A DNA stretch of 64,000 bases from assembly GCF_028009165.1 (NCBI RefSeq), contig NC_079241.1, forward strand, positions 2,604,001-2,668,000, in the 5' to 3' direction. Shown in pieces: positions 1 to 64,000 of the stretch. The translations under genes were made by a program, and so were the position numbers. Positions within the stretch are counted from its first letter, which is position 1, and each line of letters starts with the position of its first letter. The notes under the pieces are model-generated. The model made no database searches, was not told the origin of the DNA, and was given only the letters and a program-made list of their open reading frames with translations. The stretch comes from Akanthomyces muscarius (taxonomy: Eukaryota; Ascomycota; Sordariomycetes; Hypocreales; Cordycipitaceae).

Positions 1-517
1 TTTAGACTTCAATACTACCAACAATCGGGCAGGTTTATACTTGCCTGGACCATTTTTTCTGATCGACGTAGCCCGTGCTTTGTGCAAGGCGACTGGCTGT
101 AGTACTAAGGTACACAAAAAGTAGGCAGCGCAGCATACCTGATCACGTATGCGTCAATCTAGCTACAGAGCTTAAATTATTCACCCAACTACCAGATAGT
201 AAATAAATAAATAAAAATTTATCTTTGCTTTTCTACGGCTTGACAACCAAGTCACTGAATCCCGTTTGGTAGTTAGCAGACTTCTTATCGATTACCCCAC
301 ACTTGGTGAGAGGCTCAGCCACTCAAGAGCCGCCGCCAGCAGTTGTCGACGAAAAATTCCCAGCCCGCTAAAAAAAATCCGCCTCCAGTCGCCGACCGCC
401 TTCACCACTTCCACGAACCGCAGTTGTAAATATCTTTTGCGGTGTGCAATTCCCGGCGGTACTATATACAACGAGCGGATATACAGCAGCAGCTCAACTC
501 TGCCCGAAATCGCCAAT
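1..517. other. Intergenic, upstream of rrp14
   Basis: No supportable gene. The stretch holds an A/T-rich patch around 170-225 with short AAAT repeats, then the presumed promoter and 5' leader of the rrp14 gene that starts at 518. Short open frames here carry no recognisable domain. Confidence 0.6.
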
Positions 518-2407
518 ATGACGGAAGCGTCGCTGCAGGTTCGTGGGAATCCGATCCGTCACAGCATGCATCCAGCCTGCGTGCCGCCCAGCTCATAAAC
601 TTTTCTGTCTGCTACGTGAGCTGGGCAGGCTGCCGCGCCCCAGACTTCAGGCTAACAACTTGGCCCTAGGATCGTTTGCGCGATCATGCAAAGGCTTTTA
701 ACGGCCTCTTGAGCCTTATCCCGGCTAAGCAGTATTACGGAGAGGACACCAGCGTACGTTATCAATCGCCTCGAAGACTTGCACTCTTCTGCCTCGGCTT
801 TGCCCTGTCGGATCACTGCAAGTACCTACCCACTATCCTGTGCTCACAATGTTTCTGTAAAGGACCAATGGAGAAAGAAGAAGCAAACGAAAAAAGAAGC
901 TGCTGCCGCCCGCCGCGGAAAACTTGATCCCGACAGCGAACTGAACAAAAATGCGAAGGAAGTCATGGATGAGCGTGCCCGAAGCAAACGCAAGCAGCGT
1001 CAAGAAGATGAAGAGGTCGAAGATGACGAGGCGCAGGATGAGGAGGAGGACGGCTCATTCGTTGCCATCGAGGGTGTTGAGGCCGAGCAGCCTGGCCAGG
1101 GCCTGAGAAAGGCGACCGAAAACCCCCGTAAGAAGCAAAAGGTTGAGCCTGAGCTAGACGATGATGAGTCTGGTGTTGAAGTCGACGATGAGGAAGACGA
1201 AGAGGAAGCCCCTGCGACTGAGGAGACGAAGTTGTCCAAGAAGGAACAAAAGAGGGCCGCCAAGCGCGAGCGCAAAGCCGAAAAGAAGTCCACGAAAGAT
1301 CAGGGAGGTGCCGACGAACAACCCATACCAAGCGCAAAGCCCTCCAAGGACCAAGAAGCCGGCGAAACTCCCATCATCAAGAAGCAAAAGTCCAAGAAGG
1401 AGGCTAAAGCCGCCACCAAGGTCGATGTGGACGACGATGAGAGCATACCCGACGCCAAACAATCTTCTGGCTTTGCTGCACACCTCGATGTCTCTGGCCT
1501 TGATGGCAAGGACGACTCGGAGGCCGTCTCGGAACCTCACTCTCCTACTTTCGACGCCGCTGAGCCTGCCAGCACGACAACCTCAGTCTCTTCCACCATT
1601 CCTCCCTCCGAAAAGCCCAAGCACATTATCATGCCCAAGGACACCTCGGCTCTTAAGGCCCGCTTAGCAGCCAAGATCGAAGCCCTGCGCGCCGCCAGAA
1701 AGGCCGACGGCCCCGACGGCAAGCCAATCCGCACGCGCCAAGAGCTCATTGAGGCGCGCCGCGAGAAGCAGGCCCAGCGCAAGGAGCACAAGAAGGAGCT
1801 GCGGCGGCTCGCCAAACTCGAGGAGGAGCGCAAACGCGAAGAGGCGCTCGCCACCAACTCGCCCGGCATCATGAGCCCTGCTGTGGAGGAAGGCAACTTC
1901 TCCTTCGGCCGCGTCGCCTTTGCCGACGGGTCGCAAATGTCGCACGACCTCAGCTACGTCCTCAACCAAGGCAAGCGCAAGGGACCCTCGGACGCCAAGA
2001 CGGCGCTGCTCAAGGTGCAGAATCAAAAGAAGCGCCTCGAGGACATGGACGTGGACACGCGCGCCGACATCGCCGAAAAGGACGCCTGGCTGACGGCGCG
2101 CCGCCGCGTCGAGGGCGAAAAGATTCGCGACGACGAGGCCATCCTCAAGAAGACGATCAAGCGCAAGGAGGCCGGCAAGAAGAAGAGCGAAAAGGCGTGG
2201 AGCGACCGTCTCCAGGGCGTCTCGCTCGCGCAAAAGGAGCGCGTCAAGAAGCGCGAGGACAATCTGCGCAAGCGCCGCGACGAGAAGCTCATGGGCAAGT
2301 CCGGCAAGAAGAAGAAGGGTGGTGCTGCCGGCGGCGGTGGCAAGAAGAAGGGTGGTCGACCCGGTTTCGAGGGCAGCTTTGGTATGGGCGGGGGCAAGAA
2401 GAAGTAA
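518..2407 (+). CDS. rrp14: RRP14/SURF6-family ribosome biogenesis protein
   Basis: This is a nucleolar RNA-binding protein of the SURF6/Rrp14 family, needed for pre-rRNA processing and assembly of both ribosomal subunits. I read three exons: 518-538, 670-753 and 863-2407 (549 residues). The two introns (539-669 and 754-862) have GT-AG ends, and the first has a GGCTAACA branch site close to its CCTAG end. Splicing joins the conserved N-terminal block (RLRDHAKAFNGLLSLIPAK, then YYGEDTSDQW). The middle is acidic and Lys-rich, rich in K-K/R and E/D runs. The last 180 residues form the SURF6 core, including FGRVAFADG and a long basic helix, and the protein ends in a Gly/Lys tail. The start at 518 lies in the only short exon that feeds the conserved block in phase. 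The family call is strong; the tiny first exon is inferred. Confidence 0.9.
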
Positions 2408-3550
2408 CCATTTCTTGTCTTGTCTTTCTTTTCTTCATAACCATTTGTTTATCATCACGAGAAAGAGTGAGTCCTGCATCACACCGCTGCGAGGAGGGAA
2501 AGAACAGGGGAAAAAGGCATTTGTCGTTGGCCGTGTTCAAAAATTTGCCTGGCGCTTTGGGGGTTTTACAGTCAATTTCTTTGTTGCATCTCAGGGTTCT
2601 TGCATGGGTCTGTTTATTTGTTCTCTCAAACCGTCGTTTCTTTTGTTTTCTACAGACGATGGTACCTGGTTATTTCTTCCTATCTTGTTGTGTTTTATAT
2701 AGCTCTTGATGTGACCAAGCAACGGCATTCCAAAGCGAAGCAAGAGAACCCGTCCGTTTTCTATGCGTAAATCTGAATGGCTACAGTATCTGGGCTGGAG
2801 GCAGGAAAGACAAATCAAAAGTAAATATCAAGCAAAATGGATAAAAAAAAGCAGGCTGTCATTTGTGATATGATTGGTTTATAGCTTGTGCGTCGACATA
2901 TATTGGAAGCACAGATCCGGCACGCTTTTCACATAAACAATCAGCCAACCTCAGATCCTGAACAAGATAAACATGTAAATAAGAATAATAATGAAAAAAA
3001 AAGGGAGAAAAGAGTAATAAATGCTGACTATGCCTCGTAGCTGGTAAAAATCTTTTCTTGCCCAAAAAAGAAAATCCCCCTTCTCCTATCTCTTGGATAC
3101 AACCATAGAAATACCAATACACTTGTTGTAATTGTTTTTGCCACAAGAAATCAAAGCAAACAACGCAAGAGCAAGGGACAAGGAACAAGGCAAAAGGGGA
3201 AAAACAAACGGCAGGAAACATAAAACGTCCAAGAACTAGCCAGAAGGTGATTTGTTTGGGTGACCGTGGAAGAAGCGGGGTTGTGTGAGGTGGTGAGAAT
3301 TAAGATGATATATAGATAGAGCCAAGTTCCATTTGTTCTTCTCTTCTTTGCGTCGTCCTGCTTCTCTGAGCACTTGTTTTCCTCCCAGAGACAGAGATGG
3401 GGAGTCCTAGATTGATATTCGAGGTTTTGATTTTTTTAACATCCTTGACAGAAGCAAGCTCTACATTCTTGTCTGCCGAGATATCATTTTCGAATTGGTC
3501 GTCGTGGGAGTGATCGATTTTGATTTGTCGTGGTTCGGGGCATGAATAGT
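2408..3550. other. Convergent 3' flanks of rrp14 and vps74
   Basis: About 1.1 kb between two converging stop codons. It is T-rich then A-rich, as expected for the two 3' untranslated regions. The short open frames have no recognisable domain and I see no RNA gene. Confidence 0.6.
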
Positions 3551-4835
3551 CTAGAGAAGCGAGTCGAGGCGCGTGAATACGCTCAGGCACGCAGCCACAA
3601 CTTCCAATTGCAGCTCCTTGTCCTTGGCCTTGCCGACCTCCTGTTGAAATGTTAGCCCTACCCTATAAACCTCTTCTCTGCGCAAAGAGCACATCTTCAT
3701 CGTACCTCGCTAACAACCTGGGGCAGGTTGGCACCGATGCCGTTGGTCGTCGCCTTCTTGCCAAAGGGCCATTGGCTGTAGTCGGCCAGGAGCTCGTCGG
3801 TCTGGGCAAAGGCGCGCTCTCTGGCCTCGTGGCCGAGCGTCGACAGCGCGTTCTCGAGGACGTTGGCGGCATAGGCGGCGCACACCATGCAGACAGTGCG
3901 CAGGTAGCGGAACTCGAGGTTCTCCGGCAGGAACTGGCTGTCGTTGAGTACCACGGTGCGCTGAGTCAGGACGTTGCGGACGCGGCGGCGCAGCTCCTCC
4001 TTGGCGCCGCCATCGGCGACGGGGTGCGTGGCCATGTCGAAGAGCAAGAAGTTGCGCTTTTCCGTGCGCAGGATGCCCTTGTCCACGAGACCCTTGGCCA
4101 GACGTTCACGGACCTGCTTCAGTTGGTATCCAATCTTCATCAGGTTCCATGTCTCGCCTACGCAATGCCAAAAAAAGTTAGCCGAGCTAGGGTACAAAGA
4201 AAAAACCTCGACTGCCAGCAAGCCATCTTACCGCTCATCAGGTCGATCCACGAGCTGACGCTCATCTTCTCGCTCTGCTTCATCATCTTGAGGGCCTCGT
4301 CGAGGAGAACCTCGCCCGTCAGAGTATCATCTATAACTTCAATGTTTCGGTCGGCAGGGGGGAACCGTCTTCGCGAAGGGTCCTTTTCCATGCTGATGCG
4401 CCCGCGAAACGCAAGCTCCAAGACAATGCAGCCTCGTAGCGCATAGGAAATGTTGTCGTTCCAGAACGAGAGGTAGCCCTAGATTGGAGCGTTAGAGTCA
4501 TGTCCGATGGGGGCCTAGCAGGCAGCCGGATCCTGCAGATGATCGAGCAAGTCTGTCGCCCTTACCTGCTTATCCTTGAGTCCGAGCAGGAGAATCTCCT
4601 CCATCATCGTCAGCTTGGGCTGCTTGCTGCGCTCGGCGCTCTCGCTCATATCTCGGGGGTCAAAGGCGATCTTGTGGCCGTTCTCGCCATTCTCGTAGTT
4701 CGTCTCGGGTCCGTTGTCTTTGACGTTATAGGACGAGTTGGTTCTCGAGGCGGCATTGCTGCCCTCGCCGTCATTGGCTACCGGGGTGCCAGCACCGCCA
4801 GCGCCACGGCGTCTAGTGAGGCCTGAGCTGGACAT
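3551..4835 (-). CDS. vps74: VPS74/GOLPH3-family PI4P-binding Golgi protein
   Basis: This is the GPP34 (Golgi phosphoprotein 3) family. It binds PI4P on Golgi membranes and keeps glycosyltransferases in the Golgi through COPI. I read four exons on the minus strand: 4835-4566, 4478-4232, 4157-3706 and 3640-3551, with GT-AG introns of 87, 74 and 65 bases, all joining in frame. Conserved features are an N-terminal Arg cluster (TRRRGAGG, matching the COPI-binding Arg motif of yeast Vps74), [20 protein letters not shown], the [13 protein letters not shown] block across intron 2, and a hydrophobic C-terminal helix ending in LDSLL. The ATG at 4833-4835 sets the family's usual N-terminus; in-frame codons upstream look non-coding. 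A 265-codon open frame on the opposite strand is a shadow. Confidence 0.93.
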
Positions 4836-5872
4836 TTCGCGATCCGGGAAAGCAGCGTTCTTTGATGAGAGCCGAGAGGGATGTTGCGGTGTCGGGGGTC
4901 GGTGGGTAGTCACTCGGGCGTGGGCCGGTTTTTTTGTTCAAGGGGAAGCGGGACGGGTCGCTAGGGCGCAGTGCCGCTGAAGATGGCTCGCAAGGAAAAG
5001 GGATTGGCTGCTCCAAGGGAGAATGTGGTGACTGTCGTCTTGCAGCGCCGGGAAGGATGACCGAGACGGGAATCAAGGATGGGCCACGGCGCACGGGTTG
5101 CTGGCGATGTTTTGGGCGAGCAGTAATGGTCAGAGGTTCCACCGAGAGCCCTGGGTAGAATAGGTAGGTAGAGTGAAGCTAAAATGGGTGGCAGCCAGCA
5201 GCGGCAAGGGTTGGCTGGTTGGCTGGCACTCGGCGTGTGTCGTGCTGGGCCTACTGGTACCCTACCTAGATGGAGGGGCCACCAAGGGGCTCCCCCAAAA
5301 TGCCTTCTGGAGTGTATTGAGAGGTAACTAGACCGCAGGCTGTATGGCACAACTGGCTGACCGCCGCCAAGGTGGGTGCTTATAATGTGTGGATTAATGT
5401 TTTTGTAATTTGCTACTCTGTCTCTAGGCAAACTATCACCCATTTTTTTTTTTCTTTCTGATCTGCTTCGCAATCTGTTGCGAGATTGTCGAGGAACAGT
5501 ACGCAAACTGTCGCGTGGCCGTTTTTTTATTTTACATTTTAGCCCCTGTCGTCGGATACTGCCCAAGTTACCTACAGGACCTAGGTATCTATCCCCCTAT
5601 CTGTTAGACTTCCCGCTGTAAGGCGTCGGCTGCGCGCCCGAGGCTACTGCACACTCCGCCAAACAACGTCTTTCATGCCAAGCTTTGCATTTCGTACAGC
5701 ATACCGGTTCGCAGCCTGCCTCCAGCCGTATTCTCCCAAGTCGCATTTGTTCCCGCAAATCTGAATTGATGACGCGTCACGTCATGGACAGACCGCAATG
5801 ACGGCGATCAGCACACGCTGCCCTGCCATGCCCGCTGTGGATGCGTGCCACCCTCCCATTCCCAATCTTTTT
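4836..5872. other. Intergenic between vps74 and the next gene
   Basis: This is the vps74 upstream region plus the 3' flank of the gene ending at 5873. It contains an ACTGGTAC octamer (5253-5260) followed at once by CCTACCTA, and a GGTAGGTA run near 5163; both motifs recur elsewhere in the window. Open frames overlapping 4961-5566 are Arg/Ser/Pro-rich with no domain. Confidence 0.55.
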
Positions 5873-6907
5873 TTAGTCCAGCTTGTCGCCGTCCTCACCA
5901 ATTGTGTCCTTCCACAGCTCGTCAAAGTCGACACCTTGTCCCTCAAATAGCTCCCGGATCTTCTTTGCAGCCGCCTCCTGCTTCTCCGGCCCAAAGCCGC
6001 CTGGCTGCGTTGCCTCAAATTGGACAATCTCGACCCAGCGGTAGAACAGGTCCTCCTTGCCCATGGAAGTCAGTGCGTCGCGGAAAGCAAAGACCTGTCG
6101 TCGCTTCTGCTCCTCCTCGGTCGATACACCCAACTTCAGGTCGTAGCTCAGCCAGCCGTAGTCTTGGTGATACACCAAGACGGCGTTTCTGAACGCGTCC
6201 AGCGCCGCCTCCTTCTTGTCCACCATCTTGTGCGCCTGAACCATCAGCTTCCAGTCTAGGTCCCAGTTGTTGTTCATCAGCAGATAGCCCGTCTTTTGCT
6301 CCTGCAGCATCGGCGCCGTAGCCTGCGCCACGTAGCCCGTGAAGATCTTGTTCGAGTCGCGCTCCTCGACCACGTCGCCCAGAACAGTGTGCCAGTCTCG
6401 ACTGCGGCGCACGTAAATTTCCTTTTCGCGGAATCCGACTGCCCATCGCCACTTGGTCGGGCTGCCATTCGTCTGCCCGGCGATGAATTCCACAGGCCAA
6501 GGCCAGACAAAAATGAAGAGCATCAAATCAAGAAACATGCTGAAACCGCGCTTGCCAATCTCCCAGCCTAGTTCTGACCAGGTTGTTGTCGTCTCTCCCG
6601 GGAAGGTGGACGCTTGCTGGATCATTGGCTTGACCAAGATGGTAAAGTAGTACGGCAAGATATAGTACATGCGGAATACGAATGCAACCGCGACAGCAAG
6701 ATTCATGAGCACCGGGACCAGAAAGATTTTGCGCTTGAAATCGGCTGGCTTTCCGTCAATGTGGGCAACGTACACATGCTTCTTCGACAATCCTTTCGTG
6801 AACGGCTCTAGCACCTCCGGCGCCCTTTTGAACGGAGCTGGAGGCTCTCCATCCTTCCGCATGTTCGCGGCCGCCGATGACTTCGCCGTACGCTTTTTGG
6901 GGGGCAT
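5873..6907 (-). CDS. Conserved fungal two-helix membrane protein, function unknown
   Basis: A single-exon gene of 344 residues, ATG at 6905-6907. The N-terminus is basic (PPKKRTAKSS). One hydrophobic stretch spans about residues 61-92 (from IFLVPVLMNL) and a second about 122-145 (from MFLDLMLFIFVWPWPVEF). The remaining 200 residues are soluble and look well conserved, with WRWAVGFREKEIYVRRS, a Trp-rich NNNWDLDWKLMV segment and a C-terminal acidic end. The pattern looks like a conserved ascomycete membrane protein, perhaps of the ER or nuclear envelope, but I cannot assign a named family and infer no activity. It lies head-to-head with mitochondrial IF2, 382 bases away. Confidence 0.8.
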   Translation of the reverse strand: MPPKKRTAKSSAAANMRKDGEPPAPFKRAPEVLEPFTKGLSKKHVYVAHIDGKPADFKRKIFLVPVLMNLAVAVAFVFRMYYILPYYFTILVKPMIQQASTFPGETTTTWSELGWEIGKRGFSMFLDLMLFIFVWPWPVEFIAGQTNGSPTKWRWAVGFREKEIYVRRSRDWHTVLGDVVEERDSNKIFTGYVAQATAPMLQEQKTGYLLMNNNWDLDWKLMVQAHKMVDKKEAALDAFRNAVLVYHQDYGWLSYDLKLGVSTEEEQKRRQVFAFRDALTSMGKEDLFYRWVEIVQFEATQPGGFGPEKQEAAAKKIRELFEGQGVDFDELWKDTIGEDGDKLD

Positions 6908-7289
6908 GATGGGTGAGCAATTGTTGTGTTGTGGTGAGATGTAGTGGCAAAGCTGGTAGTCGTGAAACGGGGGCAGATGTTAGGAGACCAGCCCACATTC
7001 GAAGAAGAGTTGACAGCAAATATGCAAGTAGAATGACGTGGGTTAAATATTGATTCGAGGATGTAGTTTATTCCAGTATCCTTCATTGACTATCAAAGAA
7101 TATTCTAGCTTGCAAATTCCCAGGATGAATTGATCGCTCTCACCGGACCCTTTCCGGACTATCCCTGCCCCCGAACGACAAACTCCACCGGCATTTTAGC
7201 TGCCATGCGAAGCTACACTCGCATTTAGCTCCGCGCATCTGCCAGGACCTACGACGCAGCCAATTTGCGTCATTTGCGTCATTTGCGAT
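6908..7289. promoter_or_regulatory. Divergent promoter region, membrane protein / mitochondrial IF2
   Basis: A 382-base shared upstream region between two divergent genes. The repeat at 7263-7287 ends two bases before the proposed IF2 start codon at 7290. No clear TATA element was seen. Confidence 0.5.
7263..7287 (+). repeat. 9-base tandem repeat before the mIF2 start
   Basis: Two full copies and one 7-base partial copy of ATTTGCGTC lie directly upstream of the proposed first ATG. It is read directly from sequence. It may be a promoter or leader element, or simple slippage. Confidence 0.8.
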
Positions 7290-10200
7290 ATGCTGAGAAC
7301 ACATGCGTGGCAGGCAAGTAGCATAACCACATTGATGCACCTCAAGCTAACAATATAGCAGCGTCGCCCGTTTGTGTGCACAGCATGCCGACACGGCCGG
7401 TCTATCGTCGAAACGCCGCGAAGGATAGCAATGAGCAGCGCCAGGTTTCCCAAGGCTGTCGCGTCGCTATGGAATGCACAATTGGAAACCGCTAGACCTT
7501 TCTCGACCTCGAGTGGCCGCAATGATGACTCCAAACCGTCGTTCCCTGGTGGTTTTGCCAGTGGCGCTGGTAAATTTGGTAGTTTCGGCGCTTTCGCGTC
7601 CAAAGCGAAGCCAACGGCAACCTCAGGCCTGCTTCCGCATGAGCTAGCAGCGCGCAAAACAGCCGCGATAGATACACCTAAACCTGCGATACCAACAAGC
7701 ACAACGGAGCAAGCGAGGCCCTGGCAGCCCAGGCAATCCAAGCCTCCGCGAAAACCCCGGCCGGCAGATCCTGCTAGGGACGAAAAGACGTTGAAGTCCA
7801 AATCTGTCCTGGCTGACATTTTTCGATCCGATCGCCAGCCGCAAAATCCGGCCAGGCCAGCCTCTTGGTCCTCCAACGATCGAAAAGCGCATGGAAACGA
7901 CGCAGCTCGAAAGTCTGGCGACTCTAATATCTGGGAAGAGCTCACAAAGAAAAAGAGAGATCCGGTTCCCCATGCTAAAGGGGTTCAGAGAGCTAGGACG
8001 CCCAACAAATCCTCAAAGCAAGGGCGCGACGAATCCTGGGGCGAAGTGGAGGGCCAGGAAGGCGCGTCAGAAATGCAGAAAAGTCGGTATGCGCGTGAAC
8101 GACAAGTGCCCAAGAAGATGCAGGGCAAATATGCCGGCGTGCACAGTCACCCATCGCATGTTGGAGATGACCTAGTCCCAAATGAACTGCCGACGGATCT
8201 ATCTTCTACAAAGCAAAGGAAATCTAGATTCGACGAGGCTCTTCCGGCTCGAGACAGTAAAAAGACGAAAAAGGCGAAGCGCCAGGGAAGCGGCCGCATG
8301 AACGCTGACGAGGATTTGGACGACGATGCCGGTCGCTGGGAGGCAATTCAGGAACGCAAGAGGGCCAAAGAAGCACGCAAAGCTATCAAAGCTGAAACAC
8401 TAAAGGTGCAGCCCATCTTCCTTCCAGAGTACATTAGCGCTACCGACTTGGCCCATGCCCTCAAACAGCATGTAGACTCCTTCATGTCCGACATGGAGGA
8501 GATGGGCTTTGAGAATATTACAGGCGACACTGTCATGACTGGTGAGACGGCCGCCCTTGTTGCCATGGAGTACGGCTTCGAGCCCACAGTTGACGACGGT
8601 TCTAAGCGAGACTTACAGCCGGCGCCAATTCCTGAAGATGTGTCGTCTTTGCCTTCGCGTCCCCCAGTTGTGACCATTATGGGTCATGTCGATCACGGCA
8701 AAACGACTCTGCTCGACTATCTACGCAAGTCGTCCGTTGCAGCGCAGGAGCACGGCGGTATTACCCAGCACATCGGTGCTTTTGTCGTCAGCATGTCTAC
8801 TGGCAAGCAAATCACATTCCTTGACACACCGGGCCACGCTGCGTTCTTATCCATGCGTCAGCGTGGTGCCAATGTCACCGATATTGTTGTTCTAGTGGTA
8901 GCAGCTGACGACAGTGTCAAGCCCCAAACTCTCGAGGCTCTGAAGCACGCTAGAGCGGCCAAGGTACCCATCATCGTGGCCATTAACAAGATTGACAAGG
9001 AAGACGCTCGTATTGATCAGGTTAAGGCCGACTTGTCACGCCATGGCGTCGAAATTGAGGACTACGGTGGTGATGTACAGGTTGTCTGTGTCAGCGGCAA
9101 GACTGGCCAAGGCATGAATGAACTCGAGGAAAATATCATCACACTGTCAGAAATTCTTGACGTACGCGCCGAGCCTGATGGCATGGCGGATGGCTGGCTT
9201 CTAGAGTCTAGCGTTAAGCAGAATGGCAAAGCCGCTACGGTGCTGGTCAAGCGTGGTACCCTGCGACCAGGTGATCACGTTGTCGCGGGTAAGACCTGGG
9301 CCCGCATCCGTCTTCTGCGCAACGAAGCCGGCGCGGAGATCAAAGAGGCTCCTCCCGGGACTCCTGTCGAGATCCTCGGCTGGCGAGAACTGCCCGCAGC
9401 CGGCGAAATGGTTCTGCAAGCACCGGATGAGGCCAAAGCCAAGATGGCCGTGGAGTACCGCCTGGAGATGGCGAACCGCGAGGCAAACTCTGTCAACATT
9501 GCGGAGCAAGAGCAGCGCCAGCGCGAAAAGGTGGCGGCCGACACCCTGGCCGTCGAGAGAGCAGAGCTGGGCGAGGAGGCCGAAGACGAGGCCGCCGCCG
9601 CCGCGCCCAGCGTGCTGACACAGAGCTTCATCGTCAAGGCTGACGTGGCAGGCTCCGTCGAGGCCGTGGTCGGCAGCATCCTGGAGCAGGGCAACCACGA
9701 AGTGCGGTCCAAAGTGCTTCGCTCGTCGGCGGGCCAGGTGACCGAGTACGATGTCGACCTGGCTGCCGCGTCGGGCAGCTTCATTGTCAACTTCAACACG
9801 CCTGTCCCCCCGCACATCAAGCAGCGCGCCGATGAAGCCAAGGTCCGCATCCTGGATCACACCGTCATATACCACGTTATCGACGACGTACGCGCCGCGC
9901 TCGGCGACTTGCTACCCGCTCTCACTACGCAGCGCGTGCAGGGCGAGGCGGACATTCTGCAAGTCTTCCCCATCAACGTCACCCGGCGCGTGATCCGCAA
10001 CATTGCGGGTTGCAGAGTGCGCAACGGCACGCTCAAGAAGGGCACCAAGGTCAAGGTGCTCCGCAAGGGCCAGGTGGTTTACGACGGTACGTTCTCGTAT
10101 CTACTCTCTCTCTTTTAACTAGTGACTGATCGGCTTTTCTAGGTGTCATCGATACGATCAAGCACGGCAAAAAAGACGTGCAGGAGATGGGCAAGGGCAC

Positions 10201-10294
10201 AGAGTGTGGTATCGGTCTGGAAGACTTTGAAGAATTCCAAGAAGACGACCAGCTGCAGACGTACGAGGTCCTCTCAGAGAAGCGCAGCCTGTAG
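7290..10294 (+). CDS. ifm1: Mitochondrial translation initiation factor IF2
   Basis: This GTPase brings initiator tRNA to the mitochondrial ribosome. I read exons 7290-7313, 7359-10086 and 10143-10294 (967 residues). The N-terminal 330 residues are basic and low-complexity, fitting a mitochondrial targeting sequence and linker. The G domain carries P-loop [17 protein letters not shown] and NKID, followed by the IF2 beta-barrel and C-terminal domains ([21 protein letters not shown]). The final exon is reached through a GT-AG intron at 10087-10142 and ends in [12 protein letters not shown]. The first intron (7314-7358) is proposed to be GC-AG: it joins MLRTHAWQ to [10 protein letters not shown] in phase, and the upstream frame is closed by the TAG of the acceptor. 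Without it, the first ATG would be 7431, still inside the targeting region. Its stop lies 114 bases from that of the converging TSR3 gene. Confidence 0.93.
7314..7358 (+). other. Candidate GC-AG intron in mIF2
   Basis: It begins GCAAGT, the usual sequence for a GC donor, has GCTAAC at 7346-7351 and ends ATAG. At 45 bases it is at the short end for fungi. The flanking exon of 24 bases keeps the frame. It was inferred from sequence alone. Confidence 0.6.
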
Positions 10295-10408
10295 CCAACA
10301 GGCATGTACAATATTGTAAAAAGATGTAAAAACGAACGTGGAGACCAGACTCTGAACCTGATATCATAGATGCATTTTAGACTTTCATTTGCCAAATACC
10401 ATATTTTA

Positions 10409-11584
10409 TTACCACCGATTCGGCGCGGACACTATATTCGACGAAAACGTCTTGGTCGTGATGGCCGCCTGTGACCGCTCCTTCTCCAGCTTGGACAGAC
10501 CTATCCGGTCGGTCACCGGCGTCGCGTCGATGATGTTGTCAAACTCGTCGTCGCTGGCGTCTTCGCCATCGCCATTGTCCGAGTCGGGCTCAACATTCTG
10601 CTCGGCAAGCTGCTGCGGGCGGGCTATCGTCGCTGGCTTGGCCTTGAGGTCTTCCTCTTCCTTGGGGTTGGCGAATGTCTTTGACGCTAGCACCTTGCGG
10701 CGGATCTCCTCCATGGCCAGGCCATCATCACTGTCGTCGGAAATGGCAAAGGGGTCCTTGTCCTCTTCCTCTTCGTGTGCCTCCTGCGTGCGCTTTCCTA
10801 GGTATATTCCGTCTACGCTTCCTTCTTCCGCATCTGCCTCCTCATCGTCTTCGTCGTCTTCGTCATTGTCGTCCGATGAATCCAGCGGTCGATGATTTGT
10901 ATTGCCGCTGGTCCACATATCGTCGTTTGTCTCTCTGCTCTCGGTGTACTCGCGCTCCAGCTGCGCCATCCAATCCTCTTCCGCCTTCTTGACACTCGCC
11001 GCGTCGGTACAGGCCGCATACTTTTTCAGGAGCGTCTGATTAATCTCTAGAAACGATTCACCGTATGAGAATGGCTCGAGAATCTGCTCCGCCCAATCCG
11101 CGTGACCGCAAATGTAAAAGGCTGCGGCCAGCGCCTCGACGCAGTTGAGTCGCCAGGGCTTGCCGTAGTTGACCGTGTTGGCCGCGACGAGGTACGGCAG
11201 CAGTCGCTCGCACTTGCCCCCAACCTTGTTCCATTGGACCTCTTGCGTGCGCGCCCACGAACACTCGACGACGGCGGCGCCGTACTGGTCCATGAGCTCG
11301 CGGTCGTCGGGCGCCACGACCTGCTTGCCGTTGGGCGTGATGATGACGCCGTTGTGCCGTTGTCCCATGTGCAGGTCTCGCATCATTCCCAGCCTCATCA
11401 GTTTCTTTCCCGAGCATCGTTTCGGGTCGCAGTGGCCAAGGTCCCAGCAGGCAGCTTTGAATTGAGGCTTTGTGCGACCGCCCTCATCGTCTGGTCCCTC
11501 GCCGCGGGGTCGTGACGAGCCGCCACCGCGACCGCCGCCGAATTTCTTGCCGCGGCCGGCGAAGTCTTTTTTGTGTCGCACCAT
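10409..11584 (-). CDS. tsr3: TSR3, 18S rRNA aminocarboxypropyltransferase
   Basis: Tsr3 adds the aminocarboxypropyl group from S-adenosylmethionine to the hypermodified pseudouridine of 18S rRNA, a late cytoplasmic step of small-subunit maturation. It is a single-exon gene of 391 residues, ATG at 11582-11584. The N-terminus is basic and Gly/Arg-rich. The conserved core runs from about residue 45 to 200 with WDLGHCDPKRCSGKKL, VECSWARTQEVQW, RLLPYLVAANTVNYGKPWRL and EALAAAFYICG. The C-terminal half is acidic and low-complexity (runs of E/D), as in other fungal members. It converges with mitochondrial IF2 and diverges from the GGA gene. Confidence 0.95.
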   Translation of the reverse strand: MVRHKKDFAGRGKKFGGGRGGGSSRPRGEGPDDEGGRTKPQFKAACWDLGHCDPKRCSGKKLMRLGMMRDLHMGQRHNGVIITPNGKQVVAPDDRELMDQYGAAVVECSWARTQEVQWNKVGGKCERLLPYLVAANTVNYGKPWRLNCVEALAAAFYICGHADWAEQILEPFSYGESFLEINQTLLKKYAACTDAASVKKAEEDWMAQLEREYTESRETNDDMWTSGNTNHRPLDSSDDNDEDDEDDEEADAEEGSVDGIYLGKRTQEAHEEEEDKDPFAISDDSDDGLAMEEIRRKVLASKTFANPKEEEDLKAKPATIARPQQLAEQNVEPDSDNGDGEDASDDEFDNIIDATPVTDRIGLSKLEKERSQAAITTKTFSSNIVSAPNRW

Positions 11585-12212
11585 GTCAGTTGTCGGTCTG
11601 TTATAGGTTTGCCGGATTTACCCAGTATTCTGGCCGTGGCGGTGGAAGATGCAGCGTCAGACAACTTTTTCCTAGTAGTTGCGACGAAAATCGTCTACTG
11701 GTACTGGTAGCCCCGCCACCTTTCACCCCACCTTAGCACAAGGCAGGCCTTCCGCTGATGTTGCGGGTGAAGCACAGAGACAAGTAGCTGTTATTGAGGT
11801 GAGAGCTAAGTTTAAATAGCTTAAAATAATATAGGATGCGTATAACGTATTGGCCTATAAACAAAATTCTGCATTTTGGAAACCCTTGGCAGGCAAAAGT
11901 ACCCGTGTGCCTAACAGCTCCGCGCCACCGCCCCAGCCTGCGTGTCCACAGAGAGGGGAGTGGCCAGGCGAGCTAGAATCTCGGTTCGTCATCATCACCG
12001 ACTACCTACCTACGAAGGGGGATTGGGGACTCTTACGGCCGCTTCTCTGCATCGCTGCCCATCGATACCCTGTGCAGTTCTCGCCTCTCTGCTTCTCACC
12101 CCCTCTCTCCCCGTTCCGACCGACGCCGAGCGCTAGCGTTACCCGAGTCCTCCGTCCACGGCCCATCATTTCACCTTCGCTCGATCCGTATAGCATCACC
12201 CAACCGCCAGCC
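11585..12212. promoter_or_regulatory. Divergent promoter region, TSR3 / GGA
   Basis: 628 bases between divergent start codons. An ACTGGTAC octamer lies at 11697-11704, about 113 bases upstream of TSR3, and a CTACCTACCTAC run at about 12002-12013, 200 bases upstream of GGA. The last 150 bases before GGA are pyrimidine-rich, as is common near fungal transcription starts. An open frame continues upstream of the GGA ATG but is compositionally unlike it. Confidence 0.5.
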
Positions 12213-14331
12213 ATGGAGGCAGCGTCTGCGCGCGCGGCGGCCCGCGACCGCTGGGGCGAGTACGGCGGCCGGACGCCGTCGCAGCTGGAGCGCTACATCC
12301 ACTCGGCATGCAGCCCGGACAATTACGAGCCCAACTTAGCGCTCAACCTCGAGATCTCGGATCTGGTCAACCAGAAGAAGGGATCGGCGCCGCGCGAGGC
12401 CGCCACGGCCATCGTCAACTTTATCAACCACCGCAACCCTAATGTGGCCCTGCTCGCGCTCAGCCTGCTTGACATCTGCGTGAAGAATTGCGGCTACCCA
12501 TTTCACTTACAGATCAGCACCAAGGAGTTTCTCAATGAGCTCGTCCGCCGTTTCCCCGAGCGGCCTCCCATCCGCGCCACGCGCGTGCAGGCCAAGATTC
12601 TCGAGGCTATTGAAGAGTGGCGCATGACAATTTGCGAAACGAGCCGGTACAAGGACGACTTAGGCTTCATTCGGGACATGCACCGCCTACTGAGCTACAA
12701 GGGGTACATGTTTCCCGAGATTCGGCGCGAGGATGCGGCTGTGCTGAATCCAAGTGATGTACGTTGCAATATTGCTATTGTTTCTTCTCCTTTCCGAAGC
12801 CTAACCATCAATGCAGAACCTTAAATCTGCCGAAGAAATGGAAGAAGAAGAGCGCGAGGCTCAGTCCGCCAAGCTCCAGGAGCTCATCCGACGAGGCACA
12901 CCCACCGACCTGCAAGAAGCCAACCGCCTTATGAAGGTCATGGCCGGGTACGATACGCGATCTAAGACTGACTACCGCGCCAAGGCGGCCGAGGACGTGG
13001 GCAAGATCCAGGCCAAGGCGCGCCTGCTTGAGGAGCGCCTCGAGGCGTTCCGGCCTGGCGACAAGATGACGGACGGCGACGTGTTCAGCGAGCTGGCGTC
13101 GGCGCTGCAGAGCGCGCAGCCCAAGATTCAAAAGATGTGCGAGGAAGAGTCGGACGATCACGAGGCCGTTGCCAAGCTCTTTGACATCAACGACAGCATC
13201 CACCGCACCGTCGAGCGCTACAAGCTCATGAAGAAGGGCGACATGGAAGGTGCCGCCAAGGTAGCCGCCGGCGGCCCGACACCCTCGCAGACGGCGACGG
13301 TGGGTAGTTCATCGGGTGGCGGTGCGGCGGCCGAGCTCTCGTTGATAGACTTTGACGCCGACGCGGCTGAGGCCAACGGCAGTTCGTCGCAGGCTGGCGG
13401 CACACAAGGCGTTGAGAACGACCTCCTCGGCCTGGATATTGGTGGCGATGCAGGCAACTTTGGACAGGGTGGCAGCATTGCGCTCGGATTCGGTGCCAAC
13501 CAAAGTACGTGCACCAACGTCAAACGAAAATGATAAAGACTAACAACACGCAGATATCCCTGGCCCTGCGCTGCTGTCTTCGTTAACAGACAACAGCAAC
13601 GCCAGTAACAACAATAGCAGTAACATTGCCGCGTCGGGGAGCAGCAGCAACCTCAGCAACCAATTCATGTCGTTTGCCTCGCCATCTGCATCGCAATCGA
13701 CGACGCCAAAGCCTGGCGCGGCCGCTGTCGCTGCTCCTCCTCCTCCTCCAGTTTCCGATCCGTTTGCCGCCTTTATGTCGCAGCCCAAAAACACCAGTGC
13801 TGGCAAGCAGCCCGCCGAAGACGACGAGTGGAACTTTTCCTCTGCGCTCCCTGAATCGTCGACACAGCAGCAGCAGCAATTCCCGAGAGAGCATCGGGCC
13901 ACAATCACCGACGGCAGCATCCGCGCCGAATACCTGGCCAACCGCACCACGGCGTCGTCGCCTGCCATTGACATGCTATTTTCGTTTTCAAATAATACCG
14001 CACAACCCATTTCCGAGCTCCATTTCCAGCTCGCCGTGACAAAGGTAGGTTTCCAAAGCAAGGAATAGTTCGAAAGCGAGGGGAAAGAAGAAGCTAACGA
14101 GGAACCCAACAGGGCTACGAACTCAAACTCAAGCCCCAGACAGGCCGCGACCTGGCGCCCAAGCAAAGCAAGGGCGTCACGCAGCAAGTTGCCATCCACC
14201 ACGCCCCTGGAAGCAACGGCAGCACACCGTCAAAAGTGTCATCGGCTAAGCTGCGCTGGCGAGCCGCGTACAAAGTTGGAGGAGAGAAAAAAGCTGAAAC
14301 GGGCGAGATTGCTGAATTTAGCATTGCCTAA
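12213..14331 (+). CDS. gga: GGA clathrin adaptor (VHS-GAT-GAE)
   Basis: GGA proteins are ARF-dependent monomeric adaptors that sort cargo from the trans-Golgi to endosomes. I read exons 12213-12758, 12817-13504, 13554-14044 and 14113-14331 (647 residues); all three introns have GT-AG ends and join in phase. A VHS domain covers about residues 18-160 (SQLERYIHSACSPDNYEPN, LALLALSLLDICVKNCGYPF). A GAT domain follows at about 185-320 (RTKSDYRAK-like ARF-binding region, here RSKTDYRAKAAEDVG). The hinge is Ser/Asn/Ala/Pro-rich with acidic patches such as LIDFDAD. The C-terminal gamma-adaptin ear starts near residue 540 (ISELHFQLAVTK) and ends with GEIAEFSIA. The ATG at 12213 sits directly before the VHS domain. 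Confidence 0.93.
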
Positions 14332-15067
14332 GGAGAAAAATTGGCTGTGTTGGACGTTTTTTTTTTTGTCTAGAATTTTTTCCGTCATGTATTCAAGATG
14401 GGACAAAGGACAGTTCTACGAACGCTATCTTTTGTCGTTTTTTTTTTCTTGCAAGCAAGAAAAGAGCTAGAAGCGATAATCCCATTTTATACATCTCACA
14501 TACTCGTGTGCTTCCACTATCCAAGCAAAGCGCATATAGATATTAAGAGTGCATTATGATAAATTTTACGGCGAGCCAAACATCTAAGCCACTGCCACGC
14601 AACAAGCTTCAGGGCAGACAGAAGCTCAAAAACACAACACCCATTCTCATCATACGTCTGTGCTACACCTCGGATCACATCAACAGATTTAAAAACAAAA
14701 AAGCAACCGTCCAACCAGCCAGCCCACAAGCAACAATAGTACATTGTACCAAGACAATACGCAACATGGATAGACAGCCGTAGCCGCAAAGACAGCAAGT
14801 CCTTGAACAAGAAATCTGGAGAAAAAAACCACACATAGAAAACCAGAACCAACTAAAAACTTCATGAGCCGTGGAAAGCTAAGCGGCAGTCGTGGAACAG
14901 AAAAAACGAGACATGTTAACCACCCAAACGCCTCTTTCCCTCCTCACATCTTCGGACAAAAGTGAAAACCCCGTTTCCCAGAGCGATGGAATAGAATAAA
15001 ATAATGCAGCATGACTCCTCGCGAATGCAGAAATAGTACACATTGATTGGTCCCCTCGAGGACCTCT
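14332..15067. other. Convergent 3' flanks of GGA and hpc2
   Basis: 736 bases with long T runs after the GGA stop, fitting two 3' untranslated regions. No gene-like open frame or RNA gene was seen. Confidence 0.6.
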
Positions 15068-16848
15068 TTAGACGCCGAGCTGAATGGGTGCCGGGCTCGG
15101 CACAACGTAATTGCTCGTCGGCGTCTTGGGCACCTGGGCCATGGATTCGCGCTCCGCCTTTTCCTTTTCGCGCAGCAGTCTCTCGGCCTTTGTGATGCGC
15201 GGCTTGCGAACGATGCCGCCGCGGGATCCGGGGCCGCCGCCGCGACCGGTGCCAGCGCCGCGCGTCGAGCCTCCGCGTCCACCACGACTGCCGCGACCGC
15301 CGCGACCGCGTCGGACAGGACCTTCAGTGCTGTGTCGAAAGTTAGCATGGACTCGTGCAAGATGATTGACAGGTAAAAGACATACCCGGCTGGAGGCTTT
15401 TCGACCTCGGGAACCAGCGGCCCAGAGTAGACGAAGAAGCCGTCACGGCTGGCGGCCGCCTGTGCCTCCCAGAGCATCTCCGAATCGTCGACAAAATCGT
15501 CTTCGACGTCGTATTGGTCCTCCTTGAAATTGCGCTTCTTCTTGGTGGGCTTCGGCTGGTTGTCAGTGCCGCTGGCGCCAGCGACTTCGGGGTTGCTACC
15601 CTCGCCGTCAGACAGGTCCACGGACATTTCGTCGCCAGATTCTCTTCCCGACTCGATTCGTTCGAGGTTCGCCGCCGCCGCCGCAATGCGCGCTTTGCGG
15701 TCTCGGTTAGCCGCCAGACGCGGATGCAGGGCATCCCAACCGTATCGGTCCTCTGCGAGTCGCAGGAAGTTTACGTATTTATTCGTCTCGCCGCTGGATA
15801 TGGGGATGCTCAGAACAATCGTAGGCACGTCGGCCTCCTCGCCGGGCTTAGCTTTGCCAAAATCGAGGATGGAGCGGCCATCGCCCTCGGTTCCAAAGTC
15901 GTCGAGATCTGTTCTGGGAGTCGATACGCCGGTGTGCTTGGGGGACACTTTTCTAATAGGACCATTGGCAATGGTTGTGAAGTTCGAAGGGTTAATGACA
16001 GGTCGCGGCACATCGAGTGCCTCTGACTTTTCGGGCGCCGGGCGAGCAGCAAATGGCCGCGGCGGTTGATTCGAGGGCGAAGCCGGCAGAGGTCTCTCGT
16101 CTGGAAGGCGGGACGCGGGATAGCCATTGCGCGAGTTGGAGGGCGACATGTTGGGCGCGGCCGGCTCTAGCAGACTAGCGATGGAAGGAGACTTGTTGGC
16201 GTGGGTAGGCGGTCTGGGAGAGCCGGCGGCGGGCGAATACGCATTATACGGGGGCGCATCGCGCGCAGATCCCGAGATGCCTCGGATCGGGTCGTAGCTC
16301 TGGCCGCTCGTGCGGACAGGAATAGATGCTGCTGGCGGGGGGTCATCGTTGAGAATGCCCTGCAGATAGCCTTCGCGCTTGGGCATCTTGGGCGACGAGC
16401 GAGCTTGCGTGGGAGATGTTTGCAGGAAGCTGTGGGAAGTGGAGTTTGGCGAGGCGCCTGCGTGACCGGGGGTTCGTGAGACGTCGGAGTCGTCCTGCTC
16501 CGTGTCGGTGAGGATAGCCTTGCGCTTGCGCTGAATGGGGGGCGCATCAGGATCGCGCGGTTTCCTAGGCCGCCGCGTCTTGGTCTCGGCATCCGTACTA
16601 GGCTTAACAATGGTGCCGGGCTTGCGGCCGGGCTTCTTGCGCGGAACGCCAGCAGCCGTGAGCTGCACCCACTTGCCCTCAACCAAACCATACTTTTTCT
16701 CTTGGAGCTTGCCGCCTATCATGACGCTCGTAGGCGGCGGCGGAGGCGGCGGCGATTCATTGGCGGGTTTGGAGCCAGGAGGCTGGTATTGTTGGAATGT
16801 GTTTTGCTGTGTACGACGCTGGTCGTTACTAACGACAATTTCGTCCAT
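15068..16848 (-). CDS. hpc2: HPC2-like HIR histone chaperone complex subunit
   Basis: Hpc2, the ubinuclein family, is a subunit of the HIR complex, which deposits H3-H4 outside replication and represses histone genes. I read exons 16848-15386 and 15329-15068 (574 residues). The 56-base intron starts GTATGT and ends ACAG. The N-terminal 300 residues are Pro/Ser-rich with an AT-hook-like KKPGRKPG and a nuclear-signal-like QRKRK. The diagnostic Hpc2-related domain is near residues 440-490: KKRNFKEDQYDVEDDFVDD, then SEMLWEAQAAASRDGFFVYSG. The second exon is Gly/Arg-rich (RGG repeats), then a short charged helix (KPRITKAERLLREKEKAE) and a Pro-rich end. If the intron were read through, the frame would continue into a tail with different composition. 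Start ATG 16846-16848. Confidence 0.9.
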
Positions 16849-17120
16849 TGTGTCGGCCGTTATATGTGTGCAAGAGTCGGCGAGGATGGATGGGAGTAGG
16901 CTGATGTGTAGCGGTTGCACGAGGCGGTGCGACCGGAGCGGACTGCGACCAACGGCGAGAGGAGATGAGGGATGTAATTAGGTCTTGGTCGGTATCAATG
17001 ACACATGGACAAGGTACAAATCCCAAACAAAAACGCAATGGTTGAATGAGTGGCAGCTCGCCGTGCAGCGTGGCAGCTTGGGCGACCGATTGGCTGCAGC
17101 AGGGTTGCGCTGCTGTGGGT

Positions 17121-17144
17121 GGGCGCGGGCGCGGGCGCGGGCGC
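17121..17144 (+). repeat. GGGCGC tandem repeat (4 units)
   Basis: Four perfect hexamer units, about 275 bases upstream of the hpc2 start. It is GC-alternating, so it may form Z-DNA or act as a GC-box array; both are inference. Confidence 0.85.
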
Positions 17145-17711
17145 GGCGAGTGGTTCGAAAAGAGGACGCCTGGAGAAAGTGGGGCTGCCGCAACAGTCGT
17201 GCTTGGGAATAGCTTCACTTGACCAGCAGCGACAGGCGCCAACGCCAAACGGGCACCAAAATGAACGACGCGAAAGGGGAGGCAGGACGCGGTCGTGGCG
17301 TCGATTCGAGACGAGAAAAATACAGAGCGGCTGTCAAAGCACAAAAAAAGCCGCTCCAAACAACGAGTCAGATGGGGCGACGTATCGAAATCGATGAAAA
17401 TCGAAATGTCGATTGCGGCGATTTTGTGTTGATTTTTTGCTGTGATGTGGCCGATGTGTAGGAGTAGAGAAGTGAGAAAGGGGGCGGGAATGGCACCGAG
17501 GGGGGAAAGCGAGAAAGCGGATGGACGAGATGGGGCAAGTAGGTTTTTTTTTTTACTGGGCTCTACGGGCTTGGGGATGGTTACAATTGCTGGCACTTTT
17601 GGCTGGTTAATTGCTAGTTGTAATAATATACGGGGGTGCCGTGGCGCCAGGCAAAGGAAAAAGGTCAGTGGAATAATAAGGAATCGTCGGGGTGGGATGG
17701 CATGGCGGAAT

Positions 17712-17737
17712 GGGGGGGGGACGGGAGGGGATGGGGG
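17712..17737 (+). repeat. G-quadruplex candidate
   Basis: Four G tracts of 9, 3, 4 and 5 bases are separated by loops of 2, 1 and 2 bases. That meets the standard intramolecular G4 pattern with unusually short loops. Confidence 0.75.
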
Positions 17738-19541
17738 ATGGCGAGGAACTGTTTAGACAAGAAAGGCATATACACCAAAGATACAAACACCAACGAAATA
17801 GACCCGCCAGACGGAACGCGAAATATACAAAGGGTGCAATATACGACATGCGCAAATCACCAGCGCAGCCTCGGCGCGTTCCAGGTACCGGTGGGCGATG
17901 GAGCTGCCAATGTTTCGGGGGCAGGCAAGTAGAAGCAAGTAACTCGGTTCCCTTGGCTTATTGCCCAGTGTCAGGTGGCCGGCGGGCTGTATTCCAATTA
18001 CGAAATGCGCCAGAGACAACTAGGTAGTTTTTTGCAGAGACGGGAGAGGAGCGAAAGCAAAAAAGCACGGGGACGCACAATGGCTTTGAATGGGGCGGCG
18101 CCGGCAGCCCCAGGGAATAGCCTGGCGCTGGCAATCTGGCATTTGCTGGTGCTTTTTCTCGGGGGGGTAGGGTGGCAGCTGGGCCGGCCTGGGCTTGGGC
18201 AGGGCGGGGAAAGGCCAAAATGCAACCGATGACCGACATGGTGGGGGGTAGGCATGCAGGGGTGCCGCTAGCAACAGCCTTGATACTGCAGCCAGCATCT
18301 GCATGAGTAGATTAATGCAAAGGAAGGAGGTGAGTGTAAATTATTCAAAACACTTGGCATATGGTTTTCCGCATTTTTCCAGTTGTGCCATCTCTCCATC
18401 TACTCTTTCGATGCAGACACAACCCGACGAACCCCTCCCAGCCACCTGGCACTGCAGACCCCTGGGACCAATTCCAGGTGGGACCCCCCCGTTATCCTAC
18501 CAGATAAGCGCGTGCAGGCCAGGTCACCATGGCGGGCCGCCTACCTACGGTCCTCTCAATGCATACAACTGTACTCCGTACACGAGGAAGGAAGGGTTGG
18601 GAGGGAATCTACTTCTACCTTTAAGAGTCCGTTGTTGCATACCTACGTACACGTATTGATCCTTCTCACTTCACATGCCTCTGCACGCCTTTACCAAGCA
18701 GTTCCAATGGATAGTATGTACACCTCACCGCACTAGGCCCTAACGAGACATTCTTTCCGCGTCGCATCAATTGATTATAGTCACACGCTACCCGGCTCCC
18801 TTCAAATGGCCCAAAAGCGCCAGCCGTCGTCCGTTTCCCTCGTGCGTGCTTTCGCATTTTCTCAGGACTTCACTCTGGCTACTACCCTGTCGTGTCTCCG
18901 ATCAGCTGCGTTTGCAGCGCGCTGCCGGATCGCCGCCGTACGTGTCTCGGCAATGTAGAGGAAGCTTTTACGAGCTACAAACAGAAAATTTTACAAACAA
19001 AAACTTTCCAAAAAAGAAATCGCTCCCTCCCGTCCACCATCAAACGTCACGTCGTCGCCGGTGAAACAGGCACAAGCCATCCGCCTCCCGCCTCCCTGTC
19101 CCACGCCCACCCAAGGCTCCGTCCCGTGTGAAATCTGGCCTGGAGAATGGATCGGCGCTAATGCAGGTGTGGCGGTGCACCCGCGTCTCAGGCTCGAAAA
19201 AAGCTTATGACAACTCTTCGTCCACGTCCTTTCTACTTTAAGAAGCCATTTGCAGCCCACCCGGATGCGAGCTGTGCTCTGTTTTATCATGGATGATTTC
19301 GCTTATGTTTAGTGCTGTTTTCTGCGTTTTTTAGCTCAGGTTGGGTTAGTGCTCTCTGTGCACTGCTTCTGCGTGCCTGGGAACTAGCTCTGGCACCACG
19401 TAAACACCAGCGAACCCTACCCTACAGTCTGACTTCATCTTTTGACAGACTCGTTTCACGCCCGTTGCGTTTTCGCCGGCGTTGGTATTCTGCCAGGCTC
19501 TAGTGCTGTCTTTGATTAACCGTTCTTTTTTCTTTTTTTTC

Positions 19542-19561
19542 TTTTTTTTTAAAAAAAAAAA
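19542..19561. repeat. T9-A11 inverted homopolymer
   Basis: Nine T followed directly by eleven A, preceded by further T runs. It is a perfect hairpin-forming homopolymer junction and prone to length error. Confidence 0.85.
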
Positions 19562-20188
19562 CCATGCCTGTGCTTCTCCTGGTGCAAGTTTCTAAAAACT
19601 TGTCGGGATTGTGTAAACCCAATTCGTGGTAAGTGCTAGGAGGACGAAGCGCGGCATCCTCTCGCAATACCAGCCAGCAGCAAATGCACCAGAAGGAAAA
19701 AAGAAATGCGCAGTACATTACGTTACCGTCGCACCGGTATTACTCGCATCATAAAGTCGACATTGCATCTTTCTGCACCTGTCGGCGAAATGGTGGTGAC
19801 GAAGTCACGTGACCGACACGTTCCCCTCCCCGCTGCACACCACTCGCACAAAAATAGACATGCCCGCAATTGGACGCCCGCCGACTGGGCGGATGTGGGT
19901 ATCAGATGCTTGTACACGTTAATAAGCCTCACACAGCTCTCGCCGCCACCACCAAGCATGCTCCCAATTTCGCCGTATTTCTAGCAACTGCGCTTTTTTA
20001 TAAAATAACAACATGCGCGTCGTGCCACAGTCTGTCAGAGGAACAAGTGGTATCAAGTGAATATATTGCGAGATCCTTGCCTGGCATGCTTCCTGCGGCT
20101 TAATATTACACAACCGAAACTCATGTGGCAGATCAATGGACCAGACGGAAAAAACTTAGTTTCCCGTTTCCTTTTCGAACTCGAGAGC

Positions 20189-20195
20189 AAAAAAA
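20189..20195 (-). terminator. Pol III terminator of tRNA-Ser copy 1
   Basis: Seven T on the minus strand, starting 9 bases after the discriminator base of the tRNA. This is the normal RNA polymerase III stop. Confidence 0.8.
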
Positions 20196-20204
20196 GAACT
20201 CTTT

Positions 20205-20338
20205 CGACAAGAGCAGGATTTGAACCTACGCGGGCGAACCCATGTGATTTCTAGTCACACTCCTTCTATAGATGGATTAGTAAGGCTCACAGATGGTGGA
20301 GCAAGATCAGTTACTTACAACCACTCGGACACCTTGTC
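20205..20338 (-). tRNA. tRNA-Ser(AGA), copy 1, with GT-AG insert in D-loop
   Basis: On the minus strand the acceptor stem GACAAGG pairs with TCTTGTC (one G-T pair), discriminator G. The D arm is TCC/GGA, the anticodon arm TGTGA-CTAGAAA-TCACA with anticodon AGA, the long variable arm GGG-TTCG-CCC and the T arm GTAGG-TTCAAAT-CCTGC. With 20266-20318 removed, the tRNA is 81 bases and canonical for class II tRNA-Ser. The A box (TGTCCGAGTGG) is intact before the insert and the B box (GGTTCAAATCC) after it. The gene would decode UCU and, with inosine, UCC. Standard tRNA finders allow introns only near the anticodon and may miss or misfold it. Confidence 0.88.
20266..20318 (-). other. Spliceosomal-type insert in tRNA-Ser copy 1
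   Basis: A 53-base insert between GGTT and AAGGA of the D-loop. It starts GTAAGTAACT, has ACTAATCC as a branch-site match about 11 bases before the end, and ends CTATAG. These are the same signals seen in the protein-gene introns of this window. Splicing has not been shown. Confidence 0.75.
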
Positions 20339-21293
20339 GTTATTTAATTGGTTGATGAGTAACCGTCTTATTTGATTATAAGAAGGCTGCAAGCCATAAA
20401 TACATGTCGGTGGACGGCTGTGGGCCACTGGAAGCTGTCCGGCGTGTCTGGTTGGATGGATGGTCGCTAGCAAACAGCAAAACGGGTTATAGTGGAGATA
20501 ACCGAAATCAAGTGGGACTACCGCTGCCGAGAAGGTAGAAAATAGGCTTCGGCGGAATTGATTGCAGTCGTGCATGGCAGGAATAGATGCAGATTGAAGG
20601 GACGGCATATCGGTAGAGCTGGCAGAGAAAAAGCACGAGCTACCCAAGAGAAGAGATATCAGCTCGATTTTTTTTGCTCTTGCACGTGTTTATATTTCAA
20701 TACTCGTGCCCATTGTTGCCAGCTCACTCAAAAAAAGGGTTTGTTCGTGTGGCTTTCGAAGACTATCACTACCGCCTTCAAGTTCAGATCGAGGGGCAAC
20801 AGCTGAGATGACAAAAAATCACCGAAAAACTGATCAATTAAGAACGGAGGACAGAAAATTCCGGAACGCCAAGATGATCATATTTGTCAAACTCCTTACC
20901 CTCGTCAGCTCTGTTCGTGAAGATATCAACAGAACCTGCCACCGCGCAACCTGGGAGAAGAATACCTCAATGAAGGTATAACTCACAAGGACTAATTACT
21001 GTATCGAAGAGAATCTTCAAATATGGATATTGATATTCTGCTAAAATCTAAAAAGAGAGACAAAACATGGCGCAACAAAACACGACAATGGACAGCTGTT
21101 GAGAGTGGAAACCATGTATGTTTAAATATATTTCCCAGTAAATACAAATGATTGCGTCGATTCGCGTGCTGCCTAGGCTACTAATGATCGAAAATGAATT
21201 AAAGCTACTTATTTTTAGTTCGTGGAGTCGATCTAGTGTAAGAAAACAGATGTTGTCATGTAGCTAGAGTCGTTTGCATCATCAACGTCGACA

Positions 21294-21301
21294 TTACGTC
21301 A
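21294..21301 (+). promoter_or_regulatory. CRE-like site upstream of bli-3
   Basis: TTACGTCA, an ATF/CREB-type bZIP site, lies 119 bases before the bli-3 ATG. Stress-activated ATF/CREB control of bli-3-type genes would fit, but this is inference from one site. Confidence 0.45.
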
Positions 21302-21325
21302 CGTACCACCACAAGCAACCTGACT

Positions 21326-21333
21326 TATAAAAG
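21326..21333 (+). promoter_or_regulatory. TATA box of bli-3
   Basis: TATAAAAG, 87 bases upstream of the start codon and 25 bases after the CRE-like site. Spacing and sequence fit a TATA-driven inducible promoter. Confidence 0.6.
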
Positions 21334-21419
21334 AGCATCCAACCACAACTACCACCCATCCGCACACCTTTTCGAATACTGCCATCCTCACTACAAGCAT
21401 CCCAAACACATCTCAAATC

Positions 21420-22034
21420 ATGTCGTTTTCCAACACAAATACCGGCGACAAGCCCGCGGACCCTTACACCAAGAAAAACGCCGACACCCAGGTCGATGGC
21501 CCGCAGAAGATCAAGGACTTTACCGAGTTCATCACAACCAGCAAGTTCGGCATGCTGACGACGAGGCAATCAGGCTCCAACCGTCTCGTCTCGCGCAGTA
21601 TGGCGGTCGCCGGCACCGAGAATAACGGCATCGACCTGGTCTTCCAGATCAACACCGAGTCGGGCAAGACGGACGACATTGCAAGCGACCCAGACGTGAA
21701 CGTCTCGTTCCTCAACGAAAAGGGTTCCTGGGCCTCCATCGCCGGCCGCGCCACAGTCGTGACGGACCGCGAGCAGGTGAAGAAGTACTACAGCCCCATA
21801 CTCAAGGCATGGCTGGGCGACCTCGGCGACGGCGTGCACGACGGGTCGGAGAACGATCCCCGCATCGGCCTCATCAAGCTCCAGGCGGAGACAGTCACCC
21901 ACAGTCACGCAGAGTATGGCACGATCAAGACGGCGGCCAAGGTGACGGCTGCTGCAGTTCAGGGCAAGACAGCGGAAGTCAACAGCTTGCGGTACATTTC
22001 CGAGGAGGAGTTGGCGGCCTGGAGAAAGGTCTAA
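21420..22034 (+). CDS. bli-3: BLI-3-type FMN-binding split-barrel protein
   Basis: A single-exon gene of 204 residues, matching the blue-light-inducible BLI-3 family of filamentous fungi and related to pyridoxamine 5'-phosphate oxidase-like flavoproteins. Conserved features are KIKDFTEFITTSKFGMLTTR near residue 30, a SRSMAVAG strand, DLVFQINTESGKTDDIASD, a VNVSFLN strand and WASIAGRATVV, then YYSPILKAWLGDLGDGVHDG. The predicted fold is a split barrel binding flavin; the substrate is unknown. The upstream region has a TATA box and a CRE-like site, in line with inducible expression. It converges on the transporter gene with only 94 bases between stops, so the transcripts probably overlap. Confidence 0.92.
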   Translation: MSFSNTNTGDKPADPYTKKNADTQVDGPQKIKDFTEFITTSKFGMLTTRQSGSNRLVSRSMAVAGTENNGIDLVFQINTESGKTDDIASDPDVNVSFLNEKGSWASIAGRATVVTDREQVKKYYSPILKAWLGDLGDGVHDGSENDPRIGLIKLQAETVTHSHAEYGTIKTAAKVTAAAVQGKTAEVNSLRYISEEELAAWRKV

Positions 22035-22128
22035 TAAATGGATAACACGATGGGAATTTAGTCTACTCAGAGTCTATAATACAGTCATTACTTTGTCCAA
22101 TTTGCTTTTCCAACAAAGAATTTCTCCA

Positions 22129-23573
22129 CTAAGTCCGGCCCAAAATACCCTGGGGCATCATGAGCTTGACCGACAGCGCTAGGATCCCGCCAAACAGGCA
22201 CATGGCGCCGCTGAATACGGACACTTCGAGAAAGCTCCCATACGTCCTGACAAACGCGCCATTCACCGGCGGCCCGACCAGCACACCAAAAGACGCGAGG
22301 GCCATACCCATGCCCATGTATGTGCCGACATCGCGCGCATCCTTGGCAAAGAGCGAAATGGCCGCCGACGCGCCCGAGACAATGGTGCCCGAGACGAAGC
22401 CAAAGGCGACGGCGTAGACGATGATGCTCGCGTTGGACGTGGCCTCGTTGAAGCAAAATATGACGACGCCCGTCATGACGGCGCCGAGGCCGAAAATGTT
22501 GATGGGCCCGTACTTGTCGGCCAGGATGCCCGGGATGATCCGCCCAAACGTGGACGCTGCGTTGAGGATGGCGGGCAGGTAGCCGGCGAGCGTGGCGCCC
22601 ATGCCGCGCCGCAGGGCGTACGTGGGCAGGAAGAAGATGGGCGTGAACATGCCGACGAGGATGAAGAAGAAGGACACGCAAAAGAGCACAAACTTCCTGT
22701 CGCGGTACACGTCCATCATCCAGAAGCGGCGCTGGCGCGGCGGCAGCCGCGGCGTCACCGTCACGCACGCAAAGAGCATAAACGGCATGATGAGGAAGCC
22801 GATGACGCGGACGGACCACCCGAAGCCCAGGCCGGAGCTGTTGAGCAGCTTGGACAGGACAATGGGCATGACGATGCCGCCGATCGAGGAGCCCGCCACC
22901 ATGACGCCCAGCGCCGCCGCGCGCTTCTTCTTGAAGTAGTGCGCGGCGGCCGCGAACGCGGGGAACTGGAGAAAGGCCATGGCGATGCCCATCAGGATGC
23001 CCTGGACCAGCATGATCTGCCAGTACTCCTTGCACAGGCTGAGCATCATCATGGCGAAAATGTACAGAATGGTCCCCGGGCGCACCACCTATGATTCAAA
23101 TCAGCTACACATGAAGATGCAAAAAAAAAGAAAAAAGAAAAAGAAAAAAAGGACAATGGTGAGAGAAGACATACCTTGGCACCGTAGCGATCAAAGAGCG
23201 GCCCGCCCAGCACGCCCGTCGCAAACGGCAGAAACGCAGACACGGAGCCGATCCAGGCAATGTTGTCTGGCGACTGGCCCTTGAGCTGGTGCGCGAGGTA
23301 GTACGCCTCAAACGTGCCAAACGAGTTGCCAAAGCCCAGGCAGCAGAAAAAGATGGACGCGCCGCCGGCAATGACGAGCCAGGCCCTGAGCCCGCCGTCG
23401 GGAAAGTCGTCCTCGTCGTATTCCTCGTCTTGCGAGATGGCCTCTTTGGTGGTGATGTCGGGCGGCGGCGGCGTCGTCGTCGTCGACGAGATCACATCGT
23501 CGGCCACCGTCTTGTGGCTCTCTTCACCACCGCTGGTGTAAGAGGCCTCGACGTCGGTCTTGCCTAGTCTCAT
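22129..23573 (-). CDS. MFS monocarboxylate-type transporter
   Basis: A 12-helix major facilitator of the fungal monocarboxylate (MCT/Mch-like) group, expected in the plasma or vacuolar membrane. I read exons 23573-23175 and 23088-22129 (452 residues); the 86-base intron starts GTATGT and ends ATAG. The N-terminus is acidic and Ser/Thr/Pro-rich for about 60 residues, then the family signature DFPDGGLRAWLVIAGG opens helix 1. GPLFDRYGAK lies in the loop-2 region across the intron, and RFWMMDVYRDRKF is in the central loop. The start at 23571-23573 is the first ATG of the frame; further upstream the frame has only a TTG. Substrate is not predictable: family members also include pump-like exporters beside metabolite clusters, but no such cluster is seen here. 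Confidence 0.9.
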
Positions 23574-24369
23574 GATTTTTGCCGCTTTTTGCCGCTTCTT
23601 TCCCTCCAAAACAATTAGAATACAATTCTGGATGAAAAGCGACTGATAAGGAAGTTGATGAGGACCAAAAGCTCATGTGTAAAATCCCATCGCTCGACTT
23701 ATATAACAACTGGTTGACAAGGCGCGCTGGACTAGGGCTGAAGCCATCGGCTTACACGGCCTCGGGGCGCCGGTGGCCGGACTCGGGATATTTACCCACT
23801 TTTTGTCGGTGTGCCGTCACTAAAAGCCTTGCGCGTCTTGGCCGAGTCGTGACCATCCGATCTATTCTTCGGACTCTGTCGTTAAACGATTCGGCCGAAA
23901 CACCAAAAAAGATTGACAAGTGCAGGGTGGAGTGGTCGAGTTCCATAAGTAACTCGCAGTCTCGTACATACGTGCGTGGCCTCGTTCTCTGAATGGTATG
24001 AAACCTGTTACGACATCGCATAGGCAAGAAAGCAGTAAAATAGAAAAACAACGTCTAGGTTATTGTTCATTTTGTAGTAACCGATCCCCTATACTCGCGT
24101 TTCCAGCGAGTCTATGCTACCTTGTTTGCAGTCATGATCTAAATAGAGACCCCCATCCAGTCTTTCCCTTCTTTTGTGCTATGTTCAGTAGCCGCTGTTC
24201 GAAAAACAATTAGTACGACACTGATCATAACAATTCATTTCTTCCATTTTTCATATATCCAAGACAAGTCATTCACTGGCTGCGCAGAATAGCGGGCAGC
24301 GCCGCGTCGAATGCGCAGTATGGCAACGATCTGGAATGACTTTCGGTCTTTGCTAACAAGCCATCTCGT
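23574..24369. other. Intergenic between MCT transporter and eIF2A
   Basis: 796 bases: the transporter promoter on the left and the eIF2A 3' flank on the right. No supportable gene. Confidence 0.6.
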
Positions 24370-26447
24370 CTAGGCATCAGCGCCCAGTCCCTGAAGCTCC
24401 TTAAGCACAGCGGACTTGGTGTTGATCTTCTTCATCTGCGTGTCCTCGAGCTTCTCGCCACCAGCCAAGCGCATCTCCAAATCCTCAATGGCGCGGACCT
24501 TCTTCTGCAGACTGCGGATCTTCTTAGCATGAGGGTTAGCATCGGCGGCGGCAGCATCCTGAGCGGGAGCCTGCTGAGCGACGTTGCCACCGTTGCGCTG
24601 TCCCTGGTGGGTGTTGCTGCGGCTTCGGCTATCGCCATTGTTTCTGGAGCGGCTGCGGAAGTGGCGGTCGTTGCCGCTAGCACCGCCACGTCTCTCAGGG
24701 CTGCGTCCATCTTGGCCTTGCTGAGGAGGGGCAAGACTAGCGCCTCCGTTCGGCTCCGCCTCGAGTTTGCCATCGCCCTGGTTGTTGTTTCTCTTGCTTC
24801 TCTTCTTCTTGCTCTTCTTGGATGGGTCATTTTCAGCTGGTTCAGCGCCAGGGACCCCGCGCGGAGGAGCAGGGCCAGACTCGGCGAGCTCGGCGCCTGG
24901 AACAGCGCGACGGGCACGGCCAAAGCCGTTGGGCCCAACATTTTGAGTACCGTTGCTCACAACGTGAGCAGCACCGCCTTCGTCCTCACGCTTGAAATGC
25001 AAGGGAGTAGCCAGACCACGAGCACCAGGAGGGCGGTAAGCACCGGCGGGCTTGCTTGGGGTCTTGACGGTGCCGAGGTAAGTGGCGGCTGAAGCATGGG
25101 GAGAAGGCACAGTAGTGAGAGGGTCGCCCGGTGCGGCAGCCTCAGGTGCCTGCGGCCTCCATACAACATTGTATAATTCAACCATATCTTCGTTGTACAT
25201 CAGGCTGCCAGCAACGTGCCAAAGCTTGACACCATTGTCGACACGGAGTCGCGGTGACGTCGTGGCAGTCATGATGTATCGACTGTCAGGGCTCCACTCG
25301 CACACGCTGGGATTGCCACTCTCAATGGTGCACACCTTTCGGTAGTCCTTTTCGAGGTCGTAGACGTCGATCTGACCGGCAAGGTTTCCAAAGCCGGCCA
25401 AAAGGACGAAACGGCCTGTGGGAGAAAAGATAATGGTGTTGCGAGGGCTCAGAGAGAACGAGTGGGTTGCGACAGCTCGGTCGTTGAAGATGGTGGCCTT
25501 GGCAGGCATGTATCCGTAGACGACACCAAATTCACGTGAGTTGGGCGACCAGGAGACATCGTGGATGGGGCCCTCCTTATCCAGCGAGACGCGAGCATCA
25601 AACGAGCCGTTGGTGCTCAAAAGATACAGAGTCGTCTCGCCGTAGTAGCTCTTTCCGGAGCGGTCGACGTCAGTCTGCGCCAGGACGAGGATGCTTGAGC
25701 CACGCTTGTTCCACTTCAGCTGGACCTTGTCGCCCTTGAAAAAGGTCTTTTGAGAGATGGGGGCGTTGAACTGGGGGACATTGAAAACGCGAACGGAAGC
25801 TGGTTGACCCTGTACGTTTGTTAGCCTCGAGACAGATACTCAAATCCAGGCAGGCTTACCTTGCGCTCTGGGACAAAGACTGCGACAGCGTGGTTCTTGC
25901 TTCCGGGAGCGAGAGCGAAGTTGGCGGCCCCCTCGACGCGAAGTTTGTTCCAGACAGTGATGAGATCGTGCGACTCGTAGAATTGCACCTCATTGGTGAC
26001 GAGACGGGCGCAGTACTTTTCGTCGGCAGTGTACTGGAGATTCCAGCTTCCCTGCTGCTTCTGGACGAAGCGACCAATGGGTTGCTTATCGGCGGCAGCA
26101 ACACCGTCCTCAACTGTGCGCCAAATCTTCAAGTTCTTGGTGGCGTCGCCATTCTCATCCTTGGCAGGGCGCTCCCACGTAATGAGAAACGTGCCCTGGG
26201 GCGAGAAGCCCAGTTCGTAGACGTTGAGAATGGGCAGAGTGAGGATGCCGGCGCCAGTAGAGGCGTCAATGACGTTGACAGCCTCAGGTGAAGCCCAGCC
26301 AAAGTAGCGGCCACATGGTGAGTAGGCACAGCAGCGAAGGTTGCCCTCGGGTTTGGTGAAGCCAGAGAGGGGTTCGTACGCTGGGGCGGCGTCAAAGACA
26401 CCGATGTGCTTGAGGGTCCGGTAGGCAAACTGCAATGAAGAAGCCAT
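24370..26447 (-). CDS. Translation initiation factor eIF2A
   Basis: eIF2A is a WD40-like beta-propeller protein that can deliver initiator tRNA independently of eIF2. I read exons 26447-25860 and 25809-24370 (675 residues) with a 50-base GT-AG intron whose GGCTAAC lies just before ACAG. The propeller spans roughly residues 1-430 (YSPCGRYFGWASPEAVNVID, SRNVEFGVVYGYMPAKATIF-like blade here NSREFGVVYGYMPAKATIF, GPIHDVSWSPNSREF). A basic, Gln/Asn/Gly-rich linker follows, with SKKSKKKRSKRNNN. The C-terminal helix (KKIRSLQKKVRAIEDLEMR) is the conserved RNA/ribosome-contact tail. The ATG at 26445-26447 is in the conserved MxSSLQFAYRT context. Confidence 0.95.
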
Positions 26448-27624
26448 GGCTAGTCAAAGTCACAGGATCTCAAAGTATGATTGCAGTAAGACGGAGTTGT
26501 GTGGCAGGTCGCAAATGTTCTGGCGCGTGATGCTGCAGGGCGCTGGTAGGTGGAGTGGCAGTGCGGTGTCACAAAGTGTCAATGGTGTGGAGCCGACAGC
26601 AGGATATATGTATGTCGAGAGGAATCGGATCCGTCGCTTATAGAATCGGAAAGTACGCTGATGACAGGATGGGAGAAGAGGACAATGCCAGATCTCACCA
26701 CAGGCGGTCGTAGTTGGGCAACGATTTGGCGGTGGGGAGCAGAGAGAGGGCAACAAAGGCAGTCTCTGACCGTATAAGCGTGGCTCGAGGGGACACGAAA
26801 GAACAGATGCAGAAGCTCAGAGAGGATGAGGAGGCGGGCAGGAGAGATTGGCAAGCACCCAGGCAGCGTAGGGAGAAATTGTCGGTCGGCGGCGATGCCG
26901 TGATGCTGTGGGGTGAAGAAAGGAAAAAAGGGAATGGGGACGCAGCGGCCAGGCGAGTCGTAACTCGTGAAAAAAAAACTGTGGGCGCATGTGTTTTTGG
27001 TCTTTCGTCCCCTCCAGTGGAAGTCTGCGACTGTTGACTGGCCAGGCGGTGCTCTGTCGCCCCACCTCTGCGCTGTTGCTGCGCCAGTGCCAGCCTTGGG
27101 CCTTGATGGCGTTGTAGCGTGAGCAGGCATTACTGGTACAAAGCAAACAAGGAGAGGAGTAAATTGGGAAAAGACTCAACGGTAGGTAGGAATGGAGTGA
27201 GATATCGAAATACCATTTTTACTGTATCATTTTGCGGCTAATAGATCCGTAGTTCTGCCATCTGCTGCCCAGCCGCCACAGCCACTTGCGCCTGTCATGC
27301 ACTCATCTGTTTGTTTAGCGCATTACCTACAGGGCTCCTTGTGCCGGACCAGGGCATGTAGCACTGCCAAACAAGCCTGTAGCCGGCCCGTGGATAATCG
27401 CCAACCCCACCGGCCAACATCCTGATGCCATCGACACTAATCAAGCCGCGATCAGCTACTGGCCGCTCAACAATGGCAGATTTACCTCCGCAAAAGAGCC
27501 CTTGGATATGATTTTTGACATATTTCCATATGCTGATGTATTCAAAACACGCCAAACGCCAATATCCCACCACCCGTTCCATGTTTTATTCATAGCTCAT
27601 TCATGCTCGGACCATTACTTCAAC
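26448..27624. other. Intergenic upstream of eIF2A
   Basis: 1.18 kb holding the eIF2A promoter and the 3' flank of the RPAP1 gene. An ACTGGTAC octamer lies at 27132-27139 and GGTAGGTAGG at 27181. No supportable gene. Confidence 0.55.
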
Positions 27625-28851
27625 TCATCGTCCTTGAACCTTTTCTTTCCAGCCACCCTTCTCAAAGAGCCACAAAGCCTCCATTGCATATGCCTTGCTG
27701 CCTCTGTGGCCGCTCTCCACCATGGCCGCCTCATTCAGCGTGTCCAAGACCCTGCCATCCTTGGCTGCCTTCCAGACACCCATGGCGATGGGATCGTTGA
27801 TGGATTTGCCCCACTCGCCATTGCCTAGGCGAAAGAGAATGCGGCCCAGAGTCTGAAAGGCCATGCATCTTTGCGCGGGCACTGCGCTCCTCGCAAGTCT
27901 TGCCAGTTCGCTGACAGTATATCCTGCAGCCTCGGGGGCTTCGCCGTGGTGGTGAAGGCCCTTGGACGACGGAATCGATCGACTGACTCGGGGGGACAGG
28001 AAACGGCCGCGGAAATCGAACCGAAGAGCGGCGACCGGAATTTCAGGATGAGGGTAGTATGTAGACTCCTTGTCTGCTACGCTGCCCTCGGTTGGGATCG
28101 GCGCCATCCATGCCAGCTTGCTCGGGTCTGCTGGGAGATCGGGGAAGTATTTCTTGTGAAGATTTTCGAGAAAGTCGGGATCGGACGGGTCGAGGTCGGC
28201 CACCTTGGGCGGCCCAGGAAAGTGTGTTGATTCCTTGCGAAGCTCTGTTGCCGCCATCAAATCATCTGGGATCTGCGCAGGTTCTCTGTCTTCGTCAAAA
28301 TCTTCTGGTACGTCTTTAAATGAGACGCTCTTTTTTTCCGCCGCCGGTTTGGTCTCTTGCTCTCCGGCTTCGGATTCTGCCTCTGTCTTTGTCGGCGGTT
28401 CTTCTACTATCGATTTCTCTGAAGGAGGCGGATCAAAGGGTGATGGCCCTGTGGGCTCATCAATCTGTGCGCGCTGTAAAAGTCGTTGAACCAGAGCAGG
28501 ATTTAGCCCATTCATGAGATCCTGCTGAGCCTGCGCAATCTCTTTGGGAGACATGGCGTCTAGTCTCTGCCGGTTTTCTTGGTCTATTCGTTTCTTTTCG
28601 AACCCCTCAAAATCTTGGCGAACATCCTGTACCGTAGTGTCCAGGTCTCCATTCCCGTTATTCGGCGGCATAGCATCTGTCGTTGAGAAAGCAGCTGCCT
28701 TGGCCCGCTGTTGCTTGAAAGCAGAGCTCTTCCATCGCTGTTTATGCTGCGGGAAGCCCGTTGTTGTGGGCGGCGCACTCGGGAAACTGGGTTTCTTGAT
28801 TTCGGAAGCATCCCTCTCAACAATGTCACCGACGAGGAGTGTTGGATCCAT
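27625..28851 (-). CDS. rba50: RPAP1/Rba50-type RNA polymerase II assembly factor
   Basis: RPAP1 (yeast Rba50) helps assemble and import RNA polymerase II. It is a single-exon gene of 408 residues, close to the 439 of yeast Rba50. The N-terminal part has the basic KQRWKSSAFKQQRAK segment and the RPAP1-N motif region (RQRLDAMSPKEIAQAQQDLM, then GLNPALVQRLLQRA). The centre is acidic and Pro-rich. The RPAP1-C motif is ALRFDFRGRFLSP near residue 290, followed by GYTVSELARLARSAVPAQRC and a helical end (KAYAMEALWLFEKGGWKEK). Start ATG 28849-28851 in the family's MDPTLLVGDIVERD context. Confidence 0.93.
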   Translation of the reverse strand: MDPTLLVGDIVERDASEIKKPSFPSAPPTTTGFPQHKQRWKSSAFKQQRAKAAAFSTTDAMPPNNGNGDLDTTVQDVRQDFEGFEKKRIDQENRQRLDAMSPKEIAQAQQDLMNGLNPALVQRLLQRAQIDEPTGPSPFDPPPSEKSIVEEPPTKTEAESEAGEQETKPAAEKKSVSFKDVPEDFDEDREPAQIPDDLMAATELRKESTHFPGPPKVADLDPSDPDFLENLHKKYFPDLPADPSKLAWMAPIPTEGSVADKESTYYPHPEIPVAALRFDFRGRFLSPRVSRSIPSSKGLHHHGEAPEAAGYTVSELARLARSAVPAQRCMAFQTLGRILFRLGNGEWGKSINDPIAMGVWKAAKDGRVLDTLNEAAMVESGHRGSKAYAMEALWLFEKGGWKEKVQGR

Positions 28852-29353
28852 TTTGAGCTGTGATGTGTTGGCGTATGTCGTGGTCCGTATCGCAAAAGTT
28901 GAAGCGGCGATTGCCTTGGGACCCGCCCGTGGGTTTTGACATGGTGGGACACAATAACGGGGCGCCGCAGCCAGACCGGGCTAACATTACGGAGTAGAGC
29001 AGCTGCTATGTATTGCCACCTCAGTTTGTGACGGGTCAAGTGAAAGATCATGAATGATGAAAACAACAACAGCAATGAAAATAGTATAGACACCTCGACT
29101 ATGCTCGTGACCCTAAACATCAATTTTGTATCAATGAATCCCTTTTTTGCTACTTTTATGCGCTTGGATCATGCCTCACGAACGTACCTTGGGCCCCGCG
29201 ATGCCAGTGAGACGACGTGCAGCGTAAACAACTTGAACAGTTTAGTAATTTAAGAAATGAAAAAAAAAGGCGCATGGAAGCCAAGTCAGTGGATCTAGAC
29301 GTTAGTAGCAACTTGCTAAATTGTATGATAATGACAAAAAGGAAGTCAAAGAC
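28852..29353. other. Intergenic between RPAP1 and tRNA-Ser copy 2
   Basis: About 500 bases, A-rich towards 29250-29350. No supportable gene. Confidence 0.6.
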
Positions 29354-29359
29354 AAAAAA
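29354..29359 (-). terminator. Pol III terminator of tRNA-Ser copy 2
   Basis: Six T on the minus strand, 11 bases after the tRNA end. Confidence 0.75.
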
Positions 29360-29370
29360 GAAAGGTAGAA

Positions 29371-29505
29371 CGACAAGAGCAGGATTCGAACCTACGCGCG
29401 CGAACGCATGTGATTTCTAGTCACACTCCTTCTGTTTCGAGTGTTAGGGCGCCGCACAAGTTGTGGAGCTAGAGTAATTACTTACAACCACTCGGACACC
29501 TTGTC
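29371..29505 (-). tRNA. tRNA-Ser(AGA), copy 2, with GT-AG insert in D-loop
   Basis: Same layout as copy 1: acceptor GACAAGG/TCTTGTC, anticodon loop CTAGAAA (anticodon AGA), T loop TTCGAAT, discriminator G. With 29432-29485 removed the length is again exactly 81 bases. The variable arm reads GCG-TTCG-CGC where copy 1 has GGG-TTCG-CCC, a compensatory pair change that supports both being functional. The A box and B box (GGTTCGAATCC) are intact. Flanking sequences of the two copies are unrelated, so they are not a recent local duplication. Confidence 0.88.
29432..29485 (-). other. Spliceosomal-type insert in tRNA-Ser copy 2
   Basis: A 54-base insert at exactly the same D-loop position as in copy 1. 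It starts GTAAGTAATT, has CCCTAACAC as branch-site match about 12 bases from the end, and ends AACAG. It shares GTAAGTAA and GCTCCAC with copy 1 but is otherwise diverged, while the tRNA halves are nearly identical. Confidence 0.75.
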
Positions 29506-30038
29506 TGTTGTCCATAGTGCGGTGGAAGCTAATATTCATTATATACATTGTCACGCGAGAATCGCCTGGCTATCAACAATGTCTCTAGCAGCAATGATCA
29601 TATCGGCTTCCAGATGTATGAAGCGCATATCCTATACAAGATAGAAGCTCGAGCCTCTTATATTATGGCGAACGGTGTCCCCGAGAGCCTTAGTGAAGTA
29701 GCCGTTCGGTACATGGCCGTACTTGAAACGGGGCGCTCTAAGAGGGACACTTTCGCTGGCACCCTCACCGAGAACAAATCGATATATGAGCAGGTGAGAT
29801 ATGTGACAATCTGAAGAATTATCACTGCATGCCTACAGTATAGGTAATTCTGCCGTAAATACATATGCATATATGTAAATGATAGTGACAAAACCACGCT
29901 GGGAGGGCAAGCACGCCTTGATCAAAGAGGATAGTCAATTAAATTAGTACGATCTATTAATATATCTATCTAGAGCAGAAACCTACGTAATGAAACGAAT
30001 ATTTACAATTAACAAAACTCTTGAACGAAGAATTGCCA
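29506..30038. other. Intergenic between tRNA-Ser copy 2 and DUF7136-like gene
   Basis: 533 bases. A plus-strand frame at 29548-29814 (88 codons) has no recognisable domain and I do not call it. The right part is A/T-rich 3' flank. Confidence 0.55.
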
Positions 30039-30830
30039 CTAAAATATGTATGCATAGAGAGCCGAGCCGAGAGACAAAGCCACGACAGCCATATTGCTTG
30101 CTGCGCGGCCGCTTGCGTTCTCCTGAGACGGACAACTAACAACAGGCGTCGCAGCGAGACACGCAGCCTGGGTGATGCGCGACGAGATACTTTCCGCTGC
30201 TTCTGAAGGAACAGAAGCGCTGCATGGCGTGGGCGTGGGCGCTGGCACCGCAACATGGGCGCACGATGAGAGCAGATCGGCGTTTTTCGGCGGCGGGACA
30301 TCCAGGACATCCTGAACCTCGAAACCAATACCCTGGGTATTACCGCATTTATCATCGCTACCTATGGCAACAAGATCCGGCTTGCTGCCGTCGTTGTGGG
30401 TGGTGAAAACGAAGCTGTTAACCGGCTCCTGCGTGTCGCGGCTAAAGTGCATGCCGTATTCGTCTTTCGTGGATGTGCAGTTATTCCAGCGCAGCTGCCA
30501 GAAGAACTCCCAGGTCCCCTCCTTGTTGAAGATGTCGCTGACAAAGTCGTGGGCGTAAAAAGTTGTGTCGTTGTTGGGCAGGGCGTTGAGGCGCACACGC
30601 TCGTAGTCGGTGGTCGCATTCGGGCGGCCGTAAGGGATTACGCGATAGTTGAGACGCAGGTTGAGCTGTTGCGCAACTGCTGGGTTTTGAACGGCAAAAA
30701 CGATGGGCATCAAAGGTGTTGGCGCAAAAGTATCGTTGCGAGGAAATATGACATCGACTTCGGCGTTTCCTGTGGCTGCGGCGATGGCGCTGCTGGCCGC
30801 GAAGCCAAGCCCGAGGAGAGACAGTTTCAT
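30039..30830 (-). CDS. Secreted, probably GPI-anchored DUF7136-like protein
   Basis: A single-exon gene of 263 residues. A signal peptide is clear (about residues 1-20, MKLSLLGLGFAASSAIAA). The mature part opens with EVDVIFPRNDTFAPTPLMP, typical of the DUF7136 group of fungal surface proteins, and has several N-glycosylation sites (NDT, NAT, NNDT, NCT). Four or more Cys lie in the core (NNCTS, DDKCGN, SSCAHV). The C-terminus has a Ser/Pro-rich stretch, a small-residue site (NASGRAAS) and a hydrophobic tail, fitting GPI anchoring. Function of the family is unknown. It is next to the large chitinase, which suggests a cell-surface or secretome neighbourhood but no proven link. Confidence 0.85.
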   Translation of the reverse strand: MKLSLLGLGFAASSAIAAATGNAEVDVIFPRNDTFAPTPLMPIVFAVQNPAVAQQLNLRLNYRVIPYGRPNATTDYERVRLNALPNNDTTFYAHDFVSDIFNKEGTWEFFWQLRWNNCTSTKDEYGMHFSRDTQEPVNSFVFTTHNDGSKPDLVAIGSDDKCGNTQGIGFEVQDVLDVPPPKNADLLSSCAHVAVPAPTPTPCSASVPSEAAESISSRITQAACLAATPVVSCPSQENASGRAASNMAVVALSLGSALYAYIF

Positions 30831-31772
30831 GTCGGGAATTCCTAAACAGCGTTCGGAGCGGAATATCTTAGTAGTGATTCATGAATTTATAATTCTTGTC
30901 CAGAGAGAAATCAGCGTGAAAATGATGTTAAAGAAAGATGTATGAGAAAGATCAACGCGCAGGCGTACTAGGGATGTGTCCTGGTACCCGAGATGGTGGC
31001 TTTCGCTGGAGCTGGCGCTATTGCCACCAATTTACGGGGCATTCCGAAGTTGCCACGCCCTGAAGCATTGCCGTTCGGGCATCACCTCTTTGGGCGCTGT
31101 AGCCCACTGTAAGCTTGGCCAGCAGGGGTGCATCCACTACCGAAGGCACTGTAACCGCTCCACTCAGCGCTGTTCCAGCATCCGCTTGGTGTCCGCCAAG
31201 ACTCGGAAACAAGTTCTGTGGCATCTTATTCTCTGCCTGCCCGGGCTTGACATGTTGGAGTCATGCGATGTTGACAAAAAAGTTTCGGCGACTTGGCAAA
31301 GGAATCTCTGATACGGCGCGATTGAGACCTCTTCGGCCTCTTTGAACTGTGCTGGCCATGACACGGGCGCAGGCAACTCAAGAAAGAAAATGAAGAAGAA
31401 AATGAAGAAGAAAATCTCATGCTGCCGGTGAAGTCCTGCTAAATTTTGTGCCCTCAATTAAGTACCTATGTATGCCAAATACCTGGTTGCAAATATTTGC
31501 ATAATCACTTACACGCTAGATGCTCAACTTTGCGCGACAAAAGCCATGTTGAGCTATGTACTTGTAGAGAAACTAGGAAATATATGCAATGTGAATTGCT
31601 GCCATCAAGATATCATATCATGATGTGGCGACAACAAACATGTGGATGAAAAGAAAAATGAACAATCGCTACTCTACAAGAGGTCTAAGCCATATCGCCT
31701 GATAGCGGATTTGACAAAAATAAAGTATGAAATCTGCATCGTAAGAGAAATAATACATCAGACAGAGCTCAT
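30831..31772. other. Intergenic between DUF7136-like gene and chitinase
   Basis: 942 bases with the DUF7136-like gene promoter and the chitinase 3' flank. No supportable gene. Confidence 0.6.
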
Positions 31773-34700
31773 CTAGTACAGACCCCAATCGACATCTTGC
31801 TTCTTGATGTTTCCGCCGCACTGCATGCTGCCCTTGGCACCAATGCGGTCACCGCTGCCGAATTGCTTGATTGCGTCTTTGATGATGTCGACAATGTCCT
31901 GGGCACCAACATTGAAGCTGACGTTGCCCTTGATGTTGGTGCCAGTGACACCGAAGTGGCAGCTGCCAAACTTGACCAGCTCGCGCTGCTTCTTGAGGGG
32001 TGAAATGTTCCACTCGCCGTCGGTGCCTTCAATGTTCTTGACGATCTGGAGGCAGTCCTTCACAAGAGGAGAAGCGTCAGAGCCTTTATTCTCAAAGGTC
32101 GAGGCGCCACAGTAATCCTTGCCATTATCCGTGTTGCAGGGAAAAAAGTCCTTGTCACGAGCAGACTCGGTGTCATCAGCATTGGCCCAGGAGCGCCGCG
32201 CCAGGACCTGGTTGCACACGGGCAGCTTGATATATCCAGGAGTGGTGACATCCTCATCCCGAAGGCCCTTGAGTGTACCCGAGTCAGTGGGATCCGCATC
32301 GCCGCCGCCGTTGGCCTTGTCGTTCTGGAGCCACGTCTTGACAGAGCCGATGATGATGTCCTCGTACTTGATGCCACCCCAGTCGCTGCCAGTAAGCAGA
32401 TCTGCGCCCTTGAGCGATGAAAAGTCAGAGTCGGGGCAGGAGCAGGTAATCAGGCCACAGTTGGTCTCATCGCACGGGTGCGATTTCCCGTCGGGGTCGG
32501 CGAGCTGGTAGCGCTTGCCTTCGTAGCAGGCAGACTTGAGGGTCTTGCCGGCGTCGTGATCACAATCGAAGCCTGTGTCGATAATAAAGGGATGGTGGCC
32601 AGAGGCCTTCCAGACGGCAGGAATAGCAAACCCGTAGAAAGACTTGAGGAAGGCGTCTTTCATGGTCGTCTTCTCGTCGTCACTAGGAGTGCCGAGATTG
32701 GAATCATCTCTGACTGCCAGCTCCGAAGTGCGCTTCAGAGGACCATCGGCTCCGCTGTAACCGTCGATGAACTTGCCATCGGCGATCAAGTCCGTCAGCT
32801 TGTTGATGGAGTCATCGGAGCCGTCAAAGAGGTTGCCCAGATCGACAGCTGTAATGTTGTCCCAGACGTACAGCGACTGCCCGATGTAGTGAGAAAACTC
32901 CTTCTGAGAAGCATCGGTCCAGTCATCAACCTTGGGGCTGCCTTTCAAATTAATACCAATAGAAACACCGCCGGAGATGATGGTCTGGACGACCTTGTCA
33001 CCCTTCGCGATCGCCTCGGGTGTCTTGGAGGCCAAAGCTGGTAGCTTAGCAATGACACCAGTGAAGAACTGAGAACCAATCATTGGAGCACCCATGGAGA
33101 CGAAGCTGAGAAGAATATTGAGCCAAGCCATGTCCTTTGGTGGAGGCACAGGAGCAAACTTATTCTCGAAATCAGACAATGTATTGTCAATCAACAAAGC
33201 CGAGACATCAACAACAGACTGGTGGTACTTGGCGTAGGTGGAGCTGATCTTGACCAGCGAGTTCCAGACCAAGGCCGCGGCAGGTCCGCTCTTGTCGCCC
33301 GTGAACTCCTTGCAGTCAAAAGTGTTTCTGCAGTTGTTTCCGGTGAGGATGTCCTCACAGTGAGGGTCAGGAGGGTTGCCAATGAGGTACGAGATAAACT
33401 GTGAAAAGGCACCCGCTTCCTTGGCCGAGTTGGGACGCTCCTTGCGGTACTCTTTCCAATCGTTGATAATGTCTGTCCAAGCATCTTTGGCATCCAGACC
33501 TGCCCAACGTTGAGAAGGAGTGTAATCAAGCTTTTCCGTCCAAAACTTATCATCGCAAGTGAGCTTGGTCCAGTTGCCACTTCTGTCGCCGGCGTGGTTG
33601 AGCGGGTTGTTGCCAGCCTTGATCTGAAGCCTAAAGTTGGCCCAGTCCTTCACACCCTCAGGTGCGTCATTGAAGTCTTCCAAGTCGGTGGCCCAGTTCG
33701 TGGTACCGCCCATCTGAAGATGCTTGTAAATGTTTGTGCGGCTGTTGCGCAGAGCAGGTGTCATATAGGCAACCCATTGAGTGTTGTCATAGACAAGGAT
33801 GTTGCTGTTGCTGCCAGAATCGACGAAATGTTCATTGACTCGGCTCGAGTTGGCTAAAATTTTGCCGATTTCCGCGTTCGAAATATATCCAGCAGTATCA
33901 GTACACTCGCCCTTGGCAGCGTTAGACTGAAGTCGGCTACCGGTGTACTTGCACTGTTCGCCGTGGCAACCAGCTTCGGCCATGGCAAAGGAACGACCAT
34001 AGCTGGTGACACCAACGACAACCTTGCCGGAGTTGACACCGGCCTTGGTGACCATAGAAAGAGAAGTCATGGTTTCAGTCAAGTTGACCTGGCTACGCAG
34101 GCACATGCCATCATCACAGCCAGGCTGAGAGTTGGGGTTGCCGGCATCCCACTGACCATGCAAATCATAAGTCATGAAAACAATATAGTCAACGACTTGG
34201 CTGATTCTCTTGATAGGGAAGCCCTTCAGGTACCAGTATGAGGCTGGCGCAGCGATAGACACAGACTTGTTTGGCAGAAGATTCTTGAGAGTAACAAGGA
34301 ACTTGAGGTAGTCGGTGCCCTCGCTCTTAGGATCAGCACCAGGCGGTGTGCCAGGGATATCAGTTGCGCCGGGGTACTCCCAGTCAATATCGACACCGTC
34401 GAGGCCGTTGTCGTTAATGAATTTGGCAATGTTCTTAGCGAGAGTCTCGCGGTTCCCAGCTTGTACGCCGCGACGGAGGATGTCATAGGTAGCCGGCTCG
34501 TTGGAGAACGCCCAACCTCCAAACGACAAAATCTTCTTGGGTCCACGGATGAAGCGGAAGTTGTTGAACTCATACGTAGACATCTCGTCGCCAATGCTGA
34601 TCTTGAAGTCTGGAGAGATGTCACCAAATCCAAAGTGAAGATGGGTGTATTGAGAGCCGTCGATTTGCAGAGCATCCTGGAAGAGGCACTTGCGGTTGAA

Positions 34701-36233
34701 AGAGAAGCCTTCGTAGTAAGCGATGCTACGGAACTCAGAGACATCACCCTTGATGATTTTGGTGCCACAGTTGGAGATACAGCCATTTGTGTTGGGCTTC
34801 GCAGTACCAGGAGCACCGGTACCGGTGTCAGTACAGAATTCATCTGTAATACCACACTGGCCCCAGACGTCACAACAAGCGTTGAGAGGGCAAGGGTTGA
34901 GCTCAGAAATCTTGGACATGTCAGAAGGCTTCTTGGTACCCTTGACTTGAGGACCGCAAACGGCGTCAGCAATGGGGTCAGGCATAGGCGGCGAGCCCTT
35001 GCTGACACAGATGACAGCGCCCTTCAAGACATTCTTGCATCCGGTCCAGGCCCATGTGTTCTTGTTGAAATCGCTGAGCTCGTCTTTCGTGAGAGAATTG
35101 GCGGCAGAAATGGAGTCACAGTTCTCACCCATGGTGACTGTGATGGTGGCACAAGAGCCATCGGAATTGGGCTTAGGTCGGAAGTCAGGCATGTCGCCGT
35201 CCGAGCAGCAAACGTGCTGCTTTGGTCGAAGGTTGGCACAGAAGCCTTCGGCCGAGTTGTATTTGGTAAAGTCGGCTCCAGAGATGCCGCACTTCTGAGC
35301 CAACTTGCCGCAGCTGTCGTTCTTCTCAACTTGGATGGCTCGGCACAAGCCACGAGAAGCGAGGTCAGCCCATCGCTTTGCAGTGGCAGGCGACGTGCCG
35401 TTAGTGCTGGTCGAGTTGGAGCCCTTGATCGAAGAGAGAAGCGCAGAGGTGAACTGGGCTTTGCCAGTAAGGTTGTGGGAGGTAGGGAACTCAAGACATT
35501 TCCCGTCGTACCAGGCCTTGAAAGCAGTTTGGGCAACATCAAACGTGCCGTTGCTGACGGCCATGAAGCCAAAGATGTGGTCGGCGTCATAGTCCTTGTT
35601 ACAGAGCTGCATGGCCAAATCACCTCGACTTCCATCAAAGGAGTGAATCTCATCACGCAAGGCGGATAGAGCAGTGGTGGCAACATGTTGCTTGTCAAGC
35701 GCGCGTCCAATATAAAGACCAGCCGTCACGCCGCCAATCTTTCCGAAAAGCATGGTGGTTTCGTTGCTGGGGGCATGACCCTTTGCGACGTATTCGCGCA
35801 TCTCTTTGGCGAGACCACTGATACCAGCGTCTGAGCCGGTAGAGTTGGCCCACCAGCCGACTTCGTAATCGACATCGTGGTCGTTGGAGGCGCTCAGGGC
35901 TGCAGCCTGGGCGCCAGATACATCAACCCAATCATCACCGTACACCGAGCATGCATAGATGCGATGGTGCGAGTCGGAGTCGTCAACTTGGTCGTGGATA
36001 GCAAAACTATAAAAGAGAGGCTGCTTGCATGCAGCAAGCTGGTTCAGGTTGTGATAGACGCTCCAGTTGGAGGGGTCAGCGCCAGTATTGATACACTGGT
36101 CAGGGCAAGCATCGCTCATGCCGCGGAAACCGGGACTGGCTCCAATGCGTTTCGACGAAGACTGAGCAGAAACAAAGCCATTGGAGAGGAGGCCCAGAGC
36201 TCCGAGCGCGGTGTTGCGCAACGAGGGCACCAT
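31773..36233 (-). CDS. Killer-toxin-like GH18 chitinase with LysM domains
   Basis: An unspliced gene of 1486 residues, the layout of subgroup C fungal chitinases, which resemble the alpha subunit of yeast killer toxins. A signal peptide covers about residues 1-24. Two LysM-type modules lie near 295-345 and 358-412, then a Cys-rich hevein-like chitin-binding module at about 445-475 (NPCPLNACCDVWGQCG). The GH18 catalytic domain spans about 500-860 with DGVDIDWEYPG (acid/base Glu619) and MTYDLHGQWD. The C-terminal 600 residues include a hydrophobic patch near 1045 and Cys-rich segments of unknown role. ATG 36231-36233 is the first Met of the frame. It probably binds and cuts chitin of competing fungi or of the cell's own wall. 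No partner subunit gene is visible. An AT-rich TATA-like TTAAATAAG lies about 140 bases upstream. Confidence 0.92.
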   Translation of the reverse strand: MVPSLRNTALGALGLLSNGFVSAQSSSKRIGASPGFRGMSDACPDQCINTGADPSNWSVYHNLNQLAACKQPLFYSFAIHDQVDDSDSHHRIYACSVYGDDWVDVSGAQAAALSASNDHDVDYEVGWWANSTGSDAGISGLAKEMREYVAKGHAPSNETTMLFGKIGGVTAGLYIGRALDKQHVATTALSALRDEIHSFDGSRGDLAMQLCNKDYDADHIFGFMAVSNGTFDVAQTAFKAWYDGKCLEFPTSHNLTGKAQFTSALLSSIKGSNSTSTNGTSPATAKRWADLASRGLCRAIQVEKNDSCGKLAQKCGISGADFTKYNSAEGFCANLRPKQHVCCSDGDMPDFRPKPNSDGSCATITVTMGENCDSISAANSLTKDELSDFNKNTWAWTGCKNVLKGAVICVSKGSPPMPDPIADAVCGPQVKGTKKPSDMSKISELNPCPLNACCDVWGQCGITDEFCTDTGTGAPGTAKPNTNGCISNCGTKIIKGDVSEFRSIAYYEGFSFNRKCLFQDALQIDGSQYTHLHFGFGDISPDFKISIGDEMSTYEFNNFRFIRGPKKILSFGGWAFSNEPATYDILRRGVQAGNRETLAKNIAKFINDNGLDGVDIDWEYPGATDIPGTPPGADPKSEGTDYLKFLVTLKNLLPNKSVSIAAPASYWYLKGFPIKRISQVVDYIVFMTYDLHGQWDAGNPNSQPGCDDGMCLRSQVNLTETMTSLSMVTKAGVNSGKVVVGVTSYGRSFAMAEAGCHGEQCKYTGSRLQSNAAKGECTDTAGYISNAEIGKILANSSRVNEHFVDSGSNSNILVYDNTQWVAYMTPALRNSRTNIYKHLQMGGTTNWATDLEDFNDAPEGVKDWANFRLQIKAGNNPLNHAGDRSGNWTKLTCDDKFWTEKLDYTPSQRWAGLDAKDAWTDIINDWKEYRKERPNSAKEAGAFSQFISYLIGNPPDPHCEDILTGNNCRNTFDCKEFTGDKSGPAAALVWNSLVKISSTYAKYHQSVVDVSALLIDNTLSDFENKFAPVPPPKDMAWLNILLSFVSMGAPMIGSQFFTGVIAKLPALASKTPEAIAKGDKVVQTIISGGVSIGINLKGSPKVDDWTDASQKEFSHYIGQSLYVWDNITAVDLGNLFDGSDDSINKLTDLIADGKFIDGYSGADGPLKRTSELAVRDDSNLGTPSDDEKTTMKDAFLKSFYGFAIPAVWKASGHHPFIIDTGFDCDHDAGKTLKSACYEGKRYQLADPDGKSHPCDETNCGLITCSCPDSDFSSLKGADLLTGSDWGGIKYEDIIIGSVKTWLQNDKANGGGDADPTDSGTLKGLRDEDVTTPGYIKLPVCNQVLARRSWANADDTESARDKDFFPCNTDNGKDYCGASTFENKGSDASPLVKDCLQIVKNIEGTDGEWNISPLKKQRELVKFGSCHFGVTGTNIKGNVSFNVGAQDIVDIIKDAIKQFGSGDRIGAKGSMQCGGNIKKQDVDWGLY

Positions 36234-39200
36234 TGTGGAAGGCAACTGGGCGTCTTATGAGACGACAATGCTGTAAAAGAGATAAAAAGAGTGACTGAAC
36301 TAGAGGAAACCAGCCAAAAAGGTCCTCCAAATTGTTTGAAACACAAAGAAAAGCTGTCTTACAACCTCCTTATTTAAGCTCTCCTATATAGTTGCTCAAC
36401 ATCTTGGTCCAAGTCGTGCCAGACTCATCACCTGCAGCATCCGTGTAAGTGCCAAGACACACCAAGCTGTCGGTGCTGTCTACATCCAGTCTAGATCTCA
36501 CCTTTAATTGGAGAAGGCCAGAAGGCGGCCAATTTTCTTCGGAATTAATATGGAAACGAAACTGACTAGCAGCCCAGAAAAGCAGGACAGCTGAAGCATG
36601 CGCAGTGGGTCGCTTGCGGCCGTGAATGTGCTCGGATACGTCCTCATTCGTTCCTGGTCTTGTACTAGATCGGTAGGGCGGGATGATCCTAGCAGAAGCG
36701 TGCAGACTTCTCACAACTAGGACCTGCAGCTGTCGCTTGCCACTAGCACCGCCCGTCGCAGCGTAACCCGCAGCTCTACCCGGCTATTGCACAATGCGTG
36801 TCTTCTCGAGGAGAGTTTTGCTGTTGCCTGTTCAAGCGAAGCTGCCAAGCTGTGAGTTGACCTTCTTTCAACGGGGCGATTAGCCTCGGTTTGGGCAACG
36901 CCGCATCGTGCGCCCCTTTGCTCGGGATCGAGAATGACGTGGGAACTCGACGAAGAATACCATATTAATTGATCATTTGAGTTTACTGGACTAGACATTC
37001 TGCATATTCCTCATCCCTGCCTGACTCCCACATTGCGCAGCTTTTCGCTGTTACTGCTGACAGGGCACTGTTTAAACATGGACGCAGTTCAACGACGAGC
37101 ATGTCACAATCGAAAACCTTGCCTTTGTGCTATTTCGGGACAACGGCTCCATTAGAATCTCTCTCTGAGCCTTATGATGAGTTCATTGTGAATGTGATGC
37201 TTATTATTCAGACTTTTATTCATGCTGGGGTACTTGCTCCACGTCGGTCTAGCCCTATCGCGTAACGACCGAGATTAATGACCATGCTCAGTTCCCCTCT
37301 TATTCGGCATCCGGTCCCAAAGTTACCGATTTGTCGAGTATGATCATGGTGGCGCAATTTCATCACAGAATCGGCTAGATTCGCCAAGAGCAATAACACC
37401 GCAGTACTGCCTGCCGGGCATGCTACATCACGTCGATATCGCGGCGACCAAAGCCTTACTTTGAGGTCAAAAGTCCATGTTTTTTGTATACTCTATATGG
37501 AAACCGGCGATAAAACATGCGGGCAAAAACACTATCAAGCTGCGCGTGTCTGCCGTGGATTCTGATGGGACTCGATAGCCTGTGACCATCTAGGTCGCCC
37601 CCGTGGTGCCGAGATTGCATTGCCAGTCGCCACTTTAATATTCCGGAGTATGCAGAAATGGGCGCTCGCTTGACACAGGGGAAACAGCTCCTTTCAACTT
37701 TGGCGCTGTTGAAAATGCTCAACCTCTACATCTTTTACGACTTGTTTGAACTCCCGATGTGCCATATGCCCAATCCTGGTCAATGGATTTGCATCTGCAA
37801 GGACACTTGGCTTGCTTCATTCAAGCACCCGTGGCACTGTAGTGCTTATTACCTCACCCCCTCACCATGCCAAGCATTGCCACAAAACACAAGAGCTCTC
37901 CACCGAGCAACTGTCACAAGTCACTGGTTTGGCCAGGCTGTTACACAGTCCTTCCATGCCTGCCTGCATGACTTCTCCACAACTCACCAGTAACCAAGCT
38001 AAGCATGACGTCCAAAGAGGTAGAAAACTTGCGCGCGGACTTTGAGGCGGGACTTTCCTGTCGAAACTATCAGCGACGGGGAAATCCGTGAAGCGTAAGG
38101 CCGTACCAGTCAAACCATAAGTAGTGCATTCGGGTCCAGCTGAAGACCACCAAAGGCCAGCATCGGCAACTAGCACGAGGGCCTGTCTCCTCACCATCCT
38201 TCTAATGACAGCAGGCCGCAGTGAGTTGAGACGTGTGGTGATATGAAACAAAATTTAAATTTTAAACATATATACCTAAGCAAAAAAATCACGAGAGTAA
38301 TAAGAGAGCAGTGCTAAGATGGAGAACTAGACTCCAACCCTGCTGTAACTGGCAGTGCTAGAATTTCTACATCGCGATGTAGACTTCACATAAAGACATA
38401 CATGGGCCTCCTTTTGTGAGGACTTTCTAGCTCATTTCTGTATGGCATCTGCCTCATCAAGAAATTGTCTCTGCATTGACTTATTGCAGCCCGTATTCGG
38501 ATTGGGAGCGCGATTGCAACTCGGAACAAGCAATCGATATTCAACAGCAGAATAAGAATTGGTTTGTCCAGACTCCTTGCTCAATAGCCAAATTTTGGAG
38601 GCTGAGACTTTCATGACTTTTGATTTTTGGAGCTTGCCACAAGACACCCAATAATTCGGGAGGGCCGTGGTTCGACACACCAAGCAGAATTGCAGCCACA
38701 TGAATGCTCCCTCAGGGTCGCACACCGCCTCACTGTCTCAACTTAAGTCAACTGAGCACATGGATTCTAGACTCAGAGTTGTTCAGTCATATTATACCCG
38801 GCATGAATTCGAAGGCAGCTCCCACAACTATCTGATGACGTCATCGGCAACAGGCATAAGCCCGCTGCCCTGACTTCATCGTATAGAACGATTGAGACAC
38901 ACTTTTGAAACCTGAATATATCCCGAAGATTATGATATCCAAACGCACTGTCTATGAGATGTGGTGCCATGAAGATTCTAGGTGATAAAGCGGGTTGAGC
39001 GCAGAGGAAAAGCGAGCGTAGCCCAATACCGGGCTGTGATATCTATGCTTTGGCATTATCACAGCTAGAAAAGACATTGTGGTTATCAGATTTTGCTTTT
39101 TTCTCATCATAGGTCTTGGCGGCTGTATCCATGAGCTAGGTCTCAAAATAATGGTCGCGGGTGCCTTATGCCGTGGCTGCGGGGGTTCGGCATTGGGCTG

Positions 39201-39369
39201 CCAGAATTCGATCATATATCATGAATGACTTGCGCCCAACAGCCCCAGCTTCGCACAAACACTGTTCAGAATTGGCATCTAGACGGCGAGGATCATTCCA
39301 GTGCATGGTAAAACTCTGAATAATTGATCGGCTACGTTCGACTGTTGAAACGACCCATACAAGCCATCT
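36234..39369. other. Gene-poor stretch upstream of chitinase
   Basis: 3.1 kb without a supportable gene. Open frames are short and without domains. It holds an 18-base perfect palindrome (38366-38383). The left end is the chitinase promoter. Confidence 0.55.
38366..38383. repeat. 18-base perfect palindrome
   Basis: TCTACATCGCGATGTAGA reads the same on both strands. About 0.25 such sites would be expected by chance in 64 kb of even composition. Confidence 0.9.
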
Positions 39370-40306
39370 ATGGCGGCTGTAAGGCCATCTCTTCCAACCT
39401 TACGACCGCCCCAGCAAACAAGATGGCAGCGGTTTCGTCAAAATCCAGTCCAGTTTATTGCACAACATCTGCATTCATATAGACCGACAGCAGATATGCA
39501 TGGCGCTGCACAAGATGCAGTATCTGTCGTTTGCATATCTGACACGCACAATACACGGCCTGAGGTGCCTGAGGGAGATGTTCTCCTGCATGCAGGAAAT
39601 CTCACCGTGGGCGGTTCTTATGCGGAGCTTCAAGCGCAGATCCACTGGTTGAACACTCTGCCTCATAGATACAAAGTTGTGATTGCAGGCAACCACGACC
39701 TGCTGCTGGACCCTGCGTTTGTGGCTCGCTATCCGGATCGCATCGTCGAAGGCGAGGGCACATCTCGCAACGACCTAGACTGGGGCGAAATTACATACCT
39801 CAATAACACGACGACGAGTCTCACATTCTGCAACGGCCGTTCCAACCATATATGGATCGCCATGGACCCCGATGTTCGGAAGCTGGGCCTTTCAATACCC
39901 TGAAAATCGACCCATTTGGAAAGACTCGGTTCCGCACAATGTGGATATTGTACTCACACATGGTCCTCCCAAGGGACATCTAGACGACCAAGACAGAGGC
40001 TGCCCCCAGCTGCTGAAAGAAATTTCACGCACCAGACCGAAGCTTGTTGTCTTTGGTCACATACATGTGGCTCGCGGACGAGACCGGATCCGATACGGCC
40101 AAGTTCAGGAAGCGCATGACGAGATTATGGAGGGCAACGGACATCTTTGGAGCGCAGTCTTGATGCTTTTCTGGCTGATTGTTGAACACATTCGCAAGCG
40201 TCTTGCGCGGCACAATACGGAAGAGGTAACAACTCTGGTGAATGCCGCTGTGGTTGGGCCGACGATGGACCAAGTAGTTCACGCTGGAACGGTGGTCAGC
40301 ATCTAG
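39370..40306 (+). pseudogene. Metallophosphoesterase (MPPED-like), frameshifted
   Basis: Two frames carry the two halves of a calcineurin-like metallophosphoesterase. The first (39370-39903) has the DTHN metal motif and GNHDLLLD; the second takes over near 39851 with YGSPWTPMFGSWAFQYP, then LTHGPPKGHLD and the GHIH metal motif, ending at 40306. The break falls in an AT-repeat (39848-39853), where one AT unit appears to be missing. No GT-AG intron can bridge it. In addition the second metal motif reads HAGNLT where the family has HAGDLT, replacing the bridging Asp by Asn. Two separate defects suggest real decay, though the frameshift alone could be a sequencing error. The C-terminal part ends in a hydrophobic helix and LVNAAVVG, as in fungal relatives. 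Confidence 0.82.
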
Positions 40307-41468
40307 GAGCTTTTCGATTGAAGTCCCAACTGTGTTTAAACTCATTCAATACATGCTCGTATTTGGCTGCTCAACTAAAAGATGCTGTCGTGCCAGACTG
40401 TGTCAAGCGCAGTCCCGTTTCGTTGCTCTGCATTTTCTTATTTGACTCGGCGGTTCATTTGTTGAACCCACAAGAAAAACTTAGCGCTACCCTGAAACCG
40501 CTTATCTTTGTATTTGATGAACGTTTTTAGTTGTCGCCCCTAGCACCTGCCCACGTCACAGACCGTAAGTACTAGTACAACCAACTTGCCAACCAATTGA
40601 TCAACTCACACACAAAATGCTTACGTTTTTAGAGTATTTTCTCCTAATTTTTGGTTTCAAGGCATCGGATACCCATTTTCTGTCATATTTCATCGTTTAT
40701 TATCAATACCATTGACGAGAAATGCGCTCCCCTGGCAGTGCTGTCGCATTGATCAGCGCACCACGAGTCCACGAGAAATGAGCGGCGGGGCAACTCGCGA
40801 GCGTCGCTGAGACCAGACCATCCCTATTCCATGTCCAATGTCTCATAACACGGCCTCAGGGCCTCTCAAGCAAGCAATTGGCAGCCAAACACGCAGGTTG
40901 ACAGGCAAGCGAAACTCATAAAAACGGGCGACGGTCAACGCTAGTGCCGACCATGTCCCCCCCCAAAGACAGCTTTGATCTCCCCGCATGAGGACAACCT
41001 TCCACGGCGACAAGCAAATCCATTCCGGTGCCATGCTGGACTTGTACGAATTCGCACCAGCTTCTCTCATTTTAATAACCAGTTAATCGACAAAAACAAA
41101 TTTCGCTATACCCCCAGCACATCTCTTCCAGCATTTTCGTCATATCAGTTCCTGGGTTAGACAAGGGATGCTGATAGCTGCTTTACCCCCCCCCATGTCC
41201 CTCCCCCGGCCTCATTTCCCAGATCCTTGACTGAGCTGCGATTTAGGCTGGCCCAAATTGAAAGTAAAGGGAGAGTTTAGCAAGCATACGCAAACATATG
41301 CAGTCGAGCGAATGGTCCAAGCCTGCCGATTTATCCATTTCATCTGTACTTCACATCGCCATTGTCCTAAACACTCTGTGGTAATATGTGCGCACCGTCT
41401 ACACCTTGACCTATCTCCCCCTTGACCTGCACTTTTTAGAGTGCCCAGCGTTATTCTTCTTCAACATA
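40307..41468. other. Intergenic upstream of MFS gene
   Basis: 1.16 kb holding the promoter of the transporter at 41469. C-runs lie near 40957 and 41187. No supportable gene. Confidence 0.55.
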
Positions 41469-43179
41469 ATGCTCGAAAAGAGCGAGACGTCACCACCATT
41501 GCCGGCAACGGCACCGACAGCGACCAAGGGTTCGGCTCCTCGCCAGCCGCCGACCGACCCGAATCGACTGCCAGAATTCGAAGTTATTTTCCGACAGAAT
41601 GACCCCGACGACCCCAAGAACTGGCCCATGTGGTACCGCATGTGGGCTATTGCAACCGTTTCGTTTTCGGCTTGGGTTGTGGTTCTCTTCAGCACCAGCT
41701 ACACCGGCGCGCTTCCCGGCCTCATGGAGGAGTTCAATGTGATCAAGACGTACGCGACCATGGGGATGACGACGTATCTTCTGGGTCTTGCTGTGGGCAG
41801 TCTCATCGTGGCTCCAATGAGCGAGCTATTTGGGCGCAGAATTGTCTACCTTGTCGGTCTGGCCGTCTGGGCCGTCTTTATTATTCCCTGCGGTGTTGCC
41901 GAGTGTCTGACGACCATCCTTGCCAGCCGCTTTGTTGGGTGTGTAGCCTTGAATTTAGCATCCTCCGGGTAATACCAAGCTGACATGACATAGTGCCCTG
42001 TTTGGCGCCGCCCTCATTTCAAACGGTCCGGGCACCGTTGTCGATGTGTCAAAGCCCGAGTATCTCGCCATGGGCATGTCGCTGTTCAGTCTCGGCCCAT
42101 TCAATGGCCCGGTACTGGGACCGCTCATCGGCGGCTTTGTCTACGAGTATTTGGGATGGCGCTGGACAAACTGGGTAGTGCTTGTGCTGGCCGGGCTCGC
42201 CTTTTCCATGATGGTGACCGTCAAGGAAACGTATGCGCCGCGCATCTTGAGAAAGCGAGCCGATAAGCTGCGTAAGGATACTGGCGACTCCCGCTGGTGG
42301 TGCCATTATGACAGAACCGTTTCTTCGTGGCAGCTGATTTCTACCAACATGAAGAGGCCGGTTGTGCTGTTCTTGACCGAGCCCATTGTGTGGTTCATTA
42401 ACGTTTGGAACGCACTCATCTACGGTATCTTATACCTGTGCTTTGTTGCCTACCCTGTAGTCTTTGCCCAGCATCGCGGCTGGAGCGCAGGTTTTGCGGG
42501 CATGTCGTACCTGGGCATCGGTGCAGGCATTGTCCTTGCCATTGCCGTGGAGCCAATTGTCCGACGCATCATCAGCTCAAGGCCGTGCGACCCCGTCACT
42601 GGAAAGCCACCACCAGAAGCAGCAGCCCTCATCATGGTTGTTGGCTCTCTGCTGACGCCGATTGGACAGCTCGGCTTCGCCTGGACTTGCTTGCCAACGA
42701 GCGTTCATTGGATTGTGCCGATTCTCTTTGGAGTCCCATTTGGGTTCGGCAACACGCTGAGCTTCATATACTCGTCTAACTACCTCGCCGGGGCCTACGG
42801 CATCTACGCGGCGAGCGCCCTGGCCAGCAACGCCGTCATCCGCAGCCTCTTTGGTGCGACCCTGCCACTGGCGGGCTCCAAAATGTACGAGGCCATCTCG
42901 CCACAGTGGGCGGGCACGTTGTGCGGCGTGCTGGCCGTGGTCATGATTCCCGTGCCGTTTGTGTTTTGGCGGTATGGGGCCAAGATTCGCAGCAAGAGTC
43001 GCACCATTCGGCTGCTGCGGGAGCAGCAGGAAGCCCTGGACACCAAGAAGGCCGAGGAGCAGGCAAAGCGCGACAATTGTTCCAGCAGCGACGGACAGCT
43101 TGCGCTAGATAGCGACCCCTCCATCGGCTTGTCTCGGCCCCAAGTCAAAATCACTCAGCTTGGGAAGAGAGAGAAATGA
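41469..43179 (+). CDS. MFS DHA1-type multidrug/polyamine transporter
   Basis: A 12-helix drug:proton antiporter of the DHA1 family. I read exons 41469-41938 and 41994-43179 (551 residues); the 55-base intron has a GTGTGT donor, GCTGAC branch and ATAG end. The N-terminal 60 residues are Pro-rich, followed by DPDDPKNWPMWYRMW, the family's entry to helix 1. Motif A is APMSELFGRRIVYL and antiporter motif C is GPFNGPVLGPLIGG in helix 5. The cytosolic tail is charged (EQQEALDTKKAEEQAK). Likely role is efflux of toxic compounds or polyamines at the plasma membrane; substrate is not predictable. It lies 1.2 kb downstream of the broken metallophosphoesterase. Confidence 0.92.
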
Positions 43180-46100
43180 ATGTGGAAGCATGCATTGCTT
43201 GCGGTTTGCATTTTTGATGATGGGTCGGCGTTTATTGCTTTTCGGGTTGGACGATTTACCATTTACTAGTTTCCGAAATACAAAGGATCACATCCTCTCC
43301 CATCCTGTCCTACACGGGACGTGGAGGCCTACAACTCACTCGATGCCGCGTTCCAGCTTTCTTTCTTCCTGCAGCGTGACGAAAGGACATCAAACCCGTT
43401 TATTCCGACATGTCCGGCATGGTACCTTTCGCATAGCGTCGCAGTGATCTACGTCGTCGGCCGCCTCTAGTAATCGGGTCTGTACTGGGTGTGCAACCAC
43501 ACAAACGTTGAGAGCCAACCAAACTCTATGTCAATTATCTACTGGGATATAGATGAGCGAAAAAAGAACAGACCAAGGCAAATATGGAAACTGGCCCGGC
43601 AGGATTGCACCGCCACAGTTTGGGGCTTTAAGCCGGGCTCGTACAGGGCACCGACGTGGCACCGGCCATGACGGCGCATTACGGCCGCAGCCGTCATGGG
43701 GGGCCCTGCTGGGCTGGGTAAGATGAGAACATGGGCAAGGAGGGAGGATGGAGATGCAAGCCTCCTTGTGGCGTCCAGTAAGAAAACTGGACAGGAAGTT
43801 CGAGAGAGAGCCAAGAGCCCATTGTTTCCTCGCCTCACTGCGGCGGAACGTTGGCTGCTTCAAGCGACACGTGGAGGCTGCACTGGTAGTTCGCAGCAGG
43901 TTGTGTCGCCAACCAATGAATGGGCACCGATCGTGTGTTGCCTTTGTGGCTGCGTGTACGCGCGTGGAGAATGAGTGTGTTTCGTCGTTTTTAGTGCGGA
44001 TCGGATCAGCAGCGGATTACTTTTCATGCTTGCAAGCGAGCCTAATAGAGGACGAGTTGGAGAAGCTCTTGCGTTGGCTAGTTGGCTGCTAGTGTTTTTT
44101 TTCGTCTTCAACCTGCATGCTCTGCTTATTGAGTAAGAAAGCAATGTTTAAACCGCCGCCGCTAATGACCTCGGCCTACTGTCGGAAAGAGCTCCGTTCT
44201 TTGCGCCGTTTTTATACCTTGCTCGAAGATGGTTTGGTTTTGTGTTTACATCCTTGCAGACGGGGCTCGACAAGCTCACGCCACGTTCTTGGCGAAAAGG
44301 ACCGAAACAAGCGTCGACTCCAATGAAGGCGAGCTCACCACAGTTTGGAGGCCGAGTGCTAATACACTATAAACACTAGTAACCGGGTTTGCCGAACGGG
44401 TGCCGCTTGGCGAGGCTGTCATGGCTTGATCTCGTGCCAAACAGTTGGCCGATGTCAACTGGCAAAGGAAAAAAGGACGGAATGGGTTGATGGGGTGAGT
44501 ATGTCACGGAGCCATAGCTCCGCGAGGATGGGCAAAGAAGCATGTACAGCCACAGTGGAAATTGCCATGTCGGGGGAGCACAGAAACGGGAGCCGGCACA
44601 CGCCTCGTCATGGCATGTCGTTTGACGCCAACTAGCCACACTTGGTGTGGCTGCTCTCTGCGACGCCAAAGGATATTGCACAAGGATACGTGCATAATGT
44701 GGATGGGTGGTTTTTTTTGTGGCAGCTGGGGCGCACCAGCGTTGGGCCAGACCGCCGATCACTGGGAAACATGGGCAAAGCTGGCTGTGACGGGGAGCAA
44801 GTAGGAAATCTAGACCGTGCGCGAAGCGGGATAGGGCGAGAGAGGCAGTAGCGAGCTACTCGAACGGATACTATCTGTTTGAAAAGCCAATTTATTAGCT
44901 TCTTCGTGCATAGCCAAGAGCGCAACGGCGGTGCGACACTTCTCTATCGATCAGTAGAGAGAGCTAAGCCACAGATAGCCGTTGGATTATCACAGGATGG
45001 GGCACGGCCGGCGACCGACTTCTTATTCTGGCATGCGCATTACGTGTATCAGGAGCTGTGCTAAGCAGTTCTGGGAGGCGTCGTGTTAGTGCTTCTTTTT
45101 ACGCATGAACGGCGTTATACCGCCATGTACATAACACGGCCCCGTCGCAACAATGGGACATCGACGTTTTTCGGACGACGCCCCCATTACTCCAGAAGCC
45201 CTGTCACTGTGGGGACCTTCCACCACCTTACGGAGTTGTTCTTGCTTCTTTACTACCGCCCAGCTGTGGTTCTGCGCCACTAGGGAACCCACTGGAGGAG
45301 CCTGTAATAGAATAACACTACCTGCCAATAAGCCAAGATGGACTTTTGCAGACGGCCCGGGGCCCGGAAAAGGACTTTACAGTGAACCACTGGGACCCTC
45401 GGCCGAGGATTGGTGTTGGCCGTTTCACCAGGCGGACTGCAATTTCGTCGGCTGACATTCTGTTTACGTGACATAATCTCGGTCTAGATAAGCCGGAATA
45501 AAACAGAAGTGACCCCTAAAAACTCAATGTGATAAGAAAGCCACTTATCAGCTGGATATCTAAAAGTGTCAGTTTGCTTGTCGGTGGGCATGCTCCGCGC
45601 GTGGGCGTCCGGCACGAGCCAAAAAATCTTCCTGACTGGGAAGGCGATGACGTCGTGTTTTGTGGTTTAAAGCGGTCAAGCCACGCACGACTTACACCAC
45701 TTACGTAGTTGTGTGGCATACCTGTGGCGGTGCGCGGGTCCCTGTTTTACGTGTGGCTTGCGCCGGCAATCCTTCAATGATGACACAACAGTGAGGCGGT
45801 GCAAAACTGTGGCTTGTGTACGAGTCTAGAATACGTACATCAGTACGGAGTATGTGTGTGGGAGCACACGGCAGATAGGCAGATGGGCTGTACTGGTACC
45901 CTGTCAACTGTTGAGCAGCAAGCCCATTTTTGATGCACGATGCACGTCTCTGCCCATCATGACATATCGGCAGAAGAAAATAGAAAACAGCATCCGATCA
46001 GAGACATGCGTTGCAGGGCCCAAGCACGATGACGACAGAGCGGGCTGCCCGACAAGAGGCTACTGAGGCTAATCAAGCTGTAACGTGTGGCTAGCCAATG

Positions 46101-49100
46101 GCAGGCGCGGAGCAGCTGGGGCTAAGAGTGTAGCCGCGTCTCCATATCGGCTAGGTCAGCACCGCCACACGGGCTTTTATGGGGTTTACAGTGGGCGCTG
46201 GTTTTTGGCATTGAAGGGTTCAGCTGGGCACAACAAGCGGCTGCTGTGTTGTGCTTTGGGACTGGTTGACGAGTGTAGGGTTCGGCAGTTTTGAAGAAGA
46301 GTGTGTGCATAAAATCCCTACTGACTGGGCGCGAGGTTAAAGAGTCATGCAAGTCAAAGTGCCGCGTAGAACCCAAGGAAAAGGGCTGATTGTATGACGC
46401 GCGACGTCAATATAACAAAAGATGGAGAGAGATCGACCGTCATGGCTGTCGGAAGCCACAGCCGGCGCCAGCGCATGCAAACAAGCACCAGGCCAAGCAT
46501 TTCGGTGCAACTATACGGAGCAGTGTGCGACGGATGACCTGGGGGTTTCTGTCTAGTCTAGCCTTCTAGCAAGTCGTACGGACCCTCCCTTTAAGAAACG
46601 AAAAATTTCCTCCTTCTCTCCGGATCGGCGCCATTTCGGCAGGTTGTTAAAAAAACGTAAAGCCTTCCTCCATCGTCATTAGTCGCTTTTCGCTTCTCGT
46701 CTTGGTGATCGGTCCCTTGGAGCGAGAAGCACAGCTAGGCGGAGAAAAAAGTGGATCGCCATGACGACATTTCGTCGCAGTGGCTTGGCGCCTGCCCATC
46801 AACGACCCAGCCAGGTGTGCTGCTCTCAGGCACCGAAGCCACAAAGAAATCACCGCTAAAAAAAACCCGTACAGTGTCGTGAAAAAACAAAAAGACCCTC
46901 GACCCTTGTATATCGAAATGTGGGTCACGCCCAACTACACCACATGCACCCACTCCGGCTGGCAGATGCTTTTGCTGCCGATTACTGAACCGCCCTGTCC
47001 GACGTAGGTATGACTGATGCCTGACTGACCAGGGGACTGACTGTCGGAGCCTGGTGTATGACCGATTTTGACAAGTAAACACGAAGCATGCGAGAAAAGC
47101 GTTAGCTCTGAGACAGGAAGCAAACAAGGCCGCGCACTGACTCTGGTGCTGGCTTTAGATTTTTTTTTTTGCAGTCTAAATGCAACACAGTCAGCCAAAG
47201 CTAGCCAATTTCGCTTCCGCCAGCTTCCCGCCGTGTCCCGCTGTGCACCGGTACATTCCACCCCCTGCTCCCGCTGGCAGGACGAACAAGGCCCGTGTGA
47301 TCTGTAGAATTGAAGAAGAGGGTGGCGGATGCTTGCGAATTGCGGAACAAGTGTACTAGGGACTTGACTACCTATTTTACCAGTCTCCGGTCAACACATC
47401 AGACCCCGGGCTCATCATGTGTGCTGTTCACTGCGTTGTCCGATGAAGCCATTTCTTAACCCCGGCCGCAAGCCCCCGTCGTCAACGCTACGTAGCATGA
47501 TATACCCCGTCCACCATCTGCTATGCTTTGCATCACCAAATAACCGCCTCGGGGCTCCACGCAGCCCAACGCCCGCCCATGTCCACCAATCGTCACCCCC
47601 TCGCCATGCGTATCCGATTACTGGCAGATGCAGCATCATCATCGGCAACCCGTCCACCTTTTTTTCTTCCTCGACTCTTTTCGTTTAATATGCGAGCTGG
47701 CCTCGTCACTCTCTTCCTTGCTTCCTTCCCTGCATCAGCCACGTTTTTCTCTTCTTTGCGCAGTCCATCACTGTCAACTGTGGCGCCTCCTAGCAGCACT
47801 ACCTAGCTTGCGACGAGCTGCCTCCCAGAGTCCCAGTGACCTTGCTCTGCCTACAAATACAGGCCCATTGCACCAGCCACGAACGTTGCGAGCCTCGCTG
47901 TGGCTTGACAGCGCAATTTTCTTCTTCGCGCAGGACGTTAGCAACACAGCCAACTACTTACTACTCAGTGCAAGCCAAGGTACGTCTGCTTTCCCTTTCG
48001 TTGTTCTCCCCATTCCCTTTCACTTTACCCTTTCCAACATACTCGCTTTACCGCTTCTGCACCCGGCCATTGTCCCTCTGTCGTCATGCCCCCCTGCTGC
48101 TGCTTCTTCCCCGGCGTGCTCCAGCAAGTGCGCTGCTTCAACGGCCCCAGGGCGTGCCTGTAGTGCAGGGGCCCGCGGGTCCAGACGCCCACGCACGCTA
48201 AAGCGAGCACACTAGCAGGCCAGGATCCACATATCTGGGGTTCTCGAACCTCTGGCTCCTCCCTCTGCAGCTGGCTTGTGGTGCTTCGACTCCGGAGTGC
48301 CTGCACTTGCCTGCGCAAGTTTGGAACGGTGCCTGCGCTTGCCTGCTCCGAAGCTCCCACCCGCCTGGACTTGCAAGTGTTGGAGAGGCTCCAGGGCTCT
48401 CGTCTTGGCGTCCGCTAGTAGCATGCGTTGCAAGTCTTGCCCTTTTCGGGGGCTTGCTCAGTGCTGCTCAGGGCCACCTGCTCAGGCCGGTCCAGGGTTC
48501 CTCAGGACTTCCTGGGGCTGCCCTCCGGCGCTGGAGCAGCCGCTACGAGCCACCTGCAGGCTGCTGGCGTCGTACCGCCTGGCCCCCACCACACTGTCAT
48601 CACTGCCACTCTCTTTTATACTCCCCATCGCCGACCACACTCCTCAAATGCCTGCCCTTCTTCTCTTTTTCTCCCGATTCCTGCGCACTCTGAATACCAA
48701 CTTTCTATCCTCTTGTTGCATTGGTCATTCGTTCTTCCCATCCCGACTCTCGCCAGAGCCCTCGTCTATTGTTGCGCTTTACCTGCTCGCCGCACCATCC
48801 CTGCAAACGTTCCGTACTCGCTGCGCCGCGACTCGCAACCTCGACGACTCTCGCTTGCTCACATCCCGTCTCTCCGCAGGCTCTGCACCTCAACACCTTT
48901 GCTGGTGCCATCTATGAAGCGTTTCGCAGCGGCCAGTGTGCCCCATTAACGCATTTACGACTTTGAATTTGTATTATCGCTGCTCACCCAGCTCGTCACG
49001 CTGCCGCCCTCTGCTGCTCCGCCGAGGCGAATCCGCCCCTGCAAATACGAAGGCCCACGCGACCCAACAACAGCAGTGCCATTCACAGCGACATCACCGC

Positions 49101-49104
49101 CGCC
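43180..49104. other. Long gene-free region upstream of grainyhead factor
   Basis: 5.9 kb with no supportable gene on either strand. It includes an ACTGGTAC octamer at 45892-45899. The last 1.5 kb are pyrimidine-rich and may be a transcribed leader: a GTACGT donor at 47980 and a CTCCGCAG acceptor ending at 48879 could bound a leader intron of 900 bases. There are many upstream ATGs. Developmental regulators of filamentous fungi often have such long upstream regions. Confidence 0.55.
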
Positions 49105-51465
49105 ATGTTCAGCCAAAGGTAACTTACTCGCTGGCGCGCTTCTGCCACTCCTTTGCTAAACTTATTCAGGTTGAACTCCCAAAAGCCCGACGACGAATTG
49201 CTCGCCAATTTTCGCCAACAGTTCCCCCAAATAGGTTCCACCGCCGAAGGGGGCTCTCCGGGCATTTCTCAAACCGCTGGTGCCCCAGATATGAACCCAA
49301 CGGCCCCCGTTGCCCCCAAGTATGTTGGTTCGTTTGTGCAGCTGATCGCTCCCAGCGCTGACATCAACAGCATTCGACCAGAATTCCATGATCAGGACCC
49401 AACACCCAGAGCCAATAACGACCCCTGGCGCTTCACGCCCTCGCTGCTGGATGCCAACTCTTATGCCTTTAGCGCTTTCGGTCATGGCAACTCTGGTCTA
49501 TTTACCCCAGGCATACATGGACCGCAGCAATTCTACCAGTCCCAAGCTGGCGATCTGCATACACCCACCATGGCCATGCTCCAGAGTGTCACGACGCCTT
49601 TCGGTGCACCTCCCTCCCTGGAAGCTATGCAATCTGGCGCAGTTATGGACCCTTCGGCTTTTCACACCGTGCCCAGCCAACATATGCCTCCATTTCAACC
49701 CTACCTCCAAGTACCTGGCCAACAATTCGCGCCATCATCTTTTGTCCAACAAGACACAGGTTACGAAACCATGGAGCAGGATCCATCGCCCATGGGGTCT
49801 GAAGAACCTGACCCTCGGCTAATTGGCTTGAAGAGCCAATTAGCTGCCAACGCCGCCGCAATGAGTCTTCCCTTGCCGCCATCAGCAGAAAAGTTTCGAT
49901 TCCATTCGACTCTCAACGCTGCCACGGCCATGGTGAAGCAGGCTGACGAAATTCCCATCACTTACCTAAACAAGGGACAGGCCTACTCACTCTCCGTTGC
50001 CGATACGCAAGGCGCTCTCCCAGTTCAACCCGGAACACGATACCGAACTTTTATCCGCGTTTCGTTCGAAGACGAAGAGCAACGCGCTAAGCCTAGCGTA
50101 TGCTGGGGTCTGTGGAAGGAGGGTCGAGGCACGAACGAGGCTCATCAGCGCGGTGGCAAGCTCCAAGCAGTTGAGTACGTCGAAGCCAGTCAGCCCGCTG
50201 AAGGTGACGACAAGAGAACACGCATCGAGGTTGAGTCCTCTTCCTTCGATGGCTTCTGCGTTACTTGGACTCCTGGCACCGCTGGTGCTCCCGAAGTCAA
50301 CATCGCGGTCCGGTTCAATTTCCTGTCCACTGATTTTAGCCACTCGAAGGGTGTCAAAGGTATCCCTGTACGACTTGCCGCCAAGACCACCCAACTGTCG
50401 GGAGGAGACGGGGTCGACGTTAGCAGCGACGCCAAGCCCGAAGTCTGCTTCTGCAAGGTCAAGCTATTCCGAGATCACGGTGCCGAACGCAAGCTTTCGA
50501 ACGACGTGGCCCACATAAAGAAATCGATTGAGAAGCTGAAGCAACAGATTGCGCAGGCCGAAAGCGGTGTCAAGGATAGCAAGAGAAAGCGACAGAGCAT
50601 TGCTTCCAAGGCCAGCGTCGACTCGCGGACTGGGAAGGTGCAAAAGCACAAGAGAACATGGTCTATGTCCTCTACCAGCTCTAACAACGGAGGCAGGCCT
50701 TCTCTCGAAGACGATTTGCACTTTCGACTACAGACGCTGCAAGACATGTTTACTAGCACTCGCCCGATCAGCGTACTGTTCTTGCGCGGCGAAGACCAAG
50801 ACGATATGGATCTGCACCCGGTCTCTATGCCCGGTGATCTGTCTCCTGCTACTCGCGAGGGGCGCAACTGGCAAGCACGCAGCGGACGTAGCTCCGTCCG
50901 TAGCTCTCTCGTTTCACCTTCGCCCAGCTCACTATCCCTGGCATCACAGTCGTCCACTGGCGGTCACTGGCAAAACTTTGACTCTCGCGGCCCCGACCAA
51001 GTTACGACAGTCAACCGAACGGATGATTCCGGTACACTAAGCGGATGGATTGAGGCGCTAGGCGTGGACCCGTCGTATAGACCGCCGCAAGAACGCTCGC
51101 CTAAGCCTGTGGCCTGCTTCTACGTGCAATATGACAATCAGTCCACGGAGAAGCGCGCATATCATCGCGCCGTTTATCTATTCCAAAGGTCTCTTCCGGA
51201 GCTGAAAAAGCAGATTGCTGCCAAGTTTGGGTTGGAGGAGAGCCGCATGAAGCGAGCAATTCACCGGCTGCCGAGCGGCCTCGAGGTTGAGCTGGATAAC
51301 GACGTTGTTCAAGAACTTCGCGAAGGACAGGACATGCGACTCGAAGTGGAAGAGATTGTCGAACAGCCTGGCAAGGAGTGGCAAATGTCGGTTGACGGCG
51401 AAGAGGCGAAGGAGGAGAACCAGTCGCAACAATCAGCGGGCTTGATTCTGCGCCTTACATTTTAA
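49105..51465 (+). CDS. csp-2: Grainyhead/CP2-type transcription factor (CSP-2-like)
   Basis: This is the fungal grainyhead-like factor; in Neurospora csp-2 it is needed for conidial separation and cell-wall remodelling. I read exons 49105-49118 and 49170-51465 (769 residues), the 51-base intron having GCTAAAC and ending TCAG. The first ATG lies in a good context (CCGCCGCCATG). The N-terminal 230 residues are Gln/Pro/Ser-rich, an activation-type region. The CP2 DNA-binding domain spans about 240-450 (KFRFHSTLNAATAMVKQ, EIPITYLNKGQAYSL, GTRYRTFIRVSFEDEEQR, CWGLWKEGRG). A basic/coiled segment (IKKSIEKLKQQIAQAES) follows. The C-terminal 100 residues form the ubiquitin-like dimerisation domain of grainyhead proteins (YHRAVYLFQRSLPELKKQIA, LEVELDNDVVQEL). 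The function is inferred from the family. Confidence 0.93.
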
Positions 51466-53748
51466 GCAAACCAACAGCGGCGCATTCCTCTGAAGGGCTG
51501 GGTTGTTTCTTGCTTTTCCTTTTACATATTGGCAATCTTCCAAGGATATATGGAGGTGTTACTTTTTTTCTTATTTGCTTGATATAGGGAGCGCCTTTGG
51601 GCCTCCCATCGTTGGATATATATTTTGTACTACCTGGAAAAGCGGCCGTTGCCGGCGTTGAAAATGGGAGGCAAGAGGAGCCGTTATGAACTCGGCTGGG
51701 CCGTTACGAAAAAATTGTTATGCATTCAGGAGGAGATGGGCGGTGGTAATGTACAGTATCTGCTGGAACTTTGCGTGTCGGGCGTTTACGAGGATGGCCC
51801 CGAACAGGGAGATTTAATGAGGCAGCTCGCCACGAGCCTGGATGCTGCGAACCCATAATCACATTAATTGATATTGATTACAGCACAAAATACCAAGACA
51901 AGTGTTGAGAGCCATGCAGGCGTTGTGGAGGTGGCGAAAATCAAACATGGTGATGGCTCCAGGGAGGGATGGACAGTCGATCATGCGGTGATGGATGGGC
52001 CAGGCGAGGCCGAGAAGCAACAGTCAGAAATAGCGTCAACTGGCGGCGACTAGGATCAATCAAGACATATTGGCCGCAAATCCAACACCGAGAATATACA
52101 CCAAAATAGTGTACGGATATAAAAAGGGGACTGTCGGTTTTTTCGCGTGGGAGAAAACCGGTTTTCAAGGCAGTTCGAAATTAGGCAAGGTGGCGGTGCA
52201 AGCTAGCCAGCGGTGGTTTTTTTAGACAGTGGCAGCAGGCAAAGGTTCCTACCCAAATAAAGGAAAAAATCGACCCGGGTCTAGACTTGTCTCTGAACCG
52301 TTGCGGGGAGCGAGCCGCGGAGGGAGAGGGGAGGGCGTGTGTTGAGGAAAAGGCTTGAAGGCTGTATTTATAGTGCTTTACAGTGGTCAAAGGCTGGTAT
52401 TATAGTGGACGACCGCCTGTACCCTTGGGGCTTACAGTGGGAAGGCGTGGTAAGGCTCGGAAGCGTGCTCCGCCACAGACCGGGCATCAGCTAACAGCCA
52501 AGGGTCCCCTGGCCCCGGGGCTGCAGCCTTTTTTTAGGCGGAAAACATGTCTTGTCCATCGCCGATCTTCAGGGGAGGAGGGAGGTTTTATCCTTGCATA
52601 CTGGGTTTGAAATCGGCAGTGAAAGGTAAAGAGGATTACTGGTACGTGAACTGGCAAGTGCGTTGAAAAAAAAAAACAAAAAAAAGCATGGCTAGTGACC
52701 GGAATGTGCACTGCTGAATGAGTACATGGACCGAATGTAATTTAGATTGTGGGCAGAGGAATAAATACTGATATAGCGAAAATAGAAGCAGCTCTGCGTT
52801 ACTCTGTGTGCAAGCTGATGGTGGTTTCTCGTATCATGAACGGGAACGATTCGGCACAAAGGTGTCTACAAATCACATGTTCAGTGCTTCCGCCGTGTTT
52901 CTGACCCATGATATAATTTGCGCGTCTTTTCCAGTGCTCTGACGCAATGATCCCCAACAACCAACATCTTGGGATCATCCGTCGGAGGTCCCTAGTGTCG
53001 GCTTGGCGATTGTCGGCTCTTCCTCCCCCACCCGGATGTCCTAGCGCAGGTGCTGCGCCACCAGGGTTCAGGGACAGGCACCGAGCTAGCAATACCAGCA
53101 GCAAGGCATTGGGTACTTTTTGTCCGCCAACGACAGGAAATGCAGAAGCGTCGGGGTCTCTTCCCGGCATTGTTTTGCCCTACCATGACTGGTTGGAGAC
53201 CTGGCCAGTAAGAGGTTAGTTTGACTATCCACGGCACGAGTAGGGACTGTGGGGGGTGGGCGCTATTGTCTCGAGCTGTGTGCTGATTGCCAGGAATATG
53301 ATGCGGAGGAGTCTGGAAGTTGCAGCATTTGGAAAAAGTAGTCAGGGGCTGGCGGCCTCTCGGATCAGGATCCTCAGTCCGGTAAAGTACTCGAACGTCA
53401 TTGCATGCTATTTGGTTGGATGCTGCTGGGGGCATGAAGCGCGAGGCAAGACTGGAACCAACTACCCGGGGAAAATACAGTTAGGAAGATCTTGAGATTT
53501 TGGCTCGACACTTTTCGTAATCCAGCGTAATGTAGTATATATTTACTCCATGAAGACACTCGTGCTCTTTCCAAATGCACATTTCCTATACTCAAGAGTT
53601 GCATTGAACAAGTCCCTACGGAGTTCTCCCCGCGGAAGCACGAGCCACCACATCCCGCAGAGCCGCTCACCTGATGTGCAGCAGGCATTTCCGTCCTCCC
53701 ATGCACTCCGCCATCTCTCCTTTCCCAGCAAGCACACACTCTCCCACC
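51466..53748. other. Intergenic between csp-2 and GNAT gene
   Basis: 2.3 kb of 3' flanks and intergenic DNA, with an ACTGGTAC octamer at 52638-52645. Open frames (for example 51625-51858 and 52799-53170) have no domain and are not called. Confidence 0.55.
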
Positions 53749-54540
53749 TCAATTCTCCTCCCTTGGCGTCTTGGGGAGATACTTCATGTAGCGAAACACG
53801 TAGTGGCCCCATTTCGCATCCTCCCCCTCCCCCGGGGGCTTGCACGGCGCGTACTCGTCCAGGTCGACGTCGAGGCTGCGAATGACCTCGAAGCCGCTCT
53901 TCTGGTACATGCCCCACGCGGGATCCGACGAGTGCACCCACGCAAAGACGCCGTTGTCGTCGCAGATGCGCGTGCCCCAGCGCAGCAGCGCCGAGCCCAC
54001 GCCGCGGCCCTGGTACTTTGGCGACACGGTCAGGCCGACGATGAAGAGGCACCTGGTGCCCGCGGGCATCACCTCGGCCATCCACGCCTGCATGTCGGCG
54101 TCGGTGAGGGCGACGAGGCGCTTGATCGGGTCCGTCTCCTCCTTGGGCTCTTCGTTGGGCTTGGCTGCTCCCTCGCCTTCCGGCTCCGGCTCCGCCTGCG
54201 TCGCCTTGGTCTCCTCGACGGGCTTGGCCGCGGCGGCCTCGGCCACACGCTCCTCAAAGTACGGCATGCTCTTGGGCACGAAGCCCTTGATGCCCCAGTT
54301 GCAGACGCCCATGATGTCGCCCGTCGCCTCGTCGACGGCCTTGAGCACGTGGCACGTCCGCGACGTCAGGTAGCTCGGCATGCTCTCGAGCGTGTGCTTT
54401 TCCATGTCAAAGGGCTCCTCCCCGCCCAGCGCCTTCATCTGCGTCTGCCGATCATTCTCAAACGCCTGCCCGGCGAGCTTGGCCACGGCGGGGATGTCCT
54501 CTGGCTGGAGGCGCCCGATGCGCATTCCTGGTACTGACAT
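53749..54540 (-). CDS. GNAT-family N-acetyltransferase
   Basis: A single-exon gene of 263 residues, ATG at 54538-54540; the frame upstream offers only a TTG. The GNAT fold is split: the N-terminal part (MRIGRLQPEDIPAVAKLAGQ, GVCNWGIKGF) is followed by an insert of about 45 residues rich in Glu, Pro, Ala and Lys (about residues 100-140). The acetyl-CoA-binding motif VGLTVSPKYQGRGVGSALL comes next, then FAWVHSSDPAWGMYQKSGFE, the usual end of the fold. The substrate is unknown; related fungal proteins act on small molecules or amines. The low-complexity insert is unusual for the family and is probably a disordered loop. Confidence 0.9.
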   Translation of the reverse strand: MSVPGMRIGRLQPEDIPAVAKLAGQAFENDRQTQMKALGGEEPFDMEKHTLESMPSYLTSRTCHVLKAVDEATGDIMGVCNWGIKGFVPKSMPYFEERVAEAAAAKPVEETKATQAEPEPEGEGAAKPNEEPKEETDPIKRLVALTDADMQAWMAEVMPAGTRCLFIVGLTVSPKYQGRGVGSALLRWGTRICDDNGVFAWVHSSDPAWGMYQKSGFEVIRSLDVDLDEYAPCKPPGEGEDAKWGHYVFRYMKYLPKTPREEN

Positions 54541-55140
54541 GTTTTTTTTTGGGTGTACGTACTTCAATTGTTGTGGCTTGCTAATTTCGCATATATCATG
54601 GCGAGGAGCAAATATTCAGACTGAGAATGTTGTGGCTTTTATAGTACATGACCTCCAAACTGCGTAGTGTATAAAATGGTGGGGTAAAGCAACCAATTCC
54701 AACGGCATCTCCCCGGCTGAGTCACTCGGCCGTGCTGATGGCAGCAGTCGTGGATAAAAGATGCAAACCTATCATTGCCGACAAATGGCAAGGAAGTCGG
54801 TTTGGATGTAATTCCCCGTACGTAAAAGCAACACATCGTGCAATCACGCCCACCGTGGCCCAGCTTCCCCAGCCTTGCGTGCCTGGCCGGCCACCATGCA
54901 TGTCGTTGCACCGGCCCCACTCAAATCGCAAAGCTTCAATTTTGGGTCCGCCGTCGTGCTTTTTGAGCCTCACGTCGCCTCCCACTGCCGTCACCCCCAG
55001 AGACGCCCACGACAAACCCATCAACAGCCGCCGGGCGACCGACTGCGAACCGCCGAGCGACCTCCGCACACAGAGTTAGCCAACGTTTCATGATTACCGC
55101 GCTCGCCTGCTCGCGACGCCAGATATCCTCGCCGCGCGCC
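54541..55140. promoter_or_regulatory. Divergent promoter region, GNAT / SAK-HAD
   Basis: 600 bases between divergent genes. A T9 run directly precedes the GNAT start codon on the plus strand. An upstream in-frame ATG for the right-hand gene lies at 55090. No clear TATA element was seen. Confidence 0.5.
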
Positions 55141-56973
55141 ATGGCGTCCGCCTTTGGCCACTACAATGGTGCCGGCGGCCAGAAGCGTGGCCAGTTCACA
55201 GTCACGGCGCTCGGCCGATGGTCGAGCATCAATAAGGCGCTTCCTGGTATGCTGTGTGGGATGTCTGTCCGTCGATGAGCAATCACAACTAACCTATGAC
55301 ACCCAGCCGTCGACACAATATCCGCCCTCCACATCTACGACTTTGACAATACCCGTACGTTTGCAAGTCCTTGCCTGCGTGACGATAGAATCTGACTCGG
55401 AAAATACACAGTCTTCAAAACCCCTCTTCCCAACAACACACTATGGACCGGCCCTACGATTGGCATGCTGTCCAAGCAGGACGCGTTCATCAACAGCGGC
55501 TGGTGGCACGATAACCGTATCCTTGGTGCGACGGGCCGCGGCATCGAACAAGAGGAGCCCCGCGCCTGGGAAGGCTTCTGGAATGAGAAAATCGTCGACC
55601 TTGTGCGCCTCAGCATGAAGCAGCCCGATGCGCTGTGCGTGCTGCTCACCGGCCGCGGCGAGCAACGCTTCGCCGACCTGCTGCGCCGCATCGCTGCCAG
55701 CAAGCACCTCGATTTTGACATGCTCTGCCTCAAGCCGCAGGTCGGCCCCGACCACCAGAAGTTCGCCAGCACCATGAAGTTTAAGCAGGAGCTGCTCACC
55801 GAGATCATGGAGACGTACAAGCATGCCAACGAGATCCGCATCTACGAAGACCGCCCAGCGCACACGCAGGGCTTTCGCGACTTTCTCGAGGATTACAACA
55901 AAGCGCAGCGCATCCAGCCCACACGCGGCCCCATCCAGGCCGAAGTCGTCCAGGTCAACGACACGCAGACGGCGCTGGACCCCGTCGTCGAGGTGGCGCA
56001 GGTGCAGCGCATGATTAACGAGCACAACGAGGCAATGTCCAAACAGCCCCTCCACCTGCGGCCCAATGCGCTGCGCATCAAAAAGACAGTCTTCTTTACA
56101 AGTTATATCATTGAGCCGGAAGACTCCAAGAAGCTGCTGGAGCTGATGCCCATCCCGAAAAAGGCGACGTCAGGCGACGCAACCCGCTTCCACGGCAACA
56201 ACATCATTATTGTCCCGCGACCGTGCCCTAAGCCCATTCTCGCCAAGGTGGGCGGCCTCGGCAACAAGCTGACCTGGCAGGTCACCGGCACCGCTTGCCA
56301 CTACAACAGCATCTGGGCGGCGTGCGTGCAGCCGGTGCCGCCTACGGCCGTCTACCACAGCGACAACAAGGTCCCGCTCGTGGTGCTGGCCCTCAAAAAG
56401 GGCGCGCGACCTGCCGACGCGGGCAAAATAAACACTTGGTCCGCGCTGCCGCCCGAGAAGCGCTTCACCTTTACGACAACGGTCGGCGAAAAGGCCGTGC
56501 TGCGAGTCGAGGCTGACGACCCGCGGGAAGACGAGTACGAGAGCCTATTTGCGAACAAAATCCAGAACAACAACAACAACAACCACAACGGCAAAAATAA
56601 CGGCAGCAATAAGCGGAAGCACAATGGTGACGACTGGAATCCCCCAAGACAGCCTGCTGCCGACGCGGCGGCTGCCGCGGCTAGAGGCGGCGGTGGCAGC
56701 GGCGGCGGTGGTGGTAGAGGAGGACGCGGAGGCAGAGGCGGCCAGGCATCCGGGCGAGGACGTGGCGGCGGCGGCGGAAAGGGCAAGGGCAAGGGAAAGG
56801 GAGGCTTCGCACACTACCGCTCCCTCGACGATGTAGGCAAAAACGCCCCCTCCGAGGTCAACTATGACGACGCGCACCCGCCGGCCAACGCACCAACGGG
56901 TCCGCGCGGCGGCAAGAGCGGACCGGGGGGCGGCGGCGGCAACCAAGTGAATGATTTACAAAGCTATTATTGA
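55141..56973 (+). CDS. HAD-domain 'Swiss Army Knife' RNA-repair-like protein
   Basis: The HAD_SAK family is predicted to be phosphatases related to RNA end repair. I read exons 55141-55246, 55307-55354 and 55412-56973 (571 residues), introns of 60 and 57 bases with GT-AG ends. HAD motif I (IYDFDNTLFKTP) is split by intron 2, with nucleophile Asp and general-acid Asp both present. Motif II is LLTGRG and the acidic motif is RIYEDRPAH. A second conserved domain covers about 280-430 (RIKKTVFFTSYII, VTGTACHYNSIWAACVQPV). The tail has Asn and Gly/Arg/Lys repeats (RGG type), typical of RNA binding. An in-frame ATG at 55090 would add 17 residues resembling a targeting peptide; I chose 55141 for its better start context. 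The exact substrate is unknown. Confidence 0.88.
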
Positions 56974-57421
56974 GCGCATTGTGGACGGCGCGCTCGAGGA
57001 GATGTATACCTGCCTGTGAAGCAGGAAACACGCAGAGCGGAGAATATGCATGTGATATCCCCCCCATTAGTATTATATATGTCTGCGAAGAAGAAGAAAA
57101 AAAAAAGGGGGACCAAATGATTGTTGTTTTCGCTGTGATTACGGAGAGAAAAAGCTTACAAGAGGGTCATATATCCTACTTTTTTTCCTTTCCATGTTTG
57201 GCGTTTATTGGACGATATATATGTTAGCTTCATAGCATGTACCCTCACGGACAGAGACAGAAATAGCCTTCATATGACGGCGTGGAAGAGCCCGTAATGA
57301 CTTTTCCCTGTACCCGATGGAGACTTTGATGACACAGTGTAGCGTTGATGCTGTAAATTGTATATTCCTTGGTATTTCCTGCCTTTTATATTCCACAAGA
57401 CCTCCTTTTCCTTTCCATATT
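56974..57421. other. Convergent 3' flanks of SAK-HAD and eIF2B-epsilon
   Basis: 448 bases of A/T-rich 3' flanking sequence. No gene was seen. Confidence 0.65.
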
Positions 57422-59712
57422 TTAGTACTCATCATCATCATCATCGTCATCGCTGTCTTCGTCATCTTCCTCCTCTGCATTCTCCAACCACTCCACCAGC
57501 ACCCTGCACTTATCTCTGAGCGCCGTCATACCCTCCCCGTCAGCTGCGCGGTCGTCCTCCCACCACTCCAGGATGCCGTCTTCCTCAAGGACATCCAGCG
57601 CGTACAGTTGCTGCATGAGCGCCGCCAGCACCGTGCCGGCCTTGGCGGCGTCGACGCCGCCCGCACCGACGCTCGTTGTTGCCACCTCGCACAGCGCGGT
57701 CTGCGTGGCCAGGATGAAGGCGACCTGCTCTGTCTCGCCGCCGCCGACGCCAACCTCGTCGACAAACTTGACGGCGCCGCCGCGTGCCGTGAGGGCCGTC
57801 TCGGCTGCCTTGCTCGGCTCCAGTGGGCTGCCGTGCTCGCCCGGCACGACGAGCTCGGCGGCGCGGCGCGCAAAGGCCGTCGCCACGGCGCGGCGCATCA
57901 TGTCGTCGGACGCATTGTTGGCGAGGCGCAGGCCCATGAACTCGAGCTTGGCCGAGTCAAAGTCGCCCGAGTCGGCGCGCAGCGCGTCGAGCAGGCCGTG
58001 GACGGCGTCGGCGTGGAACGATTCCTTGCCGGCGGCCTCTGGGTCGGGCTCTTCGCCAAACGCGGCCTCGCTGCCGTCGCTCGAGTACACTTCGGAGGCG
58101 AGCGTCGAGATGGAGGACGTGGAGACGTTGAAGCCTGCCATGGAGTAGATGAGCGACTGCTGCAGGCGTACGGGGTCGTGATCCTCGAGCTCGTCGATTT
58201 CCGGGTCGTCAAAGGCGGCACCGATGCCACTGGCACCGACAAGGGCGGCGTCCGAGGCGACAGACTTGCCGAGAGGTGAGAGCGTAGATATGACGGTGTT
58301 TTCGGCGACGTTGACGCTGTCGCCAATTTGCACACCAAAGGAGAGGAGAGCGCCGGGGGAGATAATAGCGCTCTTGCCGACTTTGGTGTTGTCGGCTAGA
58401 ATGGCTCGGGAGATGGTCGCGTTCTCGTCGATTGACACTTCATTCCACACGAACGAGTCTGTGAGGACGACGCCCGCGCCAATGACGCAATCGCTGCCAA
58501 TGATACAGTTGGTAATGGTGGTGCCCGCGCCGATGCTGGTGTTGGCGCCAATGATGGAATGACGCAAACGCGCGCTCGAGGCGTGGCACGCGCTCTGCTC
58601 AATGACGACGTTGTTGGAGTGTGTGTGATACGTGGATGTCGGGGAGAGATTGTTCTCGGGGATAAAGGGAAACGTCCAGCGGCCGAGGACGTCGCGGCTG
58701 ACGGAGTCGTACATTTGCAGGTTGCTGGCGCGGGCCGCGTAGCCGTCCTCGACAATGTGCGCGTAGATCATCTTGCCGTTGAGCTCCCAGTCTTTGAGGA
58801 CGCCGTGCAGGAAGTTGCGGCGCGGCAGCTCGTAGTCGAAGCTCTCGGACCACAGCGCGAGCACCTCGGGCGTGCAGATATCCACCTGCGCGTCAATCAG
58901 GTCGGCGCGGACGTCAAAGTCGGCCGACAGCTCGTCGGGGATGGCCGGGTCGAGCAGGGCGTAGTGGTCGCCGCCGAGCGGGCTCATCTCGTCGTAGTGC
59001 AGGCAGCGCTGGGTCCTGTTGTCGACGACGAAGACGGGCGTGATGCCGTTGATCTTTGTGCGGTGCGCGTCGTGGCCGCCGCTACGCAGCACGCAGGTCA
59101 TGATGTTGAAGGCGCTCTCCTCGCGGCGCTTGCGGTGTGCGGCGAGCACGTCGTCGAGCAGAATATTGGACACGAGGTCGCCGTGGACCAGGATGAAGTC
59201 GCCGTCGATGAGGGAGCGGGTGTCGAGGTCGCGCAGCACGTCGCCGGCGGAGCGGGCGTCGGCCACGCGGATAAACTGGATGAGGGAGAAGGGGGAAGAT
59301 TTGGAGGCCGTGGACCACCGCGAGCGATGAATGTGCTCCTCGACAGCGTCGGTATTGGCGCCGCAGTAGAGGTAGACTTCGTTGACACCGTTCATGGCCA
59401 GGAACTCGAGGGTATATTCGATGAGCGGCGTGTTGCCCAGTGGCAAAAGGCACTGCACGTTGTTAGCTTGGTAGGCAATGGGGGGTTTCTTGACATCGTA
59501 CTCGTGGCTTGTCGACTGTGAATGGTTTGAATCTGTCTTGAAACGAGTCGGCGAGAATCTAAAGGCATTTGGTCAGCCGAGCTCTGGTACCCCGCGGCAG
59601 GAGCCTGTCTTACCACCGCCTGCAAGACATCCTCGCCTTTGCTTTCGGCACCAGACTTGGCTGGCTTCTTGCCCTTGCCTGAGCTGGCGCTATTCTTTCC
59701 CTTGTGCGACAT
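57422..59712 (-). CDS. gcd6: eIF2B-epsilon, catalytic guanine-exchange subunit
   Basis: eIF2B-epsilon recharges eIF2 with GTP and is the target of stress control of translation. I read exons 59712-59614, 59558-59502 and 59452-57422 (728 residues), introns of 55 and 49 bases. The short exon 2 supplies ILADSFQDRFKPFTVDKPR, and exon 3 opens with CLLPLGNTPLIEYTLEFLA, the conserved nucleotidyltransferase-like start. The pyrophosphorylase-like domain spans to about residue 330 (ILVHGDLVSNILLDDVL). Left-handed helix hexapeptide repeats follow (IIGANTSIGAGTTITNCIIG). The C-terminal W2/HEAT domain, about 560-720, carries acidic/aromatic motifs (ILEWWEDDRAADGEGM) and ends in a run of Asp/Glu. Long frames on the opposite strand are shadows of the GC-rich code. 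Confidence 0.95.
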
Positions 59713-61029
59713 GATTGCGCGAGAAAAAAGGTGGCGGGGGGTGCGAGGCAATGCGCGGCCGAAAGTCGAAGATGAAGCTTTCGAGAGTGGGCTGTGACTC
59801 AAAACTCCATCACGTTTTAGTGGATTCGTCGAGTTACACGGGCGGCGCGAGTAATCTGTACAAACGGCAATATTGAAACGAGTACAGAGCTTGCCGAAAC
59901 CCTCGAAAAAGCAATCGAAGGCCTGTTCTCATTTTCGGCTACCTGACAGAAATAATACCTTCATCTGGAAAATAGTTTCATGATTCAATTTTGTGGCGCG
60001 CATGTAAAACAGCGTCCACTGGAAACGCCGATGTTTGCCACCAGTGTGTGTCAATCAATAGGTAGGCAGGTAGGTAGGTGCTGCTTTGCTGTTTCCAACT
60101 AGCTACGTACCTAACGAATAAATCGATAAATTTCTTGTAGCCCAGAAAGCGGATAGACAGATTACAATTTTAGAGTCTGGCTCGTTATTCCGAGTAATTT
60201 GTGACCTCCAGCACGCTAGCATTTCACGGCACTTTGTAGCTTGGCATAAATGCTTTTTCTCACCCAGCTTCTTTTTTTTTCTTTTTGAAGAAATAACTTG
60301 CATCTTCAAATACAAAACATGGATTTATACGTTATTTTGGATTGAAGCAGGATACTCGTGCAATTCGCAGTGTTCGCCAGCGGCCGGCTCGTGAAGCGCT
60401 GGTTTCCGATTGGCCACAGCGCCATAACACCCATTTTTATCAGCAATCTACCTTTTTGCTGATGGATTCACCTCTTGGATACAACAACTACTAACACGGA
60501 CAACACCTCCGCAGCACCCCAATCAGCCTTACGATGCCCATCGTGACCTGTCAACACACAAGAGCCCCAGGTTCTTGCCACGCCTGCCACCAAATTTTTT
60601 CCCGTCGCTCGCATCAACAGACGATGCATCTGCCGAGGGGGGGCTGGCAAGTCTGACTTCACATCATTGAAGAGGAGCCATGCAGTGACGGAGGGGTGCG
60701 TCCGGCCCGTAATAAGCCAATTAGACGCTTAATCTCCAACCATCAGTGACCAACCATGACGTGCGGAGCCGTTGTCCGGACAGGCAACATGGTGCAAAGC
60801 CTGTTCCCCCGCCCTGCGCTGGTTCGAGCTGGGCGGATGCTTTTACTGCAAGCTACGCCTGACTGCAACGCCGGGATCAAGCCTCCCTTGTCCGGCCGGC
60901 GCGCCATGCAAGGACTCGAGGCCCGTTGTAAAGCTGATCGGCAACTTGCATCCGTGTGTGGTGTGCCTGGCGTATGGTCACCAACTCTCGCGTCTACCAT
61001 TTCCTCCAGACCCCAATTATGCTTCAACA
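59713..61029. other. Intergenic upstream of eIF2B-epsilon and Zn2Cys6 gene
   Basis: 1.3 kb between divergent genes. It contains a GGTAGGCAGGTAGGTAGGTG run near 60061. Open frames around 60756-61202 overlap the Zn2Cys6 gene in other frames and are shadows. Confidence 0.55.
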
Positions 61030-61613
61030 ATGAGCTCTGGAAGCCATACCAGGACGCTTTTGCCAGCTGGCCCGACAGCATACCCTTTTGCATTTTCCCA
61101 AGGTTCACTGAGCACGTCGCTGCGGGAAAGGAGGAAGCCTGTGCTGGCAGCATGCGATCGTTGCAAGCAGCACAAAGTGAGGGTACAAAATCCCTTCGTT
61201 GAACTCTCGGCAGTTTCATTCATTTGCGGCGCGAGAATCTGCATTCATCTAACTTTGCTCACGATTTGTGCTAGTGCGACGGTGCCCGGCCCAAGTGTGA
61301 GCGTTGCTCAACCCGTGCTCTAGAATGCACCTACAGACCAGCGCCAGTCGATCTGAAGTATAATAATGCGGCGCTCAAGGGCCGTGTTGACACCCATGAG
61401 GAGCTGATAGAATTAATGAGAGCTCGATCCGAGAAGGAGGCCTTTGAAATCGTCCGCCGCATCCGCGCTGGCGCCGACGTGGGCTCTTTGGTGCAGCAGA
61501 TCCGCGATGGCGATCTGCTGCTGCATGTCAATCTGGAACCCGCGGACTGGCGCTGTGCGGGACTGCCAGGGCTTGACGAGATGATTAGTTGTCTCCGCGC
61601 GCTGCCAGGGTAA
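61030..61613 (+). CDS. Short Zn2Cys6 transcription-factor-like protein, possibly truncated
   Basis: I read exons 61030-61182 and 61275-61613 (163 residues), joined by a 92-base GT-AG intron that falls inside the zinc cluster. The spliced product gives ACDRCKQHKVR then CDGARPKCERC and a final CTYRP, which holds the six Cys of the Gal4-type binuclear zinc cluster with normal spacing. A helix follows (EELIELMRARSEKEAFEIVR, then DGDLLLHVNLEPADW), the usual linker of this group. The frame stops at 61613, whereas most family members run 400-700 residues with a middle homology region. No continuation was found in the next kilobase, even allowing for a GTAAAT donor at the stop. It may be a truncated relic or a short DNA-binding-only protein. 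Confidence 0.7.
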
Positions 61614-62686
61614 ATATCACCAACTTGAGAAGCCCGGAGATATGGGAAATGGAAATGGGTGCTCACTGCTATCCTGCGGGACCGGTCCTGCTACCCTGCT
61701 ACGATATAGATGGTTCGGATGGCAGCGACTCGCAGTAATTTGAACGGGCGGTCGGGGTTGTGCGGCCGATGAAGCTATTCGAGCAGTACCAGGCACTGCC
61801 GACGCAAACGATGAGATGCGCGCTTGCTGCTCCATCATAATGATCTATCTGCAACTCGGACGCGTAAGTTGAGAACTCTTGCGTGTTCTTGATGATACCA
61901 CGCTTACCCAAAGCCCAAAGCGTGGACCCTTTGAAGCCATAATAAGCTAGCATAGGAATAATACTCTGTTATCAAGCAAGGTTCGCCGCTCCAGGGTTTG
62001 AACAACAACACAGAATCGAGTACGAAGGGGTATGCGCTATACCGCTTCACATTTTGACCATGCGCTTCCTATCAGCCATCGTCGCAGCCCTCACTTCAAA
62101 CAAGAGCCAATTGAAGTGATACATGCCTTCTTGTACGGCCTCCTAGACATTGAAATATAGACATTGAAGCCTATGCTGGGATTTCCGAGGCGTTCAGCTA
62201 CCACCCTAGAAAGGTGTAGAAGCTTGCTTCACCAGGCATTATGGGATTAAAGTTGCAATATGAAGCGCCGTCATGCACGATCGACATCCCTTTGCAATCG
62301 ATTCCCTGTCGCTGTTCATTCCCTATGGCGACGAACCTGTCACAGAGACGGAACCCAGCTAGATACTCACTTCCACACGGGTCGAAAATGCTACCGTGGC
62401 CCGAATCGATCCCAGTTTCACCTTTACGTTGTAGAATTGAACACACCGCTCTGTTGGCACGTACACCAGCATCAGTGCACCAAGTAAGGTGTGATAAGAG
62501 TTAGCCTCTTGGTCCGTCCAAGCCGAAGCCGTAGCAGCCCAGGTGGGAATAACCCACCATCAACTGAATGAAGCGGCGGCAGTAAGAAACATCAATATTT
62601 CATCAGATTGACTGTGATCCAATCGTCTCTACATGACCTCCAAATAATGAACAATTTCGAGGAGGAAAAGTCATGTCAGCAGTTCA
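61614..62686. other. Intergenic between Zn2Cys6 and CDC27-like genes
   Basis: 1.07 kb. Minus-strand frames at 61699-61953 and 62198-62446 (the second with several Cys) have no recognisable domain or signal peptide and equally long frames lie on the opposite strand, so I do not call them. Confidence 0.5.
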
Positions 62687-64000
62687 CTACGTATTCCACG
62701 GAGTGATCTTACGTTTGTTTGTTGGAGTCCCTAAGCGAGATAGAGCATCTTTGATGACTCTGCTCTATCGAAGTGTTAGCCTCAAAACGCAGCTATTATA
62801 AGAGAACAGGCGAGAAGGATTTTCAAAGCCCTTACATGAGGACGAAGACTCAAAGCGACAGTAAAGCGTTGCAGCACTTCATTGAGGTCTGACCCTCCCG
62901 CGGCTACGACAGCCTTGCCAATCAAAAAGTGTATTTCGGCGTTATCCGGCGCCATCGCTAGGGCGGTATTCAGCTCTTCGGCAGCGTCTTCCGGCTCACC
63001 CATCCTGAGGAGGAGCTTTGCGGTTTGCACCTTGGTAAAGACGGCGAGTCTCTTGGAAGTGTGCCCCTGCGCCGCGCGCCGGATGAACTTGAGCCCTAGC
63101 TCAGGGGTGCCCAGGTCGTCGCAGACCTTTTACACCATGCATGTTAGTACTGAGTGAAATATTGAAGGAAGATAGAGAATGGATACAATACCCTCGCAAT
63201 ATTGGTCAGCACTGCTACGTTATCAGGATTGACCTTTTGTGCCGTGAGGTAGTAGCGCAGCGCCCGCTGCGGCGCGCCGAGCCGCTCTTGCACGCGGCCG
63301 AGCCCAGCCCAGGCATTATAATGCCGTGCATCGATACGTAGTGCCTGCCGAAAGGCCATATTCGCTTCGTTATACTCCTCACAATCGTGATACTCGTGCC
63401 CGAGGTTTGAGTACGCGTGGGCGAGCTGCGGCTGCAGCTGTGTGGCCCGCAGAAAGGCCGCGAGCGCATTCTCCCGACGTTTGAGAAGCGAAAAGACGCA
63501 GCCGACGGTGCACCACGCCTGCGGAGATAGGTAATGCGTCTCGACAAGTTCGTGGGCCTGGTATGAGAGCTTCACGTCGTCCTCGAGGTGCCACAACACG
63601 GCGGCGTACACCTCGAGGTCCTCCGTCCATGAGGGACAGGCTGTGCGCAGGGCTTGGAAGCTGGCTTTGGCGTCCACATAGGCTATCATCTCGTAGTGCG
63701 CCCGTCCCGTCTTGGCGAACACCCACGGAGTGGCCTGCTGCGTAACGGGGAGGGTGGCGAGGGCGTCAAGACATGCGCGGGGCTGGAAGCGCTTTAAGTT
63801 ATAGTATGCGGTGCCTAGCGTGAGAAACGTGCCATAGAGAGCGGTTGAACTCTCGGTATGGAGCACAGCAGGACGCGAGGGTTTCTTCGGACTAGGTGCC
63901 ACCACTTTGGCTTTTCCTGTCTTGGTATCTTGTTTGGCTCTCGGAGTCGAAGCGGTCGGCTGGTTTTCGCGAAGCGGCTGGCGGGACTTCGGCTCGAGCA
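62687..64000 (-). CDS. cdc27: Partial CDC27/APC3-like TPR protein, runs off window
   Basis: The C-terminal part of a CDC27 (BimA/Nuc2) homologue, the scaffold TPR subunit of the anaphase-promoting complex that binds CDC20/CDH1. The frame is open to the window edge at 64000, so the N-terminus is missing. I read exons from 64000 to 63192, 63126-62836 and 62764-62687, with introns of 65 bases (TACTAAC branch) and 71 bases (GGCTAACA). Conserved blocks include FLTLGTAYYNLKRFQPRACL, PQAWCTVGCVFSLLKRRENA, RHYNAWAGLGRVQERLG and the C-terminal VIKDALSRLG. Several positions differ from the family norm: LGHEYHDCEEYNEANMAF in a repeat that is usually highly conserved, and NPDNVAVLTNIARV. This suggests a divergent second copy rather than the standard essential gene. 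Confidence 0.85.

Follow-up and report, generated by a model that had tools for sequence, protein, structure and literature searches.

Our analysis indicates that a 53-base insert in the D-loop of a tRNA-Ser(AGA) gene of Akanthomyces muscarius is a U2-type spliceosomal intron, which the spliceosome would excise from the transcript of a working nuclear gene; judging from the DNA, we put the probability of this reading at about 0.88. The gene lies in the 64,000-nucleotide stretch that was analysed (the window). The initial annotation saw this one gene, and the gene is real, but the scope is wider: 17 of the 98 distinct tRNA genes that we collected from the genome carry a GT-AG intron outside position 37/38. 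This genome-wide class spans 11 isoacceptor classes and 8 amino acids, and it takes in every serine gene found (8/8, all four isoacceptors).

The sequence of the gene is as the initial annotation described it, as are the intact stems, the splice signals and the Pol III elements that it had named. The features of this gene, and of the two further copies, are as follows.

20338..20205, minus strand: tRNA-Ser(AGA) copy 1, whole gene, from sequence reading and ARAGORN on the spliced form
20319..20338, minus strand: copy 1 5' exon, acceptor 5' strand and D-arm through GGTT, 3' end CCGAGTGGTT
20266..20318, minus strand: copy 1 D-loop GT-AG intron, 53 nt, GTAAGT ... CTATAG
20276..20280, minus strand: copy 1 branch-site motif CTAAT, with the branch A at 20277, 11 nt from the intron end
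20205..20265, minus strand: copy 1 3' exon, from sequence, ARAGORN and a pair check
20321..20331, minus strand: copy 1 Pol III A-box-like segment TGTCCGAGTGG, upstream of the intron
20216..20226, minus strand: copy 1 Pol III B box GGTTCAAATCC, downstream of the intron, from the B-box pattern
20189..20195, minus strand: copy 1 T7 run, a Pol III terminator by sequence, from the B-box/T-run search
29371..29505, minus strand: tRNA-Ser(AGA) copy 2, from the genome search and ARAGORN on the spliced form
29432..29485, minus strand: copy 2 GT-AG intron, 54 nt, at the same D-loop site as in copy 1, GTAAGT ... CTAAC ... CAG
C1:319727-319860, outside the window: tRNA-Ser(AGA) copy 3, with a 53-nt insert

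ARAGORN calls no tRNA in the window or in unspliced copy 1, and Rfam at gathering scores finds nothing in the window. With the insert taken out, ARAGORN reports tRNA-Ser(aga), and ARAGORN and the pair check agree on an 81-nt molecule with an intact cloverleaf, all pairs held, a long variable arm and a G discriminator. The intron, whose full course is GTAAGT...TTACTAATCCATCTATAG, splits the D-loop right after CCGAGTGGTT, leaving the remaining D-arm, the AGA anticodon arm, the variable arm, the T-arm, the acceptor 3' strand and the discriminator to the 3' exon; the A-box-like segment lies 5' of it and the B box 3' of it. The exon-intron boundaries of the serine introns cannot slide even one base. 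Folding, applied to one spliced form and to two unspliced copies, gave cloverleaf helices for the spliced form, but these were only 1.5 sd better than shuffles.

The insert is present in all three Ser(AGA) genes found in the 36.2-Mb assembly of 12 contigs. Intact Ser(AGA) genes elsewhere had been named beforehand as a sign against spliceosomal processing, and no uninterrupted one was found in the genome by an anticodon-loop plus B-box pattern, a D-arm plus B-box pattern at uninterrupted spacing, or BLAST of the spliced 81-mer. The first pattern returned the three Ser(AGA) genes and one match at C4:749710, which we rejected as an intact Ser(AGA) gene as it sits within a tRNA-Tyr intron; the second had no match in the genome; and BLAST returned the three known genes through their 3' exons, with the 5' exon as a separate match for two. 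A pattern combining GTAAGT with GGTTCRANTCC found only the three Ser(AGA) genes (control 0), and is overly strict, since it passes over genes with another B box (Ser(TGA), Met) or another donor; the pattern CCGAGYGGNYNAAGG gave 8 places, one of which is a tRNA-Leu called by ARAGORN. Copy counts here presuppose an assembly that lacks no tRNA genes. Given such a complete assembly, the Ser(AGA) genes must yield tRNA, because to our knowledge UCU and UCC in eukaryotes are served only by the tRNA with anticodon AGA (read as IGA).

The splice signals are shared across the class. All 17 introns start with GT and end with AG, and each has a YTAAY motif whose branch A precedes the intron end by 10-12 nt. 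The donor is GTRNGT in 15/17 (exceptions: GTAAGC in Leu(AAG) copy 2 and GTTAGT in Thr(TGT)), the branch motif is CTAAC in 15/17 (one CTAAT and one TTAAC), and the acceptor is YAG in 15/17 and AAG in the other two. The weaker ends thus fall in two introns, Leu copy 2 (GTAAGC/TTAAC/AAG) and Thr (GTTAGT/AAG). Sixteen of the introns are 51-60 nt long, and that of Pro is 107 nt. As a negative control, the combination of GT, branch motif and AG occurs in none of the 81 other ARAGORN-called tRNA genes. ARAGORN calls an ordinary anticodon-loop intron in 54 of these 81, and two of the 54 introns start with GT and none ends with AG. No Rfam match to a group I or II catalytic core was found in the window, where two of the copies lie, and 51-60 nt is too short for a self-splicing core.

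Within the window, a donor GTDNG[TC], a YTAAY motif with the A at 10-12 nt before the end and a final AG occur together in 3 of 767,280 stretches of 51-56 nt on both strands. Two are the Ser(AGA) inserts of copies 1 and 2, and the third, 15330-15385, is likely an mRNA intron and joins two open frames. A de novo scan of the window for mRNA introns, in itself a weak control, gave 18 candidates of mixed quality; three of them (13505-13553, 15330-15385 and 25810-25859) have CTAAC 10-12 nt from the end and are 49-56 nt long, and the others have a different spacing or length. In donor, branch site, acceptor and length the tRNA introns fit these three candidates and the U2-type mRNA introns of Hypocreales, represented by Fusarium in PMC5677156: the donor consensus from a set of 2022 mRNA introns is A38A38G53/G100T99A74A42G93T66, CTRAY makes up 91% of branch sites and YAG/R 94% of acceptors. 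They differ from the introns of Hypocreales protein genes in their host, here a non-coding gene whose exons range from 16 to about 80 nt.

By our reading, the intron lies between the A and B boxes in 17/17 genes, and the Pro and Leu introns touch the last bases of the A box. A T run of at least five follows each of the 17, although a B box followed by a T run was also a search criterion for most of the 98 genes and so is not independent evidence. These elements bear on a reading in which the introns are spliceosomal and the transcript is not that of Pol III: Pol II would make a longer host RNA, this would be spliced like an mRNA, and the tRNA would then be cut out. Such a route would do away with the need to explain an encounter between the spliceosome and a Pol III transcript, yet the genes have kept an A-box-like segment, a B box and, downstream, a T run (in part used to find them), and the introns sit between the boxes, as expected under the constraint of an internal Pol III promoter. 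We consider the Pol II route improbable. A scan for bacterial promoter and terminator sites found nothing; it used bacterial models, with no bearing on Pol III.

A second reading leaves the spliceosome out altogether, with the Sen complex and tRNA ligase cutting ectopic tRNA introns through a bulge-helix-bulge or similar local structure and the GT-AG ends being incidental. According to the available text of PMC4090602, introns in the D-loop and other unusual positions of the D-, anticodon and T-arms, sometimes several in a gene, are known from Cyanidioschyzon merolae, nucleomorphs and archaea, and the A. muscarius introns resemble them in position. The genome is also rich in ordinary anticodon-loop introns. 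However, the same text has the C. merolae and archaeal introns depend on a bulge-helix-bulge (those of the Guillardia nucleomorph being 3-24 nt long), whereas at the exact GT-AG boundaries of our introns the standard form of that motif, 3-nt bulges around a 4-bp helix, which is the form covered here, is absent from 17/17, with at most two of four central pairs, and the signals are those of mRNA introns. An intron of this kind needs neither GTRNGT nor a branch motif at a fixed distance, yet the 17 genes have them. Canonical eukaryotic introns, which sit one nucleotide past the anticodon and whose splice sites carry no clear local motif (PMC4090602), are cut by the Sen endonuclease and sealed by tRNA ligase; they are abundant in A. 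muscarius, at times within the same gene. The 17 introns sit elsewhere and carry GT, a branch motif and AG: with the boundaries that give the expected mature tRNA, none of them is at position 37/38. Endonuclease cutting of these inserts is very improbable in our view, and spliceosomal excision remains the preferred reading.

The interrupted genes, with the number of interrupted copies among those found and the position of the intron, are listed below. Position numbering and identities are our reading of the spliced forms, backed by ARAGORN.

Ser(AGA) 3/3, Ser(TGA) 1/1, Ser(CGA) 1/1: D-loop, one common site
Ser(GCT) 3/3: between anticodon bases 35 and 36
Thr(TGT): 35/36, the site as in Ser(GCT)
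Lys(TTT): between 33 and 34
Arg(TCT) 1/1: between 31 and 32
Trp(CCA) 2/2: variable loop
elongator Met: D-loop
Leu(AAG) 2/4: D-loop
Pro(AGG) 1/3: D-loop

The 98 genes are 92 called by ARAGORN and 6 that are uncalled while unspliced; they came from searches for a B box plus T run, from other B boxes, from the Rfam tRNA model and from BLAST. The first B-box search gave 172 matches (control 31), the first 100 of which were used, and the refined search gave 108 (control 23), of which 100 were used, the remaining 8 lying after C10:691959; B-box matches without the appearance of a T-arm were left out of the survey. A second B-box pattern showed no excess (62 matches against 102 in the control), and five of the six places picked by eye from it were tRNA genes. 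The Rfam tRNA model gave 51 matches from the 63 scored of 781 candidates. The ARAGORN table had 95 rows, three of which were dropped (a call with a 1062-nt intron in the window and two alignment-copy rows). Copies were counted by BLAST for Ser, Trp, Arg(TCT) and Leu(AAG) and by the B-box survey for Pro, and the single interrupted genes of Thr(TGT), Lys(TTT) and elongator Met are counts without a BLAST for further copies. BLAST of the genome brought up no uninterrupted gene for Trp, Ser(TGA/CGA), Ser(GCT) or Arg(TCT). Two isoacceptors, tRNA-Asn(GTT) and tRNA-Gln(TTG), are absent from the 98 genes collected.

Removal of the insert gives an ARAGORN tRNA call in 17/17 genes and the expected identity in 15/17; the second Trp is called with a four-base anticodon, and Met is called as His. 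In the unspliced state, six of the 17 receive no call and four (the three Ser(GCT) genes and Thr) the right identity. For Ser(GCT), the GT-AG boundaries yield the anticodon GCT. A second, ordinary anticodon-loop intron is called by ARAGORN in the same gene after removal of the GT-AG intron for Ser(TGA), Ser(CGA), Leu, Pro and Lys, and by our own reading there is one in Trp, Arg and Met too. Two of the isoacceptors retain empty sites: the two Leu(AAG) genes on C10 have GAGTATGGTTATGGC at the place where GAGTTG-intron-GTTATGGC stands in the two on C6, and two Pro(AGG) genes have TCTAGTGGTATG against TCTAGT-intron-GGTATG in the third.

Several observations stand beside this census. By our reading, both tRNA-Trp genes (C3:3658226-3658619) have A31 opposite C39 in the anticodon stem (TCAGA / CCTGA), and the retention of this mismatch in both copies possibly reflects an A-C pair, editing or a different endonuclease cut. 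At C1:1694800-1695320, a perfect T-arm, an end reading TGAGGGCA and a T run resemble the 3' end of the Met gene, with no 5' part recognised within about 490 nt upstream; it may be a fragment, or a long insert may interrupt the tRNA gene. A tRNA-like sequence at C6:2610900-2611350 has the acceptor strands CCTCGAG/CTCGAGG and a good T-arm, with some 100 nt of unclear sequence where the anticodon region would be expected, and a short fragment at C7:391600-392050 (GATAAGG...CCTTATC with a T-arm) is too short for a full tRNA. Finally, the serine D-loop introns have an interior stretch in common, GCTCCACCAT in Ser(AGA) copies 1 and 3, GCTCCGCCACCAT in Ser(TGA) and GCCCCGCCACCAT in Ser(CGA), which could go back to a single old intron that serine tRNA genes inherited or copied from one another, or could be a motif with a function.

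The Ser(AGA) copies look like working genes because their stem differences are compensatory. When the three spliced copies are compared, G-C becomes C-G at acceptor pair 6-75 and G-U becomes G-C at acceptor pair 7-74, and the variable-arm pair 46-53 is C-G or G-C, which amounts to two double compensatory changes and one change from G-U to G-C. Pairing is held in 69/69 pair cells, and falls to 35-55% when the partners are slid by 1 to 3 columns; a shuffle control, weak on only three sequences, reached the observed value in 49 of 500 shuffles. Identity among the three copies is 90-100% in the exons, 65-80% in the introns and 52-55% in the 5' flanks, the last being about that of unrelated DNA in such alignments. 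In 8/9 paralogue pairs (within an isoacceptor group, with TGA and CGA pooled), both exons are more alike than the intron. In the ninth pair, Ser(TGA)/Ser(CGA), the intron is slightly more alike, with 46/52 against 60/71 in a 3' exon that includes the anticodon change and the ordinary intron. Ser(GCT) copies 2 and 3 have introns alike at 48/53, and because the introns of these two pairs are so alike, conservation of the signals is not independent in every pair. In the Trp copies, the 3' exons are identical (26/26), the differences between the 5' exons are confined to the ordinary anticodon-loop intron, and GTACGTA and TCTAACNCCNTAACAG are kept despite a diverged intron core (18/45 columns identical). 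That the interrupted genes are dead copies, pseudogenes or insertions, with the cell using other tRNAs, is the least credible reading: eukaryotic D- and T-arm inserts are mostly taken as pseudogene marks, with nucleomorphs and Cyanidioschyzon as the true cases (PMC4090602, in the part available), and a 12-contig assembly could lack some genes, but two patterns and BLAST of the spliced form found no intact Ser(AGA), the searches likewise turned up only interrupted genes for Ser(GCT), Ser(TGA), Ser(CGA), Trp and Arg(TCT), and the compensatory changes and the greater likeness of the exons speak for genes in use.

That a Pol III RNA can carry an mRNA-type intron has a precedent in U6 of Schizosaccharomyces pombe (PMC8917221). 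Some other fungi also have mRNA-type introns in U6 genes. U6 is a component of the spliceosome, whereas the hosts here are many tRNA genes, interrupted at several positions. The string 'spliceosom' is absent from the main text of the tRNA intron review (PMC4090602), the accessible portion of the tRNAscan-SE 2.0 paper (PMC8450103) describes detection of noncanonical introns for archaea, and the accessible portions of PMC3978253, PMC4033280 and PMC3400036 hold no mention of such introns. Among the open-access matches listed, we recognised no report of spliceosomal introns in tRNA genes by title or start of abstract; subscription papers and preprints lie outside this scope, and priority is unproven. 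Both ingredients are known, and their combination would break the rule of separate machines for nuclear tRNA and mRNA splicing. As to the lineage, the window's eIF2B-epsilon open reading frame shares 99% identity with its counterpart in Akanthomyces lecanii RCEF 1005, followed among named proteins by Aphanocladium, Beauveria and Cordyceps at 83-88%, which places the fungus in the Cordycipitaceae (Hypocreales); bacterial, archaeal and viral contigs, the former tried for stray fungal DNA, gave no match.

The spliceosomal processing that the initial annotation proposed is supported at the DNA level, where the gene structure, the interruption of all three copies with no uninterrupted Ser(AGA) found, the compensatory changes, the retained signals shared by the class of 17, the empty sites and the lack of a standard bulge-helix-bulge are directly observed; from these we infer the excision. 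Pol III would transcribe the interrupted genes, U1 would recognise GUAAGU and U2 the CUAAY branch site, and the spliceosome would remove the intron as a lariat and join the D-loop halves into the 81-nt tRNA-Ser(AGA). Ordinary tRNA maturation would then follow, in what is a presumed order of the two splicing events, with the separate anticodon-loop intron of Trp, Ser(UGA), Ser(CGA), Arg, Lys, Met, Leu and Pro left to the tRNA splicing endonuclease. No fewer than 17 tRNA genes may be served by this system. Splicing of mRNA is as a rule coupled to Pol II and to capped RNA, and the first exons of the 17 genes are 16-57 nt long; the recruitment of U1 to a Pol III transcript that has no cap is thus a puzzle for the spliceosomal reading and counts against it.

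In the textbook view the spliceosome has no part in tRNA splicing, yet making these tRNAs probably needs it, and whether the spliceosome can serve tRNA becomes a directly testable question. If the arrangement is as the sequences predict, the spliceosome would routinely act on short uncapped Pol III transcripts, ordinary tRNA finders would miss or misname essential tRNA genes in such genomes, and intron gain could be studied in genes that are short (70-100 nt), have a known structure and have paralogues with empty sites within one genome. We think it quite likely that in this fungal lineage (Cordycipitaceae or wider) spliceosomal introns invaded the stretch between the A and B boxes of tRNA genes, which would leave the reading of serine, tryptophan and other codons dependent on the spliceosome acting on Pol III precursors and, in some genes, on the endonuclease acting on the same molecule. 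The cell would depend on spliceosomal excision of tRNA introns, and translation in A. muscarius would thus depend on the spliceosome in a new way.
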